From: a virus
Length of the DNA: 64,000 nucleotides
Strand: one strand, 5' to 3'
Virus record (IMG/VR): IMGVR_UViG_3300035698_008372
Coordinates: 62,001-126,000 of that record
Numbering within the stretch: position 1 is the first letter of the stretch; each line of letters begins with the position of its first letter. The position numbers were made by a program, and so were the translations under genes. A model generated the notes under the pieces. It searched no databases, was not told the DNA's origin, and worked only from the letters and a program-made list of their open reading frames with translations. This document shows, in pieces, positions 1-64,000 of this stretch.

Positions 1-822
1 AGATTGGAAGAATTGCCATTTAAAGATCAAATGTCCATTATCAACAACGATAAGGGGTCATTGGGTAAAAATATAGAAGCGGCATTGTTTGGAAAAACTG
101 GATTGAAACCCCAATATAAAAAACTTGTACCAGCTGGAGTTGATCCTAAAAAATTATCAATGGAACTGAAATACAAAATGATTAGAAAATTGGTAGCCAG
201 CGGTGCTGGAAAGCCTAGTGATGTTAAAGCCATTAATAAAGTTGGTCTTGGATTACAAAAAAAGAACCCTGATATCGAGGGGATTGATGTTAAAAAGAAC
301 CTATCGGTCCAGCGTAAATTGGCTGTTAAATTGCAGAGAGATAGGATCAACGCGTTAAATGAAACAGTTGCCGAAGTCGACGGGGTAGATGTACCATTGG
401 GCAGATTAATGGAAGCTGAAGAAACGATTAGGGGATTCCACTTGAAATTATTGGATTACCCGCCTAAGAAATATGAAGAGGGTAACCCTGGAAGTATGGT
501 AGGGGATAGCTTGGATATCAATATGGGTGGAACAGTGGTTAATGGTGATGTATTGAGGCAAGCATTGGGAGTACAAAATACTACAGAATTCAAGAAACAA
601 TTCAGACTTGAAGAGACTGATGAATTGACTAAAGATGCCAATAATAATATCACTGGGAAAGTCGTATTTGTATATGCTGTCAAAGCTGGTGGTGAAAAAA
701 TACAAATAGGGTACAAAACCTATAGATCAAAATCTGGTGCCACAGGCAAAACATCCAATACTATGCAGTATAGTAAGGAAATGCAAAAACGATTTAAAGA
801 AATATCGGATAAGGAAAAATAA
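1..822 (+). CDS. Unknown phage protein, 5' partial
   Basis: The reading frame is open from the first base of the window, so the true start lies upstream; the TTG at position 4 need not be the start. About 273 residues are visible, lysine-rich and soluble, with no membrane segment or motif I recognise. It ends in TAA two bases before the next gene, so the two are probably co-transcribed. Function unknown. Confidence 0.75.
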   Translation, partial: RLEELPFKDQMSIINNDKGSLGKNIEAALFGKTGLKPQYKKLVPAGVDPKKLSMELKYKMIRKLVASGAGKPSDVKAINKVGLGLQKKNPDIEGIDVKKNLSVQRKLAVKLQRDRINALNETVAEVDGVDVPLGRLMEAEETIRGFHLKLLDYPPKKYEEGNPGSMVGDSLDINMGGTVVNGDVLRQALGVQNTTEFKKQFRLEETDELTKDANNNITGKVVFVYAVKAGGEKIQIGYKTYRSKSGATGKTSNTMQYSKEMQKRFKEISDKEK

Positions 823-823
823 T

Positions 824-1240
824 ATGAGAACGCAGCTGTTATGTACTTTCTCGAAAAGGAACCAACTACACGATACATTGGATTTGATAATTGATTATCA
901 CGATATACTATTTAATAAGGTGTATGTATTTCAGAATGAAGATAATTTTCATCAGCTGATATGCACGTACAATATTGAACAGGAAACGGAAAATTACCTT
1001 ACAAATAAGGATACCATTTCATTGCATAGGAAAAAGCAATCAAATACACTATACACTATTAACGCTCTAAATGAAATAATCAGGCGTAAAAATAATGGGG
1101 TACTGGATAAGCAATTTCCTATTGATTGAGATGAATTCAGAAATAATCTGTTATTAACAAACTCATCGGGGTTTGTCAAAATACCCACTCGGATATACAC
1201 CATCATAAATGTAACCGAATGGGAATCTAAAGAAAATTAA
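824..1240 (+). CDS. Conserved T4-like phage protein of unknown function, one in-frame TGA
   Basis: A 138-residue protein if TGA at 1127-1129 is read as Trp; the standard code would truncate it at residue 101. After the TGA the frame continues with DEFRNNLLLT and ends at TAA. The central HRKKxxNTLYTINALNE stretch and a C-terminal KIPTRIYxII resemble a small conserved protein of marine T4-like phages. In my memory of that family a Trp stands at the TGA position. Starts one base after the TAA of the upstream gene. Function unknown. Confidence 0.8.
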
Positions 1241-1249
1241 AGAAAAAGC

Positions 1250-1278
1250 TTGACTTTGTCAGTATAATCTTGTATCTT
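1250..1278 (+). promoter_or_regulatory. Early sigma-70-like promoter
   Basis: TTGACT at 1250-1255, a 17-nt spacer and TATCTT at 1273-1278. The spacer keeps the TTGTC...TCTTG bases seen in the other copies in this window. It lies just upstream of the lipoprotein gene. Confidence 0.85.
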
Positions 1279-1304
1279 GAGGCAACAAAAAAAAGGAGTT
1301 ACAA

Positions 1305-1598
1305 ATGAGACGTTTTATTACAATTTTACTATTATTGGCCGTACTAGTAATGACAATCGGGTGTGCAAACCCAAAAACAATTGATGGAATCACCTATGAT
1401 ACTTATGGGCTGGCAAATAAAGATCAGGTGATGAATCCAGACATCGAATACAAAATCGTATTTGGCAATGTGGTCTGGTCCATTATCCTATCCGAAACAA
1501 TTATTGTTCCGGTTTATATGGTAGGGTGGTCAATGTGGGAACCAGTCGGCAAGAAAGACCCCAACGCTGTTAAGGGTCAGATCGGTTATAAACATTAA
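1305..1598 (+). CDS. Small phage lipoprotein
   Basis: 97 residues. It begins MRRF, then a hydrophobic segment (about residues 4-18) ending in a lipobox-like TIGC, so Cys20 is a likely lipidation site. A second hydrophobic stretch around residues 50-75 may touch or cross the membrane. Preceded by AAAAGGAG and one of the repeated early promoters, followed by a strong terminator, so it is a single-gene transcript. A role in altering the host envelope or excluding other phages is only inference. Confidence 0.8.
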   Translation: MRRFITILLLLAVLVMTIGCANPKTIDGITYDTYGLANKDQVMNPDIEYKIVFGNVVWSIILSETIIVPVYMVGWSMWEPVGKKDPNAVKGQIGYKH

Positions 1599-1611
1599 AT
1601 ATAATTCAAAG

Positions 1612-1636
1612 AGCCCCCTTATGGGGGCTTTTTTTA
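1612..1636 (+). terminator. Rho-independent terminator
   Basis: AGCCCCC and GGGGGCT form a perfect 7-bp stem around a TTAT loop, followed by a run of T. It closes the lipoprotein transcript. Confidence 0.9.
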
Positions 1637-1656
1637 TGCCCAAAATGAAATAACAG

Positions 1657-1685
1657 TTGACTTTGTCGTTTTTATCTTGTATCTT
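1657..1685 (+). promoter_or_regulatory. Early sigma-70-like promoter
   Basis: TTGACT at 1657-1662, 17-nt spacer, TATCTT at 1680-1685, with the same conserved spacer bases as the other copies. It drives the operon beginning at 1712. Confidence 0.88.
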
Positions 1686-1711
1686 GTGATATGGAAAGAG
1701 AATGAACAAAT

Positions 1712-2071
1712 ATGACTGAAGAACATACAATGTTTGAATTAGCTTCCGATATTAAGGATAAGCTATCAGACGTTATCAACCCCGACGATCTAACTGATGT
1801 TATAGAAGTGGTTAGGCAATCTGAAAATGGTGCATATCATTCTGGGTTGGGGACTGTCACAATTAAAAAGTCACGCAAACGGATTAATGTTTACGTGTCA
1901 TTTACTGGTAATACTGGTTCACGTAGGGACAGCGTGAGTACATCGGTTGACACGATATTGGGTGTCAATGATTCGTTGCATAAGTTGAAATACCATAACG
2001 ATGTAATCAAATATGAAACCAAAGGTCATTGGGATTATTTATACGAAATTGAAATATTGGTAACAAAATAA
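1712..2071 (+). CDS. Unknown early protein
   Basis: 119 residues, the first gene after the 1657 promoter. Soluble, with alternating beta-type segments and a basic patch (KKSRKR). No family recognised. The TAA overlaps the ATG of the next gene by one base, which points to translational coupling. Confidence 0.7.
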   Translation: MTEEHTMFELASDIKDKLSDVINPDDLTDVIEVVRQSENGAYHSGLGTVTIKKSRKRINVYVSFTGNTGSRRDSVSTSVDTILGVNDSLHKLKYHNDVIKYETKGHWDYLYEIEILVTK

Positions 2072-2364
2072 TGGCCAGCGATTTAAAAAATGAAATTGCC
2101 CTCGCTGTTGGTAAAGAAAAAGGTCGAATTCTTCATAGTGATTATGTTAAAGAATTGAACAAAAGGCTGGAATTGATATCAAAGGGGACATTGGCACATA
2201 AGGTGTGGGCAGCTATGTGGATGGATAATAAATTGCGAACCAATATGAAAAAAGATTTGAGCACCGAATATTACGATGGTACAGTGGATATGTGCAATAT
2301 GATTTTAAGAGAATTTGACGAAGTATTTTTAGAAGAGGAATTCGTCACACAAGAGGAAGAATAA
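2071..2364 (+). CDS. Unknown early protein
   Basis: 97 residues, predicted mostly helical, acidic at the C-terminus. Coupled to both neighbours by one-base TAATG overlaps. No family recognised. Confidence 0.7.
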   Translation: MASDLKNEIALAVGKEKGRILHSDYVKELNKRLELISKGTLAHKVWAAMWMDNKLRTNMKKDLSTEYYDGTVDMCNMILREFDEVFLEEEFVTQEEE

Positions 2365-2570
2365 TGAAATTAAAAGATTTACAGCCATACGATAGTTTGA
2401 CATTTAGAAATAATAGAGTATATTTGACGTATGCCGGTTCTATTTGGGATACGCATAACGAAGATTTTACGTCAAAAAAGAACAGAAAATTTGACATTGT
2501 TAGGGTTGAACGAAACGGGGAAATCCTATTCGAAGATGAGGAATATAAAAGGTTACACAATGTTACTTAG
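2364..2570 (+). CDS. Small unknown protein
   Basis: 68 residues with a KLKDLQPYDSLTF opening typical of small beta-barrel or SH3-like phage proteins. It overlaps the RNA ligase start by 11 bases. Function unknown. Confidence 0.65.
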   Translation: MKLKDLQPYDSLTFRNNRVYLTYAGSIWDTHNEDFTSKKNRKFDIVRVERNGEILFEDEEYKRLHNVT

Positions 2571-3504
2571 TAGAAAAGAATTTGGGATGCAAGTATTTGA
2601 GCGGGATATATCACTGTGCGTTATGTGTGGTGAAGAAGCCGTTGATGCACATCATATCATGGATAGAAAATTGTTCAAAGATGGTGGATATTACTTAGAC
2701 AATGGGGCATCATTATGCTCCAAGCATCACATTGACGCTGAAAATGGAACTATTACACCCGCTGAATTGCGTGAAATTATTGGTATCAAAACGGCAGTTC
2801 TACCCAATGGAACCTATGACCCAAGAGTAGATTATGATAAGTGGGGCAATACACAAAAATATTTCAAGTACCCACGCACATATCATTTCCCTTGGTCAGA
2901 GGGGCTACAGAATGATGATAAGATGATGCAGAATCCCAATCAATTTGTTGGTAAAGAAGTAGTGGTCACTATCAAAATGGATGGTGAAAATACTACAATG
3001 TATAATGATTATATTCATGCTCGGTCATTGGATAGTCGGCATCACGCTAGCCGCAATTATGTTAAGGGAATCCATGGGTCGATTAAATACAGAATTCCAG
3101 CGGGTTGGCGAATATGTGGTGAGAATTTGTACGCGGAACATGCGATAAAATACAAAAATTTGGACAATTATTTTCAGGTGTTTTCTATATGGCAGGCCGA
3201 TAATATTTGTTTGTCGTGGAAAGCAGCCCAACATTACGCGGTGGACGCCGGACTAATGCCGGTTAGCACCATATATGAAGGTATATATGACGAAGCTTTA
3301 ATTCGTGAATTGGGTGATGAAATAATGGTAAATGGGTTCAATGGTGATCCAGTTGAAGGTTATGTTGTTAGACTGGCCGACCGATTCCATTACGATGATT
3401 TTGCCGATTCTATGGGAAAATGTGTACGAGCGGGACATGTTGGTGCAACTGATGATCATTGGATGAGCCAATGGAATGAATCAATGGTAAATAAATTAGG
3501 TTAA
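2560..3504 (+). CDS. RNA ligase with N-terminal HNH-like domain
   Basis: 314 residues, starting at the ATG overlapping the upstream stop. Residues about 20-70 look like an HNH zinc module: CVMCG, DAHHI and a later CSKHH. The rest is a nucleotidyltransferase ligase. Motif I is KMDGEN at about residue 137, with the lysine expected to take the AMP; GENLYAEH resembles motif III, and VEGYVVR matches motif IV. With the polynucleotide kinase at 7099 it could repair broken tRNA, as T4 Pnk and Rnl1 do. The ligase assignment is firm. Whether the HNH part still cuts nucleic acid is unknown. Confidence 0.85.
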   Translation: MLLSRKEFGMQVFERDISLCVMCGEEAVDAHHIMDRKLFKDGGYYLDNGASLCSKHHIDAENGTITPAELREIIGIKTAVLPNGTYDPRVDYDKWGNTQKYFKYPRTYHFPWSEGLQNDDKMMQNPNQFVGKEVVVTIKMDGENTTMYNDYIHARSLDSRHHASRNYVKGIHGSIKYRIPAGWRICGENLYAEHAIKYKNLDNYFQVFSIWQADNICLSWKAAQHYAVDAGLMPVSTIYEGIYDEALIRELGDEIMVNGFNGDPVEGYVVRLADRFHYDDFADSMGKCVRAGHVGATDDHWMSQWNESMVNKLG

Positions 3505-3518
3505 TTGCAAAATAACGG

Positions 3519-3547
3519 TTGACTTTGTCATTTTTATCTTGTATCTT
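3519..3547 (+). promoter_or_regulatory. Early sigma-70-like promoter
   Basis: TTGACT at 3519-3524, 17-nt spacer, TATCTT at 3542-3547. The predicted transcript start is close to 3554, so translation should begin at 3571, not at the ATG at 3553. Confidence 0.88.
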
Positions 3548-3570
3548 CTAGTATGATAAGAGAGGAACAC

Positions 3571-3813
3571 ATGACAAAAGAAGAATTAGAAATTTTAGAG
3601 GATGTCTTTAGGACACCTTATTCCCGTTTAGTGGAAATGGATGACTTTGTTAAATTTCCAAAGGGTGCCACCATATTTTTAAGTGGCATGGTTCACTGTC
3701 CATATACATTGACATTAACACCCAAAAGGGTTTTTGTTGACATGAAAATGGACAATTTTCAAAAAATGCAATTCGATAAAATATTACCAACTTTTAATTG
3801 GAAAATGATTTAA
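3571..3813 (+). CDS. Unknown early protein
   Basis: 80 residues from the ATG after AGAGAGGAAC. An in-frame ATG at 3553 lies almost on the expected transcript start and so is unlikely to be used. No family recognised. It abuts the next gene, whose ATG follows the TAA directly. Confidence 0.65.
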   Translation: MTKEELEILEDVFRTPYSRLVEMDDFVKFPKGATIFLSGMVHCPYTLTLTPKRVFVDMKMDNFQKMQFDKILPTFNWKMI

Positions 3814-4554
3814 ATGGCAAATGTAGAACGACAAGACTTTGATAAGTTACAGGAATTTTTGAATACCAATCTGGTGTATCTGTTTAGGAACAGCAGATAT
3901 ATTTCGATTAAGATTGAAAGGGTTCACGACCATTCAATTACTATACTCGGAAACAACATCACCAGCCAATCTGGTCTAACCAACCAAATGCGTATTAGGA
4001 TTACAAGAGATTATGTTGATTCTAATATATCTCCTGGTAGATTTGCATATAACCCAAGTGGAATGTATCTGGGTCACAAAGAGGGTCGGGAACGAAAATT
4101 GGGTAAATTCAAGAAAATTCTACAAGTATCCAATGATCACATGAAAACTTATGAAAATGGGGTTCGTGAAAAACTGGCAGATTTTAATAGGGAAGCTGAT
4201 CATAACACTCTAATGGAGAATGAATTTTCCCGTCATTTTGAGGTTGCCACTTCGGGAGCTCGTGGAGGGAAATTGATCAGTAGGAATTATCAGTATGAAC
4301 CAAAACGCTGGGGCAGACCCAGTGATGAAGTTGAACAATTACCATTGGTTTCATTCAGAAAAAATGAAGATGAAACATATACAATTAATAGGGATTCGGG
4401 ATTCTTTGTGAATCCAGAAGAATTCCAATTCAACGCCCGACATCTCAAGGAATTGGGTGAATTTTTAGAACGAGTCCTTTTTGATAAGGAACACATGACA
4501 GAATTATTGGAGGAAGATGATGATTGAGGGAGCACGGAAATACGCGATACTTAG
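3814..4554 (+). CDS. Unknown protein; ends at TGA 4527 or TAG 4554
   Basis: 237 residues to a TGA at 4525-4527. If TGA is Trp here as elsewhere, eight more codons are read to TAG at 4552-4554. Acidic C-terminus (LLEEDDD). The middle is rich in charged residues and no domain is recognised. It overlaps the start of the HD hydrolase gene, so either end fits the operon. Confidence 0.65.
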
Positions 4555-5038
4555 GCACAACAAAGCCAACCAGACCTATGATGGTAAACCATACGAAACT
4601 CATCTGAGTGAAGTTGTAAACGTGGTTGAAGAATATAAACATTTAATTCGGGGATTCCACGAACGGTACGAACATCTGATTTCGGCCGCATGGAACCACG
4701 ACGTAATTGAAGATACCGATACCAGTTATGGTGACTTGGAAAAGGAAATTGGAACCACTGTTGCCGATTTGGTGTATAGAGTCACCAACGAATTGGGCAA
4801 AAACAGAATCGAAAGGGGAATGAAAACATACCCCAAAACACGAGAGAGTGATGCCGCAATATTCCTGAAATTATCGGATAGGATTGCGAACACCAGACGT
4901 TCCAAGCGGAACGGCCATAGAATGTTTAAGGCATACATTAAAGAGTACCCAACATTCAGATACGCTTTGAAAAAGGGTCATCTGTTTGATGAGATGTGGG
5001 CACATCTTGACGAACTATATGGATACGAGGAATCTTAA
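4520..5038 (+). CDS. RelA/SpoT-type HD hydrolase (MESH1-like)
   Basis: 172 residues. The RelA/SpoT hydrolase pattern is visible: an early KPYETHLSEV histidine, then WNHDVIEDTD holding the HD and ED metal and catalytic residues, and LKLSDRIANTR supplying the distal aspartate. There is no synthetase domain, as in stand-alone MESH1-type (p)ppGpp or NADPH hydrolases. The start at 4520 is preferred because GGAGGA lies five bases upstream. It may lower the host stringent signal during infection; this is inference. Confidence 0.75.
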   Translation: MIEGARKYAILRHNKANQTYDGKPYETHLSEVVNVVEEYKHLIRGFHERYEHLISAAWNHDVIEDTDTSYGDLEKEIGTTVADLVYRVTNELGKNRIERGMKTYPKTRESDAAIFLKLSDRIANTRRSKRNGHRMFKAYIKEYPTFRYALKKGHLFDEMWAHLDELYGYEES

Positions 5039-5039
5039 A

Positions 5040-5360
5040 ATGGAACCTATTGAAGTGGAAGTGATGTACCACGAGCCACCAATTTATAAGTATATCCCCA
5101 AGACTACAGAACGGCTGCAAGACGAAACGTGGTATCCTGAATTTCATGAATTTTGTGAATGGGCCGCATTTGAAGATTGGTGGAATTATAAGATACTGCC
5201 CGACACGGACGAAATCAGAGAATTGTATTTGATGTTCTATGAAGATTTGAATGATGAAAAATTTGATGGTGATATGGACAGATTGCAATCGTATTGTGAA
5301 TATGAATTACTTGCTATTCCGGGTCTAATTGAAGTTTATAAAGAATTTGGGAATGGATAA
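5040..5360 (+). CDS. Unknown protein
   Basis: 106 residues, acidic and rich in aromatic residues (Trp, Tyr). Starts just after the hydrolase stop and overlaps the next gene by one base. No family recognised. Confidence 0.65.
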   Translation: MEPIEVEVMYHEPPIYKYIPKTTERLQDETWYPEFHEFCEWAAFEDWWNYKILPDTDEIRELYLMFYEDLNDEKFDGDMDRLQSYCEYELLAIPGLIEVYKEFGNG

Positions 5361-6028
5361 TGAGAAAAATTAGTAAAATGATTTGTGAACAATGTGGATC
5401 AAATGATGTAAATTTTATAATCGAACATCCAGATTATGATGGATTAATTGAAGTGGATAAAAACGGGAATTTATTTGATTCGGGGCAAATTTTGCATCGC
5501 TCCATAGATGATCTTAACCTAAATAGTTTCGAATTCATTGATGGGGAATGTTTGGATTGTGGGGATTTTAACACTGTTATGGTGTACTTTGAAGACGGTG
5601 TGTTTGAAAAGGATGAAAAGGCTTTTATGCATTTTACCGAATTGGGCACATCCACTAGAACGGAAACAAAATTAACTAAAATTGAAGACATCAATGTTGG
5701 GGACATTTATTTTAATGTCGGGGATACAATCAATGGCGATTTTTCAATTCAACTCATCCAGGTGGAAAAGAAAGCGGTTAGAAGTTTTACTGGTCGGAGA
5801 TATCTATTTTTCTCCAAATTTGCCGAATTGGGGGCGATGAAATATGAAAATGATCAAGTTCGGAGTAAATGTTTTAAAGATGAATTGTGGTTACCGGCTA
5901 CCAATGAACATCTAATGGCGTTTGAAATGTTGGAATTATTGGCATTTCCAAATGGTGAAGTAACATTTGAATCGGCCAAATTGAAAATTCAATCAGCTGG
6001 AGTTGACTATGAAGGATTATTTGGATAA
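5360..6028 (+). CDS. Unknown protein with N-terminal zinc ribbon
   Basis: 222 residues. CEQCG near residue 9 and CLDCG near residue 70 give two CxxC knuckles that could bind one zinc. The remainder is unassigned. Coupled to both neighbours by TAATG overlaps. Confidence 0.68.
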   Translation: MRKISKMICEQCGSNDVNFIIEHPDYDGLIEVDKNGNLFDSGQILHRSIDDLNLNSFEFIDGECLDCGDFNTVMVYFEDGVFEKDEKAFMHFTELGTSTRTETKLTKIEDINVGDIYFNVGDTINGDFSIQLIQVEKKAVRSFTGRRYLFFSKFAELGAMKYENDQVRSKCFKDELWLPATNEHLMAFEMLELLAFPNGEVTFESAKLKIQSAGVDYEGLFG

Positions 6029-6363
6029 TGAGAAAAATCCCCGAAATATTGAAAAAGAAGAGAATTCATTCGTCAAATCATTATGGTCAATATAGGGATA
6101 TTCACGTTCTAGGTGGTGTATGGAAATGGTGTAAGCGTGGCAGTACGATTATGATTGTATCTCCAGCTTGGAAGAAATACACTATTTCTGAATCAGATTT
6201 CACTGGTATATCACACGAAGAACTAAGCCGAGGGGCATACAAGGGGTACTACGTTGGCATAGATCCCGCTCAGGTTAAACGATACATAATGAATACTATT
6301 TGGGGCACTGAGTATCCCCAGAAAATTAATATAAAATATGAAAAAGATAAGGAATGGGAATAA
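6028..6363 (+). CDS. Unknown basic protein
   Basis: 111 residues, basic, rich in Lys, Tyr and Trp, possibly nucleic-acid binding. Last gene before the promoter at 6370. No family recognised. Confidence 0.65.
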   Translation: MRKIPEILKKKRIHSSNHYGQYRDIHVLGGVWKWCKRGSTIMIVSPAWKKYTISESDFTGISHEELSRGAYKGYYVGIDPAQVKRYIMNTIWGTEYPQKINIKYEKDKEWE

Positions 6364-6369
6364 TAAAGC

Positions 6370-6398
6370 TTGACTTTCTCATAAATATCTTGTATATT
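6370..6398 (+). promoter_or_regulatory. Early sigma-70-like promoter, variant
   Basis: TTGACT at 6370-6375, 17-nt spacer, TATATT at 6393-6398. The ATG of the next gene begins six bases after the -10 box, about where transcription should start. Confidence 0.82.
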
Positions 6399-6403
6399 AT
6401 AGT

Positions 6404-6646
6404 ATGAATAAGAATGACATTATTGGAGAATTGCTTAGAATATTAATTCAGGCCACTATTGAATATGTGGATTCGGTTGAAAAGGAGCTATTTGATTTCG
6501 AAGATAGTAACGATTTACTGTCGGATACCATAACTGATATGGAAGAAGAAAATGAAGATTTACGTGAACAACTGAATGAAGTTTTACATGAATTGGAAAT
6601 ACGGGACATGGATATGAGAAATATATTGGATGATGACAATGAATAA
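6404..6646 (+). CDS. Small acidic coiled-coil protein
   Basis: 80 residues. Most of the chain from about residue 25 is a strongly acidic heptad-like helix (EEENEDLREQLNEV). The ATG sits at the predicted transcript start of the 6370 promoter, so its mRNA may be leaderless or this gene may be read from upstream transcripts. Function unknown. Confidence 0.68.
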   Translation: MNKNDIIGELLRILIQATIEYVDSVEKELFDFEDSNDLLSDTITDMEEENEDLREQLNEVLHELEIRDMDMRNILDDDNE

Positions 6647-6857
6647 AAAGGACATAATTGCGCGATTAAAAGATTTGAGCCGATTCGATATGGCAGCTGA
6701 AATTGATCCCTACAGTGATCGCATCGGCGGATATTCAACATGGGTTGAAAAAGACCGTTATGAGTTTGGGGATTATGTGGAATGGGATGATATTGCCATT
6801 CTCATAAAAGAGCTGGAAAATGATACAATTTTGGAGTATGACAATGAAACCGATTAA
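6639..6857 (+). CDS. Unknown small protein
   Basis: 72 residues from the third of three in-frame ATGs (6630, 6633, 6639); TTGGA eight bases upstream favours this one. Acidic, no family recognised. Overlaps both neighbours. Confidence 0.62.
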   Translation: MNKKDIIARLKDLSRFDMAAEIDPYSDRIGGYSTWVEKDRYEFGDYVEWDDIAILIKELENDTILEYDNETD

Positions 6858-7098
6858 TATATTAAATGAACCAATAAAAGTGTATCATGCAAATTTACTG
6901 GAATCTGATGACAATTCAATGTATAGGCGTGAATGCCCATTTTGTGAAATTGGGTTATTTATGGTAAGGCGTGATAATGAAACATTTGTATTGGAAGATA
7001 CTGATAATTGTATTTCATGTGGACAACAGGTGATTTACATGGATATTGACAAAATGAGAGCTAAAGAAAATTTCGAAGAATTAAAGGATGTGGAATAA
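6844..7098 (+). CDS. Small zinc-ribbon protein
   Basis: 84 residues with CPFC and CISCG separated by about 25 residues, a typical zinc ribbon. TTGGAG seven bases upstream selects the ATG at 6844. Placed directly before the kinase gene with no gap. Function unknown. Confidence 0.68.
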   Translation: MKPINILNEPIKVYHANLLESDDNSMYRRECPFCEIGLFMVRRDNETFVLEDTDNCISCGQQVIYMDIDKMRAKENFEELKDVE

Positions 7099-8040
7099 AT
7101 GAAAACATTAATTATTGTTAGGGGAGTACCAGGTTGTGGTAAGTCCACCTATGCAAAGGAATTGGTTCGAAAGGACCCACAGAATTGGCTTCGCGTTAAC
7201 CGAGACGATTTCAGGACGATGGCAAATGCCGGAGTATATTCTGAAGTATTTGAAATGGTTATCCAAGATACAGTTATGGCGATGGCTCGTAAGGCCCTAC
7301 AAAAAGGGTTGAATGTGGTTACTGATGACACCAACTTAAAAGGTAAAACCGTATCACAATGGCACAGACTTGCACAGAGTGTGGGTGATGTTGAAGTGAT
7401 AGAAAAATATATTGATGTGGAGCTGAAAACTGCGTTACATCGTAACGCTACTCGACCGTCTGAAGATCAGGTGCCAGAGGGAGTGGTTAAGAAATTTTTC
7501 ACCAAATACATCAACAAGAATCTTAAAGTGACTCCAAAATCATATTGCCCACCAGTGGATAATCCAATGTTCACCAATATTCAGGATCAGAGTTTGCCAC
7601 AAGCAATCGTATGTGACTTGGATGGGACATTGGCAAAGATGGTTGCTAGGGGCCCATACGATTGGGACAAGGTGGATACTGATGCAGTGAATAGCCCAGT
7701 ACGCCACGTATTGGATACATACGGATATTCGAACATGATGCTCAATGAAGATGACGAAGACGAACACGTTGAAATCATTCTATTCTCGGCACGCGATGGT
7801 TCTTCCCGTGATTTGACTGAATCTTGGCTGCGTACACATAACATCCATTATAACCAGTTGATTATGCGTGAAGCGGGTGATATGCGTAAAGACAGTACGG
7901 TTAAAAAAGAAATGTATGAACAATTTCTTGAGGACAAGTATAATATCCTATTTGTTCTAGATGACAGAGATTCCGTGGTCGAATTATGGCGAAACGAAAT
8001 TGGGGTTCCGTGTTTTCAGGTCGACTACGGTAATTTTTAG
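7099..8040 (+). CDS. pseT: Polynucleotide 5'-kinase / 3'-phosphatase (T4 Pnk type)
   Basis: 313 residues with the T4 Pnk order. The N-terminal kinase has the P-loop GVPGCGKST at residues 8-16 and a VTDDTN segment. The C-terminal HAD phosphatase has DLDGTLA near residue 173 and a FVLDDRD motif near residue 290. It phosphorylates 5'-OH ends and removes 3'-phosphates or 2',3'-cyclic phosphates, preparing broken RNA for ligation. The partner is probably the RNA ligase at 2560. The family assignment is strong. Confidence 0.92.
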   Translation: MKTLIIVRGVPGCGKSTYAKELVRKDPQNWLRVNRDDFRTMANAGVYSEVFEMVIQDTVMAMARKALQKGLNVVTDDTNLKGKTVSQWHRLAQSVGDVEVIEKYIDVELKTALHRNATRPSEDQVPEGVVKKFFTKYINKNLKVTPKSYCPPVDNPMFTNIQDQSLPQAIVCDLDGTLAKMVARGPYDWDKVDTDAVNSPVRHVLDTYGYSNMMLNEDDEDEHVEIILFSARDGSSRDLTESWLRTHNIHYNQLIMREAGDMRKDSTVKKEMYEQFLEDKYNILFVLDDRDSVVELWRNEIGVPCFQVDYGNF

Positions 8041-8055
8041 CAGAAAGGTTAAGAA

Positions 8056-8262
8056 ATGAAAATTAATACGGAACACATGAGAAAATTAATGGAAGCGTAT
8101 AATATCGCCGCGAAGGGTGATGATCCATATAAACATTATGCGGCCGTAGTTACACTGCGAAAAGAAATTCAGGGGTTTGAACGGACTCTTGAAATCTATG
8201 AGAAACACATCCATGCAAATATGTTTGCACAGTTGGAAAAAGACTTGCTCAAAGGAAATTAA
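8056..8262 (+). CDS. Small helical protein
   Basis: 68 residues, helical and charged, after an AAAGG ribosome binding site. Last gene before the promoter at 8286. No family recognised. Confidence 0.62.
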   Translation: MKINTEHMRKLMEAYNIAAKGDDPYKHYAAVVTLRKEIQGFERTLEIYEKHIHANMFAQLEKDLLKGN

Positions 8263-8285
8263 TTTCAAAAAAGCGAAAATAACGG

Positions 8286-8314
8286 TTGACTTTGTCGTTT
8301 TTATCTTGTATCTT
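8286..8314 (+). promoter_or_regulatory. Early sigma-70-like promoter
   Basis: TTGACT at 8286-8291, 17-nt spacer, TATCTT at 8309-8314, with the conserved spacer bases. It drives the genes from 8341. Confidence 0.88.
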
Positions 8315-8340
8315 GAGGTATGATAAGAGAGGACAATCAA

Positions 8341-8550
8341 ATGCATAAAAGTGAAAGAGTCGAATTATTGACTAACGCCCAAGACTTAATTAATGAGGCC
8401 ATCGGCCTAATTGAAGAGGCAGTAAGCGGTACAGAAAACGATATGTCTGCACAGGCATATATTATAGCACACTTGAATAACTGGGCAAATGGTGGAAACC
8501 CATGCGACGAGACAATCCCAGTATTAATTGAAGAAATTGAGGAAAATTAA
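8341..8550 (+). CDS. Small acidic helical protein
   Basis: 69 residues. The ATG at 8341 is chosen over the one at 8320 because the latter lies at the expected transcript start and AGAGAGG precedes 8341. Function unknown. Confidence 0.62.
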   Translation: MHKSERVELLTNAQDLINEAIGLIEEAVSGTENDMSAQAYIIAHLNNWANGGNPCDETIPVLIEEIEEN

Positions 8551-8551
8551 G

Positions 8552-8767
8552 ATGAGTAAATATTGGTGGGACTTTGAGGGTCCAGATACGGTTATAGTTG
8601 AGAGTGAAAATTCAAATGTACCATTGGCCGAATTTGAATACGATTATATGGGTGGTGATGGAGAAATAATGACACATCCAGACGGCACACAATCTCGTCA
8701 GGGGTGTGCATCGGCCGCAATCGAGTTGGCAGAACAATTTATTAACGATTTAGAAGGACAGAATTAA
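8552..8767 (+). CDS. Small unknown protein
   Basis: 71 residues, acidic, beginning MSKYWWDFEGP. One base separates it from the upstream TAA and TTGAGGA supplies the ribosome binding site. No family recognised. Confidence 0.62.
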   Translation: MSKYWWDFEGPDTVIVESENSNVPLAEFEYDYMGGDGEIMTHPDGTQSRQGCASAAIELAEQFINDLEGQN

Positions 8768-8768
8768 A

Positions 8769-8939
8769 ATGACATTGCAAGAATTTATTGACGACAACAG
8801 AGCTGAACTCGACTCGGGCATCCGAGCGGCTATAGGTCAACCAAATTTTGATCTTGACGACGACGAACGTGAGTTGTGGATTATGAATGACGAAGGCCTT
8901 TACAACTGGGCTCTATCAGAAGGTGTAGAGGAAATCTAA
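8769..8939 (+). CDS. Very small acidic protein
   Basis: 56 residues, acidic. Begins two bases after the TAA of the previous gene, with AAGGA ahead of it, and ends two bases before the next ATG. The tight operon fit supports it. Function unknown. Confidence 0.6.
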   Translation: MTLQEFIDDNRAELDSGIRAAIGQPNFDLDDDERELWIMNDEGLYNWALSEGVEEI

Positions 8940-8940
8940 G

Positions 8941-9267
8941 ATGTCAACCAATCAACTCAAAAAAATGGTGGAAGTCGATTTCGAAAGACATGCTTGTGAT
9001 TTTTGCAATCATTATGTTGAATATGGACCCAACCACGACCATTTCAATTCCAGCGGAGAAACTTTGATATGGGGCGAATCTCAACCGATTTTTATTGACA
9101 AGTGTGCTATTTGTGAAAATGATTTTTGCAACGATCACAAAGGAGTTGAATATTCCGAAGATGGTTCAATTTGCCACAAATGTGCCGAAACATACCAATT
9201 CGATATCAGTGGGGTGTCATTTATTAATATCAAAACTGGTGAAAAAGCCGGAAGCTTCAACCTATAG
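8941..9267 (+). CDS. Zinc-finger protein
   Basis: 108 residues with three cysteine clusters: CDFCNHY near residue 20, CAICENDFC near residue 60 followed by NDH, and CHKC near residue 78. Together they look like one or two zinc sites. Function unknown; such proteins often contact host RNA polymerase or ribosomes, but nothing here shows that. Confidence 0.68.
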   Translation: MSTNQLKKMVEVDFERHACDFCNHYVEYGPNHDHFNSSGETLIWGESQPIFIDKCAICENDFCNDHKGVEYSEDGSICHKCAETYQFDISGVSFINIKTGEKAGSFNL

Positions 9268-9277
9268 GGGTGGAATT

Positions 9278-9454
9278 ATGGAAATCACACTGACTCCAGA
9301 AAATGTAAATGACTACCATCTGAATTATCGGAATGGTGTATTACATGCAAATATAATGAGACTGGTTGAAGCTGGAAAATCGGTCGATATTGAAGTGGAA
9401 ATTCAGACCAATGCCCAATTCTTGGTAGTTAATTATGGGGGCAATATTAACTAA
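9278..9454 (+). CDS. Small unknown protein
   Basis: 58 residues. The ATG at 9278 follows AGGGGTGG. Last gene before the terminator at 9486, closing the early block. Confidence 0.6.
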   Translation: MEITLTPENVNDYHLNYRNGVLHANIMRLVEAGKSVDIEVEIQTNAQFLVVNYGGNIN

Positions 9455-9485
9455 AATAATTAAAAAAATAGTAAGATTTTTTTTC

Positions 9486-9515
9486 AAAACACCCAAAATA
9501 AAAGGGTGTTTTTCT
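9486..9515 (+). terminator. Rho-independent terminator
   Basis: AAACACCC (9487-9494) pairs with GGGTGTTT (9504-9511) and is followed by T-rich sequence. It separates the early genes from the SSB gene. Confidence 0.85.
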
Positions 9516-9623
9516 TTGCCTGCTTACTATATATTAATGTGAAAAGAAACACAGGTTGTATGAATTAAATATAACTAATTAAACATTAACGAATGAGCAT
9601 TTAAACACTTAGGAGAAACAAAA

Positions 9624-10388
9624 ATGGCCGATATTAATGCATTAAAAAAACGTCTAGAACAGCTAGAATCAACAAATCACCGTGTAAACAACCTCTGGAA
9701 ACCATCTTCCGGAAAAACCCAAATCAGACTCGTACCTTATAAAATGGATCATGATAATCCATTCATTGAGTTACTTTTTCATTATGACTTAGGTGGCAAG
9801 AACTACTTGTCTCCACTGTCATTTCAGAGACCCGATCCAATCGAGGAATTCTCTAAGAAGCTGCGGGCTTCAGGAGATTCAGAAGGTTGGAAACTGTCTA
9901 AGAAACTTAGTGCTAAGATGAGAACTTATGTTCCAATCGTGGTACGTGGTGAAGAAGATCAGGGTGTAAAATTCTGGGGTTTTGGAAAAACAGTTTACCA
10001 AGAACTGCTCGGATTCATGTCTGACCCAGACTACGGTGACATTACCGACCCAACAAGTGGTCGTGATGTAGTCGTGGAATTCAAAACCGCGGAAGAAGTC
10101 GGTGCGAGTTTTCCAAAAACTAACATTCGCGTTAAGCCAAATGTTACACCATTAACCGCCAATAAGGCACAACTGGATAACTTCTTGGAAAATCAAAAAG
10201 ATGTCCGCGAAATTTATCAGGAACTTTCTTATGATGATTTGGCAGAGGCTCTCAATGATTACCTTAGCCCAGATGCAGAGGAAGAATCTGATACAGCCGG
10301 AGACGGTATGACAAAATCTCAAATGCAGGAACATGTTGAAACTGCTTCCATTGATAATTTCGATGACATTTTTAACAAGAAAAACTAA
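9624..10388 (+). CDS. 32: Single-stranded DNA-binding protein (gp32 type)
   Basis: 254 residues. It begins with a basic helical segment (ALKKRLEQLE), like the gp32 cooperativity domain. A central OB-fold region is rich in aromatic and basic residues (TQIRLVPYK, FWGFGKTVYQ), and an acidic tail (DNFDDIFNKKN) probably docks partner proteins. The zinc cysteines of T4 gp32 are absent, as in many marine relatives. About 170 bases of AT-rich leader after the upstream terminator, and its own terminator, suggest a strong single-gene transcript. Confidence 0.88.
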   Translation: MADINALKKRLEQLESTNHRVNNLWKPSSGKTQIRLVPYKMDHDNPFIELLFHYDLGGKNYLSPLSFQRPDPIEEFSKKLRASGDSEGWKLSKKLSAKMRTYVPIVVRGEEDQGVKFWGFGKTVYQELLGFMSDPDYGDITDPTSGRDVVVEFKTAEEVGASFPKTNIRVKPNVTPLTANKAQLDNFLENQKDVREIYQELSYDDLAEALNDYLSPDAEEESDTAGDGMTKSQMQEHVETASIDNFDDIFNKKN

Positions 10389-10402
10389 ATAATAAACGAT
10401 AC

Positions 10403-10424
10403 GGGGAGACTTCACAGTCTCCCC
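10403..10424 (+). terminator. Rho-independent terminator
   Basis: GGGGAGACT pairs with AGTCTCCCC around a 4-nt loop, followed by ATATTATTTT. It sits right after the SSB gene and may let only part of transcription run into recA. Confidence 0.9.
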
Positions 10425-10445
10425 ATATTATTTTAGGAGACGCAA

Positions 10446-11564
10446 ATGAGAGATAGAGACGAATTAGCCTCAATGATCGCGGATTCGATTAACAAATCAT
10501 CCGCCGAAAAATCCGCTTTCTTTTTAGATAGCGAAGAATCACCCACAGATGTAACGGATTGAATTTCCACTGGATCATCAGAACTAGATTTAGCGATATC
10601 AAATATGCCCAACGGGGGAATACCCGTGGGTAGAATCACTGAATTTAATGGATTGGAAGGTACTGGCAAAAGTCTTGTCGGTGCTCACATCTTGGCTAAC
10701 GCCCAGCGTAAAGGTGGGGTGGCCATATACATTGATACTGAAACTTCAGTTAGCCCACAATTTTTGACAGCCATTGGAGTGGATGTTAAGAACATGATTT
10801 ATGATCATGTGGAAACAGTTGAAGAGATTTTTGAACACATTGAAAATATTGTGACAAAGGTTAGGGAACAAGATAAGGGCAGACTGGTTACAATTCTTGT
10901 GGACAGTATAGCCGCAGCCAGTACAAAGGTTGAAATGGAAGCCGATTTTGATAAGGATGGTTGGGCAACAAGCAAAGCCATTATTATCTCAAAGGCTATG
11001 AGAAAAATCACACAAATGATTGGTAAACAACGTGTCGCATTGGTTTTCACAAATCAATTGAGGCAGAAGTTGGGTGCAATGTTTGGTGACCAATGGACTA
11101 CTTCTGGTGGAAAGGCATTGCCATTCCATGCATCAGTTAGAGTTAGATTAAAGAACGCTGGCCGAATAAAGGTTGGTACTGGTACAAAAGAACAGGTCGT
11201 TGGAATGAAAATTAAAGCACAGGTAATCAAGAATAGAATGGGTCCGCCTCTGAGGCAGGCCGAATTCAACCTAAGTTTCGCTTCTGGAATTGATGACATT
11301 GGGAGCTGGATAAGAATTTTATCCGCTCATAAGATTGTCAAACAGGCCGGAGCTTGGTACACCATCGAGTACGAGGATAAAGAAATAAAATTTCAGGCAA
11401 AGAAATTTGAAGAGGTTTTAGAGAAAAATCCCAAATTGGAAAAATATCTATACGATCAAATATGTGAAAAAACCATATTGAAATACAGAAATTCTCCAGA
11501 CGAGCCGGTGGTATTGGATGCCGAAGTGGAAGAAATTGAAGAGATGTTGGAAGACGACAGTTAA
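10446..11564 (+). CDS. uvsX: RecA/UvsX-type recombinase, one in-frame TGA
   Basis: 372 residues, read through TGA at codon 39 (10560-10562). The standard code would leave a 38-residue fragment and lose the segment before STGSSELDLA. That segment carries Trp in related RecA proteins, as I recall. Walker A is GLEGTGKS at about residue 70 and Walker B is ILVDSIAA. The L2-like region (NQLRQKLGAMF, TTSGGKALPF) is RecA-like, not T4-UvsX-like. AGGAGA precedes the ATG. It forms filaments on gp32-coated DNA for recombination-dependent replication. It is the only core replication gene here with an internal TGA. Confidence 0.92.
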
Positions 11565-11665
11565 TCTTCATCGGACTTGGGGCATTTTTGCTTTTTAGGT
11601 TGTTACTCCAAAATACATACATAAATATTAGAAGTTAAGAATGCCCCTTTTTTAGAAAGGTGTAA

Positions 11666-12739
11666 ATGAACAATAAAACATTACAACGGATACTGGATCA
11701 AGTTCAGAAGGAACATGACAATGCAGATGATCTGGAATATAATAGCAACGTGTTGATAGTCGATGGACTAAATACATTTATCAGGGCCTTTTCGGCCGTA
11801 CCCATGACAAATACAAATGGGGCTCATGTCGGTGGAATCATCGGATTTTTGAGGTCTATAGCATATACTGTCAAAACATTAAATCCCACTCGGCTGATAA
11901 TCACATTTGATGGCAAGGGTGGTTCGGTGCGCCGTAGAGAATTGTATCCAGAATACAAAGGAAAACGGAAAGTATCAAAATTAAATAGAGCGGATGCATT
12001 CAGTACCGCTGAGGACGAACATCAGTCGATGATGGAGCAGTTGAAAAAGACTGTTGATTATTTGGGGACACTTCCGTTATCACTGATTACGGTGGAGAAT
12101 ATTGAGGCTGATGACACAATGGCATATATTGCCAAGCAGGTTTTGACTGATAGTAAAATCACATTAATGAGCACTGACAAAGATTTTCTACAACTTGTAA
12201 ATGATAGAATATCGGTGTGGTCACCTACCAAAAAAATACTCTATACTCCAGAGGTAATCAGGGCTGAATATCAAATACCACCAAATAATTTCCTAGCATA
12301 TAGGATTATGGAAGGTGATGTATCTGATAATATTCCAGGTGTCGGTGGAGCCAAAATCAAAACAATCATAAAGAGATTCCCAGATGTATTGGATGATTCA
12401 AAGAAATTGAATGTTGATGATTTGATAGAATATGCTAAGGGTCAAGACACCAAATTGAAAGTGTATGACAATGTTATTAATAACAAAGAGCTATTGGAAT
12501 TGAATTGGAAATTGATGCAACTGGATGAGGTGGTTATTAGTAATACCGCCAAATTTCATATACTGAGTGTGGTCGATAGGGATCAACAAACCAAGTTTAA
12601 TAAATTACAATTTGAGAAAATGTTTATTAGAGACCAACTGCACCAATCCATACCCAATCTGGAAACATGGTTAAACCAGTCCTTTTTAACATTGGACAAA
12701 TTCGTGCGAGAACATAATGGGAAGAAAAAAGAAGTATAA
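11666..12739 (+). CDS. rnh: 5'-3' exonuclease / RNase H (T4 Rnh, FEN family)
   Basis: 357 residues. FEN-type metal-site motifs are visible: VDGLNTFIRAF near residue 33, FDGKGGSVRRRELYPEYKGKR, NIEADDTMAY and STDKDFLQLV. An H3TH segment follows (GDVSDNIPGVGGAKIKT). It removes RNA primers and 5' flaps on the lagging strand together with gp32. The length fits phage relatives, and it sits between recombinase and helicase as in many T4-like genomes. Confidence 0.92.
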   Translation: MNNKTLQRILDQVQKEHDNADDLEYNSNVLIVDGLNTFIRAFSAVPMTNTNGAHVGGIIGFLRSIAYTVKTLNPTRLIITFDGKGGSVRRRELYPEYKGKRKVSKLNRADAFSTAEDEHQSMMEQLKKTVDYLGTLPLSLITVENIEADDTMAYIAKQVLTDSKITLMSTDKDFLQLVNDRISVWSPTKKILYTPEVIRAEYQIPPNNFLAYRIMEGDVSDNIPGVGGAKIKTIIKRFPDVLDDSKKLNVDDLIEYAKGQDTKLKVYDNVINNKELLELNWKLMQLDEVVISNTAKFHILSVVDRDQQTKFNKLQFEKMFIRDQLHQSIPNLETWLNQSFLTLDKFVREHNGKKKEV

Positions 12740-12896
12740 TACAGTAGAAGAACGTAAAGAGGCACAGAGGAAATGGCAAGCCGATCATTACGAACGCAAT
12801 AAAAAGGAAATATTGAAGAGGGCTAGAGATGCCTATCGCAAGAAAAAGATTGAAAAAGCCAAGCGCGAACGAATGAAAAAATTGTATGATGAATAG
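12717..12896 (+). CDS. Small highly basic helical protein
   Basis: 59 residues, overlapping the exonuclease end by 23 bases in another frame. Nearly half the residues are Lys or Arg in a helical pattern, so it may bind nucleic acid. It ends in TAG. Family not recognised. Confidence 0.55.
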   Translation: MGRKKKYNTVEERKEAQRKWQADHYERNKKEILKRARDAYRKKKIEKAKRERMKKLYDE

Positions 12897-13145
12897 GAAA
12901 AATAAATCAATATGTTACAAAATATATCAGCGTTTTTCGCCATATATACGATATCTATATGTACGGAAAAGCTTGATTAATTAAAGGGTTGGGATATTGG
13001 GTTGACTTTTATAGCCCATCAAAAAATATAGTGATCGAATACTATGAAAAAAAACATCTAAAACAAATAAAACGGGATGTGAGAAGAAAAATGGAAATTA
13101 TAAGTTATATGGATTGTGAATTTATAGAAATTAGAGAATGGGAAA
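12897..13145 (+). other. Intergenic region before the helicase
   Basis: About 250 AT-rich bases with no convincing gene apart from a possible 21-codon peptide at its end. TTGACT occurs at 13002-13007, but the best downstream -10 candidates have poor match or 19-nt spacing, so promoter function is doubtful. Confidence 0.5.
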
Positions 13146-13156
13146 ATGGTAGATAG
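13091..13156 (+). CDS. Possible leader peptide of the helicase
   Basis: A 21-codon ORF (MEIISYMDCEF start) preceded by GAGAAG, ending in TAG ten bases inside the helicase start. It could couple or control helicase translation. Size makes it uncertain. Confidence 0.3.
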   Translation: MEIISYMDCEFIEIREWENGR

Positions 13157-14537
13157 TGAAAAACTAACCCCATTTGGGAGTTCGTTTCAAACCAAAGTGA
13201 TATCGTCACTTCTGGCTGACACCAAGTATTTTCAGACAATAGGGGATATCTTGGAACCAGTCATGTTTGATAGTGACGCTAATCAATGGTTAGTGGCCAC
13301 CATCAGTGAGTATTTTATGGAGTACAAAACGACTCCAACACTCGATGTACTTAAAATCAAAATAAATGAAATACAGAATGACATCCTACAGACATCAGTA
13401 ATTGCTAAGCTCAAAGAGGCATGGCAAAATATGGATTCTACTGATCTAGAATTTGTCAAAGGGGAATCATTGGAATTTTGTAAAAATCAAATATTGAAAA
13501 ACGCAATTATTCAATCGGTTGATTTATTACAAGAAAAGAAATACGATTCGATTAAGGGGCTGATTGATAATGCCCTAAAAGCTGGATCGGAACGAGATAT
13601 AGGCCACGATTATATTGTGGGTTTGGAGGAGAGATTGACAAAAAGCACTAGAAGTACGATAGAAACCCCTTGGGAATCCGTCACTGAATTGATGGACGGG
13701 GGAGCTGGTAAGGGTGAATTAATAGTGGTGGTAGCACCCGCTGGTATTGGAAAAACGTGGGTATTACAGACAGTTGGGGCACATGGGGTTAAAATTGGTT
13801 TGACAGTAGTTCACTATACATTGGAATTAAATCAGAATTATGTTGGTTTGAGATATGATACTATTATGAGTGGGGTTCCAACCGCAAACATTAAGTATCA
13901 TCAAGAGGATGTAAAAAAGGTAATTGATGCATTACCGGGGAAAATGATAATTAAGTATTGGCCAACCAGATCGGCATCGGTACAAACGATTGCGGCTCAC
14001 TTAAAACAAATGGAAATTCAGAATATTATACCCGACCTAATTGTGGTTGATTATGCCGATATTCTGAGAGATTCATCTGGAGCCGTAGAAAAACGATTCC
14101 AGCTGAGTAATATTTATGAGGACTTGAGAGGTCTGGCCGGTGAATTCAGTTTACCAGTATGGACGGCATCTCAAGCGAATCGTAGTGCATTGGAAGAGGA
14201 AATTATTGATGCTTCCAAAGTTGCAGAGGATTATTCTAAGATAATGACAGCTGACTTTGTAATGTCTATTAGTCGTCAAGTATCTGATAAGATAGCGAAT
14301 ACGGCTAGATGTCACATTATCAAAAACAGATTTGGTCAGGATGGTATTACCTTGCCGATGAATATGAATACGAATATAGGTAAAATAGAAATCTTTGAGG
14401 GTCAAAGTTTTAGTGGAAAAGAACAACAGAAAAAGATGAATAACGGTGATGAGTATGTCCGCAAGGAATTGAAGAACCGATTCAAAGATTTGATGGTGGA
14501 TAATAAGGCCGAGAAAAAGGTCGATGGATATGAATAG
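13146..14537 (+). CDS. 41: Replicative DNA helicase (gp41/DnaB type)
   Basis: 463 residues with an N-terminal helical domain and a RecA-type motor. Walker A is APAGIGKTW near residue 198. Walker B is LIVVDYADIL near residue 300, and WTASQANRSALEE is the sensor segment. It unwinds the fork ahead of the polymerase and recruits primase; no primase gene is in this window. All its Trp codons are TGG. It ends in TAG ten bases before nrdJ. Confidence 0.92.
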   Translation: MVDSEKLTPFGSSFQTKVISSLLADTKYFQTIGDILEPVMFDSDANQWLVATISEYFMEYKTTPTLDVLKIKINEIQNDILQTSVIAKLKEAWQNMDSTDLEFVKGESLEFCKNQILKNAIIQSVDLLQEKKYDSIKGLIDNALKAGSERDIGHDYIVGLEERLTKSTRSTIETPWESVTELMDGGAGKGELIVVVAPAGIGKTWVLQTVGAHGVKIGLTVVHYTLELNQNYVGLRYDTIMSGVPTANIKYHQEDVKKVIDALPGKMIIKYWPTRSASVQTIAAHLKQMEIQNIIPDLIVVDYADILRDSSGAVEKRFQLSNIYEDLRGLAGEFSLPVWTASQANRSALEEEIIDASKVAEDYSKIMTADFVMSISRQVSDKIANTARCHIIKNRFGQDGITLPMNMNTNIGKIEIFEGQSFSGKEQQKKMNNGDEYVRKELKNRFKDLMVDNKAEKKVDGYE

Positions 14538-14547
14538 GAGAGAATAA

Positions 14548-15645
14548 ATGGTAACTTTTAAATTATCGGATAAATTTATAGATGGGTTCAAGCGCAAGCG
14601 GGCACCCTTCGGTTTCAATGGGTTAGGGGCCCTAGTATATATGAGGACATATTCCAGAATAAAGGAAGATGGTTCAAATGAACAATGGTGGGAAACAGTA
14701 CAGCGTGTAGTTGAAGGTACATATAGCATGCAGAAAAACTGGATAGACGAACAAGGTCTTGGATGGAACCCATGGCAGGCACAGAGGTCTGCACAGGAAA
14801 TGTATGAGCGTATTTTTGAAATGAAATTTCTACCACCCGGACGGGGTCTGTGGGCAATGGGCACTGCTATCACTGAAGAAAAGGGATTGTATGCGGCATT
14901 GAATAACTGTGCATTCGTATCCACCGAAAATTTGAAAGACGATTTGGCCAAACCATTCACGTTTCTAATGGACGCTTCCATGTTGGGAGTCGGTGTTGGA
15001 TTTGATACAAAGGGGGCAGGGCAACTTATTGTCAAAGGCCCTAATGTGGATAGACCACCAGAAAAGTTTGTAATCCCAGATTCCCGTGAGGGTTGGGTTG
15101 ATGCCATGAAATTATTGATCGAGAGCTATTTTCTTGGTACTTCACCTATGGATTATGATTATGATACAATCAGGCCAGAGGGAGCACCAATAAAGGGGTT
15201 CGGCGGCACTTCAAGTGGGTACAAACCACTTAAAGCTGCTATGGATGAAATATCCAAAACACTAGATAAAAATGTTGGGGCACCTATTACAATAACCACA
15301 ATAGTTGATATTATGAATCATATTGGTAAATGTGTGGTGGCCGGAAATGTCAGACGCTGTTTACCAAATCACTATGAAGTTCAAACGGAAAATGGTTTCA
15401 AATGTATGAGTGAACTTACATCGGGAGATATGATAAATACAGCAGGAGGTTTGCGAGAGGTTAATGATGTCATAGATAGCGGAAAACAGAAAGTGTTGAA
15501 AATTAAAACGATGAACAATACTGAATATGAAGCTACTGAAAAACATACATTATTGGTATATAATCAGAAACTAGGCTTTAAGTGGAAAATGGTAAAGGAT
15601 ATTGATTCGGAGTTAGATTTTTTAGTTAAACCCAAAAATAAATAA
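14548..15645 (+). CDS. nrdJ: NrdJ fragment 1: N-extein plus split-intein N half
   Basis: 365 residues. Residues 1-270 are the N-terminal part of an adenosylcobalamin-dependent ribonucleoside-triphosphate reductase (RTPR). They include LNNCAFVS with the first redox Cys, LGVGVGFD and CVVAGNVRR. After NVRR the chain changes abruptly at Cys271 into an intein N-terminal half of about 95 residues (block A start CLPNHYEVQTE, later EKHTLLVYNQ like block B). It stops at TAA without a C half. That half starts 66 bases downstream on a separate ORF, so the protein must be completed by trans-splicing. Confidence 0.92.
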   Translation: MVTFKLSDKFIDGFKRKRAPFGFNGLGALVYMRTYSRIKEDGSNEQWWETVQRVVEGTYSMQKNWIDEQGLGWNPWQAQRSAQEMYERIFEMKFLPPGRGLWAMGTAITEEKGLYAALNNCAFVSTENLKDDLAKPFTFLMDASMLGVGVGFDTKGAGQLIVKGPNVDRPPEKFVIPDSREGWVDAMKLLIESYFLGTSPMDYDYDTIRPEGAPIKGFGGTSSGYKPLKAAMDEISKTLDKNVGAPITITTIVDIMNHIGKCVVAGNVRRCLPNHYEVQTENGFKCMSELTSGDMINTAGGLREVNDVIDSGKQKVLKIKTMNNTEYEATEKHTLLVYNQKLGFKWKMVKDIDSELDFLVKPKNK

Positions 15646-15879
15646 AATATGAAGCGGTTAAGAATAATGGATACCGATTTAAATTAGATGTATATTAATA
15701 GGAGAATGATTATGTATGGGATAGAAGATTTCAATTTGGAAGATTTCAATTTAATTTCGATTATGGAAATAGTCGATGAAAATAAATATGTTCAAACGAT
15801 GGACATAGAGGTTGCGGACAAGCATCATTTCTTTGTACGAAATCCTGAATACTCGGATGAATGTATTGTATCACACAAT
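15358..15879 (+). mobile_element. Split intein a in NrdJ (halves on two ORFs)
   Basis: The N half runs from Cys at 15358 to the TAA at 15645. The C half runs from ATG 15712, chosen by GGAGA at 15701-15705, to HN at 15874-15879. It is followed by Thr as the +1 extein residue. The joined extein reads GNVRR-TAEIVFG, as in intact RTPR. Only 66 bases lie between the halves and no endonuclease gene is present, so the break may be a relic after endonuclease loss. Confidence 0.88.
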
Positions 15880-16458
15880 ACAGCCGAAATTGTATTTGGT
15901 GATCCTGAGAATCAGGAATATTTGGACTTAAAGGATTACGACGTGAATCCATATAGGGAAGAATTTGGGTGGACATCGAACAATTCTATATTTGCCGAAT
16001 TGGGCATGGATTATACTGATGCTTGTAAACGTGTTGTGAAAAATGGTGAACCGGGATTTGCATGGCTTGAGAATATGCAGGGTTACTCACGTATGAAGAG
16101 CGGTAAAGACTACAAAGATAGACGTGTAAAAGGTGGAAATCCATGTGTTGTTGGTGATTCAATTATTACTACTGATAGAGGTAGACTTAGAATGGATGAA
16201 TTAGTTGAACGTGTAAATTCAGGTGAAACCATAAAAGTTATGTCTTTTAATGAACAAACATTAACAACTGAATTTAATGTTATTACAAAAGCGTGGATGA
16301 GTAAAAAGGATGCTACTGTATTGACATTGGAAATTGAGGAAAATGACCAAATGTTTAAATTGACATGTACCCCCGACCATAAAATATATACAACTAATCG
16401 AGGATATGTTGAGGCTAATGATTTAACTGGGGAGGATGATATAAAAATAATTACATAA
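15712..16458 (+). CDS. nrdJ: NrdJ fragment 2: intein a C half, middle extein, intein b N half
   Basis: 248 residues in three parts. Residues 1-56 are the C half of intein a, with DKHHFFVRN and the terminal IVSHN. Residues 57-144 are 88 residues of RTPR (TAEIVFGDP to RRVKGGNP). From Cys145 (base 16144) begins the N half of a second split intein: CVVGDSIITTD, then LTCTPDHKIYTTNRGYVEA, the block B pattern. It ends at TAA. An ATG at 15688 is in frame but lacks a binding site. This middle piece must be spliced at both ends to join NrdJ. Confidence 0.92.
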   Translation: MYGIEDFNLEDFNLISIMEIVDENKYVQTMDIEVADKHHFFVRNPEYSDECIVSHNTAEIVFGDPENQEYLDLKDYDVNPYREEFGWTSNNSIFAELGMDYTDACKRVVKNGEPGFAWLENMQGYSRMKSGKDYKDRRVKGGNPCVVGDSIITTDRGRLRMDELVERVNSGETIKVMSFNEQTLTTEFNVITKAWMSKKDATVLTLEIEENDQMFKLTCTPDHKIYTTNRGYVEANDLTGEDDIKIIT

Positions 16459-17658
16459 TTCGTTTGTATATGGTATTTATTTTTGATATTTATAATAAAG
16501 AAACACTCTATATAAAGGAATGAACTGTGAAAACATATTGTGAAAAAAAGAACGGAAAAATTAAATTTGGAGATACTAATCATATTAGTTACGTGGGTCA
16601 CTATACAAACAATAACAATAAAACATATTATTTGCGTAGCAAGATTGAATTCGTGGTGGCTAGATGATTAGATATAAAAAATCTTAAATTTTTATATGAA
16701 TGCAAAATATATATAATAAATTCAAAAAATTATAAACCCGATTTTTTCCACACTGTAAATGATAAAATCAGAACTATTATAGAAGTAAAACCAGATAAAC
16801 AAACGGCTCTGGAATATTATTCTAAATATAACGAGTATTTTAAGAATATAGGAATTCGGTATGTAGTTTTATGAGAAAAACACATACATCAATTAATACG
16901 TAAAAATAATTTACAAGATGAGGTACTAAATTGAATAGACTATAGCATCACGAATTATAAAGTTCCCGATATGAGAGGGAAAAATAATCCTAGATATGGA
17001 ATGAAAACATCAGCAACTACTAAAAAGAAGATAGGTGATAAGACCAGAGAAAGATGTAAGGATAATGAGTATATTGATAAATTGAGTACCTCTATTTCTA
17101 AGTTCTATAATACGGACATGGGACTAAAACGAAGAAATGAAATTTCAGAGTTAAGAAAACGTGAAAACGTAGAATTCTGGAAACGGAAAAATCATGATGA
17201 CCCACTTACTACTGCTATATGTAAAATATGTGGTGATTTATTTAGATATAGAGGTATTAGTGAAAGTGGTCGTGTAACTTGTAGAAAAAATGGATGTACT
17301 ACAAAATATAATAATAGTATTGGAATTCCTCGAAAACCATTATCTAAAAAATCAAGTATTAGCTCATATAAAACAAGACTGTTAAACGGTGGTAATAAAA
17401 TGAAATTAACTGAAAACTATAAAGATTGAAACGAGAAAATTAACATGTTAAAGAAAACGTATAATATTCCAATGACGTTTGGTATGAATGAAAATACCAT
17501 TGTCAAATATTTTGGAAATATAAACACCTATATAAAGGAGATAAAAAAATATGGGAAAACTAATAAGAACGATTTTACATAAAACTGTGGAGGATGTATT
17601 CGATTTAACCGTCGATGCTGTCCATAATTTTATAGCCAATGGTATATTGGTACATAAC
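16144..17658 (+). mobile_element. Split intein b in NrdJ with a homing endonuclease between its halves
   Basis: The N half (16144-16458) and C half (17551-17658, 36 residues ending NGILVHN) resemble the published NrdJ-1 split intein from marine metagenomes, by memory of that sequence (TPDHxxYTxNRGYV, NFxANxILVHN). The +1 residue is Cys. Between the halves lies a Vsr-like endonuclease gene. This is the fractured-gene layout described for split inteins in environmental phage DNA. Confidence 0.9.
16527..17582 (+). CDS. Vsr-like (PD-(D/E)XK) homing endonuclease, four in-frame TGA codons
   Basis: 351 residues from a GTG at 16527 with AAAGGA upstream. In-frame TGA at 16665, 16872, 16932 and 17427 must be read, and the frame is otherwise unbroken. 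The N-terminal nuclease has SKIEFVVAR, YKPDFFH and IIEVKPDKQ, the PD...ExK pattern of Vsr-like homing enzymes. A NUMOD3-like repeat (GKNNPRYGMK) and a zinc knuckle (CKICG...C...C) follow and probably bind DNA. It overlaps the intein b C half by 32 bases. It probably spreads the intein by cutting intein-free nrdJ. Confidence 0.85.
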
Positions 17659-18767
17659 TGCCTTAACTACTAAGTCTCGGGGCAGTATAAATTTCTCCTG
17701 ATTGACTTGGAAGGTGAGTATACACCGACAGGGCGCAAGGGTAAAGCCAGCGTGAGAGACTGAGCGGAGAAACTTCAAAATGAAGATGCGACAGTCCACC
17801 TTATGAATCGAAACTTCTGATACGATTTGTAAACAGCGAACAAAGTTTAGAATCCTATGAATTGTGTTGTCTAGTTGAAACATTTCCAGACAATCATACG
17901 AGCAAAGAAGATTATTTGCGAACATTGAAATATGCTTATCTTTATGCAAAGACAGTGACACTTGGAAAAACTCATTGGCCAGACACAAATAGGGTTATGC
18001 TGAGAAATCGTAGAATTGGTACATCGGTATCTGGTATTGCCCAATTCATTACCAATCGAGGTCTGGGTGTACTCAGGGATTGGTTGGAAAGTGGGTACGA
18101 TGAGATTAAGAAATGGGATGAGATGTATTCAGATTGGTTATGTATTCAGCCCAGTATAAAAATTACAAGTGTGAAACCTAGTGGGACAGTATCACTACTG
18201 GCCGGATCAACTCCAGGATTACATTATCCAGAGAGTAGGTTCTACATCAGGCGTGTACGACTGGCAAAAAGTAGTAAACTGATTACACCACTTGAAAACG
18301 CTGGATACAAAATAGAACCGGCTTATGGTTCTGAAGAAAGCACAGTTGTGGTGGAAATTCCCATTGATGAGGGTGATGGAATTAGGACAAAGAAGGACTT
18401 AACGATGTGGGAACAATTGGCCCTTGCGGCGTTTATGCAACGGCATTGGGCTGACAATGCTGTTAGTGCCACGATCACGTTTGATCCGGAAACCGAATCG
18501 GATCAACTCCCATTCGCTTTGAACTATTTTCAGTATCAATTAAAAGGCATTTCATTTCTACCTAGAGTGGAAAAGGGGGCCTATAGACAAATGCCGTATG
18601 AGGAAATCACTGAAAGTGAATATGATAATATGAAAACTAATCTAAAATATTTGAGTTTAATTCACATTGAAGGGGAAATGGCAAACCCAGAAAAATATTG
18701 TGGGAATGATACGTGTGAAATTGATGCCGAGTGGGCACAAGTTGAAGATGAACAGGATGAAAAATAA
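17551..18767 (+). CDS. nrdJ: NrdJ fragment 3: intein b C half plus C-extein, interrupted by a group I intron
   Basis: Join of 17551-17663 and 17837-18767. ATG 17551 follows AAAGGAG. The first 36 residues are the intein C half ending VHN. Cys at 17659 is then the +1 residue and, in the NPCLE context, the thiyl-radical cysteine of class II reductases. Removing the 173-nt intron gives C-LEQSLESYELCC, matching RTPR. Later come VKPSGTVSLLAGSTPG and the C-terminal redox pair in YCGNDTC. The C-extein is 311 residues, making a mature NrdJ of about 669 residues (270+88+311). Confidence 0.9.
17664..17836 (+). ncRNA. Group I intron in nrdJ, 173 nt
   Basis: The exon end CTGCCT (17658-17663) pairs with internal guide GGGCAG, giving the obligatory U-G at the 5' site (P1). 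TCG just before the guide pairs with exon-2 CGA (P10). The intron ends in G at 17836. The core has GAGAGACTGAGCGGAG then a hairpin (ACTTCAAAATGAAGAT) and GACAGTCC. These match the P7/P8 order of compact introns such as those in cyanobacterial tRNA-Leu and Azoarcus tRNA-Ile. An AATCG/CGATT hairpin fits P9. It carries no ORF. Splicing restores the nrdJ frame exactly. Confidence 0.9.
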
Positions 18768-18817
18768 TCTAATCTCATAGTGAGATTGATATAGACAGAT
18801 AAACAAGGAGAAAGACA

Positions 18818-19258
18818 ATGTTAGTAAAGTTAAAAAGTTGGACAAGAGAGAAAGTTATTGAATGTGACAGTTACCATATTGAAAAAGTGGAGCATGGACA
18901 TAGATGACAAATAATGAGAAACGCCACACAAGGAGATGTTAATGGTCTCGTCCTTGACCAAGTAATGGAACATTGGTCAAATGGGGAAGATGTGCGGGTG
19001 TTTGTAACTGACAATGGTAAAAATGTGGAGTCATACAGATATACATGGACTAAGCCACCATGCGGTCCGCCGCAGGAAGGCTATGGTTCACGGGACATTG
19101 GGACGGTTGAGCCACGGTTTGACCACGATTTATCCAAGGACACATTGGCTTTTATAATCGGTGCAGTTGAAAAGTATGGAAATGATGCATCATATAGTGA
19201 GTCGCTTGTAGTGTATTTACAAGAGCGTCTTTTTGGTAAGGATGAAATAGCTAAATAA
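18818..19258 (+). CDS. Unknown protein, one in-frame TGA
   Basis: 146 residues when TGA at 18905-18907 is read as Trp (HGHR-W-QIMRN). With the standard code only the part from 18914 remains. AAGGAG precedes the ATG at 18818. Soluble, mixed charge, no family recognised. Lies between nrdJ and dUTPase, so a nucleotide-metabolism link is possible by context only. Confidence 0.72.
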
Positions 19259-19314
19259 AACAAAAACTGGTGGGGTGGGCTTCTCGGTCTGCCCCTAAGT
19301 AAACGGAGAAATAA

Positions 19315-19770
19315 ATGTACACATTAAAATTAAACGCATTTAGCGATGATATGATTGAACGGTATGCAAACCATACACATTATCATGAAGGAGATTCGGG
19401 GATAGATTTGTTCTTCCCAGACCCAGTAACAATACCAGCTGGAACTTTGGGTAAGAAAATCGGTCTCGGATTTTCGTGTGAAATGATATATGGGATGTCT
19501 GAAAACGTGTCATTCAATATATACCCACGATCCAGTATTTCCAAAACACCATTGAGATTGTCAAATTCGGTTGGTCTAGTGGATGCTGGTTATAGAGGTG
19601 AGATCATGGCATTATTTGATAATCACAGTGATAGGGATTACCATATTAGTGCGGGAGACAGGCTGCTACAGATCGTAGGACCCAACCTCCAGCCCATTGA
19701 TTTGGAATATGCTGAAGAATTATCTGGTTCCGATAGGGATGAAGATGGTGTTGGAAGCACGGGAAAATAG
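19315..19770 (+). CDS. dut: dUTPase
   Basis: 151 residues with trimeric dUTPase motifs: I GDSGIDLFF, II around YPRSSIS, III GLVDAGYRGEIMALF, IV GDRLLQIV and V GVGSTGK. It hydrolyses dUTP to dUMP, feeding ThyX and keeping uracil out of phage DNA. A hairpin of GGGG and GCCCC arms lies just upstream (about 19275-19300). Confidence 0.92.
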   Translation: MYTLKLNAFSDDMIERYANHTHYHEGDSGIDLFFPDPVTIPAGTLGKKIGLGFSCEMIYGMSENVSFNIYPRSSISKTPLRLSNSVGLVDAGYRGEIMALFDNHSDRDYHISAGDRLLQIVGPNLQPIDLEYAEELSGSDRDEDGVGSTGK

Positions 19771-19805
19771 TTGAAAATAAATCGTGTCTTTGGGAAATAA
19801 AACAC

Positions 19806-19816
19806 TATTTATATAC
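19806..19816 (+). promoter_or_regulatory. Candidate phage-specific promoter motif TATTTATATAC
   Basis: The 11-mer lies immediately before the tRNA genes. The same 11-mer occurs at 23189 and 55369, upstream of unrelated genes. It contains an AT-rich core like T4 late promoters, but no direct evidence of function is visible. Confidence 0.45.
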
Positions 19817-19889
19817 GCGGTTGAGGTGTAAGGGGATTTGCATGTCGGCTTTCCAGCCGGAGGAGTTGGTTCAAAACCTTCCAACCGCT
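19817..19889 (+). tRNA. tRNA-Gly-like gene, atypical (anticodon uncertain)
   Basis: 73 nt aligned with the two following tRNAs. The acceptor stem GCGGTTG/CAACCGC is perfect with discriminator T. The D arm is one base longer and the anticodon arm one base shorter than in the neighbours. The anticodon stem then closes on a 6-nt loop (TTTCCA), and two T-T mismatches weaken the T stem. TCC within the loop suggests Gly(UCC), but this may be a decaying copy. No CCA is encoded. Confidence 0.6.
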
Positions 19890-19900
19890 CTATTACAAAT

Positions 19901-19973
19901 GCGATTGAGGTGTTCAAGGGGAGCACGTCGGTATTCCATATCGAAGGAGTGGGTTCGAATCCTGCCGATCGCT
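19901..19973 (+). tRNA. tRNA-Gly(UCC)
   Basis: 73 nt cloverleaf. Acceptor GCGATTG/CGATCGC, D arm with GG in the loop, anticodon stem TCGGT/ATCGA around loop ATTCCAT (anticodon TCC), T arm GTGGG-TTCGAAT-CCTGC, discriminator T. G1-C72, C2-G71, U73 and C35 C36 all fit glycine identity. CCA is not encoded. Confidence 0.85.
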
Positions 19974-19984
19974 CTATTAAAAAT

Positions 19985-20057
19985 GCGATTGAAGTGTAAC
20001 AGGTAAGCACGCCGACATACCATGTCGGAAGAGTGGGTTCGAGTCCTACTGATCGCT
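19985..20057 (+). tRNA. tRNA-Gly-like, anticodon ACC
   Basis: 73 nt cloverleaf with acceptor GCGATTG/TGATCGC, a perfect anticodon stem CCGAC/GTCGG around loop ATACCAT, T arm GTGGG-TTCGAGT-CCTAC, and discriminator T. The anticodon reads ACC, cognate to GGU. A34 in tRNA-Gly is very unusual in bacteria, so either A34 is modified or decoding is unusual. CCA is not encoded. Confidence 0.8.
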
Positions 20058-20084
20058 CTATTAATGCAAGGAAAAAAATGTTAT

Positions 20085-21242
20085 ATGAACTTCTCAAGTA
20101 AATTTTTCGATATCAAACCATTTGATATAGAAGAAGAAAAACAAAATCTAATCAATAATTTGGACTTTTTACATTCTATGACAGTGGAAGAACAAACCCT
20201 GTATAAGAAATGGCAGGAGTTCAATAAGAACGAACATAAGATCAGGGGGAAAGCCCACCTGTTTGATGTGTTTGAAAAAAGGTTATGGGCACCAACCGAT
20301 ATCTATGATGAGGATTTAACCATTAAGGAAATTAATGCGTTGGAGCCAGTTGTAGAATATGCAGGAAGCGATGAAGCTGCTGATTGGTCATTGTATAGGA
20401 TGTTAATTCACACAATGGATTGGTCTGCGAACCCCGGTAGAAATATGAAATTCTATGTAAAGGATGCTGTCACTCGTAAGGTGTTGGGTCTAATATCAAT
20501 GGGTTCAGATGTTACCAGTATCAAGGTCAGAGATGATTATATTGGTTGGAAAAAAGAAGATAAATTTGTAAATCACAAGTTGAATAATACGGCTATAGCC
20601 AGCACAATTGTGTCGGTTCAACCATTGGGTTATAACATGCTTGGTGGAAAATTGATAGCCGCGTTGGCAACAGTGTCAACAATTAGGGACAAGTGGGAAA
20701 AGGAATATGGTGATGTTCTAGCTGGGGTTACAACCACTTCATTATATGGCATCCATTCACAATATAACGGAATTCCACATTGGAAAACGATGGGTGAATC
20801 TGCTGGCAAGATTAGGATCAAGCCAGATGATAGTGAATATTTGAAATGGAATAAGTGGCTCAAAGAGAATTATCCAGATGAGTTTGAAAAAGCCATTACT
20901 GGAACGGGTCCCAAACAGAATGTATTAAGCAAGGTATTCAGCCATTTGAAAATTAGAGGTTATGAGCATGGATTTCATAGAGGTGTCTATTTTGCGTCAA
21001 TCTATGATAATACAGTGCCATTCTTAAAGGGTGAAATTGAACAATCTGAGCTCAAAATGAAACTGAAATATGAACAGGATTATGAATATATCGACAGGTG
21101 GTGGAAAAAGAAAGCCATAAGACGATATCAGAACATGATTGCACAGGATAGGATTAAACCAGAGAAATTATTCTATGGTGATATCGTGGGTGTATCTTGG
21201 GAAGAATGCCAAGAAATGTATTTAAAAGAAGTGGGGAGATAA
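20085..21242 (+). CDS. DruA/DUF4338-like protein
   Basis: 385 residues. The segment from about residue 120 to 260 has the order I remember from DUF4338, the family of Druantia DruA. It starts with FYVKDAVTRKVLGLIS, then IKVRDDYIGW, VSVQPLGYN and LGGKLIAAL, a We-Y-G segment with TTSLYG, and a closing YNGIPHWKTMGESAGK. The N- and C-terminal parts are unassigned. AAGGA precedes the ATG at 20085. Role in the phage unknown; the fold resemblance is a pattern judgement and needs a profile search. Confidence 0.6.
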   Translation: MNFSSKFFDIKPFDIEEEKQNLINNLDFLHSMTVEEQTLYKKWQEFNKNEHKIRGKAHLFDVFEKRLWAPTDIYDEDLTIKEINALEPVVEYAGSDEAADWSLYRMLIHTMDWSANPGRNMKFYVKDAVTRKVLGLISMGSDVTSIKVRDDYIGWKKEDKFVNHKLNNTAIASTIVSVQPLGYNMLGGKLIAALATVSTIRDKWEKEYGDVLAGVTTTSLYGIHSQYNGIPHWKTMGESAGKIRIKPDDSEYLKWNKWLKENYPDEFEKAITGTGPKQNVLSKVFSHLKIRGYEHGFHRGVYFASIYDNTVPFLKGEIEQSELKMKLKYEQDYEYIDRWWKKKAIRRYQNMIAQDRIKPEKLFYGDIVGVSWEECQEMYLKEVGR

Positions 21243-21415
21243 TGAGTAAAACACTAGTTGAGAAGATCGAAGAATTGGGTACTGATTGGAGCAAGGTGAA
21301 TACCGCTTTGCATCACTTATGGTCAAAAAATGTCGGAACTGATAATTATGACAAAGAAGAATGGAAATTGTTAGAAAAATATATATATAAAATTATATTG
21401 AAAGACAGGGGATAA
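21242..21415 (+). CDS. Small unknown protein
   Basis: 57 residues, overlapping the upstream stop by one base. Helical, ending KYIYKIILKDRG. Directly precedes DNA polymerase. Function unknown. Confidence 0.6.
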   Translation: MSKTLVEKIEELGTDWSKVNTALHHLWSKNVGTDNYDKEEWKLLEKYIYKIILKDRG

Positions 21416-21419
21416 GCTT

Positions 21420-23180
21420 ATTTATAAGTCAATTTATTTCGAAGCGGAAAAACAGAAGATTCATTTGTGGGATGATGACCGCGGCTATTTCACAATACCA
21501 TATAGACGTTATGGGTATATAAAAGATAGGGGCGGCACATATACTTCATTATATGGGGACAGGCTTAAGAAAATCCACAAGTGGGGCAAAGATTCCACTG
21601 GATTATTTGAGAGTGATGTACACCCTGAAACAAGAACATTAATTGATCTGTACACCAATGACGATGAACCATCAAAAGGTAACAAAACGATTATTATTGA
21701 TATTGAAGTCGAGGTCACAGATGGATTCCCAACTGCTACTTTGGCCGAGAATAAGGTTACGGCTATATCAATTTACGATTTTACGGATAAGAAATATTAT
21801 GGTTTGGTATTGGAAAATGGCAAGGGTATTATCAAGCCATCCACAACTCCAGAGCTTGACATTGAAGTGTTTGATATGGAAGTTGATTTGTTGAATAGAT
21901 TCATGCAGATATACCTACGCATAAAACCAACTATTATTACTGGTTGGAATGTGGATAGATTTGATGTAACATACCTATACAATAGAATGGCCGATCAGCT
22001 GGATGAAGATGTAGCCAATTGCTTGTCTCCAATCGGTGTGGTACATTGGAGTGATTTCAGGGGTAGCTACAGAATCGCTGGGGTTGCAACAATGGATTAC
22101 TTACAGTTGTATAAGAAATTTACATTTACGCAACAGGCTTCATACAGATTGGATGCGATTGCTGATTTCGAATTGGGTGAACGCAAAATTGAATATGATG
22201 GTACACTAAACGAATTATATGAAAATGACATTGAAAAATTTGTCCAATACAACATCCATGATGTTCGACTAATTGAGATGTTGGACAAGAAATTGAATTT
22301 TATAGAAATCGCTCGTGGTATTTGTCACTTGGGGCATGTTCCGTATGAAGATATTTACTATGACAGTAGATACCTAGAGGCTGCTATTCTTGTTTATCTG
22401 AAAAAATTGAACATCATCGCTCCGAATAAGCCCGAGCGTGAGGGTTGGAAGGATGAAATTGGCTTTGAGGGTGCTCACGTTCAAAAGCCCAAGAAGGGTC
22501 GTCATAATTGGGTATATGATTTGGATTTAACATCAATGTATCCAAGCATCATTATGTCGTTGAACATTTCTCCAGAGACAAAAATAGGTAAAATAGATGG
22601 GTGGGATTCCAATAAATTTGTGAAAAAAACCCCAAAAACCTATACTGTCAAATATGGTACAACCGCACTCCAATCCATGGATCAGGATGAACTACAGGTA
22701 TTTTTTGATACCAATCATGTGTCGGTATCGGCCAATGGGATATTGTACAAAACTGATAGGGATGGCCTAATCGCGTCACTCCTGAAAAAGTGGTTCGACG
22801 AACGTGTTGAATTCAGAAAATTGGCTAAGAAGTTTGCCGACGCGGGTGATAACGAGAAATATGATTATTTCAATAGACGACAACATATCCAGAAGATTCT
22901 CCTTAACTCACTTTTTGGGGCACTCGGTTTGCAGGGTTGGAGATTCCATGACGTAGACAACGCCCTTGCAGTTACATCGACGGGGGTAGAATTAATTCGA
23001 TTTTCCAAAACCATTGCAAACCATTATTACAATACTGAGCTTGGTAAAGAAATTGAACTTGAAATGGAAGATGGGTCTATCAGAAAATTATATGAAAATT
23101 GGCCAATCCATGTAAAAAGGGGTGGTAAAAAAGTTCAAATTTTAGCCAAAAATCTCAAAATAAATGATGATATTCTCTAA
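21420..23180 (+). CDS. 43: DNA polymerase family B, N-terminal fragment (gp43A)
   Basis: 586 residues. No ATG, GTG or TTG fits the natural beginning. An ATT at 21420, eight bases after AGGGG, gives a phage-polymerase-like start (xYKSIYFE, IHLWDDDRGY). Exonuclease motifs IIIDIEVE and TGWNVDRFDV, then DLDLTSMYPSIIMS (motif A) and QKILLNSLFGALG (motif B), are present. After TELGKE (about 23049) the chain runs into a foreign-looking tail of about 43 residues and stops. Motif C is in the second fragment beyond the endonuclease. The two fragments should assemble non-covalently, as in split gp43 of some Aeromonas phages. Confidence 0.9.
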   Translation: MYKSIYFEAEKQKIHLWDDDRGYFTIPYRRYGYIKDRGGTYTSLYGDRLKKIHKWGKDSTGLFESDVHPETRTLIDLYTNDDEPSKGNKTIIIDIEVEVTDGFPTATLAENKVTAISIYDFTDKKYYGLVLENGKGIIKPSTTPELDIEVFDMEVDLLNRFMQIYLRIKPTIITGWNVDRFDVTYLYNRMADQLDEDVANCLSPIGVVHWSDFRGSYRIAGVATMDYLQLYKKFTFTQQASYRLDAIADFELGERKIEYDGTLNELYENDIEKFVQYNIHDVRLIEMLDKKLNFIEIARGICHLGHVPYEDIYYDSRYLEAAILVYLKKLNIIAPNKPEREGWKDEIGFEGAHVQKPKKGRHNWVYDLDLTSMYPSIIMSLNISPETKIGKIDGWDSNKFVKKTPKTYTVKYGTTALQSMDQDELQVFFDTNHVSVSANGILYKTDRDGLIASLLKKWFDERVEFRKLAKKFADAGDNEKYDYFNRRQHIQKILLNSLFGALGLQGWRFHDVDNALAVTSTGVELIRFSKTIANHYYNTELGKEIELEMEDGSIRKLYENWPIHVKRGGKKVQILAKNLKINDDIL

Positions 23181-23188
23181 GTTTATAC

Positions 23189-23199
23189 TATTTATATAC
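23189..23199 (+). promoter_or_regulatory. Candidate phage-specific promoter motif TATTTATATAC
   Basis: Identical 11-mer to 19806 and 55369, with two further shared bases upstream compared with 19804. It lies 44 bases before the polymerase-splitting endonuclease gene. Confidence 0.45.
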
Positions 23200-23242
23200 A
23201 GACACAATGTATCAATGTATAAAATATAAATTGGAGAGTAAG

Positions 23243-24082
23243 ATGAAAAAGGGGTCAGCGAGAACATTACAATATTGATTGGATAAAGGGTATAAAGGGG
23301 AAGAAGCAGAAAAAATGCGTATGAGCAGAATTCCAGGTACTATAGAATATTTTACTATATTTAAGGGGCTCCCATTGAATGAGGCCGAAATTGCGAAAGA
23401 AAATTATAACAAAAGGTCCGTTCCGACATTGGAAAATATGATACGCAAGTATGGGGAAACTGAAGGTGAAATTAGGTGGGGTGCATATCGTGAAAAACAG
23501 GCAAAATCCAATACATTTGAATATAAGCGTGATAAGTATGGTTGGACATTGGAACAATTCGATGCTTATAACAAATCAAGGGGATTGTCTGGTAAAGACA
23601 ATGGCAATTATGGGTCGAGCTATTATGAAGCTTGGGTTAAAAAGTATGGAAAAATAAAGGCCGATGAAATGAATAATGCTTTAGGTGAATTGAAAGCCAA
23701 AGGGGGGAAATCTCAAAAAGGTGTACCCAAATCATTTGTGGCTAGAAAAAATATGAGTATAGCTGCAAAGAAAAGGATAATGGATCAGGGTACTTACATT
23801 TCATATAATCCAAATTCAATTCCGATAATTGAAAAATATGGAAAAGAAAATGGATATAAATTTCAACATGCTGAAAATGGCGGCGAATATTTGGTTAGGG
23901 AAGTTTACTATTGGGTAGATGGGTATGATCATGAAAATAATGTGGTGGTTGAATATGATGAAAAATACCATGAAATGCAAACGGAAAAAGATAAAATTAG
24001 GCAACAACATATAATGGATGTGTTGGGGTGCAAATTTATAAGAATTAAAGAATCTGGAGAAATTAAGATTTATGAAAATTAA
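23243..24082 (+). CDS. Homing endonuclease splitting the DNA polymerase, one in-frame TGA
   Basis: 279 residues, GGAGAG upstream, with TGA at 23276 read as Trp (LQY-W-LDKGY). The N-terminal part has repeated DNA-binding modules (RMSRIPGTIEYF; LENMIRKYGETEGEIRW; YEAWVKKYGKIKADEM). The C-terminal part is Vsr/EDxHD-like: VDGYDHENNVVVEYDEKYHE, then RQQHIMDVLGCKFIRI. The final bases overlap the second polymerase fragment. It probably cuts polymerase genes lacking the insertion. Confidence 0.82.
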
Positions 24083-24993
24083 AAATATAAGGGAATCAAA
24101 AGGTGTCGATGTGGATCATGTTATCTACATCGACACGTAGTGCGGATTCACTATTTATTTCGTCAACCGCGATGGTGAGCAAACGATATGGAAACAAGAA
24201 ATTCAGTGATGTCATGCTGTCACAGTACATCTTGACAATAGCTGGTGACACCCAAAAATTCATAAATAACTCGTATGACTATTTTGCCAAGAAATTCTGT
24301 AATCTTCCCGGTGCACACCGGTTTGAGATTAAACAGGAATTGATTGCAAAGTCAGCTGTATTTGTCAATGCTAAGAAAAATTATGGGTTGCGTGTTATCA
24401 ATGACAATGGTGTGAAAGTGGATAAAAATGTGTACAAAGGCTTGGCCGTAGTTCGCAGTGATTTCCCACAATCATACAGAAAATTGTTAGGTGAGGTGCT
24501 AGGTGATGTTCTAGCGGATGTTCCAAAAGATAAGATCGACGATCGTATTATTGAATACAAAAACAACATGAGATACTTGAATGTCGAAGATATCGCCAAA
24601 CCAACTGGGGTTAAGAATATCAAAAAATATTTGGTTCCACCTGGAGCGGGTGGGGGATTTTCTACTTGGAAGTCTCGTTGTCCTATCCATGTCAAATCAT
24701 CTATCATATACAATGATTTGATTAAGCATTTTGACAAACAAAAGAAGTACGCATTGATAGGGGCCGGCGACAAGGTCAAATGGGTGTACTTAAAGAAAAA
24801 TAATTTAGGATTAGAAAGTGTGGCTTATACAGGTCACGAAGACCCAAAGGAAATTATGGATTTCATATATAATTTTGTGGATAGGGATAAGATGTACGAT
24901 AGTATATTTTTGAACAAAATCACATCAATATATTCTGCCATGGACTGGTCGTTGCCCATAGATAAAAAGTTCTCGATGGACAGATTTTTTTAA
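24072..24993 (+). CDS. 43: DNA polymerase family B, C-terminal fragment (gp43B), motif C interrupted by 7 nt
   Basis: The ATG at 24072 begins MKIKNIRESKG and leads to DHVIYIDT, the first half of catalytic motif C. A TAG stop then follows. Seven bases later (24138-24144) the frame resumes with DSLFISS and the rest of the thumb domain to TAA, including VNAKKNYGLRV and YLVPPGAGG. Deleting exactly those seven bases restores YIDTDSLF. The polymerase needs both aspartates. Either the assembly has an error, the gene is damaged, or translation skips the seven bases. The next in-frame ATG (24103) would make a protein lacking the first Asp. Confidence 0.85.
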
Positions 24994-25044
24994 TCGTTTG
25001 GGCACATTAATGTATATGTATATATAAAGAAACAAGGAGTTACA

Positions 25045-25764
25045 ATGGAAAAAGGAAAATTAGTACGGTTTATTCAAAAATATCATTTGAATGGCAACGT
25101 ACAATCGGTTTCAATGAATAGTGACGGTGAGACGTTAAAGGCGGAGTTTGTAACTTCGGACAGAGGGTTGCTCGGAACTATTAAAATGAAGAATTGGGGA
25201 TTTGAAAAATCCAAAATTGGTATCTTGGATACTGAGAAGTTCTTAAAATTATTGGCAGTATTGGATAATGATGTTAAATTGTCATTGTTAAAAGCTGGCG
25301 ATACGGCAATCACATTAAAGGTCGCGGACAATAGTTCTACAGTCAATCTGATGTTATCAGACTTGTCGGTAATTCCAGCTGTACCGCCTTTGAAGTATGT
25401 GCCGCCAATGAATCTCAAGTTGAACTTGGATTCAAATTTCATTAAGAAGTTTATCGCTGGTAAGGGTGCTCTATCCGATGTGGATAATTTCACAGTGGTC
25501 ACAGATAACGATTCTGTTAATTTGGTGATCGGTTATGCATCAATTAATACGGACAGGGTTATTGTTCCAGTTGATACTGAAGTATTCGAAAAGATTGACA
25601 AGGTATCATTCAACGCAAATATCTTCAAAGATATCCTGCAATGTAACCGTGAATGTAAAAGTGGAGTAATGGAAATCAGCTCAGAGGGTCTTTCAAAACT
25701 GACCTTTAATGTTGATGACTATGAAGTTGTGTATTTCTTAGCCGCATCTGAAAACGTAGGATAA
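25045..25764 (+). CDS. 45: Sliding clamp (gp45)
   Basis: 239 residues, length and beta-alpha pattern as in phage gp45. AAGGAG precedes the ATG. A trimeric ring that tethers the polymerase and, in T4, also activates late transcription. It is followed directly by the gp44 clamp-loader gene, which supports the call. Confidence 0.88.
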   Translation: MEKGKLVRFIQKYHLNGNVQSVSMNSDGETLKAEFVTSDRGLLGTIKMKNWGFEKSKIGILDTEKFLKLLAVLDNDVKLSLLKAGDTAITLKVADNSSTVNLMLSDLSVIPAVPPLKYVPPMNLKLNLDSNFIKKFIAGKGALSDVDNFTVVTDNDSVNLVIGYASINTDRVIVPVDTEVFEKIDKVSFNANIFKDILQCNRECKSGVMEISSEGLSKLTFNVDDYEVVYFLAASENVG

Positions 25765-25770
25765 ACAACA

Positions 25771-26697
25771 ATGGTTAGAAAAACATCTCATTCGATATGG
25801 TGTGAATTATATCGACCAACATCAATGGAAACATTCGTAGGAAATGATCATCTCAAGGATAAAATTGATATGTACATTGAAACCAATGATCCGCCCCACC
25901 TGTTATTTCATGGTAAGGCGGGCACTGGTAAAACTACATTGGCCAAGGTCATACATAATAGTATAGACTGTGACCACTTGTACATCAATGCTTCAGACAA
26001 AGGTGGTGTGGATTACATTAGGACTGATATCATTCCATTTGCCAGTAGTGTTGGATTTAGGGAGTTGAAATTGGTTATCCTCGATGAGGCCGACTTTTTG
26101 ACTCCACAATTCCAAGCATCACTACGCAACGCTATGGAAACGTACGCGATGAATACTCGGTTCATATTGACTTGCAATTACCCCGAACGGATAATCGAAC
26201 CAATACAGAGCCGGTGCCAAATGTTTGAAGTTTATCCTCCAAGCAAAAAGGAAATCGCCGTACATGTCAGTGCAATATTGGCAAAAGAGGGTGTGAACCA
26301 TACCGCGAGTGACATCGGATTGATTGTCAATAGTAAATATCCAGACATTAGAAGTATTATCAATACATTGCAGAAACAATCAATTAATGGTGAGCTGAGA
26401 TTGGACAAGCGTTCGGTTGTGGAAAGTGACTATAAATTGAAGATATTGGATGTACTGAAAAAGCAGGATAAGAAAAACTCATTTGCTAGTATTAGACAAA
26501 TGGTGGCGGACAATTCAATCAGAGATTTCGCTGAGATTTATTCAATGTTATTTTCTGAGGTGGATGATTACGCTAAGGGTCATATCGCTCAAACGATATT
26601 GATTCTGGCCAGATACCAATTGAGTGATTCTCAAAGTGTCGATAAAGAAATAAATTTTATGGCATGCGTAATAGAATTGTTAGATTGTATTAAGTAA
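25771..26697 (+). CDS. 44: Clamp loader large subunit (gp44)
   Basis: 308 residues, AAA+ ATPase. Walker A is GKAGTGKTT near residue 50 and Walker B is VILDEADFL. The SRC arginine finger lies in PIQSRCQMF. With the gp62-like protein at 29324 it loads the gp45 clamp. The three Mom-like genes separate the two loader genes. Confidence 0.93.
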   Translation: MVRKTSHSIWCELYRPTSMETFVGNDHLKDKIDMYIETNDPPHLLFHGKAGTGKTTLAKVIHNSIDCDHLYINASDKGGVDYIRTDIIPFASSVGFRELKLVILDEADFLTPQFQASLRNAMETYAMNTRFILTCNYPERIIEPIQSRCQMFEVYPPSKKEIAVHVSAILAKEGVNHTASDIGLIVNSKYPDIRSIINTLQKQSINGELRLDKRSVVESDYKLKILDVLKKQDKKNSFASIRQMVADNSIRDFAEIYSMLFSEVDDYAKGHIAQTILILARYQLSDSQSVDKEINFMACVIELLDCIK

Positions 26698-27501
26698 ATG
26701 GAAGAACAATTTGTAGACACGTCGAGGGTAGAACTTAGGATTATTACTACCGCTATAGCAAAAAGGATGATTGTAAAATACCATTACAGTCACGCATGGC
26801 CCGCATCAACTCAAGCTCCATTAGGGGTATTCTATAAGACAGGCAAGAAACATAAGTTTCTTGATGAGGATGATGAAAAATTGATTGGTTGTATTGTCTA
26901 TGGCAATCCAGTTGGTCGTAGAGCGGCCGCATCTATAGTGGATAGTGATGAGATTAACGCTCATGAAAGTGTTTATGAATTGACAAGGTTATTCATCCAT
27001 GATGGATACGGCAAGAATATTGAGAGTTATGTTATAGGTCAATCGTTCAAATGGTTGAAAGAGAATAGGCCTAAAATCAAAATGTTGATCAGTTATGCCG
27101 ACCCAGCACAGGGTCATGTTGGAGGAATCTATAAGGCCACCAACTGGGGATACCAAAGTGCGGATGATATGAAGTTGATGTTCAATTACCCAATTTCATT
27201 AACAAACGATCCTTATGATTGGATTCATAGCCGTACTGTATTTTCAAGGTACGGAGTGACTCCATATCCAACGGATGATGCAGTAGCCAAAATGAAGAAA
27301 GCGGTGGGCCAGACATTCTGGATGAAACGAGAATGTGTGAAGCATCGCTATATTCAATTCTTAGTGGACAAGAGGGAAAAACGGAAATTGATAAAATTGC
27401 TGAAGCACCCATTTCGAGACTATCCTACAACGGCCGACGACGATAGTGAAATTATTGAAGTGATAGTTGACGGGAGTGGAAAATTTGGGAAGTTCATGTA
27501 A
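26698..27501 (+). CDS. Mom-like acyltransferase-fold protein, copy 1
   Basis: 267 residues. The core pattern matches Mom-type GNAT-like DNA modifiers as I remember them: KYHYSHAWPASTQAPLGVF, LIGCIVYGNPVGR, ELTRLFIHDGYGKNIES, SYADPAQGHVGGIYKATNW. Mu Mom converts adenine in DNA to a carbamoylmethyl form that resists restriction. A similar anti-restriction role is inferred, not shown. This copy is the most divergent of three and starts right after the gp44 stop. Confidence 0.75.
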   Translation: MEEQFVDTSRVELRIITTAIAKRMIVKYHYSHAWPASTQAPLGVFYKTGKKHKFLDEDDEKLIGCIVYGNPVGRRAAASIVDSDEINAHESVYELTRLFIHDGYGKNIESYVIGQSFKWLKENRPKIKMLISYADPAQGHVGGIYKATNWGYQSADDMKLMFNYPISLTNDPYDWIHSRTVFSRYGVTPYPTDDAVAKMKKAVGQTFWMKRECVKHRYIQFLVDKREKRKLIKLLKHPFRDYPTTADDDSEIIEVIVDGSGKFGKFM

Positions 27502-28268
27502 TGGAGAAATATACAGACATATCTAGAGTAAGTGTTCGACCAATAGATCGGACTACTGCTAAAGGTATCATTGAAAAATACCATTATAGTCATTTGATTC
27601 CAGCTACTTTACAGCTGTCATTGGGTGTATTTTATGAATCTGATGACACAGGTAAATTTTTTGATGACAATGAAAAATTGATAGGGTGCATAATGTATGG
27701 GCATCCATCTGGCAGAATGGTAGTGGATTCCATAACCGAAGGTGATTTGCTCGATCGGGAAAATATAATGGAACTTTTGAGGTTGTTTATCCATGATGGT
27801 TATGGCAAGAATATTGAGAGTTATGTAATCGGACAATCGTTCAAATGGCTCAAAATCAACAGACCAAAAGTAAAGGTGTTAATCAGCTTTTCCGACCCAG
27901 CAGAAGGTCATTTGGGTATCATATACCAATCGACCAACTGGTTGTTTCAAATGATTCCATCATCTGGTAAGTGGCAATTTTCAATGGAAAAAAACCCGTA
28001 TCATTGGGTACACCCCAGAACAATATTTGGAAGATATGGATTTTGTGGTGTGGAAGATATGAAAAAGTCATTTGATAAGAACTTCTATGCCAAGCGCCTG
28101 ACAAACAAATTTCGATATTTGTACATACTGACCAATAAATCGGAAGCTAGGAAAATCAAGAAAAATCTAATCCACGAACTACTGCCATACCCAAAGTCAA
28201 TTGATTATATGGAAGAAATAGTGGAAGTCGAAGTGAGCGGAAATTCGAAGCTCGGAAAGTTCATATAA
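27501..28268 (+). CDS. Mom-like acyltransferase-fold protein, copy 2
   Basis: 255 residues, clearly paralogous to copies 1 and 3 over the full length: KYHYSHLIPAT, LIGCIMYGHPSGR, ELLRLFIHDGYGKNIES, SFSDPAEGHLGIIYQSTNW. The C-terminal KLGKFI ending is shared in form by all three. Overlaps its neighbours by one base (TAATG). Confidence 0.75.
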   Translation: MEKYTDISRVSVRPIDRTTAKGIIEKYHYSHLIPATLQLSLGVFYESDDTGKFFDDNEKLIGCIMYGHPSGRMVVDSITEGDLLDRENIMELLRLFIHDGYGKNIESYVIGQSFKWLKINRPKVKVLISFSDPAEGHLGIIYQSTNWLFQMIPSSGKWQFSMEKNPYHWVHPRTIFGRYGFCGVEDMKKSFDKNFYAKRLTNKFRYLYILTNKSEARKIKKNLIHELLPYPKSIDYMEEIVEVEVSGNSKLGKFI

Positions 28269-29035
28269 TGGAAAAATATACGGATACTTCTAGGGTCACT
28301 ATAAGGCCGATAGACAAAAAGACTGGTATTAATATGATTAAAAAATACCATTACACTCACAAAGCACCTGGTACTACTCAGGATGTGTTGGGTGTGTTTT
28401 ATAAGGGTGAAGAAGCCAACAAGTTTTTCGATGATGATGAAGTATTGATCGGGTGCATGTTATATGGTCATCCAGTTGGTAGGTGGACAATAAAATCCAT
28501 TATCGAAGATGAAAATATCAAATCCTATAATGTGTATGAATTACTGAGGTTATTTGTACACGATGGGTATGGCAAGAATATCGAAAGCTTTGTCATAGGT
28601 CAATCATTTAAGTGGCTGAAAGAGAACCGACCAGAGGTGAAAATATTGGTGAGTTATGCCGATCCTGAAGCCGGTCATGTGGGCATCATATACCAATCAA
28701 CTAACTGGATGTTCCAGATTCCAGAACCAGGTGGAGCAATGATGACTTCACTAACCAAAGACCCGTATGTATGGGTTCACCCAAGGTCAATGCACGCAAA
28801 GTTTGGTGCTTGTGGGGTGGATGGTCTCAAAGAGGCATTGGACAAACCATTCTACATGAAAAAATCACCTCCAAAATTTAGATATGTATATCTATTGACG
28901 GACAAAAGGGAGAGCAAGATATTGAAATCGAAATTCGTATATCAACAATCTCCATATCCAAAAGAGCACGATTATGTTGAAAAAGTTATTGAAATGGTGC
29001 CCAATGAAGAGAAAAAATTTAGTAAATTTATTTAA
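28268..29035 (+). CDS. Mom-like acyltransferase-fold protein, copy 3
   Basis: 255 residues, the same length as copy 2 and its closest relative: KYHYTHKAPGTTQ, LIGCMLYGHPVGR, ELLRLFVHDGYGKNIES, SYADPEAGHVGIIYQSTNW. Tandem duplication followed by divergence is the simplest origin. Three copies could recognise different sequence contexts or form a complex; that is speculation. Confidence 0.75.
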   Translation: MEKYTDTSRVTIRPIDKKTGINMIKKYHYTHKAPGTTQDVLGVFYKGEEANKFFDDDEVLIGCMLYGHPVGRWTIKSIIEDENIKSYNVYELLRLFVHDGYGKNIESFVIGQSFKWLKENRPEVKILVSYADPEAGHVGIIYQSTNWMFQIPEPGGAMMTSLTKDPYVWVHPRSMHAKFGACGVDGLKEALDKPFYMKKSPPKFRYVYLLTDKRESKILKSKFVYQQSPYPKEHDYVEKVIEMVPNEEKKFSKFI

Positions 29036-29043
29036 ATGGTATA

Positions 29044-29052
29044 TATTTATAC
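29044..29052 (+). promoter_or_regulatory. Candidate promoter motif TATTTATAC
   Basis: A shorter form of the TATTTATATAC motif, 16 bases before the ATG at 29068. Confidence 0.35.
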
Positions 29053-29067
29053 CTGAAAGGAAATGTT

Positions 29068-29331
29068 ATGAGTCAATTAAATCCAAGAAAACCATTACCA
29101 AAATCACCACCAAAACTAGACCTAGCGAAGGCAGAAACCATCGTATGTGAACAAGAGGGGTGTGGTAATATGTTATTTCTTCAGTCATTCGTGATGAAAA
29201 GAGTATCGGCCATTTTGAGCCCAAGCGGTAAAGAAGAATTACTACAAATTCCAGTTATGAGTTGCGGAGCATGTGGTGGGGTCAATAAGGAATTCATGGC
29301 CGCATTCGGAGAACCCGACAGCGATGGTTAA
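29068..29331 (+). CDS. Conserved small zinc-ribbon-like protein
   Basis: 87 residues. The N-terminus is proline-rich (NPRKPLPKSPPK). CEQEGC and CGACG, about 40 residues apart, form a likely zinc ribbon. It sits directly before the gp62-like gene. Function unknown. Confidence 0.7.
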   Translation: MSQLNPRKPLPKSPPKLDLAKAETIVCEQEGCGNMLFLQSFVMKRVSAILSPSGKEELLQIPVMSCGACGGVNKEFMAAFGEPDSDG

Positions 29332-29773
29332 TACCAAGATCAAAAAGGCCAAAACCTTATTTGAACATGTAAACCATGTCAATGAAAAACAAACCAAAAA
29401 TTACTGGGAAACCTTATCTGAAGCCGATAAGAAAAATTGGTCCAATTATATGATCCACAGGTTTTTGTCGATGGAACCAGCATTTATTGAGATAGTGAAT
29501 GAGGTTCAAAAATATAATCTCACTCCGGATATGGTGTATAAATTCTACATAGATGTTCTGCCAAAGGGTAAGCGGTGGTTGAAATATGTAAAAAAAACGG
29601 CCAAACAGAAATTCGAGAGTGGATTGGTGGAATTGTTTGCAAAGCATTTTGAGGCTAGTATTCTTGAATCGACTGAATACATTGAATTATTGAGCCGATC
29701 TGAAATTGAAGAGATTTTGGACAAATATGGTCTGGATGCAAAAACAAAACGAAAATATCTGAAAGGAATTTAG
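29324..29773 (+). CDS. 62: Clamp loader small subunit (gp62-like)
   Basis: 149 residues, starting at the ATG overlapping the previous stop. The all-helical composition and the segment YKFYIDVLPKGKRWLKYVKK match the gp62 signature around its conserved P-x-GKR. It is the non-ATPase arm of the gp44/62 loader. The call rests on this motif, size and neighbourhood. Confidence 0.78.
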   Translation: MVNTKIKKAKTLFEHVNHVNEKQTKNYWETLSEADKKNWSNYMIHRFLSMEPAFIEIVNEVQKYNLTPDMVYKFYIDVLPKGKRWLKYVKKTAKQKFESGLVELFAKHFEASILESTEYIELLSRSEIEEILDKYGLDAKTKRKYLKGI

Positions 29774-29774
29774 A

Positions 29775-29954
29775 ATGTCATTACACAAGAGATGGTTAAT
29801 AGAAGAAATCCAGAAATACTGGAATGTAACACAAGAGGAAGCATTAAGGTATGCAGATACATACGATGCGACTGAGCAAGGTAGAGTTGAATTGAAAGCC
29901 ATATTGATCAAATGTGGAGTTTCCAGAGAAAAATTAAGAGAATTGAGATTATAG
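29775..29954 (+). CDS. Small helical protein
   Basis: 59 residues, AAAGGA upstream, ending in TAG. Helical and charged. No family recognised; tight spacing on both sides supports it. Confidence 0.6.
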   Translation: MSLHKRWLIEEIQKYWNVTQEEALRYADTYDATEQGRVELKAILIKCGVSREKLRELRL

Positions 29955-29962
29955 GAGCTAGT

Positions 29963-30580
29963 ATGGAAGAAAATGTAGATTTAGAAGAGGGTGTAAAAGA
30001 ACCCGGAGAAATAGAAGAAGTATCGGTGGCGTTTGATTTGGGGTCATTCCAATTGGATAATGGTATTGATTTGATCAATAACGCTCTCCATTTTGTGGGA
30101 GAATTCAATTCAGAATCAATCGCTGATATTATTAATAGGATGACATTTATGTATAATGTCAACTCCGAGAGGGATATCAATTTAATGGTGACTTCTCAAG
30201 GTGGTGATGTGTACGCATTATTCGGCCTGCTCGATTTTATACATGGCCTAAAGGTAAAGGTAAATGTGTATGTAATTGGTAGTGCATTGTCTTCAGGGGG
30301 TATCCTGCTTGCATGTACGACGGGTGAACGAGTGGTCGGCCCACATTCAGTGGTTTTATTCCATGATGGTGAAATATCAATGGGTGGCAAATTGGATGAT
30401 GTAAAGGGTCAAAGTAAGCACATGGAAATGTTAGCCGATAAAATTCTCGATATGTTGGAAGAAAAAACTTCAATGAATCGCAAGTTTTGGCTTGACAATA
30501 CCAAAAATGACTTGTATCTTGAAGCTGACGATTGTGTAACTTATGGGATAGCTGATAGAATTGGAGGAATGCATGACTAA
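29963..30580 (+). CDS. clpP: ClpP-like serine protease
   Basis: 205 residues from the ATG after TAGGAG. A ClpP fold is visible: INLMVTSQGGDVYAL, the catalytic serine in GSALSSGG, the histidine in VLFHDG and the aspartate near YGIADRI. The N-terminal 25 residues are acidic and unrelated to ClpP. Phage ClpP proteins often mature capsid parts, but here it lies among replication and nuclease genes, so the target is unknown. Confidence 0.85.
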   Translation: MEENVDLEEGVKEPGEIEEVSVAFDLGSFQLDNGIDLINNALHFVGEFNSESIADIINRMTFMYNVNSERDINLMVTSQGGDVYALFGLLDFIHGLKVKVNVYVIGSALSSGGILLACTTGERVVGPHSVVLFHDGEISMGGKLDDVKGQSKHMEMLADKILDMLEEKTSMNRKFWLDNTKNDLYLEADDCVTYGIADRIGGMHD

Positions 30581-31454
30581 TCACGTTTCCAATTCACAGG
30601 TAGTGAAGTATTCAAAATGCCCATTACATTGGAAATTGGAGTATATTGATGAGATAGGGGACTATGAAACGAATATCTACTTGATATTTGGTACATCCGC
30701 TCATACTGTTATACAATCGTATATCAAGACATTGTATAACGAAAGTGTTAAGAAAGCCAATGAAATGGATTTGGATCAAATGCTCATAGATGAAATGAAA
30801 TCGGAGTATGCTAAGGCACAGGAAAAGGGCGATCCGAATCCTTGTACCAAAGCAGAGATGATTGAATTTTATTATGATGGTATCAAAATATTCAGATATT
30901 TGATAGCACATCAGAAGGAATATTTCCCTAAGAGAAACCACAAATTACTCGGAATAGAAACTGGGTTGGGTGTGGAATATGGCCCAGTAGAATTCGCTGG
31001 GTATCTGGATGTGGTTATTCTGAATGATACCACTAAAAAGATCAAGATAATTGACTTGAAAACGTCTACCAATGGGTGGAACAAGTGGCAGAAAATGGAC
31101 AAATCCAAATCCAATCAACTGTTATTCTATAAGAAATTCTATGGAGAAAAGTTTAATATCCAGATGAATGACATTATGGTGGAATTTTTGATACTCAAGC
31201 GCAAGTTATATGAGAATATGGATTTCCCACAAAAGCGAATACAAAGGTTTGTGCCCGCAAGTGGTACACCTTCTATAAACAAAGCGATGAATGATTTGGA
31301 AACCTTTGTAAATGAGGCTTTCACTGAAACAGGAGAAAAGAATACGGAACGGAAATATCCGGCAAGGTCTGGCAAAAACAATAGAAATTGTACATACTGC
31401 CCCTTCAAAGATCATCCAAAGTATTGTGATCCAAAAGATAGGATAAGGGGTTAA
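30573..31454 (+). CDS. Cas4/RecB-type PD-(D/E)XK exonuclease
   Basis: 293 residues from the ATG after TTGGAGG. SKCPLHWKLEY near the N-terminus, then GYLDVVI and IKIIDLKTS (the D...DxK active site). A C-terminal cluster CTYCPFKDHPKYC, together with the early Cys, could hold an iron-sulphur centre. Likely a 5'-3' exonuclease in recombination or host DNA degradation. Confidence 0.82.
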   Translation: MTNHVSNSQVVKYSKCPLHWKLEYIDEIGDYETNIYLIFGTSAHTVIQSYIKTLYNESVKKANEMDLDQMLIDEMKSEYAKAQEKGDPNPCTKAEMIEFYYDGIKIFRYLIAHQKEYFPKRNHKLLGIETGLGVEYGPVEFAGYLDVVILNDTTKKIKIIDLKTSTNGWNKWQKMDKSKSNQLLFYKKFYGEKFNIQMNDIMVEFLILKRKLYENMDFPQKRIQRFVPASGTPSINKAMNDLETFVNEAFTETGEKNTERKYPARSGKNNRNCTYCPFKDHPKYCDPKDRIRG

Positions 31455-31456
31455 TT

Positions 31457-31900
31457 ATGACCATACTTTTAAGAATATTATTAACGGATATGCTGGATAA
31501 TCCAATGGAGAACATAGTTCTGCACAGAATTGAGAAGGCCACAAAAGAACTGAAAACTGGTTTTGCGGTTGAATTTTGGTATATCAAGGGGGAAGTGGGA
31601 GTTCCCAGAGTACAGAAATTTATTGATAAAATTTCAACGATGTTCCACTGCCAAATGTCGGTAAAAATGGTAGAATCTGATGCAGACCAACCACATGGAT
31701 TTGTACTCCCGCCACATGAAAAGCATGTGTGGTTCAATGTCACTCCAATGAGGTACAAGAATTTGCACATAAGTTATAGGTTTGAATATGTGTACGATGG
31801 AATAGAAGATATGGGTAACGCTGTATCCGATTTTATCAAAACAGTTAAATTCTATGAAAAACCAAAACAAGATAATAGACGACAAAAAAGGAACGATTAA
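31457..31900 (+). CDS. Unknown protein
   Basis: 147 residues, mixed alpha/beta, with a basic C-terminus (QDNRRQKRND). No family recognised. It overlaps the next gene by one base. Confidence 0.65.
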   Translation: MTILLRILLTDMLDNPMENIVLHRIEKATKELKTGFAVEFWYIKGEVGVPRVQKFIDKISTMFHCQMSVKMVESDADQPHGFVLPPHEKHVWFNVTPMRYKNLHISYRFEYVYDGIEDMGNAVSDFIKTVKFYEKPKQDNRRQKRND

Positions 31901-32307
31901 TGAATGTGAAAATCGGTATTGTGGGCAGTCGCAAATATGCCAATAATAGGAAAATGAAGGATATCATATTCAAGCTGAAAGAACGGTTTGGTGACGATGT
32001 TGAAATAGTAAGTGGTGAACAGAAGCAAGGTGCCGATGGAATGGCTAAGAAAATAGCATTGGAAATGGGCATGAAATATGTGTCATTCCCGCCAAAGCAT
32101 TATCCTTACAATAGTTATTGTATTATGGAATCATCCGATTATGGCAAGCCATACAGGGTGTGGTATTATAATGAACGGAATACTCAAATAGCCGAATATT
32201 CCGATTATGTGTTCGCATTCATTCCAGAGGGTGTGGATTCTAGGGGCACAATGGACACCGTAAAAAAAGCTCGTAAATTGGAAAAAAAAGTCGTCATTTT
32301 TAACTAG
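31900..32307 (+). CDS. SLOG/DUF2493-like nucleotide-binding protein
   Basis: 135 residues, Rossmann-like: IGIVGSRKYANNRKM at the start, VSGEQKQGADGMAKK in the middle, then YSDYVFAFIPEGVDSRGT. This is the SLOG/DprA-like order. Members bind nucleotides or nucleotide-derived signals. The ligand here is unknown. Confidence 0.75.
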   Translation: MNVKIGIVGSRKYANNRKMKDIIFKLKERFGDDVEIVSGEQKQGADGMAKKIALEMGMKYVSFPPKHYPYNSYCIMESSDYGKPYRVWYYNERNTQIAEYSDYVFAFIPEGVDSRGTMDTVKKARKLEKKVVIFN

Positions 32308-32315
32308 TTCATTGA

Positions 32316-32330
32316 TATATATAAATATAC
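32316..32330 (+). promoter_or_regulatory. Candidate late-type promoter
   Basis: The segment contains TATAAATA, the T4 late consensus, inside TATATATAAATATAC. It lies 12 bases before the ATG at 32342 and opens the glycan gene cluster. Confidence 0.5.
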
Positions 32331-32341
32331 AGGAGATAGAA

Positions 32342-32539
32342 ATGGATAAAGACAACACAAAATTAACAACGGTAAAGCTGATCGACGATTGATATAGGCA
32401 GTTCAAATTGCATGCTATCAATGACGATTTCACTTTGCAAAAACTTGTAAATCGAACCATACATAGATATGTAAATGACGATGTATATAGAAATGATATG
32501 TTAAATTATGATATGCCATTGAGTGGCAGTAAATATTAA
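32342..32539 (+). CDS. Small RHH-like protein, one in-frame TGA
   Basis: 65 residues with TGA at 32390 read as Trp (LIDD-W-YRQFK). The pattern TTVKLIDD followed by TLQKLVNRTIHRY resembles ribbon-helix-helix proteins that bind DNA. AGGAGAT precedes the ATG. It may regulate the following cluster; inference only. Confidence 0.7.
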
Positions 32540-32552
32540 TCGGAGGTTATAA

Positions 32553-34148
32553 ATGGCTGACAAAGTTATAAAGAATTGAAATGTCGGAGACATAAGAAAC
32601 GGGACAGAGGTTTTAGCACCAGAACAGAGAAAAACACTATTAATATTATCGGATGATCTGAGAATGTCGTCTGGGGTAGGGACAATGACTAGAGAAATAA
32701 CTATGGGTATTTGCCATAGATTTAATATCGTTCAAGTTGGTGGAGCTATAAACCATCCAGATAAAAATAAAGTGATTGATTTAAATCAAAGCTTTCAAGA
32801 CGGAACGGGTGTCCCAGAGGCACATTGCAAGGTGTATCCAGTTGATGGATATGGAAATTCGGATGTCGTTAGACAAATAATGAATACTGACAAACCCGAT
32901 GCCATACTACACTTCACAGACCCTAGATTTTGGGGTTGGTTGTATCAAATGGAACATGAGATTCGTCAGAATATTCCAATTTTTTACTACGCTTTGTGGG
33001 ATGATTTGCCAGTACCAATGTACAATAAAAGATTTTATGAATCATGTGACTTGATTATGTCAATTTCAAAACAATCACATTACATCCATAGATCGGCATT
33101 AATGGAAACTGACACCAAAATAATTGACATGACCATAAATGAGGTACTAAATGAATATCCAGACGGAAACAATATGGAGACCAGAGTTAGTTATGTTCCG
33201 CATGGTATCAATGAAAATGAATTCTATCCCATAGAAGAGGGTCATCCGGAATGGGATGATATGAGGAAATTTAGGAGTGAAGTCACTACAGGGACTCTTG
33301 GAAATATCGAATTTATATTCCTATACAATAGTAGAAATATTAGAAGAAAAATGACAACCGATTTGATATATGCATTTAAAGTATTTTGTGACGCTCTGCC
33401 CCAAGGTGAAGCCGACAAATGCTTATTGTTATTACATACACAGCCGGTTGACGAAAACGGAACGGATTTGCCAGCTGTAATCAGTGAATTGGTCGATAAC
33501 TATAATATCGTTTTTTCACATCAAAAATTAGATACTAAGCACATGAACTACCTATATAATATATCGGATGTCACTGCACTAATTTCTTCAAATGAAGGAT
33601 TTGGATTGGGCACAGCTGAATCATTAATGGCGGGTACTCCAATTCTGGTTAATACCACTGGAGGACTTCAAGATCAAGTTGGGTTCAAAAGAGAAGATGG
33701 TGAATATGTCGGAGTAGAAGATTATAGAGATGGTTGGGGTTCCAATCATGATGGTCGATATACTGAGCACGCGGAATGGTGTAAACCAGTCTGGCCTGTT
33801 AGTAGGGCTATAGTGGGTTCGGTTCCAACTCCATATATTGCAGACGACCGATGTGATTGGCAAGATGTGGCAATCAGAATGTTGGAATGGTATGGCACAC
33901 CAATAGACGACCGCAAAGCTTCTGGGAAGTCTGGTCGTGAGTGGTTACTTTCAGAAAAGACGGGGATGTCTGCTTCAGAAATGGCTCGACGATTTGTGGT
34001 TCACATGGATGAAACTTTTGAAAATTGGATGCCGAGAAAGAGGTTTTCAATGATTAAAGTTGAAATGCCGGAAAAAGTTATGAAGGAAAATGGCTTGAAA
34101 CTCACCAAAAAAATTGAACATGGAAATGTTTACATACCAAATAAATAG
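32553..34148 (+). CDS. Glycosyltransferase family 1-like, one in-frame TGA
   Basis: 531 residues from the ATG after CGGAGG, with TGA at 32577 read as Trp (KN-W-NVGDI). LILSDDLRMSSGVGT near the start and SSNEGFGLGTAESLMAGTPILV near residue 350 are GT-B features, the latter the nucleotide-sugar binding region. Probably transfers a sugar during glycan synthesis. It starts the run of sugar genes up to about 51 kb. Confidence 0.82.
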
Positions 34149-34162
34149 GAATAGGAAAAATT

Positions 34163-35518
34163 ATGCCAATACCAGAAAATAAAGTAATGTTAGTTTTTAT
34201 GGCCCCAGTGGCCACAAGATCAGGTTATGGTTCCCATTCTAGGGATATTATCAGGTCTATTATCAAAATGGACAAATTCGATGTTAGAATTCTGCCCACC
34301 AGATGGGGTGAAACTCCACAGGATGCGTTGGATTATCTCAATCCGGATGACAGGATAATCATAGATAGGTTGCTCCCTGAGCCCAAATTGGACAGACAAC
34401 CAGAGATATTCATGCAGTGTACAGTGCCAAATGAATTTCAGGCACCCGGTAAATATAATATCGGTATCACGGCTGGTGTCGAAACTACCATTTGTCCTCC
34501 AGAATGGATAGATGGAATGAATAGAATGGATATGAATATTGTACCTTCAAAATTCGTTAAGGATATGTTTGAGAGCCTGAAATTTACGGAGAAGAATGAA
34601 CAGGGTCAACCAGTAAGAGAAATCAAAATGGAAAAACCCATTGAAGTATTGTTCGAAGGAGCAGATACTAAAATCTATAAAAAGACCAGTGATTTCAGCA
34701 GTGAATTAAAAGAGGAAATGTCTCTTGTAAAAGAATCATTTGCATTTTTATTTGTGGGGCATTGGTTGCAGGGTGGACTTGGCAAGGATCGAAAGGATGT
34801 TGGAATGTTAGTTAGGATGTTTCTTGAGACATTCAAAAATAAGGCTAAATCGCCCGCACTTATAATGAAAACCAGTGGGTCTAGTTTTTCGGTGTTGGAT
34901 AGGGAAAACATGCTGGCCATGATTAATCAAATCAAACAATCATTGGGTAACCATAAATGGCCAAATATCTATGTGATGCATGGAGATTTGACTGACAATG
35001 AAATGAATGAATTGTATAATCATCCGAAGGTTAAGGCTCACGTAACATTCACTCATGGTGAAGGATTCGGCCGACCATTACTTGAAGCGGTGTTTAGTGA
35101 AAAGCCAATTATCGCTCCGAAATGGTCTGGGCACTTGGATTTCTTGAATCCAAAATATGTTACATTGTTACCAGGTGGACTTACTGCCGTGGATAAAAAC
35201 TCACTACAAAAGGGGTTGGTTGTCGATGGTGCAAAATGGTTCACAGTGGATTATGGTCACGCTGGCAAGGTATTGAAGGATGTGTTTGATAGTTATAAGA
35301 AATATACCCAAAATACAAAAATATTGGCGATGGCAAATAAAACCAAATTTTCTATAGAAGCGATGGATGCGGAGTTTTTGAAAATTTTGGATACACATCT
35401 TCCAGAATTCCCAAAATTGGTGGACAATCTCAAGCTCCCCAAATTGAAGAAAACGGGTGGCACTGTACCTAAAATGAAATTCCCCACATTAAAAAAATCA
35501 AGTAAACTTACTAAATAG
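34163..35518 (+). CDS. Glycosyltransferase family 1-like
   Basis: 451 residues, GT-B type: MAPVATRSGYGSHSRDI at the N-terminus and THGEGFGRPLLEAVFSEKPII for donor binding. A basic lysine-rich tail (LKKTGGTVPKMK) is unusual and could contact DNA or another polyanion. Related in plan to the preceding gene. Confidence 0.82.
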   Translation: MPIPENKVMLVFMAPVATRSGYGSHSRDIIRSIIKMDKFDVRILPTRWGETPQDALDYLNPDDRIIIDRLLPEPKLDRQPEIFMQCTVPNEFQAPGKYNIGITAGVETTICPPEWIDGMNRMDMNIVPSKFVKDMFESLKFTEKNEQGQPVREIKMEKPIEVLFEGADTKIYKKTSDFSSELKEEMSLVKESFAFLFVGHWLQGGLGKDRKDVGMLVRMFLETFKNKAKSPALIMKTSGSSFSVLDRENMLAMINQIKQSLGNHKWPNIYVMHGDLTDNEMNELYNHPKVKAHVTFTHGEGFGRPLLEAVFSEKPIIAPKWSGHLDFLNPKYVTLLPGGLTAVDKNSLQKGLVVDGAKWFTVDYGHAGKVLKDVFDSYKKYTQNTKILAMANKTKFSIEAMDAEFLKILDTHLPEFPKLVDNLKLPKLKKTGGTVPKMKFPTLKKSSKLTK

Positions 35519-35532
35519 AAAAGGGGTAAATC

Positions 35533-35697
35533 ATGAAAAATGATTGGCTGGTTGTAAAAAATGAAAAGGGTGAATTGGTAAAAATCAATGTCGAACCCGA
35601 AATATACAAATATGTTACACAATTGGAATACGCAATTAAATTCCCGATTAGGAGCAAGATTGCGGAATTGTATCCCGATAGATTTGGAGGGGAATAG
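35533..35697 (+). CDS. Small unknown protein
   Basis: 54 residues beginning MKNDWLVVKNEKGE, AAAGGGG upstream. Ends at a TAG whose last base begins the next gene's GTG. No family recognised. Confidence 0.6.
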   Translation: MKNDWLVVKNEKGELVKINVEPEIYKYVTQLEYAIKFPIRSKIAELYPDRFGGE

Positions 35698-35993
35698 TGT
35701 CCGATGTAATGACTGGAACATACGAAGAACTGAGGCATTGGTGATACGACGTAATGAAAATTATACCAAGAAATCAGAATATGGATTATGATAAATATCC
35801 ATATAGGGAATTGACTGACAAAATGACATTCAAAGATCAGGTCGACGCTGGAATAGGCGCGTGTAGGAAACTTGATCAAGACCCCGAATTTGCGTTGTAC
35901 TATATGAAATATGATAGGCGGTCAAAAAAGAATGCAGATGAAATTGATGAGATAGAACTGATAGTTATAAACCAACGTGTAAAAATAATATAG
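35697..35993 (+). CDS. Unknown protein, GTG start, one in-frame TGA
   Basis: 98 residues from GTG at 35697, five bases after GGAGGGG. TGA at 35742 follows a TGG, giving HWWYD. With the standard code only the part from an internal ATG would remain. Acidic and soluble, family unknown. Confidence 0.65.
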
Positions 35994-36049
35994 GAAAAAA
36001 TAATATCTTTTTTTATCTTTTTTGATACTTATTATAAAAGGAGATTACA

Positions 36050-36199
36050 ATGGATAAGAAAAATTTAAAAATTGATTCGAATGTGCACAATAAATTAAAA
36101 GAATATTGTGATAATAATTTTTTGAAAATGAGTGAATGGGCGTCTAATATTATTTTAAATCATATATTGGAATTGGAAAAAAATGATGGGAAAAACTAA
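36050..36199 (+). CDS. Small RHH-like protein
   Basis: 49 residues: LKIDSNVHNKLKEYCDNN then SEWASNIILNHIL, the ribbon-helix-helix spacing. AGGAG lies nine bases upstream. Possible DNA-binding regulator. Confidence 0.6.
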   Translation: MDKKNLKIDSNVHNKLKEYCDNNFLKMSEWASNIILNHILELEKNDGKN

Positions 36200-36216
36200 G
36201 AATAAAGGAGTTATGA

Positions 36217-36699
36217 ATGAGTAAAAATGAAAATTATGAAGGTGAAAGGGTCATTACCTGCCCCATCTGTTTTAATGATGAAAAATGTTTTGAGGATATG
36301 CATGGTGATTTTTCATCGTATTTGTGCTTCAGATGTGGATACACAAGCAATTCACACTACACCAAAGATTCTGCCGAGAGAGCCAAACACATAGGTAACA
36401 CCCCCGAACTTATAAAGGGTCTGGAATTTTTTGATAACGAGCGAGAGCTCTATTGGTATCCTAGTGTACTTAATATGGGCACTAAGGGTATCATATTTCC
36501 GGAGGGAAAAGAAGATAATTGGGTATGGAAATATGCCAAAGTAATTGATATTCCAGAAGATGAGAAAAAGGATTACCCTGTCCCTGGAAAAGATGGTGAA
36601 TTTTATGACACCAAATTGGATGTAGATGGAGCCGAATCGTTTGACAAATATGATTTCTTGTCAGCGGTTAAAGGCATGGGCATCACTGTGGACTTATAA
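36217..36699 (+). CDS. Conserved phage protein with zinc-finger N-terminus
   Basis: 160 residues. CPICFNDEKC and a later CFRCGY give a four-Cys zinc ribbon in the first 45 residues. The remainder is acidic and Trp/Tyr-rich. Function unknown. Confidence 0.68.
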   Translation: MSKNENYEGERVITCPICFNDEKCFEDMHGDFSSYLCFRCGYTSNSHYTKDSAERAKHIGNTPELIKGLEFFDNERELYWYPSVLNMGTKGIIFPEGKEDNWVWKYAKVIDIPEDEKKDYPVPGKDGEFYDTKLDVDGAESFDKYDFLSAVKGMGITVDL

Positions 36700-36700
36700 G

Positions 36701-37156
36701 ATGGCTGAAGAGAGAATCAAAATAAGCTGGAATGAAATCGAACCGGGGATGATTTTATCATTCGTATATGGTGAGGGTGCCAGAAAGAAATGGCGTACTT
36801 GTATGGTACTAACCGACCCATTAGATTCTAGGGCTTGGCTCACGCGCAAGGATGGATCAAAAAACAAAGTGGTACATACGCTCCAGCTAAGAAAACAACA
36901 AAAATTACAATTACGTGGGACCAAGCTCAGAAGAGTATTGAATCATTTTGGCGGTGTTATCCGTGAGGAAATGGAAGGATTCAGACACAACCGCATGATT
37001 ATTGGTGACATCAAAAACTCATACCCAATGCTCAGTCCGATGCTCAAAGGTACTGATGTATATAGGATATTGGAAGTAGATAAACTAAAGACTACAGCGT
37101 TGTATCTTATAGATTATAAATTTCCAAGAGACATTAAAATACAAAGGAGATACTAA
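36701..37156 (+). CDS. Unknown basic protein
   Basis: 151 residues starting at the ATG after the previous TAA. The middle is strongly basic (RKQQKLQLRGTKLRR), which suggests nucleic-acid contact. It overlaps the next gene by one base. Confidence 0.65.
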   Translation: MAEERIKISWNEIEPGMILSFVYGEGARKKWRTCMVLTDPLDSRAWLTRKDGSKNKVVHTLQLRKQQKLQLRGTKLRRVLNHFGGVIREEMEGFRHNRMIIGDIKNSYPMLSPMLKGTDVYRILEVDKLKTTALYLIDYKFPRDIKIQRRY

Positions 37157-37779
37157 TGATATCATTTTCAATTTTATCACATAATGAAGGTGAAGATTTA
37201 GGTAAATTATTACATCAGATTGCCACCAAAAGTGATTTGGATTATGAGTTTGAAATTGTCATAGTGGATGATTTTAGCACAGATAGTAGGACAATGGAAA
37301 TATTAGAAGAATATGGTAATGTGGATAATGTGCATGTATTCCAAAGGAAATTGGATATGGATTTTGCCGGACAGAAGAATTTTGCCAATTCAAAATGTGT
37401 GGGAGAATACATATTTTCAGTCGATGCCGATGAATATTTCCCTGACAATCTTATTGCAAATCTGTATGAATTGGTTAAAATGAATGGTGATATTGATTTA
37501 ATGTGAGTCCCCAGGATTAATCTTGTGGGGGGTATTACAAAAGAACATATTGCCAAATGGGGTTGGAATGTGAATGCACAGGGTTGAATAAATTTTCCCG
37601 ATTATCAGGCCCGCCTTTTTAAGAATTCTCCAGACATAAAATGGAAAAATAAGGTTCACGAAGTTATCGAGGGCGCGATGACTATAAGCCGACTACCAAC
37701 GGAACAAGATTGGTGTTTGGTACATAACAAACATATAGATAAACAAGAAAAACAGAATGAATTTTATGAGACCATTTAA
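37156..37779 (+). CDS. Glycosyltransferase family 2, two in-frame TGA codons
   Basis: 207 residues when TGA at 37504 and 37585 are read. The N-terminus is a GT-A fold (ISFSILSHNEGEDLG, DDFSTDS and the DAD of FSVDADEYFP). After the first TGA the sequence continues VPRINLVGG, KWGWNVN and, after the second, INFPDYQARLF and VHEVIEG. This follows the usual family order, with Trp at both TGA sites. The standard code would give only a 116-residue fragment. Confidence 0.88.
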
Positions 37780-37910
37780 TGAAAATTGTTATAATAGCTC
37801 CGAAAATACAAGAATGGGTGGACATGGATACAGTGGCAGCGGCAAATTGGTTAATTGAAAATAATAAACAAAATGAAGATTATAAAAATTTTACATTGGA
37901 AAAGAGTTAA
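37779..37910 (+). CDS. Very small unknown protein
   Basis: 43 residues, MKIVIIAPKIQEW start, one-base overlap with the glycosyltransferase stop and three bases before the next ATG. The N-terminus resembles the first strand of a GT-B fold, so it may be a remnant. Confidence 0.5.
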   Translation: MKIVIIAPKIQEWVDMDTVAAANWLIENNKQNEDYKNFTLEKS

Positions 37911-37913
37911 AAT

Positions 37914-39062
37914 ATGGATATTAGAAAATGCCCATTAAAAGTATTAGGACCTCATGGTGATGAGTCGGATGTTCAAGCTTTAAGGGAAGTTATTGAAAGT
38001 GGTTGGTGGGGTAAAGGCCCCAAGGTTGAAGAATTTGAACACGATTTTGCAAAAATGGTTGGGTCAAAACACGCCATAGCGGTTACTAGTAATTCACATG
38101 GTCAAGACTTAATTATGAAAGCCATGGGATTCAATGGCATTGATGTTATCAATCCAACGATTTCATTTGTAGCTACAGCCGAAATACCATTATGGAATAA
38201 TTGTACATCGAATATAGTCGATGTTGATCCAATTAATATGAATATAACGGCCGAAGAGGTTGACAAATGGAAAACCCAAGATACCGAATTGGTGATTGCC
38301 GTAAATATGGCCGGAGTTCCAGCTCCCATAGAGGAAATTAGGAAGGTGTATGGTGGATTCATCATTGAAGATTGTGCCCATAGTTGTTATACTCCAGGTG
38401 CTGGAATGTTGGGTGATGTGGCCGTTTGGTCATTTCAGGCTGTTAAGACAATGCCTATAGGTGATGGTGGCATGATAACATTAAACGATGATGCATTGGC
38501 CAAAAAAATGAGAGAAATGTTGTGGTTCGGTGTTACGTCGACGTGGAGTAGATCAGCCGATTCTACAGGGACAAGACCTGGTTATGCTTGGGATTACAAT
38601 GTTGATAAATTGGGATATAAATATTATATGACTGATTTGTATGCGGCACTTGGATTATCACAAATGAAAAAGCTTCCCAGATTTTTAGATACTAGGAGAC
38701 ACATCCAAGAGAGATACAATTCAGAATTAAATTCCACAATTCAAAAGCCCCCATATAGTGACACAGTTCAATATTATTGTATGAAATTGGAAGATAAAAG
38801 AAATTATGCTCCAGATGCATCGGGATATTCTGGTAAAAGCCGCGACGATTTAATAGGTTATTTGGCGGATAAAAAAATCCATACATCTGTGCACTTCAAA
38901 CCATTGCACCAATACGATTTGTTAAAAATGGATAGGGAATTCCCAGTAGCTGATGCTGAATGGGTTAAATTAATTTCACTGCCATGCCATAATGGGATGA
39001 CTGACGATGATATTGATTATGTCATATATTGGGTAAATAAATTTATCGAAGAGGAATATTAA
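37914..39062 (+). CDS. DegT/DnrJ/EryC1 aminotransferase
   Basis: 382 residues, PLP-dependent sugar aminotransferase. The likely PLP lysine is in WSFQAVKTMPIGDGGMI. IIEDCAHS and the N-terminal GWWGKGPKVEEFE also match. It aminates a 3- or 4-keto sugar nucleotide, so the cluster probably makes an amino sugar. Confidence 0.9.
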   Translation: MDIRKCPLKVLGPHGDESDVQALREVIESGWWGKGPKVEEFEHDFAKMVGSKHAIAVTSNSHGQDLIMKAMGFNGIDVINPTISFVATAEIPLWNNCTSNIVDVDPINMNITAEEVDKWKTQDTELVIAVNMAGVPAPIEEIRKVYGGFIIEDCAHSCYTPGAGMLGDVAVWSFQAVKTMPIGDGGMITLNDDALAKKMREMLWFGVTSTWSRSADSTGTRPGYAWDYNVDKLGYKYYMTDLYAALGLSQMKKLPRFLDTRRHIQERYNSELNSTIQKPPYSDTVQYYCMKLEDKRNYAPDASGYSGKSRDDLIGYLADKKIHTSVHFKPLHQYDLLKMDREFPVADAEWVKLISLPCHNGMTDDDIDYVIYWVNKFIEEEY

Positions 39063-39063
39063 A

Positions 39064-39843
39064 ATGAAGCGATTAATATTGGGAGATGGATTACTTGGTT
39101 CTGAAATCGCGAAACTCACTGGGTGGGATTATATTAGTAGAAAAAAGGATGGACTTGATTTTGCAGATATTAATACTTATTCTGAAATTTTAAATGGGTA
39201 TGACGATGTAATAAATTGTATAGCTCATTGCAATACTTATGATGAAAATATTGATATTCATTGGAATGTCAATTATAAGGGTGTTGTGAACTTGGTTGAT
39301 TATATTATGAATAAGGGGATTAAATTGGTACACATATCCACAGATTATATTTATTCAAATTCACAATCAAATGCATCCGAAACAAGTGTTCCAGTACATT
39401 GTGAAAATTGGTATGGTTATACCAAATTGTTATCAGACGCGTATGTGCAACTTAAAATGCCCAACTATCTATTAATTAGGGGGACACATAAAGAAACTCC
39501 ATTTGAATATAATGGGGCGTATATAAATCAAATAGGCAATTTTGATTATATTGATGTTGTAGCTAAGATGATAGTGGATTTGATAACAGCTGAAGAAACT
39601 GGCATTTACAACGTGGGAACGGAATTGAAAACCATGTATGATTTGGCTAAAAAAACGAAATCGAATGTAATGCCAATAAATGAGAAATTTCATCATACCA
39701 TGCCATCCGATGTTAGCATGGATTTAACTAAATTGAATAATTTTTTGGACGACAATAAAAAACTAACAATTCTACTAAGTGTTGTCATGTTATATCATTC
39801 TGAGGCGGATGAAGGAGAAAATCAACGGGCGGGTGACTTTTAG
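39064..39843 (+). CDS. NAD-dependent sugar epimerase/reductase (RmlD-like)
   Basis: 259 residues as an isolated frame. The Rossmann start is LILGDGLLGSEI, the active site has HISTDYIY and the YGYTK pair. After FLDDNKK (about 39762) the chain becomes atypical. A one-base backward shift at the six-A run would instead continue into the glycosyltransferase that follows, so this may be the first half of a fusion. Confidence 0.8.
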   Translation: MKRLILGDGLLGSEIAKLTGWDYISRKKDGLDFADINTYSEILNGYDDVINCIAHCNTYDENIDIHWNVNYKGVVNLVDYIMNKGIKLVHISTDYIYSNSQSNASETSVPVHCENWYGYTKLLSDAYVQLKMPNYLLIRGTHKETPFEYNGAYINQIGNFDYIDVVAKMIVDLITAEETGIYNVGTELKTMYDLAKKTKSNVMPINEKFHHTMPSDVSMDLTKLNNFLDDNKKLTILLSVVMLYHSEADEGENQRAGDF

Positions 39844-40529
39844 AATCACTTAAATTATTAAAATATATTGATAAAATCCATAAATCAGTCGATGGGGGAA
39901 TTAATTTTGATATTATTATAGTTAATAATATTTCTGAAAATACTCTTACAAATGATCTTTTGTCTGAAATGGATAATCAATCCACTAAAAATGGCAAAAT
40001 TATAGTTGTTTCCAGAGAAAATATTGGAATTTCGTTTGGTGGATTTAATTACGCGTTTCAAAAATTTAAAGATGATTATGATTACTGATTTTTCACGGAA
40101 GATGATATTATTTTGAATAAGCCCATGTGGTATAAAGACGCTTATGATGAATTAAATAAAAATATGGATTCTGATAATAATATTGCATATATTACTCCCA
40201 ATGGCATTAATAGGGATCACAGTAGTAACCATGTGCTTAACGGGTGTGGTTTGACTCATAAAAAATTTTTAGATGAAATTTGTTTGATTAATAATGGGGA
40301 GTTGCCGCATGGGAAATTCAAGGGGAAGGACGGGTTTGTCCCAGATAAATGGGTTGCTATTAATACCGAAATAGAATTTACCAACATATTGATTAGAATG
40401 GGATATGACTTTAAGGATATTTTATATGACAATGAGAAAAAAACCAGATATTCAGATTCTTGGTACACTGCTGTAAATAAAATTGGAATACGTGGAGGAA
40501 ACCATGGGCAAAAAGATAATTATAAATAA
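39759..40529 (+). CDS. Glycosyltransferase with four in-frame TGA codons and no start codon
   Basis: The frame is open from 39759 to TAA at 40529. TGA at 39801, 39810, 39834 and 40086 are needed as Trp (VISF-W-GG-W-RRK; GG-W-LLESL; YDY-W-FFTEDD). FDIIIVNN and FFTEDDII are GT-A motifs. No ATG, GTG or TTG lies before 39837. It fits in frame to the preceding epimerase after a -1 shift at A6 (39757-39762), giving a protein of about 488 residues. Either a fusion with frameshift or a base missing from the assembly. Confidence 0.75.
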
Positions 40530-41208
40530 TAAAATTGGATTTGTGTGCACTATTCATCAGAGTGATGCCCATAGACCAAATGGGTTTGAATTATTTAACA
40601 ATTTTGTGGAATCATTGTATCAATCTTGTGAATACCCATTCATGCTATATGTATTTGACAATGGGTCTACAGATAAATTTGAAATTGAAAATGATGTTGA
40701 TAATATGAAAATTATTAGGGTTGATGATCAATATGCTAGGGGGGTAACTGGAACTTGGAATGATGGTATTAAATTGGGACTGGCCGATGGATGTGATGTG
40801 ATGATAATAACGGAAGATGATGAAATTATAGATAATTCTATCAATAATTTAATTAGTGTTGTATTGTCTCACCCACTTAATGATAATGCAATGTATGGTC
40901 CTGTTAGTAATGCACCAAATAATGGTCACCAATCAGCGTCCGAACCAACTGGAAAAATCTTTGAGATTGATGGTACTCCCACAAAAGAATTGAACGGATT
41001 TTGCATGGCCATGACCCGCAAAACTATCGAAGCCAATTATTATGATACCGACAACTTTTTTAGCACCGATTTTGAAAATGCGTGGGGTGGTCAGGACGTT
41101 GAAGTTCAATCGAGAGTTGGTCATTCAATTGTGGTGGGAACTTGTTATGTTCATCATATCAAACAAGGTGGTTGGAGAAAAATCAGGGATGGAAATTATG
41201 AAAAATAA
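40504..41208 (+). CDS. Glycosyltransferase family 2
   Basis: 234 residues from the ATG after GGAGG. IGFVCTIHQ opening, YVFDNGSTDKF, and the acidic MIITEDDE as the metal site; LNGFCMAMTRK and WGGQDVEVQ follow. It transfers a sugar to an unknown acceptor. Confidence 0.82.
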   Translation: MGKKIIINNKIGFVCTIHQSDAHRPNGFELFNNFVESLYQSCEYPFMLYVFDNGSTDKFEIENDVDNMKIIRVDDQYARGVTGTWNDGIKLGLADGCDVMIITEDDEIIDNSINNLISVVLSHPLNDNAMYGPVSNAPNNGHQSASEPTGKIFEIDGTPTKELNGFCMAMTRKTIEANYYDTDNFFSTDFENAWGGQDVEVQSRVGHSIVVGTCYVHHIKQGGWRKIRDGNYEK

Positions 41209-41914
41209 TAAAGTTATATATACGGCCATCATCGGCGGGTATGATAAGTTGATAGAGCCCAAATTTAAACCCAATGGTTGGGATTTCGTGTGTTTCACTG
41301 ACAGGGAATTGGAATCTGATACTTGGGAAATACGCAATACCTTGCCATTATATACAGACAATACTCGGACTGCGAGAAAACATAAATTATTAACACACAG
41401 GTATTTGCCGGAATATGATTTCAGCTTGTGGGTTGATGGTAATATAAATATTGTTGGCGATCCCATTGAACTATTGCCATATATAGATAATTGCAATTAT
41501 GCCACATACGATCATAATCAAAATATTCTCGATCCTAGAAAATGTATTTATGAAGAAGCTAGGGTGATATTGAATTTTGGTGATATCAATATGAAAAGAA
41601 ATCCTGAAAAAGGCATGGGCAATTACAAGGATAACCCCGATGCCATTAAAAAGCAAATGATAAAATTTAAGGAAGATGGATATCCAGAAAATAATGGTTT
41701 GGTGGTTCAAATGGAAGTCTTGAGGCGGCATAATGAAATGGATGTCATAGAAGCAATGGAATCTCAATGGGATATATTGAAATATTATAGTAAACGTGAA
41801 CAGTTGAGCTTTAACTATATAGCGTGGAAAAATCATTTGAGATTTGAATATATAGAAGGGGATTCCAGACTTAATAAATATTTTGTACATACTGGAAAGC
41901 ATGGTGGCAAATAA
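41198..41914 (+). CDS. DUF616-like glycosyltransferase
   Basis: 238 residues: IYTAIIGGYDKL, then WDFVCFTDRE, ARKHKLLTHRYLPEYDFSLW with VDGN. These are the hallmarks of the DUF616/TOD1-like group. An ATG at 41189 is an alternative start. Overlaps both neighbours. Confidence 0.75.
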   Translation: MKNNKVIYTAIIGGYDKLIEPKFKPNGWDFVCFTDRELESDTWEIRNTLPLYTDNTRTARKHKLLTHRYLPEYDFSLWVDGNINIVGDPIELLPYIDNCNYATYDHNQNILDPRKCIYEEARVILNFGDINMKRNPEKGMGNYKDNPDAIKKQMIKFKEDGYPENNGLVVQMEVLRRHNEMDVIEAMESQWDILKYYSKREQLSFNYIAWKNHLRFEYIEGDSRLNKYFVHTGKHGGK

Positions 41915-42789
41915 TGATATTTTGGAGAATTATTGGAGATAAATTATATTCGACGGGTGAAGTGGAACAACTCGGATTTAATGAAAATGATGCATCTTAC
42001 ATACCAGATGAGTATCTGGAAAATGGTGAATTTGTAATATGTCGAACCGCCTTTGGTTTTGGTGATTGGTCAATAATATCGGCCATGCCGAGATTGTTAA
42101 AAGAAAAATACCCAAATTGTAAAGTGAATATCCCAACGGTGGAATGGTTTGAAAATACATTTGGTGATTTGAAATATAATTGGTCAAGTTGGTCAAATCC
42201 ATATCAAATGGCACACGCTGTGTTTGATAATAATCCCTATGTGGATGGATTTGTATATCCAAAAGATGGTGATATATTTCACGATCATTATAGAATTTAC
42301 AATGGGGAAGACACACCGCTAGTTAAACAGATATTGAAATTCTGGCAGTTTTCGGAAAATGAAATGATTGATAATCAACCAGAACTATATTGGAGTGATA
42401 AAGAACGGGAATTTGGAGATCGTATAATAGCAGAAAAGGTGGGCGATCTTCCCTTTGGGGGATTGCTGGTATCGGATAGATGTGATGAAACTGATATTGA
42501 ATTACTAAATGGGGCACTGCGTGATAATGTGTATCCATATTTTTATCTTACTCCCGAACCATTAAAAGGCGGGCATTTCAGTTATGTGAACCCGGCTATG
42601 GATTTGAGACACATGGATATCAGGATTCAATTATATATAAGGTCTAGAGCTAAATTGAATGTGGGCAATCAATGCGGGGTGTTGGACACACTACCTAGAT
42701 ACGCCGATGTATATTCAGTGCAACGCCAGTATCCTCTTGGCGGAAATTTTGTAGAGGGTGAAATTTATTTAAAAAAGGATAATCAATAA
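41914..42789 (+). CDS. Glycosyltransferase-like protein (possibly GT9-like)
   Basis: 291 residues. GFGDWSIISAMPRLLKEKYP near the N-terminus and LNVGNQCGVLDTLPRYADVY near the end resemble heptosyltransferase-like (GT9) proteins. Assignment by pattern only. Confidence 0.6.
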   Translation: MIFWRIIGDKLYSTGEVEQLGFNENDASYIPDEYLENGEFVICRTAFGFGDWSIISAMPRLLKEKYPNCKVNIPTVEWFENTFGDLKYNWSSWSNPYQMAHAVFDNNPYVDGFVYPKDGDIFHDHYRIYNGEDTPLVKQILKFWQFSENEMIDNQPELYWSDKEREFGDRIIAEKVGDLPFGGLLVSDRCDETDIELLNGALRDNVYPYFYLTPEPLKGGHFSYVNPAMDLRHMDIRIQLYIRSRAKLNVGNQCGVLDTLPRYADVYSVQRQYPLGGNFVEGEIYLKKDNQ

Positions 42790-43349
42790 TGGAAATTTTG
42801 GATTCAATACCAGACAAGAGAGAATATACAAATACAACTTCATTGAAATTTAAAGAAGATTTGATTGGATATTTTACAGAAAATAAAATGCATACCATTT
42901 TAGAAGTTGGGGCCGATCGCGGATATACGACAAGAATTCTCAGCTTTTTATTTGATAAGGTTATCTCATTTGAATTCAATGAAGAAAAACTTGAATTTGC
43001 AAGGAAATTAAATTCCGATAGGGATAACATACAATTTATTAATAAGGATGTGTATCGCAATGATTGGGAAGTGGGCCAATATGATGTGGTTTTTATAGAT
43101 TGTGATCATCAATATGATAGTGTGATTGCCGATACAATAAATGCTATCAAATGGGCGGACAGGGAATTGTTAATAATTTATGATGATTATGGTCACCCTA
43201 CCACTGGAGTTAAAAGGGCCGTGGATGATTTGTTGGAAAAAAATGATGGATTGTCATTGGTGAAATACATGGGTGAGGCTGAAGGGTCTGATTGCCGACC
43301 CGGATTGATATTAAAAGATTATGAAGGGGTCATGTGCAAATATGTCTAA
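42789..43349 (+). CDS. SAM-dependent methyltransferase
   Basis: 186 residues, class I fold: LEVGADRGYTTRIL is motif I, ISFEFNEEKLEFA binds the ribose, and DVVFIDCDHQYDSV is motif IV. Probably methylates a sugar. Confidence 0.82.
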   Translation: MEILDSIPDKREYTNTTSLKFKEDLIGYFTENKMHTILEVGADRGYTTRILSFLFDKVISFEFNEEKLEFARKLNSDRDNIQFINKDVYRNDWEVGQYDVVFIDCDHQYDSVIADTINAIKWADRELLIIYDDYGHPTTGVKRAVDDLLEKNDGLSLVKYMGEAEGSDCRPGLILKDYEGVMCKYV

Positions 43350-44127
43350 TATAGTATTTATTCCAAATATAGATGTTGGTGATAATAGGAGCAACCCATA
43401 CTCCTATTCCATCAAAAGCTGGGAAAAGTGGTGTGCCAAACATGATTGTGAATTGGTTATTTTGGATCAGTTATTATTCCCCGTTGAAGAAATTAAAATT
43501 ACATGGCAGCGATGGTATGTGTTTGATATTCTTGAGGCCAATAATATGAAATTGGGTAAGGATGATCAGGTGGCACTAGTTGACGCTGATATGGTGGTAC
43601 ATCCAGATTGCCCCAACTTTTTTGAATATACGGATATGAAATGGGCTGGGGTATTGAACAACGGCTCTTATGAATGGGTTGTTAGGAGCATCAATGGGTA
43701 TGGTGATTTGATGTTTGACAATGACCGTATTCATCCTTGGGAATATATAAACAACGGGTTGGTCATATTCAATAATAAACACAAGAAATTCGTCAAATCC
43801 ATTACAGATTATTACTGGGATAATCAACCAGAAATTATTGCCAGTTATGATAAAATCAAGTGTAGCACTGACCAAACCATTATAAATTATTTGCGGGTTT
43901 TGGGTGGGATTGAAACTACTTATTTACAAGACAGATTCAACTTGCAGGATTTACATAGCAAGCAGTTATTGTACCATGACCCATCAAATTGGTGGGGTGA
44001 TTCAATAAGTAATTTATTACAATCTGGATATGTATTTCATATAAACGCTATACCTTCAAATAGATTGAATAGGACAGCCGGATACTGGATTAAACGGTTA
44101 TACAAGGAGATGTACCCCAATGATTAA
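43342..44127 (+). CDS. Glycosyltransferase (GT-A like)
   Basis: 261 residues: ALVDADMVVHPDCP carries the DxD metal site. INNGLVIFNNKHKKFVK and later STDQTIINYLRVLGG resemble family 8-type enzymes. AAGGGG upstream. Overlaps the next gene by eight bases. Confidence 0.78.
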   Translation: MSNIVFIPNIDVGDNRSNPYSYSIKSWEKWCAKHDCELVILDQLLFPVEEIKITWQRWYVFDILEANNMKLGKDDQVALVDADMVVHPDCPNFFEYTDMKWAGVLNNGSYEWVVRSINGYGDLMFDNDRIHPWEYINNGLVIFNNKHKKFVKSITDYYWDNQPEIIASYDKIKCSTDQTIINYLRVLGGIETTYLQDRFNLQDLHSKQLLYHDPSNWWGDSISNLLQSGYVFHINAIPSNRLNRTAGYWIKRLYKEMYPND

Positions 44128-45064
44128 TGTGGCATTTTTCACAGAAAACGGATTCGTAGGAGAAGTTCCTAGAAATCACAGTAACATGCGAACGGAATAT
44201 TCATGAATGGTTGCCACTAGAGCAACACATTACAACATTCACGGGCCGTATGATCCAATTGCAACCTATGATTTGGGCATAGTAATTGTACCCAAAAACA
44301 ATCCACAGGTGGATATGGACAGGATACGGGCAGTATGTGATAAGGTGACCATAATGCAAGAGGGCCCATCAACATTTTGGCAGGATTATTCAGTGCCAAA
44401 TCAAATCCATTTCTTCAATACATTGACTGAAGCCGATTTCCTATTATGTCATAACAAACAGGACCAATTATACTACAATGGGTTGACAGGCAAGGATACG
44501 TTTGTCATGAAGTCTCTAATGATACCCGACGCGATTATGACAACGAGCCCGCGGGAACCTACCAATTCGGTCATGTTGGGGGGCAATTGGACAAGTTGGT
44601 ATTCGGGTGTGGATTCCTATATACTGGGACAAGTATTCACTCCAGAGTATGAACTGTATGCTCCATCTATGGGTAGGAAAAAAGAAGAAGAAAATGAAAT
44701 CGAAGATGTAAATTATTTCGACTATATGATGTGGCAGGAATGGATTGATTCCATAAAAAATATGAAGGTTGGGATTCACATGATGAGAATATTTGCGGCA
44801 GGGACCTTCGCATTGAATTGCTCATATTGGGGCATACCTTGTATTGGGTATAAGGGGTTGGATACACAAGAAACGTGCCACCCGTTGACATCGGTTGATT
44901 TGGGTGATATGGAAAAGGCTGGGCACATTGCCGAAAAATTGAAAAATGATAAAGGGTTTTATGATCTGTGCTCTATGGCGACTTTAAAGCGATACGAGAA
45001 ACACTATTCAGAAGCCGCATGGTTGAAAGACTGGAAAAGTATAGAGGAGTACACAAATGGATAA
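44120..45064 (+). CDS. Glycosyltransferase-like protein, one in-frame TGA
   Basis: 314 residues, ATG after AAGGAG. TGA at 44204 sits in NMRTEYS-W-MVATRA, a position that in related phage proteins carries Trp, as I recall. RIFAAGTFALNCSYWGIPCIGY near residue 230 is GT-B-like. The standard code loses the first 29 residues. Confidence 0.8.
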
Positions 45065-45260
45065 AATACCAATATCGGCAGGAAAAGAAATCGCTGAAAA
45101 ATACGGATATGATCAAATTGTCATAATTGGCAGAAGAGTTGGCGACGATGGGTTGGAGAGTGTTACTACATACGGGATTGACAAAGCACATTGTGGTGTT
45201 GCCTCTAGAATGGGTGATTACATTAAATATAGAATAATGAAATGGGAGAAAAATGGATAA
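45057..45260 (+). CDS. Small unknown protein
   Basis: 67 residues beginning MDKIPISAGKEIAEKYG, with YDQIVIIGR. GAGGAG upstream. The pattern recurs in phages as a conserved small protein. Function unknown. Confidence 0.65.
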   Translation: MDKIPISAGKEIAEKYGYDQIVIIGRRVGDDGLESVTTYGIDKAHCGVASRMGDYIKYRIMKWEKNG

Positions 45261-46524
45261 TATCAGTCTCATCGTTCCATCGAGGAACAATTTAAAATAC
45301 TTAAAATGGAACTATAATTCGGTTAGGGCATTGTACCCAAATGTGGAGTTTTGTGTTTTTTCAGATTTTTCAACCGATGGTACTGTTGAATGGTGTGAAG
45401 AAATTACAGAAACGGATACGAATTTTAAGTACATTGTAAATGATGGAACGTGGTTTGGTAAGAATGCTGGCGAGCTAAGTCGCATGGGTCACACTTTGGG
45501 TTACGATATGTTAATCGAGGACGTGGCCACCAGAGATTTTGTTATGATATGGCATGCGGACATGAGTGCATTACCCAATATGTTAGAGAATATGATGAAA
45601 TATGCCAAGAGTGGTCGGGTGATTTCAGCGACACGTATAGAACCTCCGCTACACCCGCCAGGACCCGAAAAGGAGATTGTTGACTGTGGCATCGAGCCCG
45701 AAGAGTTCAATTTGGAACTGGCACTATCAGAGAATGCCCGTTTACAGAAAAACCACGTGGATGAAACTTCAGATGGTATTTTTGCACCGTGGATAATCAC
45801 AAGGGAAAATTTCTTATCTATGAATGGTCATGACCCATTATACGCCCCACAATCAAAAGAGGACAGCGACATTTTTAATAGATTCAAATTGGCCGGATTT
45901 CAGCTGATACAATCCCGTGACGCGTTTTGTTATCACATGACATGCCGTGGTAGCCGTTTTAAGGATGGTGCGAAAAGAAATCCCACTGGTGAGGTGTTTA
46001 TGAAAAACCGTGAAACGGATGAATGGTTGGCGCAGAACATACGGAGCACACGCAATTTTATTCGCAAGTGGGGAACGATGGTGAGACATGATAACATGTT
46101 ACATCCGATTGTGCCACATAAATACAACATTGGATTTGTGGTGAAAAACTGTGATGCTCAACTATTAATGGGTTTGGAACCTTGGTGTGACGCCTTGTAT
46201 TTGATGGAAATGGGTGATGGGGATCGTGATATTGTCCGGAATTATATTGAATTGGAACAGAATTTTACATTATATAATTTGTCCAATAAGATTTTTGTAA
46301 ACATAGAGCCCCCTAAATCGAGAGAAGATATATTGGTGACATTTGACGCTAAAGAATTGACTTCAGAAAATATGAACATACTTGCACAGTTGCCGGATAT
46401 CATAACAGATAGCGGCGATGTGGGGGAATTCGATTTGGACCCATTTAAACTAAATATTAGAAATATGTCATATTATGAAGATACACTAATAAAGGCTGAC
46501 AAGTCGGGCAAATTAAGGAGATAA
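45253..46524 (+). CDS. Glycosyltransferase family 2
   Basis: 423 residues. SLIVPSRNNLKYLKWNY, FSDFSTDGT, and the metal site in MIWHADMSALPN are GT-A features. An extra C-terminal domain of about 150 residues is unassigned and may bind the acceptor. Confidence 0.85.
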   Translation: MDNISLIVPSRNNLKYLKWNYNSVRALYPNVEFCVFSDFSTDGTVEWCEEITETDTNFKYIVNDGTWFGKNAGELSRMGHTLGYDMLIEDVATRDFVMIWHADMSALPNMLENMMKYAKSGRVISATRIEPPLHPPGPEKEIVDCGIEPEEFNLELALSENARLQKNHVDETSDGIFAPWIITRENFLSMNGHDPLYAPQSKEDSDIFNRFKLAGFQLIQSRDAFCYHMTCRGSRFKDGAKRNPTGEVFMKNRETDEWLAQNIRSTRNFIRKWGTMVRHDNMLHPIVPHKYNIGFVVKNCDAQLLMGLEPWCDALYLMEMGDGDRDIVRNYIELEQNFTLYNLSNKIFVNIEPPKSREDILVTFDAKELTSENMNILAQLPDIITDSGDVGEFDLDPFKLNIRNMSYYEDTLIKADKSGKLRR

Positions 46525-46525
46525 T

Positions 46526-46756
46526 ATGGATTGGTTGGAAACTCAACAAAGGGATAGGGAAACTTGCATTGGTACGATTGACGCTTATCAATATGCAAAC
46601 GGACCTTTTCCAGATAGACCGGGTAAATATTGGATATTTGCTACTGGTAGTTTTTCCAAATATTTTGATGGAAATAAATGGGAACATTCCGAATACGGAT
46701 GGCACGGATTTACGGGGTATAAATATGATGGATATGGTAGAAGAATAGATGAATAG
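46526..46756 (+). CDS. Small unknown protein
   Basis: 76 residues, rich in Tyr, Trp and Gly (FDGNKWEHSEYGWHGFTGYKYDG is the flavour). Possibly beta-structured. Overlaps the epimerase start by eight bases. Confidence 0.6.
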   Translation: MDWLETQQRDRETCIGTIDAYQYANGPFPDRPGKYWIFATGSFSKYFDGNKWEHSEYGWHGFTGYKYDGYGRRIDE

Positions 46757-47618
46757 GAAAGCTATAGTAACTGGGGGTGCTGGGTTCGTGGGCACCAATC
46801 TAATTAAGAGGTTGGTAAGCGATAATTGGAAAGTGGTATCATTGGACAACTACTGTATTGGTACTGAATCCAATCATGTAGATGACAAGAGGGTGTCATA
46901 TTATAATGTAGATTTGACTGAAACATCGGATTATGATTTTTTTATGAATGATGCCGATATCCTGTTTCATCTAGCGGCAATACCAAGAATCCAACCATCA
47001 TTGAAACGGCCCAAGACCACATTGGACAACAACCATTTATCAACTGTCAATGTTTTGGAATATGCCAGAAAAAATAACATCAAAGTCATATTTTCATCTT
47101 CATCATCAGTGGTTGGGAATGTGTTTGCAAACCCATATACGGTGTCAAAGCATAATGGTGAAAATCTATGCGGGATGTACAAACATGTTTATGGATTGGA
47201 GATAGCGATGGCTAGGTTCTATAATGTGTATGGACCTCACATGATAGGAGATTCAGAATTTGGCACTGTGCTTGGAATATGATTGGAGCGGTACAAAAAA
47301 GGTATGCCGCTACTGGTAACCGGGGATGGTACACAGCGGCGTGATTATACCCATGTGGAAGATATTGTTGATGGGCTGATATTAATGGCGGATAATACAG
47401 AAATATGTGGTACATATTCTCCAATTGAACTCGGCAGGGGTGAGAATTATTCACTAAACGAATTGGTCAGATTATTTGACTGTGCTGAAGTAGAATATGT
47501 GGACAGACCAAAGGGAGAAATGGCACATACTTTGCGGTATGATAAAGAGAATGAAATCAATGGTTTGGGTTGGAATCCGCAAAGAAATGTAAAAGATTTT
47601 ATAAAAAACATGAAATAA
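46749..47618 (+). CDS. NAD-dependent sugar epimerase/dehydratase, one in-frame TGA
   Basis: 289 residues with TGA at 47280 read as Trp (TVLGI-W-LERYKKG). Rossmann motif VTGGAGFVGTNLI, catalytic YTVSK, ARFYNVYGP, then after the TGA VTGDGTQRRDYTHVEDIV. This is a continuous UDP-sugar 4-epimerase-like protein that the standard code would cut in two. Confidence 0.9.
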
Positions 47619-47672
47619 AGTTGTATTTGGGCAAATTTGCCGATATATATATATAAAAAGGGAATCAAGGTT

Positions 47673-48590
47673 ATGGAATACAAAATAGGTGTTATAGGTA
47701 TGGGGTTTGTAGGGACCGCCGTGCGAGAAGGATTGGTAAATCATTACCCAATTCATACTTCAGATTTAAATCCAAAAGTAAATGAGTGGAATGGTAATGA
47801 TAACCATTTAGTATGTGCCGATAATATCCATGTATTGAATCGGTCAAATATCATATTTTTATGTGTTAATACTCCGATGAATAAGGATGGTAGCTGCAAT
47901 ACTGGGATACTTGAGAAAATCATTGGTGAATTTGATAATGTTGGATTTGATGAAAAGAAAATAGTGGTGGTTAAATCTACTGTTTATCCGGGATTTACGG
48001 CAATGATGAATAAACGATTAACAAACCCGAATTTGAGTATCGTATTTAATCCAGAGTTCTTGACTGAAGCGAATTTTATTGAAGAATTTAAGAATCAAAA
48101 TAGGATCGTATTGGGTGGACCCGAAGAATCAGTTAATTTTGTGGTGGATATGTATCAAAAAATATTTCCAGATGTTGATCGTTGGGAAACTGGAATATTT
48201 TCACCGTGTGCTCATTACTTGTGTACGGATTCCACAACCGCTGAAATGGTGAAATATTCAGCCAATTCGTTTTTAGCGACAAAGGTATCATTTTTTAATG
48301 AAATAAAACAGATAAGTGACAAATTAGATGTTGACTTTGTCGAATTAATCTCGTATATTGTATATGACAAAAGGATAGGAAAGTCTCATTATAATTCCCC
48401 GGGGCCCGATGGAAAACTCGGTTTCGGTGGGTCGTGTTTCCCCAAAGATTTGAATGGCCTAAAGTTTTTAGGCAAGAAATTGGGGGTGAAAACAACGATG
48501 TTAGATGCGACTTGGGAAAAGAATTTAGAGGTCAGACCCGAAAAGGATTGGGAACAATTAAAGGGTAGGGCGGTAACAAAAGATGAATAG
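47673..48590 (+). CDS. UDP-glucose/GDP-mannose dehydrogenase family
   Basis: 305 residues from ATG 47673. IGVIGMGFVGTAV is the NAD site, NPEFLTEANF and MVKYSANSFLATKVSF are family motifs, and GFGGSCFPKDL holds the catalytic Cys. It oxidises a UDP-sugar to the uronate. Shorter than bacterial Ugd, as the C-terminal domain is reduced. A promoter-like sequence lies inside the gene at 48331. Confidence 0.88.
   Translation: MEYKIGVIGMGFVGTAVREGLVNHYPIHTSDLNPKVNEWNGNDNHLVCADNIHVLNRSNIIFLCVNTPMNKDGSCNTGILEKIIGEFDNVGFDEKKIVVVKSTVYPGFTAMMNKRLTNPNLSIVFNPEFLTEANFIEEFKNQNRIVLGGPEESVNFVVDMYQKIFPDVDRWETGIFSPCAHYLCTDSTTAEMVKYSANSFLATKVSFFNEIKQISDKLDVDFVELISYIVYDKRIGKSHYNSPGPDGKLGFGGSCFPKDLNGLKFLGKKLGVKTTMLDATWEKNLEVRPEKDWEQLKGRAVTKDE
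48331..48359 (+). promoter_or_regulatory. Promoter-like sequence inside the dehydrogenase gene
   Basis: TTGACTTTGTCG, a 17-nt spacing and TATATT at 48354-48359, matching the intergenic early promoters at most conserved positions. It lies within codons for DFVELISYIVY. If active it would drive the AAA+ gene at 48583. Confidence 0.5.
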
Positions 48591-49563
48591 TATAGGGATT
48601 GGGACAGTAAATTCAAAAGCAAAATTAGTAATAGGATATTCCACAGGGGATACCGAACAAAAATCGAAAAGGAACGCAATGGAAACGCCGGAAATTAAAA
48701 CGTGTCAATATGCTGTACTACCAGATGGGGTATTTCAGCCAACGAGTACAACCATTGAAACGATACCTCCAGGTATCTATCAAGGTGATGAGAACAATGG
48801 TGCAATAATCATGCAGCTTAAAGAGCAAAATATCGGGGACTTGATTATTTTTGAGGACAGTATGACCGACATGATCATTCAGGAATTTGATAAATTTTGG
48901 GAACTTCAGGAAAAATATGAAGAAATGGGTGAAATTCACAAAAGGGGTTATCTGCTTCATGGACCTCCCGGTGGTGGAAAAACTTCATTGATTGAAATTA
49001 TCAAGAGCAAGTTCGTCTCAGAAGGTAACATCGTTATCGAATTTAACCACTACACAATGCAACTTGTTAAAGCTATCAAATCCATTGAACCAAACCGTAG
49101 GGTTATGGTAACAATCGAGGATATTGACGCTTGGGCAAAGGGCTCCAATGAAAGTACAATCTTGAACTTTCTCGATGGTGATCAAGATTTTAACAACATC
49201 GTAGTATTGGCAACAACCAACTACATCGAACAACTTCCAGATAGAATCGTAAACAGACCTTCAAGGTTTGACAGGGTTGAATTCGTAGGATTCCCCAACT
49301 CAGATGAACGTGAAGTGTATCTCCAGAAAAAATCAAAATTCATTTCTGAAGACATGAAACAATGGGTGGACACGACTGAGAACTGGACATTTGCACACAT
49401 CAAGGAATTGCTGTTGGCAACTGAAGTCTATGATATCCCTTTTGCGGATACTGTAGCACGAATCAATGTCATGCGTAGAAAAGAAGCTCATTCAGATGAC
49501 TATTTGAATCAACTGCGTGGAGAAAAAGAAAAAGCCGGACTGGGGTTTGGTGGCAATAAATAA
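48583..49563 (+). CDS. AAA+ ATPase
   Basis: 326 residues. An N-terminal region of about 120 residues is unassigned. Then Walker A GPPGGGKTS, Walker B VMVTIEDID, sensor 1 VVLATTNY and the arginine RPSRFDR. Resembles BCS1/proteasomal-type AAA modules. Likely remodels a protein or complex; the substrate is unknown. Confidence 0.85.
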   Translation: MNSIGIGTVNSKAKLVIGYSTGDTEQKSKRNAMETPEIKTCQYAVLPDGVFQPTSTTIETIPPGIYQGDENNGAIIMQLKEQNIGDLIIFEDSMTDMIIQEFDKFWELQEKYEEMGEIHKRGYLLHGPPGGGKTSLIEIIKSKFVSEGNIVIEFNHYTMQLVKAIKSIEPNRRVMVTIEDIDAWAKGSNESTILNFLDGDQDFNNIVVLATTNYIEQLPDRIVNRPSRFDRVEFVGFPNSDEREVYLQKKSKFISEDMKQWVDTTENWTFAHIKELLLATEVYDIPFADTVARINVMRRKEAHSDDYLNQLRGEKEKAGLGFGGNK

Positions 49564-49564
49564 T

Positions 49565-50212
49565 ATGCGTTACGCATTTCTCATCCCAATAGGCGATTCC
49601 ATATCTGGAAAGCTCATCCCCCAACTCCTGAATCTCCAGGATTATACAAAACAGGTGGATGGTAAGATTTTTACAATCGCAAATAGAACACATGTTGACG
49701 CACGAAACTGGCTGGCAACAGCCGGTGGCGGGTTCAAGAATCCAACTAACCTAATTGATCAATGCGAATGGTTAGTGTGGTTGGATTCAGATCAACAGTT
49801 CAATCTTGGACAGATTAAGATGTTATTGGACAGACCTGAAAAATTTGTAAGTGGGTGGTATATCAAAGACCACGCTGGGCAAAGAAGTCCCCAAGCTATG
49901 GTTGCCCATTGGGATGAGGAATATTTCAAAAAGAATGGTTCAATGCAATTCTTACATGAAGATGAATTGATTGGGAAAAAAGACCCAATTGAAGTTTCGT
50001 ATGTGGGGTTTGGATTCGTGAAAATACATACTTCCATTCTAAAAGAAATGGAATACCCATATTTCAGACAACACGTTCAACACATCGGTGGGTACAAAGA
50101 TAATTCAAGCGAGGATGTATCATTCTGCTTGGATGCATACGAAGCGACTGGTATCAAACCACTTGTCATTCCACAACTAAAAATAGGACATTTAAAGGAG
50201 ATAATAATCTAA
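49565..50212 (+). CDS. Glycosyltransferase-like protein (GT-A)
   Basis: 215 residues: FLIPIGDSISGK, then WLVWLDSDQQF with the DxD site, YVGFGFVKIHTSIL and SSEDVSFCLDAY. It ends IGHLKEIII, the same C-terminus as the next gene, because these codons include the AAGGAG site for the downstream start. Confidence 0.78.
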   Translation: MRYAFLIPIGDSISGKLIPQLLNLQDYTKQVDGKIFTIANRTHVDARNWLATAGGGFKNPTNLIDQCEWLVWLDSDQQFNLGQIKMLLDRPEKFVSGWYIKDHAGQRSPQAMVAHWDEEYFKKNGSMQFLHEDELIGKKDPIEVSYVGFGFVKIHTSILKEMEYPYFRQHVQHIGGYKDNSSEDVSFCLDAYEATGIKPLVIPQLKIGHLKEIII

Positions 50213-50733
50213 TGTCAGAATTATTAATAGGCGCAGGACATCGTAGAAAGAAATTTATGCCAATCGGTTCAACGTGGTCCGAGTTGACAACACTTGACAT
50301 TAATCCACTGTGTAAACCCGATGTAGTGCATGATTTAAACGACTTGCCATATCCATTTGGGAATGAACAATTTGATGAAATACATGCATACGAAGTATTA
50401 GAACATTGTGGTACTCAAGGCGATTTTAAATTCTTTTTTGGTCAATTTGATGAATTTTACAGAATACTAAAGCCAAATGGGATTATATATGGCAGCGTTC
50501 CAACATGGAATTCCAGATGGGCATTTGCAGACCCTGGACATACTCGCATAATAACACCGGACACATTAAGTTTTTTATCACAGGATATGTATGTGATAAA
50601 TCAAGAACAGCCTACCAGTGATTATAGAGAATGGTATGATAGTAATTTTAAATTAATTTTTAATAAAACGGAAGGTGCAACTTATATATTTGGACTTAGA
50701 AAAATTGGACACTTGAAGGAGATAATAATCTAA
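50212..50733 (+). CDS. SAM-dependent methyltransferase
   Basis: 173 residues. LLIGAGHRRKKF and FDEIHAYEVLEH, then FDEFYRILKPNGIIYG, are class I methyltransferase signatures, though the glycine-rich loop is short. Ends in IGHLKEIII like its neighbour. Confidence 0.75.
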   Translation: MSELLIGAGHRRKKFMPIGSTWSELTTLDINPLCKPDVVHDLNDLPYPFGNEQFDEIHAYEVLEHCGTQGDFKFFFGQFDEFYRILKPNGIIYGSVPTWNSRWAFADPGHTRIITPDTLSFLSQDMYVINQEQPTSDYREWYDSNFKLIFNKTEGATYIFGLRKIGHLKEIII

Positions 50734-50948
50734 TGGGATTTTTTGATGGAGTTAAGTACGCTGGCTGGAGAGTTGGTCAGTCAATAAAAGAGACATGGGA
50801 CGATATTGGAAAACCGCGTAAGTTCAATGACTATTGTGACGACTGCGGACGTGAAACCGAGCATGTTATTAGCGAGGAATTTTACGGAACTGGGTCGGAT
50901 ACATACCAAATATGTCAAAAGTGTGGCAAAAAATCATCAGCTTATTAA
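50733..50948 (+). CDS. Small zinc-ribbon protein
   Basis: 71 residues with CDDCGRETEH and CQKCGKKS, a canonical CxxC...CxxC ribbon. Function unknown. Confidence 0.7.
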   Translation: MGFFDGVKYAGWRVGQSIKETWDDIGKPRKFNDYCDDCGRETEHVISEEFYGTGSDTYQICQKCGKKSSAY

Positions 50949-50964
50949 GATGGGTAGGGGTATA

Positions 50965-51654
50965 ATGAAAACCACATACGAAAATATAATGGCACCCGGA
51001 CAGGGTGTTGTATCATTGGTTGATTTTATGGGGAACGATTTGAGTGTGGTTAATGCCGCACGTGTGTCATTCGGCAAACGCGCTGATTTATTGAACAAAA
51101 AGGACAAGGTACTGATTAAGTATTTGGCCGAAAACAGACATACTTCACCATTTGAACATGTAACATTTACATTCCATATTAAGTGTCCACTATTCATTGC
51201 AAGACAATGGCACAGACACAGGACATGGTCATATAATGAGGTTAGCCGCCGGTACACATCAGAGAATATTGAATTTTTCGTACCAACTAAGCTCAGACTG
51301 CAAGACAATACGAATAATTTTCAGGGTAGTGCCGGATTATTGTCTGAGGTCGAGGCGGAAATCCTTTCAGTAAGTATGGTAAATAATTGTAAACAATCCG
51401 TGGGATTATATGAAGAAATGTTAGATAGGGGTGTAGCTAGGGAACAGGCTAGAATGATACTCCCACAAAATATGTACACCGAATTCTACGCTACAGTGAA
51501 TCTATGGAATTTGGCACACTTCTTAGAATTGAGAATGGATGAACATGCACAACTAGAAATCCAGCAGTATGCTGGAACATTATATGAAATTGCAAAAGAT
51601 GTAGCCCCAATATCGGTTGAAGCCCTATTGGGAAAAACAATAAATAAGGGGTAA
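50965..51654 (+). CDS. thyX: Flavin-dependent thymidylate synthase (ThyX)
   Basis: 229 residues from ATG 50965 (AGGGG upstream). The ThyX signature RHRTWSYNEVSRRY is present, and the C-terminal LRMDEHAQLEIQ resembles the substrate region. It converts dUMP to dTMP using FADH2 and folate, continuing the dUTPase pathway. Confidence 0.95.
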   Translation: MKTTYENIMAPGQGVVSLVDFMGNDLSVVNAARVSFGKRADLLNKKDKVLIKYLAENRHTSPFEHVTFTFHIKCPLFIARQWHRHRTWSYNEVSRRYTSENIEFFVPTKLRLQDNTNNFQGSAGLLSEVEAEILSVSMVNNCKQSVGLYEEMLDRGVAREQARMILPQNMYTEFYATVNLWNLAHFLELRMDEHAQLEIQQYAGTLYEIAKDVAPISVEALLGKTINKG

Positions 51655-51656
51655 TT

Positions 51657-52289
51657 ATGTACACAAGAGTTGTTACAATGGAACGTGGGAATAAAAAAAT
51701 TAAATTGGTGGGTTGCGTTCACATTGCACCACAGTCATATTTTGACAAATTACAACATGAGTTGGAAGAGGGATTGGTACTATTTGAATCGACTTCTTCA
51801 AAAAATGGTGAGAACGAGCAATTAAGTAATTTGAAAACCGTATATGGTATATTCAGTGAAATTACGGGATTGATGTTCCAAAAGGATGCACTAGATTATT
51901 CCAATCCAGAATGGGTTAATTCGGACTTATCCATTGAAATATTGGAATCATCCAATGAAAAATTTAAAGTGATGTCCACTGAAAAGGTGAGTGACGCCGT
52001 GGAAATGTTGGAAAATCTGGGTGAAGAGGGCAAGGAACGGATTGCTAGTGTATTCAAGTGGTTCCTAAAATTGATACCAATTATGAGGGGAATTGTTCCA
52101 TCACGTCTGGGTCCAACTATTATCGGCCTGCGCAATGATAAGGTGATTATTGATACATTCGAACAAATGATAGATCACGATTTTATTACAATTGCATACG
52201 GTGAGGGTCACATCAAAGATTTCATCAAAAAATTTAAGAAATTCAAATTTAAAGTGACTGAAGTTCGCAAGATTATGGTGATGGATTAA
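51657..52289 (+). CDS. TraB/PrgY-like protein
   Basis: 210 residues. VGCVHIAPQSYFDKLQHEL followed by VLFESTSS, and near the end TIAYGEGHIKDFIKKF, follow the TraB/GumN-like order with conserved His and Glu. A metal-dependent hydrolase is suspected for this family. Its role in phage infection is unknown. Confidence 0.7.
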   Translation: MYTRVVTMERGNKKIKLVGCVHIAPQSYFDKLQHELEEGLVLFESTSSKNGENEQLSNLKTVYGIFSEITGLMFQKDALDYSNPEWVNSDLSIEILESSNEKFKVMSTEKVSDAVEMLENLGEEGKERIASVFKWFLKLIPIMRGIVPSRLGPTIIGLRNDKVIIDTFEQMIDHDFITIAYGEGHIKDFIKKFKKFKFKVTEVRKIMVMD

Positions 52290-52552
52290 TGGCCGAAAGT
52301 AAGGAAAGCATTTTGGAAGACATTCTTCGATTTGGAGAGGGATACCCAGAAACGGTATTCACTATTCCATCCGGATGTCAACACGCATATTCTGAAGAGA
52401 AGGACGAGAAATTGGTCAAAGTGGGATTCACCAGTCAATATGGCGTGATTAATGAATATGTGTCAGAAGATGGAAAATCATTTAAAATCAACAAAATTGT
52501 GTTTCCGGATGGATTCGAAATTGATGTTGATACATTACTGGAGGGAAAGTAA
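52289..52552 (+). CDS. Small unknown protein
   Basis: 87 residues, acidic. One-base overlap with the TraB-like gene. No family recognised. Confidence 0.62.
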   Translation: MAESKESILEDILRFGEGYPETVFTIPSGCQHAYSEEKDEKLVKVGFTSQYGVINEYVSEDGKSFKINKIVFPDGFEIDVDTLLEGK

Positions 52553-52906
52553 ATGAAACTGTACAGGGTTGAAAACAAAGCTACAACTAATGGTATGTGG
52601 ACAGACAAATTTGATGGAAAATTGGTATTGGAGCACCTGTCCGATAAACGGCTGGCTGAAATGCCAATGCCCTATGATTCCATCCACAATACAGATGGTA
52701 AGGATTGGAAAACGGCTGTAGGTAATATGGCTGATATGAGTTATTGGTTCTCCAAACAGGATGTTGAGGAAATGATGGGTTATGGGTTTGTAATGGTCGA
52801 ATTTGATTCAGATGAGACTATTGAAATGGGACATCAGATTCTATACAACGGGGGCACTCGTACAAATGTAGTGGACGTTACAGATAAATTCTTGGCCAGC
52901 GTCTAA
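52553..52906 (+). CDS. Unknown protein
   Basis: 117 residues beginning MKLYRVENKATTNGMW, with YWFSKQDVEEMM. Similar small proteins occur near nucleotide genes in phages, but I cannot name a family. Confidence 0.62.
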   Translation: MKLYRVENKATTNGMWTDKFDGKLVLEHLSDKRLAEMPMPYDSIHNTDGKDWKTAVGNMADMSYWFSKQDVEEMMGYGFVMVEFDSDETIEMGHQILYNGGTRTNVVDVTDKFLASV

Positions 52907-53136
52907 TGATATTCTATTTAATACCTAAAGACCCATTGAAAGCTGACTGAGAATATGTCACAATTGGTGAGGAAAGCTTCGGTACATTCTATGCCGAAAA
53001 AGGATTGGATGCTCTCGTTAAATCCATTGACAGGGGGTTTGAAGATCAAATTTCCATAAAGGATGAAAAGGGCAAAGTGTGGGATATTCAGAAATTTTTG
53101 GATATATTGGAAACTTTAAAAATACGAAAAAATTAA
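52906..53136 (+). CDS. Small unknown protein, one in-frame TGA
   Basis: 76 residues when TGA at 52948 is read as Trp (LKAD-W-EYVTIG). One-base overlap with the upstream stop. It would be missed completely with the standard code. Confidence 0.68.
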
Positions 53137-53145
53137 AGATTTCGC

Positions 53146-53174
53146 TTGACTTTGTCGTTTTTATCTTGTATCTT
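53146..53174 (+). promoter_or_regulatory. Early sigma-70-like promoter
   Basis: TTGACT at 53146-53151, 17-nt spacer, TATCTT at 53169-53174. Nearly identical to the copies at 1657 and 8286. It starts a second block of early-type genes. Confidence 0.88.
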
Positions 53175-53199
53175 GTGATATGAAACGAAAGGAAACGAA

Positions 53200-53499
53200 A
53201 TGAAAATACAAGTTTCGACGGGTAATAACAACACCCAAACGAGCACAGATGAGAACACTACACAAATTCAGTTTGGCAAAACTGTATTATTTTTAGTGTC
53301 CGTCGCATTGACAATTGGAGCAGGGGCCACATTGGGCTTCGCCGCATCCATTCTCTTGCTGACATGGTCCCCAATGGGGCTCTTATTGACATCATTGGTG
53401 GCATTTTTACATCTCATTATGGTATCGGCAAGTATTGTCACGATTTATTTAGTACCGTACCACTGGGTAGCATGGTACAGATTAATCAGGGGCATTTAA
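53200..53499 (+). CDS. Small membrane protein
   Basis: 99 residues. A polar N-terminus (TGNNNTQTSTDENTTQ) is followed by two or three hydrophobic segments at about 30-50, 52-70 and 70-88. GAAAGGAAACG precedes the ATG. Function unknown. Confidence 0.72.
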   Translation: MKIQVSTGNNNTQTSTDENTTQIQFGKTVLFLVSVALTIGAGATLGFAASILLLTWSPMGLLLTSLVAFLHLIMVSASIVTIYLVPYHWVAWYRLIRGI

Positions 53500-53500
53500 T

Positions 53501-53668
53501 ATGGGATTGATTGTTTTTGTTGTAATATCTCATGCTGGGGGAGAAGACGAGATTATGTCAATCCATTATACCAAACCTGCGGCCAAAAAGAATCTGAAAA
53601 AGATTAAGAAATGGCCCATTTTTACGGAAGATGCTGGATTTAGTATTCAGGAGCATGAAGTAACTTAA
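53501..53668 (+). CDS. Small unknown protein
   Basis: 55 residues, MGLIVFVVISHAGGED start. One base after the membrane-protein stop. No family recognised. Confidence 0.55.
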   Translation: MGLIVFVVISHAGGEDEIMSIHYTKPAAKKNLKKIKKWPIFTEDAGFSIQEHEVT

Positions 53669-53689
53669 CACATAACCGAAAGGAATGCA

Positions 53690-53863
53690 ATGAAACGCAT
53701 GAACTTTAAATGGCGTATTGAACTACGCCGAACCGAAGCCCTCGAGCGAGAAGAGGACAGAGCTAAGAGGAGCACTGCAAAGCAGATTGCCCTCATCAAA
53801 ACCCGTAGGGGCGATTCCACAAAGGAATTGGCACGACTACAGGAGCCCGTGGTCATAGACTAA
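53690..53863 (+). CDS. Small basic helical protein
   Basis: 57 residues, rich in Arg, Lys and Glu, forming one long charged helix. AAAGGA upstream. Overlaps the NADAR gene by one base. Confidence 0.58.
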   Translation: MKRMNFKWRIELRRTEALEREEDRAKRSTAKQIALIKTRRGDSTKELARLQEPVVID

Positions 53864-54324
53864 TGGACATCGGCAGTAAATCTAAATGGCCATCGCGCCA
53901 ATTATCTAATTTTGCACTATCCCCATTCATAGTCGATGGGGTTTCGTGTGCTAGTATGGAAGGATTCATACAGGCGTTGAAACGGAAAAGCCACGACATT
54001 CAGATACATGGGTGTACATTGGTTGGAATAGGTGCAAAGAGATGGGGATCGGGTCCTAAATGGTGGAACCGACCTCCAGAAAAACAATTATGGTGGAAAG
54101 GTCAGGGGTTCCCCGCTCATGGCCGGACCCACCTCGAATTGATTGAATTGGCTCTGAGAGCTAAATTCACACAGCATAGTGGTAGTAAACGGGCTTTACT
54201 GGCCACCGGGGATGCAAAATTAACACATAGTATTGGTAGAAACTCCAATACATCATTAAAAAAATCCGATTTTTGCAGACTACTTATGCAAATTCGGACA
54301 GAACTGCAAAAAGAGGAGCAGTAG
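53863..54324 (+). CDS. NADAR (YbiA-like) protein
   Basis: 153 residues. SRQLSNFALSPFIVDG, MEGFIQALKRKS, ELALRAKFTQHSGSKRALLATGDAKL and the closing IRTELQ match the NADAR order. Members are N-glycosidases acting on ADP-ribosyl or riboflavin intermediates. In phages it could reverse ADP-ribosylation or aid NAD recycling against defence; this is inference. Confidence 0.82.
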   Translation: MDIGSKSKWPSRQLSNFALSPFIVDGVSCASMEGFIQALKRKSHDIQIHGCTLVGIGAKRWGSGPKWWNRPPEKQLWWKGQGFPAHGRTHLELIELALRAKFTQHSGSKRALLATGDAKLTHSIGRNSNTSLKKSDFCRLLMQIRTELQKEEQ

Positions 54325-54325
54325 A

Positions 54326-54526
54326 ATGCCACAGTATGATTTGGAAGATTTCGAAGATTTGGAAGAAGTATCCACAGAGAAAATTAAACGGAGTGGAGCC
54401 AGAAAACCCAAGAAATCTTGGAAAGAAATCAATAAGGCGAAAGAACGTAAATTGGCTAAAAAGGTACTCACTAAAAAACGTAAAAATAGTGAGAAAATGA
54501 TGAATATTGAGGAAGACTATGAATAA
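54326..54526 (+). CDS. Small protein, acidic N-terminus and basic C-terminus
   Basis: 66 residues: DLEDFEDLEEV followed by a lysine-rich helix (KAKERKLAKKVLTKKRK). Overlaps the next gene by eight bases. Function unknown. Confidence 0.58.
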   Translation: MPQYDLEDFEDLEEVSTEKIKRSGARKPKKSWKEINKAKERKLAKKVLTKKRKNSEKMMNIEEDYE

Positions 54527-55049
54527 AACTGATACGGGTGAGGCTGCCTTTTGGATACTTTTAATTATTATGGCATTAATAATAGGATTCACTAATAGTT
54601 GTGAAAACCCCATATCGGACAACTACAATATTTCAGTCGATCCTCGATTGGATCAGGATTCAAGTGGATATTTTCATTTGACATTGGATAGGAACAGTTG
54701 GCAAACAATTCACCGATTTACAGGTCAGGTGTACCATGATGGTACTGCCGTAGAAAATGTTCGAGTAGAGTGGGAATCCGATAAGAACTGGATTTTGTCA
54801 GATACTATTGGTTATATTTCAACTTATAGTTATACGAGTGACCTAATATATATTGCCATTGATACTAGCTACATATACTTTGGACAGGAACAATTCATTG
54901 TGCCGATTATTAATCCAGTATCGTATTCAAATGCAGACGGTGAATTCAATATCATGTTCGCACCCGTCTTATCACAACGCGGTGATACCGCAACTGTATT
55001 CATGAATTCACTTGATAATGGGTTACAATTTAAAGTAGTATTGGATTGA
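54519..55049 (+). CDS. Membrane-anchored or lipoprotein-like protein; apparent TGA stop
   Basis: 176 residues. A hydrophobic segment at about 10-26 ends FTNSC, a possible lipobox. The rest is a beta-rich extracytoplasmic domain. It ends at TGA 55047-55049, one base before the next ATG, which looks like a real stop. Read as Trp, the chain would run to TAG at 55151. Confidence 0.68.
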   Translation: MNKTDTGEAAFWILLIIMALIIGFTNSCENPISDNYNISVDPRLDQDSSGYFHLTLDRNSWQTIHRFTGQVYHDGTAVENVRVEWESDKNWILSDTIGYISTYSYTSDLIYIAIDTSYIYFGQEQFIVPIINPVSYSNADGEFNIMFAPVLSQRGDTATVFMNSLDNGLQFKVVLD

Positions 55050-55050
55050 A

Positions 55051-55353
55051 ATGAAGCAATACAAACCAAATGGGCACTATTCAATATCAAGCCCAGACGT
55101 GGACAGACACCTTTCAAACATCTTAAAGGGTCAACTCATAACTGATATTAGTCGCATGATGTCGGGTCAAAAAGATACGGAAATTGACATGCACAATCCA
55201 TCTATAGTGGATGTGATGTTAATTGTATCCAAATTAATCATTGACAGGGATCGGCACGACATTCCAATCCCAGAAGATATGGACCAGACTTATGGTAAAT
55301 TGTTATCTAAAATTGTCACAAATACCATAAAAACTCTGGATAAACAAACGTAA
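55051..55353 (+). CDS. Unknown helical protein
   Basis: 100 residues, helical, KQYKPNGHYSISSPDVDRH start. No family recognised. Confidence 0.62.
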   Translation: MKQYKPNGHYSISSPDVDRHLSNILKGQLITDISRMMSGQKDTEIDMHNPSIVDVMLIVSKLIIDRDRHDIPIPEDMDQTYGKLLSKIVTNTIKTLDKQT

Positions 55354-55368
55354 AATTCTCCAAAATGA

Positions 55369-55379
55369 TATTTATATAC
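55369..55379 (+). promoter_or_regulatory. Candidate phage-specific promoter motif TATTTATATAC
   Basis: Third exact copy of the 11-mer also found at 19806 and 23189, 50 bases before the ATG at 55429. Confidence 0.45.
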
Positions 55380-55428
55380 GAAAATATGTATATCAACGCA
55401 GTATAAATTGAGAATTGGAGAACCTTAG

Positions 55429-55812
55429 ATGGCACTAACAGCACGTGATAAGGAAATCATAAAAGAAATAGCTTCAAATATTAAACAGGGTTCTGCTGAA
55501 GATTCAACTTCTAGGTGAGAACTAATAGCCGAAATAAAGGCCCAGACCACTATCAACACCCAAATATTCGATGAAATTAGGGCAGTTGGTACAAATATGG
55601 GCAATATAGCAACATCCCTAAACAATGGGATTACCGAGAAAATCAATACAACCGCCGAAAAGGTTGAAAACATTGAATTCGAAGTTAAAGACAAAGACGG
55701 GGCCTTAAATAAATTGTATTCTAAACTCAATTATTTCTGGATTCCGTGAGTTGGTTCTATAATTGGTATCATACTGATTATAATCAAAATATCAATGGGA
55801 TCGCCCATATAG
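55429..55812 (+). CDS. Coiled-coil membrane-anchored protein, two in-frame TGA codons
   Basis: 127 residues with TGA at 55516 and 55747 read as Trp (STSR-W-ELIAE; FWIP-W-VGSIIG). A long helical region is followed by a C-terminal hydrophobic anchor (VGSIIGIILIIIKI). TTGGAGA precedes the ATG. Without recoding no protein would be seen here. Confidence 0.75.
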
Positions 55813-55824
55813 GAAAAGGTAAAA

Positions 55825-56064
55825 ATGAAGGTTATAAAAGTGGGAGAAATGGCGTATCAAATACTAACCATGATTCCATATTCAGAAAAAGACAACATCG
55901 AAATTCACAAGCGCACAGCTACATACGATGTCTTAATTCAAAACGATAAACAACAACTTCTGTACTTCTGCGATAAAATAGAAGATGCGGAATTCACCGA
56001 GATTGATATCTCACTACAAAAAATAGAGAAAAAAGTAAAGAAAACCGTTGACATTGTGGTTTAA
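55825..56064 (+). CDS. Small unknown protein
   Basis: 79 residues, C-terminal helix rich in Lys and Glu. AAAAGG upstream. The last codons overlap the next promoter. Confidence 0.58.
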   Translation: MKVIKVGEMAYQILTMIPYSEKDNIEIHKRTATYDVLIQNDKQQLLYFCDKIEDAEFTEIDISLQKIEKKVKKTVDIVV

Positions 56065-56075
56065 ATCTTGTATCT
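56047..56075 (+). promoter_or_regulatory. Early sigma-70-like promoter, variant
   Basis: TTGACA at 56047-56052, 17-nt spacer and TATCTT at 56070-56075, with TTGT and ATCTTG spacer bases kept. Its -35 box overlaps the end of the previous gene. Confidence 0.8.
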
Positions 56076-56117
56076 TCTAGCATGTAAGAAACACTAATAT
56101 AAAGGGTTATAAATGAA

Positions 56118-56477
56118 ATGAATGATTTTAATAAACTCATTGAGTTGCTCGATGAGTATGGTTATTTAATAACAGAAGACATCTGCCTTGTCGAAGATAA
56201 AGAGTATAGAATGGTTACCATTGATGGTAACAATATTCGTGCCGCATTTTGTGAGGAAGGATATGGTGGTTATAAATCACTAGATGGTAGGGTTGCCATT
56301 GAAAACGCTGGCGCGTTCAATAAGTGGAGCCAGGCCCCCGTGTCACTCCCCATACCAACTACAGACGAACAGAGGGAAATCATAATGGGACAATTGGAAT
56401 ACTGGGGTACTGCCGGAGGATTCGAACTGTCCAATGGTTATGCCGAACCGATTACTAGTTATGATGAATTGATGTAA
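56118..56477 (+). CDS. Unknown early protein
   Basis: 119 residues, MNDFNKLIELLDEYGYL start. An upstream ATG at 56113 opens another frame of only 18 codons. Acidic, no family recognised. One-base overlap with the next gene. Confidence 0.65.
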   Translation: MNDFNKLIELLDEYGYLITEDICLVEDKEYRMVTIDGNNIRAAFCEEGYGGYKSLDGRVAIENAGAFNKWSQAPVSLPIPTTDEQREIIMGQLEYWGTAGGFELSNGYAEPITSYDELM

Positions 56478-56893
56478 TGATATTATTCACTACATGGGTT
56501 CTCGTCATCATTGGTGTGGGAATATGGACCCGCGCGGAACAAGGTTCGTCTTGGGCTGAATTCGGAGCTGCAATGATATTCGTTTGTGCAATTCTTGGGT
56601 TTGGTTTACTTGGTGGGATTGTCTCAGTCGATACAACAATATTCAATACAACCAATGATATTTACTGGTTACAAGATAGTACAGCGGTTATTGTATCATA
56701 TTCCGAGGACAAGAAAATGGTTGAACACATTTCAGATCAAAAGGTATTGGATTGTGTGGAAAATGATAGCGTTAATGTGGTGTACAAAACGAATAGAAAT
56801 TCCTATGGTGGGAAACTCGACGGTAGGTTCATAATAACAATTTACTCCGATTCAACCAAATTTATTATTAGAAGGACAGGCAATGGGCTTTAA
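56477..56893 (+). CDS. Membrane protein
   Basis: 138 residues with two N-terminal hydrophobic segments (about 4-17 and 32-52) and a soluble beta-type C-terminal half. Function unknown. Confidence 0.7.
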   Translation: MILFTTWVLVIIGVGIWTRAEQGSSWAEFGAAMIFVCAILGFGLLGGIVSVDTTIFNTTNDIYWLQDSTAVIVSYSEDKKMVEHISDQKVLDCVENDSVNVVYKTNRNSYGGKLDGRFIITIYSDSTKFIIRRTGNGL

Positions 56894-57383
56894 AATTGGT
56901 GACATAGTAACATTAATTCCGTATTTGGAAGATGGCAAAATGTACGGGCATGACTCGTTCCATCACAGTACGATGCATTTTGATGGTCAAAGGCAAATTA
57001 CTGGAGAAGATGAGGACAGGGGTTGGTATTTGGGTGATGATAATACCTTTACATTTACGACCGAAATGTTGAATTATTCAGCGTCAGAATTCCCAACTCC
57101 AAGGGAAATGCGACCTGGGGATATGGTTAAATTGAGGGTTAATTTGGTTGAAGGTGCTAGATATGGCAAACGGTACTTTTCCAATGCGATGTATTATTCT
57201 GGGGTTCGTAAAGTACGGGAAGTTTTCCAAAATGGTGTACATCTGAAAGGCAACCTTTCCGTATATGACACCGAAATGTTCGACCCACATGTTAATCCAG
57301 AAACAGATATACAGAGGTTGGAACGGAAAATTGATGGAATTATGGAGGTCTTAGGAATGTGTGAATATGAAGATTGAATTTAG
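56883..57383 (+). CDS. Array paralogue 1: tandem beta modules plus coiled coil
   Basis: 164 residues to TGA 57375; TAG follows two codons later at 57383. Two SH3-like modules (FKIGDIVTLIPY; RPGDMVKLRVN) are followed by a short coiled coil (DIQRLERKIDGIMEVLGMCEYED). First member of the array extending to 61.6 kb. The TTAGGA inside the LGM codons serves the next gene. Confidence 0.7.
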
Positions 57384-57648
57384 TAATAATAGGTATATTG
57401 TAAGTTCCAAATGGGGCCCAATTGCATATTTTAATTCATACGGTGGGGCCGAACATTATGTAGAAATGAATAAAAAAGTGTATGCGGTACTCGATGGCAA
57501 TGGAAATGTGGATAAGGTATTTTCAAATAGACATCAGGCCACATTGGATGGCCGCCAGATAGTCGAACTATCGGATATTAACGACGATTTAATGGAACAG
57601 GAAGAAGACGAACCGGAAGAAATGGAAGAGGACAATGACTGAGTATAA
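57367..57648 (+). CDS. Small unknown protein within the array
   Basis: 91 residues from ATG 57367 to TGA 57640-57642, or 93 to the TAA two codons later if TGA is Trp. Acidic tail (MEQEEDEPEEMEEDND). Not clearly of the array family. GTG 57361 is an alternative start. Confidence 0.6.
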
Positions 57649-57700
57649 GATCGGGGACAAGCTTATTGATTTAATGACAACAATAGAATACGAGGATTAA
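57635..57700 (+). CDS. Mini array member, 21 codons
   Basis: ATG to TAA. YKIGDKLIDLMTTIEYED joins the first few residues of the N-terminal module to the EYED terminus, so it looks like an internal deletion of a full paralogue. Its GAGG serves the GTG of the next gene. It may be only a translation relay. Confidence 0.4.
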   Translation: MTEYKIGDKLIDLMTTIEYED

Positions 57701-57702
57701 AC

Positions 57703-58017
57703 GTGAATTTTCAAGAAGGTGACAATGTAATAGTGACAGATACAAATAATGATTACCCCGATATGTTCCGAATTGGCCAATCCAGAAAAGGGGTTGTGGT
57801 TGAAAATGATGGGAGCTCCATGCCATATTGGGTTGAGGTTGAGCTCGATGAACCCGGAAAAACTGACGATTTTTGGTTTGTACCAAAATCAGTTAGTGCG
57901 GGGTCCCCACATCCGCCAGAAATTATCAAAAGAACGGTGGAAGAAATATTAGAATCAATTGAAAATCGTTTGGGCCGTATGGAAGATATAATGGGAATCG
58001 CTGAATACGAGGACTAA
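57703..58017 (+). CDS. Array paralogue 2
   Basis: 104 residues from a GTG six bases after GAGG. FQEGDNVIVTDTN module, then VEEILESIENRLGRMEDIMGIAEYED as coiled coil and terminus. Same plan as paralogues at 58186 and 58828. Confidence 0.7.
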   Translation: MNFQEGDNVIVTDTNNDYPDMFRIGQSRKGVVVENDGSSMPYWVEVELDEPGKTDDFWFVPKSVSAGSPHPPEIIKRTVEEILESIENRLGRMEDIMGIAEYED

Positions 58018-58019
58018 AA

Positions 58020-58196
58020 GTGGGACTTAAAGAATTAAAACAGAATATGAAGATTGAAATAGGTTATGACATAATTGAAGTCTGGGACAATGGGGTTGAA
58101 TACGACCTGATAATGTGGAAATATAATAGGGTACTTGGACAAAAATGGGTGGTAAAAGTGATAAAAGGTGATGAGGTGCTAGAATATGTCAACTAA
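58020..58196 (+). CDS. Small unknown protein within the array
   Basis: 58 residues from GTG 58020 (or 49 from ATG 58047). It begins MGLKELKQNMKIEIGYD and ends EVLEYVN. Not clearly of the array family. Overlaps the next gene by eleven bases. Confidence 0.52.
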   Translation: MGLKELKQNMKIEIGYDIIEVWDNGVEYDLIMWKYNRVLGQKWVVKVIKGDEVLEYVN

Positions 58197-58500
58197 ATTC
58201 GAGATTGGGGATTGGGTTGTTTTGGATGAAAACCCCGGAATATGCGCGGGATGGAGAATCTATGACTGGCCGGCCCAAGTTATTAAGTATTCACAAAATG
58301 CTAGTGGATCGAGAACATTCGTGTTGGATAATAACCATACATTCGCCGGATTCCGGATAAAATTGCATTCGAAAGGTACACTATCCGCAGCGGAATACAT
58401 AACACCAATAAAAGACCCTATGGAACAGATATTAAACGAAATAAATAACAGATTGAAAAACATAGAAGAACTATTAGGAGTAGTAGAGCATGAAGATTAA
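58186..58500 (+). CDS. Array paralogue 3
   Basis: 104 residues. FEIGDWVVLDENPG module with YDWPAQVIKY, then ILNEINNRLKNIEELLGVVEHED. The codons for LLGV contain TTAGGAG, the site for the next start. Confidence 0.7.
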   Translation: MSTKFEIGDWVVLDENPGICAGWRIYDWPAQVIKYSQNASGSRTFVLDNNHTFAGFRIKLHSKGTLSAAEYITPIKDPMEQILNEINNRLKNIEELLGVVEHED

Positions 58501-58825
58501 GGAAAAAGAGTTAAAATTACTATGGTTACTGGCTGGATTATCAGATGGTGCCATGAAAAATATGTTGGAATTACAGTACGGCAAATCGGCTATACTCAAA
58601 GTTGATTCGCGGTCACAACACATGTTTACAACCCTTGATGAATATTACAAGTCCGAATATCCAAAGGAATATGCGGATCACATCGCGTGGGCTCAGGAAT
58701 TGGAAGATAATTTCAGGCACGATGGTTGGAATGAATTTTCATCCAGAATTCCAGCGACTACAAATATGCGGGATGAGATTAAAGAGATATTGAGTATCTT
58801 AAAATCGGTTGAACAAGAGGACTAG
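58490..58825 (+). CDS. Array member with a different N-terminal domain
   Basis: 111 residues. The first 90 residues are helical and unrelated to the beta module, but the end (EIKEILSILKSVEQED) keeps the coiled coil and acidic terminus. This suggests the C-terminal piece is a shared tail. Confidence 0.65.
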   Translation: MKIKEKELKLLWLLAGLSDGAMKNMLELQYGKSAILKVDSRSQHMFTTLDEYYKSEYPKEYADHIAWAQELEDNFRHDGWNEFSSRIPATTNMRDEIKEILSILKSVEQED

Positions 58826-58827
58826 AA

Positions 58828-59157
58828 ATGAAAGTTGGAGATAAGGTTGTAATAACCAATCAGAATTATGCGGAATGGGGGGTTTTACAGGGTGCCATAG
58901 GGGTTATTGTAGGCATGGGTGGTGCACCCAGTTATATTGATGTGGAAATGGATTTTGCACATAAGGGTAGTAGCAGCCCTATTATTCACGTCGACGAGAA
59001 ATCTATTTCTCCCATAACTAAGATGGATGATGACCCATTAGTTGACGTGTTGAAAACAATCAGTAAGGAAATGGAAATTACTAATAAACGACTTCTAACA
59101 ATAGAAACCCTACTTGGGATATGTGAGGAAGAAAAATGAGACCAGGAGATATGGTAA
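58828..59157 (+). CDS. Array paralogue 4
   Basis: 103 residues to TGA 59137, or 109 to TAA 59157 if TGA is Trp. MKVGDKVVITNQNY module and KEMEITNRLLTIETLLGICEEEK. The stop overlaps the next ATG as ATGA, the arrangement expected of a true TGA stop. Confidence 0.68.
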
Positions 59158-59422
59158 TGATGGTTGACCCGGCAACATTCAATCATCATGACCCCCCGTG
59201 TATTATCCGGGTATGTTTTTCGGGGGTTCAAAACAGATAGAACGCATCACCCCAGATGGATACCTATTATTAAATGGACGGGAGGGGTGTTATAATTCTA
59301 GATGGGTAACACTTGCGGACACAAAGGGAATTGATAGGATTGCAGCTATTGAGAATAGGCTGGCGACATTGGAAAAGGTAATAGGTGACCTTATAGGAGC
59401 GTGTGATGAAGATAGGTGATAG
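59136..59422 (+). CDS. Array paralogue 5, split by a -1 shift at a C6 run
   Basis: ATG 59136 gives RPGDMVMMVDPATFNHHDP. At the six-C run (59192-59197) a -1 shift or one extra C is needed to continue PVYYPGMFFGGSKQIERITPDGYLLL and RIAAIENRLATLEKVIGDLIGACDEDR. The two parts align with paralogue 6 (SSDMEFGGFAKITGTSPSGYLML). It ends TGA-TAG at 59417-59422. Confidence 0.6.
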
Positions 59423-59690
59423 TGTAAGGTTAAGGGACTCCAGCACTTGGGATTGGGGACAAACACCCGGATACAGTTCTGATATGGAATTTGGGGGATT
59501 TGCCAAAATTACGGGTACAAGTCCATCAGGTTATTTGATGTTGGATGTAAAAACCGAGTATGTGTATAATGAGAATTGGTTATCAGTAGTTTACATCGGC
59601 GAGATGTTCTCCGTTGAAGATGAAATAAGGTCACTTCATAAAAAAATGGACTTGATATTGGAAATTTTGGGAGCGTGTGAGCGTGAGTAA
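59406..59690 (+). CDS. Array paralogue 6
   Basis: 94 residues from ATG 59406 (TAGGAG in the previous gene's LIGA codons). MKIGDSVRLRDSS module; EIRSLHKKMDLILEILGACERE terminus. GGGAG in its own LGA codons serves the next gene. Confidence 0.7.
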   Translation: MKIGDSVRLRDSSTWDWGQTPGYSSDMEFGGFAKITGTSPSGYLMLDVKTEYVYNENWLSVVYIGEMFSVEDEIRSLHKKMDLILEILGACERE

Positions 59691-60006
59691 ATACAAAAAA
59701 GGCGATAGGATACGGCTTCTACAGGGTCATAGTTATTTTGGGTTGTCGGGATATGGGGTATATAGTCACATGAGCCTCGATGATGAACGACATTGGCTCG
59801 ATGTCACTTATGAAGGTGAATCCTATGGGCATCCATTCCTCTTTCTTGAAAAACATTTTGAACTTGTGGGTCATCCCGTTGAAGAAGAGGGGCAATATTC
59901 AGATCATGATAGAATCAAAATGTTGGAAATAAAGATGGATCAACAAGCCCTCCAAATTAAAATATTAAATGAAATTATTTACGCTTGTGAGCAAGATAAC
60001 GGTTGA
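59683..60006 (+). CDS. Array paralogue 7; apparent TGA stop inside a promoter
   Basis: 107 residues from GTG 59683. YKKGDRIRLLQGH module; RIKMLEIKMDQQALQIKILNEIIYACEQDNG terminus. The TGA at 60004 is part of the TTGACT box. Read as Trp, the frame would run through the promoter into the gene at 60055, so this TGA is the clearest candidate for a real stop. Confidence 0.66.
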   Translation: MSKYKKGDRIRLLQGHSYFGLSGYGVYSHMSLDDERHWLDVTYEGESYGHPFLFLEKHFELVGHPVEEEGQYSDHDRIKMLEIKMDQQALQIKILNEIIYACEQDNG

Positions 60007-60031
60007 CTTTGTCAGTATAATCTTGTATCTT
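60003..60031 (+). promoter_or_regulatory. Early sigma-70-like promoter
   Basis: TTGACT at 60003-60008, 17-nt spacer and TATCTT at 60026-60031, identical in spacer (TTTGTCAGTATAATC) to the copy at 1250. It overlaps the end of paralogue 7. Confidence 0.88.
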
Positions 60032-60054
60032 CAAGTATGAAAAGAGAGGTATCA

Positions 60055-60234
60055 ATGAAAGTATTTTTAGTCACCGGGGATTGGTGGGACGATGGTTGTC
60101 ACGAGTGTAATAGCGGTAGTCGTCACACTACAAAGGTATTCGGCAAACGGTCGGATGCTGAGGACTATATCACTGAACAGAAACAGAAATCGTTCCGAAT
60201 TACTTATGATATTGACGAAATGGAAGTAGAGTAA
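60055..60234 (+). CDS. Small unknown early protein
   Basis: 59 residues, FLVTGDWWDDGCHECNSGSRHT; one CHEC pair. ATG 60055 is chosen over 60037, which lies at the expected transcript start. Confidence 0.62.
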   Translation: MKVFLVTGDWWDDGCHECNSGSRHTTKVFGKRSDAEDYITEQKQKSFRITYDIDEMEVE

Positions 60235-60235
60235 A

Positions 60236-60481
60236 ATGGATCATTATAAAAGAAAAACCTTGGCTGAGTTAGAAAAAATGACTGCCCAAAGGTTATTGAA
60301 GTATTATCAAATGAAACGAAATTCATTGTATGGATTTCAGGACATGGATTTCTCCATAGAAAATGGAGAAGAGTATGAAGCCGAACGTGACGCCGAGTAC
60401 GATTATGTGGAAAAAATCAAACTGGTTCTAGAAACCAAAGGACATGTGGTGAGAAAAAATGACACTAATAAAAAGAATTAA
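60236..60481 (+). CDS. Small helical protein
   Basis: 81 residues, charged, with ELEKMTAQRLLKYYQMKRNSL. This LLKYY-type helix occurs in several small phage proteins. Overlaps the next gene. Confidence 0.62.
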   Translation: MDHYKRKTLAELEKMTAQRLLKYYQMKRNSLYGFQDMDFSIENGEEYEAERDAEYDYVEKIKLVLETKGHVVRKNDTNKKN

Positions 60482-60671
60482 ACGAGTTAATAAGACTAAA
60501 TTGGCAATCATGATTGTTGCAATCATCGTGGGATTTGTCGCAATATCACACGCAATCTACGGGGTCACGATAGTGAATCCCTTGATAATCTGGTGCTCAG
60601 GTGTTGGACTCATCTACGCTGGCATTTACAATTTTGCTGTACCACATCCAATAGATAGGGTCAATAGATAA
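60459..60671 (+). CDS. Small membrane protein
   Basis: 70 residues: basic start (LIKRIKRVNKTK) and two hydrophobic segments at about 15-35 and 38-58. Positive-inside rule puts the N-terminus in the cytoplasm. Function unknown. Confidence 0.68.
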   Translation: MTLIKRIKRVNKTKLAIMIVAIIVGFVAISHAIYGVTIVNPLIIWCSGVGLIYAGIYNFAVPHPIDRVNR

Positions 60672-60688
60672 TGTAATATGGAGTAAAA

Positions 60689-60859
60689 ATGACTGAAATT
60701 AAAGAGAAAATTGAAGATTTGAGAAACGGATTCAACCCTACATCGGTAAGCCTCATCCTAGATGAGTTGTTGAAGAAAATTGAAGAACTCGAGTCCAAAC
60801 TAGCCAATCAGAAATCCGAATTCCAATCGGAAATTATATCGGCCGCTGGAAGAAGATAA
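60689..60859 (+). CDS. Small coiled-coil protein
   Basis: 56 residues, almost entirely helical (LLKKIEELESKLANQKSEF). Ends one base into the next ATG. Could pair with the coiled coils of the array. Confidence 0.58.
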   Translation: MTEIKEKIEDLRNGFNPTSVSLILDELLKKIEELESKLANQKSEFQSEIISAAGRR

Positions 60860-61173
60860 TGTTATTGACCATTGGCAAGGGTCATTTGGTAAGTATTGAT
60901 CCAAATAAGATAGGCGATACTGTTAAAGTTGACCAGCTAAACGGGGAATTGAAATTTACTCCGGATATGTATTTTCAGGGGAATTTCTATGTCGAGCGGG
61001 TGGATTGGACTGACAATACAGCTATAGTGAATGGATTGTGGTATTCATTGAGATGGTTGACTAGAGAGGGCCCTGAAGAAAGGCATTCTGAATTGGATGA
61101 CTTGAAAGCCGAGGTAGCTGAATTGAGGAAAATGATAGAAGATTTTATAGGAGCGTGTGAACAGGATGTCTAA
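60859..61173 (+). CDS. Array paralogue 8
   Basis: 104 residues. An N-terminal module with IGDTVKVDQLNG, FQGNFYVERVDW and LWYSLRWLT, then ELDDLKAEVAELRKMIEDFIGACEQDV. The FIGA codons carry TAGGAG for the next start. Confidence 0.68.
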   Translation: MLLTIGKGHLVSIDPNKIGDTVKVDQLNGELKFTPDMYFQGNFYVERVDWTDNTAIVNGLWYSLRWLTREGPEERHSELDDLKAEVAELRKMIEDFIGACEQDV

Positions 61174-61636
61174 TACAGATTTCAAAGTTGGAGATACTGT
61201 TAGACTAACCGATCCCAATGGGGTTAGTGCCCTAGCAGGGTTCGATGGAACCAAAAAGATTATTGAAAAGAGTGCGGCGAATAATATTAAATTGGATAAT
61301 GATCATTGGTATGACCCTAGTATGTTGGTACTTGTGAAAAGACCAATACCAGGTGCTTTAAATGTGGGTGATTGGGTTACTATAAATAAATCACGTATAG
61401 CACCAGCGGAATACAATTATTTTGTGGGCAGTAAACAAATAGAACAAGTTGATAACCATGATAGTACCGTTTGCTTGTCAAATCAAATGTGGTATAGCTT
61501 TTCATTTTTGGAAAAAGTGGAAAACACGGGACCTGATTTGGAGCCTAGGATAAAGACACTTGAGGAAAAGATTGACAGCATGGATAAGAAAATGGATAAA
61601 ATTTTAGAGATATTGGGAGTGTGCGAATATGAATAA
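61166..61636 (+). CDS. Array paralogue 9, two modules
   Basis: 156 residues from ATG 61166. Two modules (FKVGDTVRLTDPN; LNVGDWVTINKSR with FVGSKQIEQV) and a long coiled coil (RIKTLEEKIDSMDKKMDKIL) ending EILGVCEYE. The two-module form resembles paralogue 1 at the other end of the array. Confidence 0.7.
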   Translation: MSNTDFKVGDTVRLTDPNGVSALAGFDGTKKIIEKSAANNIKLDNDHWYDPSMLVLVKRPIPGALNVGDWVTINKSRIAPAEYNYFVGSKQIEQVDNHDSTVCLSNQMWYSFSFLEKVENTGPDLEPRIKTLEEKIDSMDKKMDKILEILGVCEYE

Positions 61637-61814
61637 ATATGAAATAAAAATAGTAACGGAACACATGACAAGAAAAGAAGTCAATGCGTTAATGGGACTA
61701 TTGGGTAGAGCTGGATATGCTGCCTATTTGGGTTATGATAAGTCCGTATGTTTCACCGCTGAAGAGGGCGATAGTGTTACAAAAATTAAAGGGAAGTGGA
61801 TACAAGATGACTAG
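61629..61814 (+). CDS. Small unknown protein
   Basis: 61 residues, alpha/beta, IKIVTEHMTRKEVNALMGLLGRAGY. GGGAG in the array terminus upstream provides the binding site. Overlaps the next start. Confidence 0.6.
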   Translation: MNKYEIKIVTEHMTRKEVNALMGLLGRAGYAAYLGYDKSVCFTAEEGDSVTKIKGKWIQDD

Positions 61815-62112
61815 GATGAGAGATAAGATAGATGTATACGAGAGTATATTTCACAGGATACAGATGTTGCGAGAGGTTGTTATGGATAAGGATAAGCTCC
61901 TTGAGGTGTTGGATATCATAGGTAGTTGGTCCTATGCACACAGGTCTGGCAACGGTGAGCTAAGTGAGAACGAGCAGCAAGAGAGAATTGATTATCAGTT
62001 TAATAAGATGAAGGAAAACCTTTGGGGTAAACAAGAAGATATTGATGCCACAATGGAAAAATGCATGAAAATTATAAAGGAAAATGAAGATGAGCGAAAC
62101 CGTACATTATAG
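61807..62112 (+). CDS. Unknown helical protein
   Basis: 101 residues, helical and charged, ending in TAG. Overlaps both neighbours (8 and 23 bases). No family recognised. Confidence 0.6.
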   Translation: MTRMRDKIDVYESIFHRIQMLREVVMDKDKLLEVLDIIGSWSYAHRSGNGELSENEQQERIDYQFNKMKENLWGKQEDIDATMEKCMKIIKENEDERNRTL

Positions 62113-62422
62113 AGGACGACTGGTTCCTATCAATATGGGAGACAAAACTGTTGAAGAAGTGGCCAGAAAATTAGTTGGTGGTGGCAGGGTTAAACCCCAT
62201 TTTGATGATTATGCCGAACAGCTGATATATGATCATGATAATTATACCGTTCTGAATGGTGCTATTTATGAAATAGTCGAAAAGGAATGGGTCGATGTTG
62301 ATGAGGATATATTCAGATCAACCAAGAATGGTAATGGTACTATTGATTTTGAAATCAAATATTACAATGGTGGCTGTGGATTCGAGGAAGCCCTTGAGGA
62401 AGCGATTAAAGATGACGCATAA
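62090..62422 (+). CDS. Unknown acidic protein
   Basis: 110 residues, SETVHYRGRLVPINMGDKTV start. ATG 62090 is preferred over 62084 by spacing from AAAGG. Function unknown. Confidence 0.62.
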   Translation: MSETVHYRGRLVPINMGDKTVEEVARKLVGGGRVKPHFDDYAEQLIYDHDNYTVLNGAIYEIVEKEWVDVDEDIFRSTKNGNGTIDFEIKYYNGGCGFEEALEEAIKDDA

Positions 62423-62423
62423 T

Positions 62424-62544
62424 ATGAAAATGGGTTTGGCTTACTATGGTGGCCTGATCCTGGTTTGGGTCTATCGCGGGGTTTTTAACAGCTCTGGGAC
62501 TATTAATTGTTTCAGCAGTAATATACAATGAAGCTAAAGGGTAA
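62424..62544 (+). CDS. Small hydrophobic ORF(s), frame uncertain
   Basis: Two overlapping frames are hydrophobic. ATG 62424 opens MKMGLAYYGGLILVWVYRG and runs to 62537 through one TGA. ATG 62446 in the +1 frame, with TGA 62455 as Trp, ends LLIVSAVIYNEAKG at TAA 62544. A one-base change at the G4 run would join them into a two-segment membrane peptide. Either one, both or neither may be translated. Confidence 0.35.
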
Positions 62545-62758
62545 AATAGTGAGTAAATTTTGGAAAAATTTGGGATCGGGGTTGAGTGTATATCCAGATG
62601 CTGGTGAAACGTGGATGTATAAAGAGGACAGCCCGTGGGGCAATAGTACAATTAAAATCATCGACCGCAAGGCGGGTTGGGTGTTATTTGAAATTGATGA
62701 AACCGAAGTATCAATTCCACAAAGGGATTTTTGGTCAATGTTTAGGATGGCAGAATAA
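62528..62758 (+). CDS. Small unknown protein
   Basis: 76 residues, KLKGKIVSKFWKNLGSG, with DAGETWMYK and later WVLFEIDETEV, suggesting a small beta domain. One-base overlap with the next gene. Confidence 0.6.
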   Translation: MKLKGKIVSKFWKNLGSGLSVYPDAGETWMYKEDSPWGNSTIKIIDRKAGWVLFEIDETEVSIPQRDFWSMFRMAE

Positions 62759-62946
62759 TGGATTTAGTAAAAGTAAATGATTTTAGTGTGGCGGTAATGA
62801 TTAAGTGGACTTGTCCAAAGTGTGGTAAGGAACATGAAAACCATTGGGAGGCATCACCATATAATGCGGTGGCCGACGATGGGTTGGATCAGTATTGTGA
62901 TAATTGTGAAGAATGGTTTGAATTAACTATGTATGAGACAAAATAA
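62758..62946 (+). CDS. Small zinc-ribbon protein
   Basis: 62 residues: CPKCGKEHENHW and CDNCEEWF make a typical zinc ribbon. Function unknown. Confidence 0.66.
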   Translation: MDLVKVNDFSVAVMIKWTCPKCGKEHENHWEASPYNAVADDGLDQYCDNCEEWFELTMYETK

Positions 62947-62949
62947 AGC

Positions 62950-62978
62950 TTGACTTTGTCAAAATAATCTTGTATATT
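62950..62978 (+). promoter_or_regulatory. Early sigma-70-like promoter
   Basis: TTGACT at 62950-62955, 17-nt spacer, TATATT at 62973-62978. It closely resembles the copy at 6370, including the TTATAGTAT bases after the -10 box. Confidence 0.86.
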
Positions 62979-63005
62979 ATAGTATAATAAAAAAGGAACA
63001 AGTAT

Positions 63006-63302
63006 ATGGCTAGATATAGATATTTTTTAACGGATACGGTGGACAATACCGATTTTGGATATGAAGCGGATTATGAAATATTCGTTACCGACGAAGACGA
63101 TTCGTCACAAGAATGGGATGGAGACGACATCGGTATCCATACTGAGGGGTTCTTGGAAATTATGACACCGCTGGAAATTCAGGGTGAAGATATGGAAAAT
63201 GTGTTTACTGGGTACTACATTCCAGCATTCCCGACATTTGAGAGTGTGGCGACACATCTTGAATCGTTTGGATGGATACTTGATAAGGATTTGGAAGAAT
63301 AA
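63006..63302 (+). CDS. Unknown early protein
   Basis: 98 residues, acidic, rich in Tyr and Asp. First gene behind the 62950 promoter. No family recognised. One-base overlap with the next gene. Confidence 0.62.
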   Translation: MARYRYFLTDTVDNTDFGYEADYEIFVTDEDDSSQEWDGDDIGIHTEGFLEIMTPLEIQGEDMENVFTGYYIPAFPTFESVATHLESFGWILDKDLEE

Positions 63303-63526
63303 TGGATGGTATGTTACATCTGAAGGTAATTTGGTCATTTGCATGGCCAACCATTAAATTTGTCTTAGTGCTAATGGTGGCATTTGCCTTCATTGGACTG
63401 GGAACGGCATTTCCAGCTGTCAGTGCGTGGATAGTTGGGATAGTTGGAGCAATTGTAGTCCTTGGATTACTTGGACTGGTATATTATGACAGACTTACAG
63501 ATATGAGGGATTTGGATAATGGATAA
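63302..63526 (+). CDS. Small membrane protein
   Basis: 74 residues with two hydrophobic segments at about 8-30 and 35-57 joined by a short turn, and a charged C-terminus. Function unknown. Confidence 0.68.
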   Translation: MDGMLHLKVIWSFAWPTIKFVLVLMVAFAFIGLGTAFPAVSAWIVGIVGAIVVLGLLGLVYYDRLTDMRDLDNG

Positions 63527-63833
63527 ACCACAAGTTAGAACAACGGAGTATTTGGACTTTCTTGAATGCAAAGCATTCATAGCTGACAAATTGGGTTACG
63601 ATTTACGTGATACTATGGGTTGGCGGAAACTTCTGATGAAGGACAGGGAACATGAAGTTGAATATAGAGATTGGTGGCACCACTTCTTAGATTACAATGA
63701 TGTCAAGAATGATAGCTACTCCACATATTACTTTTGTGATATGTTAGAAGAGGGTGAAGACTGGCAAAAAGAGATTACCCAAGCTTGGATTGATGAATTC
63801 GGTGAAGAAGGTATGTATTGGATGTGTTGGTAA
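63519..63833 (+). CDS. Unknown acidic protein
   Basis: 104 residues, rich in Trp, Tyr, Asp and Glu. It overlaps the upstream gene by eight bases. All its Trp codons are TGG. Family unknown. Confidence 0.62.
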   Translation: MDKPQVRTTEYLDFLECKAFIADKLGYDLRDTMGWRKLLMKDREHEVEYRDWWHHFLDYNDVKNDSYSTYYFCDMLEEGEDWQKEITQAWIDEFGEEGMYWMCW

Positions 63834-63834
63834 T

Positions 63835-64000
63835 ATGAACGATAAAATTATATTTTTGGTAATTGGAACGGAAAATACCGACCATTGGGCGGACACGATA
63901 GTGGATGCGTTTATGGATGAACATGAAGCCGGACACAAATCATTGGAATTGAACAATCGAGATGGATTATCCAGATTGTATTGGATTCAACCATTTTTAT
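63835..64000 (+). CDS. Unknown protein, 3' partial
   Basis: MNDKIIFLVIGTENTDHWAD start, running off the window at 55 codons. An ATG directly after the TAATAT of the preceding gene. Too short to assign. Confidence 0.55.
   Translation, partial: MNDKIIFLVIGTENTDHWADTIVDAFMDEHEAGHKSLELNNRDGLSRLYWIQPFL

What the first reader, a model, noticed from the sequence alone, without database searches (positions are those of the whole stretch)
17659..17836. Group I intron begins two bases after the catalytic cysteine codon that is itself the intein +1 residue
The thiyl-radical Cys codon (17659-17661) has a protein-splicing site on its 5' side and an RNA-splicing site two bases past its 3' side. P1 (CTGCCT with GGGCAG), the U-G pair, P10 and P7 are visible, and excision restores C-LEQSLE in frame. 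At 173 nt it is among the shorter group I introns. Two kinds of mobile element have converged on the most conserved codon of the gene.
Basis: seen in the sequence. Interest (0 to 1): 0.9.

Follow-up and report, generated by a model that had tools for sequence, protein, structure and literature searches.

The report
RNA intron abutting a split intein
A phage gene for the DNA-building enzyme ribonucleotide reductase is interrupted at its key catalytic codon by two different self-removing elements only five bases apart, one that leaves at the protein level and one that leaves at the RNA level, and the RNA element belongs to a compact intron family that the standard database model does not recognise.

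Summary
Window 17664-17836 (173 nt) is a compact group I intron that starts five bases after a split intein ends, in a phage class II ribonucleotide reductase gene. Rfam RF00028 misses it but detects the T4, Twort, SPbeta and S-PM2 introns, so that negative is uninformative. A large phage intron family shares its core, without P2 and with the P3/P7 pseudoknot. Covariation is overwhelming (96% of cells paired; score 0.459 against 0.158 in shuffles, 0/500). A model built without the window scores it at 114 bits. Of 106 distinct relatives, 101 have the empty site NPC-LEQSLE, exactly what splicing restores. A second phage (L102) carries the same split intein, endonuclease and intron, with three compensatory base-pair changes. 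The nearest introns sit inside the catalytic Cys codon itself (T|GY) in many phage class II reductases; the window intron lies 4 nt further on. Introns and inteins sharing a reductase gene are known since 1998 (SPbeta, about 0.5 kb apart). New, as far as I could search, are the 5-nt juxtaposition, the Cys-codon lineage and its absence from Rfam. Splicing was not observed, and co-mobility through the intein's endonuclease is plausible but not shown.

The parts
14548..15357 (+). Class II ribonucleotide reductase extein piece 1, ends GNVRR
   Evidence: Pfam RNR_Alpha 1.2e-42; phmmer to 1l1l
15358..15645 (+). N-half of first split intein, to stop
   Evidence: translation; weak Pfam Intein_splicing 2e-4
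15712..15879 (+). C-half of first split intein, ends SHN before Thr
   Evidence: translation; absent from L102, which reads straight through
15880..16143 (+). Extein piece 2, ends GGNP
   Evidence: translation and relatives
16144..16458 (+). N-half of second split intein, to stop
   Evidence: Pfam Intein_splicing 8.6e-7
16527..17582 (+). Free-standing endonuclease-like gene between the intein halves (TGA read as Trp)
   Evidence: weak TnsA-like N-terminal and NUMOD3 matches; intact in L102 at 58% identity
17551..17658 (+). C-half of second split intein, ends ILVHN
   Evidence: Pfam Intein_splicing 4e-8
17659..17663 (+). Extein piece 3a: catalytic Cys codon TGC (intein +1) plus CT
   Evidence: aligns with residue 408 of 1l1l
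17664..17836 (+). Group I intron, 173 nt
   Evidence: model R1 114.4 bits, E 5.8e-26 for 17686-17797; covariation; empty sites
17658..17685 (+). P1: 17658-17663 with 17680-17685 (U.G at 17663); P10 strand 17677-17679 pairs with 17837-17839
   Evidence: sequence; P1 kept in L102 with G-C to G-U
17671..17673 (+). In-frame TAA stop upstream of the intron core
   Evidence: unspliced reading CLNY*; T|GY relatives also stop 0-8 codons after NP
17692..17772 (+). P3 17692-17698/17766-17772; P4 17706-17709/17729-17732; P5 17713-17716/17723-17726; P6 17733-17736/17750-17753
   Evidence: family covariation; window alignment to R1; P5 compensatory change against L102
17756..17797 (+). P7 17756 and 17758-17762 with 17792-17797, bulged A17757 (guanosine site); P8 17773-17777/17781-17785
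   Evidence: columns 97:157 and 103:152 covary without exception in 68 sequences
17801..17836 (+). P9 17801-17810/17823-17832 and terminal G 17836
   Evidence: two compensatory double changes, one broken pair against L102
17837..18767 (+). Extein piece 3b, completing Leu then EQSLESYELCC..., to stop
   Evidence: PHROG 367 ribonucleotide reductase 3.6e-59

Best explanation
[quoted passage not shown] Here it follows, five bases downstream, a naturally split intein whose halves flank a free-standing endonuclease gene. Shown by sequence: the fold, the boundaries, the empty site and the second phage. Inferred: the transcript first loses the intron by guanosine-initiated self-splicing (P1 U.G, P7 guanosine site, P10, terminal G); the spliced mRNA then encodes C-intein-Cys-Leu-Glu-Gln...; the split intein then joins its two exteins in trans at that Cys. 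RNA splicing must come first, because the unspliced message gives only C-intein-CLNY-stop. That early stop lies before the intron core, so ribosomes should leave before unfolding it. If the endonuclease cuts the joined site, homing of the intein would carry the intron along (collaborative homing); this last step is a prediction, which I put at about 0.4.
For: Covariation over 68 family members excluding the window: 96.0% of cells paired, covariation score 0.459 against 0.158 (0/500 shuffles) and about 0.09 for slid structures; P7 with its bulged nucleotide covaries without exception. Model R1 finds the window at 114 bits, E 5.8e-26, the only copy in the 140-kb record. A separate retrieval by the P1/IGS motif alone also yields sequences that match R1. 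Of 106 distinct relatives, 101 have the empty site and 3 an intein only. L102 has split intein, endonuclease and intron in the same order, with one compensatory change in P5 and two in P9. Twelve distinct relatives lie exactly at T|GY of the Cys codon.
Against: No transcript data. RF00028 does not match. Part of R1's score is circular, because its members were collected with motifs copied from the window core. Only two phages show the double arrangement. For collaborative homing: intein, endonuclease and exons of window and L102 are about equally diverged (69-73% identity), and the synonymous-codon test shows no co-conversion tract.
Confidence: 0.92

Rival explanations
1. A decayed intron: the RNA was once a group I intron but no longer splices, and the reductase gene is dead.
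For: No splicing data; the gene is in several pieces.
Against: All core helices are intact, and P5 and P9 are maintained by compensatory changes between window and L102; extein 3 is intact and conserved; the endonuclease frame is intact in both phages.
Confidence: 0.05
2. Not a group I intron: an unrelated structured or random insert, or an assembly chimera, as the RF00028 negative would suggest.
For: RF00028 gives nothing even at permissive thresholds.
Against: RF00028 also misses family members tested while finding known phage introns; the P3/P7 pseudoknot covaries; L102, from a different contig and diverged phage, has the same insert at the same place; cultured phage CRP-118 has a relative.
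Confidence: 0.02
3. The intron and intein reached this codon separately (reverse splicing or their own former endonucleases) and have since been inherited together; the intein's endonuclease plays no part in intron mobility.
For: The intron lineage occupies the neighbouring T|GY site without any intein in many phages; other inteins occupy the site without intron; the divergence of the parts matches that of the exons; no co-conversion signal.
Against: In this reductase clade the intron occurs only together with this split intein and endonuclease, though that is just two phages.
Confidence: 0.55

Closest known systems
Group I introns (Rfam RF00028; phage examples in T4, Twort, SPbeta, S-PM2)
   Same: P1 with U.G, P3-P8 core with P3/P7 pseudoknot, bulged P7 nucleotide, P10, terminal G.
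   Different: No P2, 173 nt, not matched by RF00028, which does match those phages; R1 in turn does not match them, or only marginally (SPbeta E 0.0097).
Intron-intein coincidence in SPbeta bnrdE (Lazarevic 1998; Derbyshire and Belfort 1998; cited in PMC3653736)
   Same: Group I intron and intein in one phage reductase gene; intein immediately before the catalytic Cys.
   Different: There class Ib and about 470 nt apart by the RF00028 match; here class II, split intein, 5 nt apart.
Fractured genes with split inteins and free-standing endonucleases (Dassa 2009, cited in PMC3653736)
   Same: Split intein with an endonuclease gene between the halves in a reductase gene.
   Different: Here a group I intron directly follows; the endonuclease shows TnsA-like and NUMOD3 traces. 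The paper itself was not available, so the comparison rests on citations and own knowledge.
Collaborative homing of ORF-less group I introns (described in PMC3984707, PMC10448857)
   Same: ORF-less intron beside a free-standing endonuclease gene that may target the same site.
   Different: The endonuclease sits inside a split intein; cleavage site untested.
Small group I introns of Jug phages (PMC12363816)
   Same: Small phage introns (about 206 nt on average) splitting essential genes, including reductase genes.
   Different: Found with subtype models; whether any belong to this lineage was not tested.

Membership tests
Group I intron | P3-P8 core with P3/P7 pseudoknot and bulged P7 nucleotide | tested here: met
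   covariation over 68 relatives; window fits the helices
Group I intron | P1 with U.G at the 5' splice site, P10, terminal G | tested here: met
   sequence and coordinates; P10 is 3 bp in the window, about 2 bp in L102 (read from the sequences)
Group I intron | Exact excision restores the host protein | tested here: met
   CLEQSLE as in 101 of 106 distinct relatives
Group I intron | Guanosine-dependent self-splicing | not testable with these tools
   needs an in vitro transcript
Rfam RF00028 (Intron_gpI) | Score above the gathering threshold | tested here: not met
   no match; the model is incomplete by published accounts
Known group I subtype (IA-IE) | Best match among the GISSD subtype models | not tested
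   models not available here
Naturally split intein / fractured gene | N- and C-intein on separate reading frames with a free-standing endonuclease gene between | tested here: met
   same layout in L102
Naturally split intein / fractured gene | Protein trans-splicing | not testable with these tools
   needs co-expression
Collaborative homing | Endonuclease cuts the intron insertion site | not testable with these tools
   only indirect: layout shared by two phages
Collaborative homing | Signs of joint transfer (parts more alike than exons, co-conversion tract) | tested here: not met
Class II ribonucleotide reductase | Homology to RTPR and alignment of the catalytic Cys | tested here: met
   1l1l E 1.1e-90, Cys aligns with residue 408

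The most novel reading that the evidence does not exclude
A previously unmodelled lineage of minimal, P2-less group I introns is specialised on the catalytic-Cys codon of class II ribonucleotide reductases, and one branch has merged with a split intein and its endonuclease into a three-part mobile unit that must be removed in a fixed order, RNA first and protein second.
Probability: 0.35. Interest if true: 0.8.

Novelty: new variant of a known kind. Interest (0 to 1): 0.62.

Why it matters
Two unrelated selfish elements share one catalytic codon, and productive protein splicing depends on RNA splicing having happened first. The finding also exposes a large phage group I intron family that RF00028 misses, so that genes such as the CRP-118 reductase are annotated as two separate genes. 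Repeated occupation of the same codon in many reductase subfamilies makes the old question of why mobile elements settle on active-site codons directly testable.

Tried and rejected
RF00028 at gathering and permissive thresholds on the window, L093 and L112: negative, explained by model coverage. Plain MFE fold z-score: uninformative. A co-conversion tract between window and L102 (raw identity 85% over the first 60 nt of exon 3): rejected, synonymous identity there is ordinary. A 5' splice site at T|GC in the window, as in the relatives: rejected, because joining to A|GC would give C-E instead of C-x-E, would not end in G and has no matching guide sequence. More relatives of the endonuclease: only the two phages. 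Structure prediction of the endonuclease from two sequences: mean pLDDT 38, not used. PDB profile search for it: nothing. Dassa 2009, Lazarevic 1998, Derbyshire and Belfort 1998 and Landthaler 2002 are not held.

Full report
What was checked. The window belongs to a 140-kb virus record. The gene at 14548-18767 encodes a class II ribonucleotide reductase in pieces. Extein 1 (14548-15357) is followed by the N-half of a first split intein; its C-half begins at 15712. Extein 2 (15880-16143) ends GGNP and is followed by the N-half of a second split intein, a free-standing endonuclease gene (16527-17582) and the C-half (17551-17658). Then come the codon TGC, two bases, the 173-nt insert, and the rest of extein 3. 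The joined protein matches only the reductase 1l1l in the PDB (E 1.1e-90), and the window Cys aligns with its residue 408.

Is the insert a group I intron? RF00028 says no. That test is blind here: it detects introns in T4, Twort, SPbeta, S-PM2, Pf-WMP3 and SPO1 (some below its cut-off) but not the phage sequences I tested that share the window's core. Published work states that RF00028 does not cover group I diversity and that phage introns exceed the current subgroups (PMC6125680; PMC11878797). An 18-base core stretch occurs in 30 viral stretches, all but two of them (L090, L107, coding sequence) with the same surrounding core.

Structure. I aligned 68 members without the window or L102 and named P3 to P8. 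Standard pairs fill 96.0% of cells; the covariation score is 0.459 against 0.158 in shuffles (0/500) and about 0.09 for slid structures. P7 shows the canonical bulge: column 97 pairs with 157 (A-U 47, G-C 16, U-A 5, none broken), column 98 is unpaired, and 99-103 pair with 152-156. The model built from this alignment finds the window at 17686-17797, 114.4 bits, E 5.8e-26, once in the whole record. Caveat: members were collected with motifs from the window core, and the pattern used to trim at P7 allowed only some letters, so constant columns and part of the bit score are circular; the covarying columns are not. A second collection made by the P1/IGS motif alone gave 38 matches to the model among 58 sources (some sources were already in the first collection).

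Boundaries. P1, P10 and the terminal G put the borders at 17663/17664 and 17836/17837. The joined reading CLEQSLESYELCC is what relatives encode without interruption: of 106 distinct sequences, 101 have the empty site, 3 an intein but no intron, and 2 (the window's phage and L102) both (151, 6 and 2 of 159 entries before removing duplicates). L102 carries the same split intein, endonuclease and intron in the same order. Its intron is 91% identical; the differences include one compensatory change in P5 and two in P9, with one P9 pair broken.

Kin. The nearest introns by tree path are those inside the Cys codon of other phage class II reductases; the joint branch of window and L102 is strong, deeper forks are weak on 114 columns. 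Twelve distinct introns of 167-206 nt sit at NP-T|GY in subfamilies as different as NPCAEQSL, NPCGEQPL, NPCSEIIL and NPCAEEPL. A larger set gives 59 distinct motif matches, 44 with the core motif; all read NP|C in the chosen frame, but the motif itself encodes Asn-Pro there, so only those with a recognisable reductase exon on both sides count as evidence. Roseobacter phage CRP-118 is a cultured example, annotated as two reductase genes with no intron. Two Lachnospiraceae contigs carry the same arrangement. The window intron is shifted 4 nt downstream, so its P1 pairs almost entirely with extein codons (Cys-Leu) and only one base of the intein. Whether the intron moved or was inserted afresh is open.

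How it works. Shown: fold, borders, empty site, second phage. Inferred from group I and intein chemistry: self-splicing first, protein trans-splicing second. Unspliced message yields C-intein-CLNY-stop, which could still ligate to the N-extein and give a dead product. The stop precedes the core, and the T|GY relatives examined also stop early; this should keep ribosomes off the ribozyme (own knowledge of phage introns). Mobility: the endonuclease between the intein halves has only weak TnsA-like and NUMOD3 matches. If it cuts the joined site, repair would carry the intron along, as in collaborative homing (PMC3984707; PMC10448857). However, intein, endonuclease and exons are about equally diverged between window and L102 and there is no co-conversion signal, so long vertical persistence explains the data as well.

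Known versus new. Introns and inteins in one phage reductase gene are known from SPbeta, where the RF00028-matched intron and the annotated intein lie about 470 nt apart and the intein is just before the homologous Cys. Split reductase genes are common in phages (PMC3653736), and small group I introns of about 206 nt are frequent in Jug phages (PMC12363816). I found no report of an intron and an intein five bases apart, nor of this Cys-codon lineage, in the papers searched; most subscription papers are not held. I therefore file it as a new variant of a known kind.

Noticed in passing
window 16527-17582, 10446-11564, 37156-37779, 18818-19258, 44120-45064: TGA appears to be read as Trp in this phage: in-frame TGA falls at positions that are TGG in the L102 homolog of the endonuclease, and occurs inside a RecA/UvsX-like protein and a family 2 glycosyltransferase. 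ARAGORN found only two tRNA-Gly in the window, no matching tRNA.
   Followed up: partly
window 21465-24993: The DNA polymerase gene looks like a second fractured gene: the first piece seems to end in an N-intein, followed by an endonuclease-like gene with weak DUF559/MTES_1575 matches and an in-frame TGA.
   Followed up: partly
L112 1975-2374 (Roseobacter phage CRP-118, OR420741): Unannotated group I intron splitting the catalytic Cys codon of the reductase; the deposited gp44 and gp45 are one gene.
   Followed up: yes
L224, L227 (Lachnospiraceae metagenome-assembled contigs): Same intron family in the Cys codon of an NPCAEEPL-type reductase on contigs assigned to bacteria; chromosome or prophage not checked.
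   Followed up: partly
L120, L189, L191: Family members with a reading frame inserted after P3, apparently of GIY-YIG type by eye, so some members carry their own endonuclease.
   Followed up: no
L093 4044 and 4515; L176 6913 and 7354; L088: Two introns of this family within about 0.5-1.6 kb on one contig, suggesting one gene hit twice.
   Followed up: no
L113 1995-2213 (MW202674, ctn9Y15): Family member between two pieces both annotated as P22 coat protein: an unannotated intron in a capsid gene.
   Followed up: partly
L100 1334 and 1531-1765: A family member followed closely by a conventional group I intron that RF00028 does recognise (92.5 bits).
   Followed up: no
L094 5244-5583: Viral contig with a permuted, alphaproteobacterial-type tmRNA match.
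   Followed up: no
window 15358-15645 and 15712-15879: A first split intein in the same gene with no endonuclease gene between its halves, absent from L102.
   Followed up: partly
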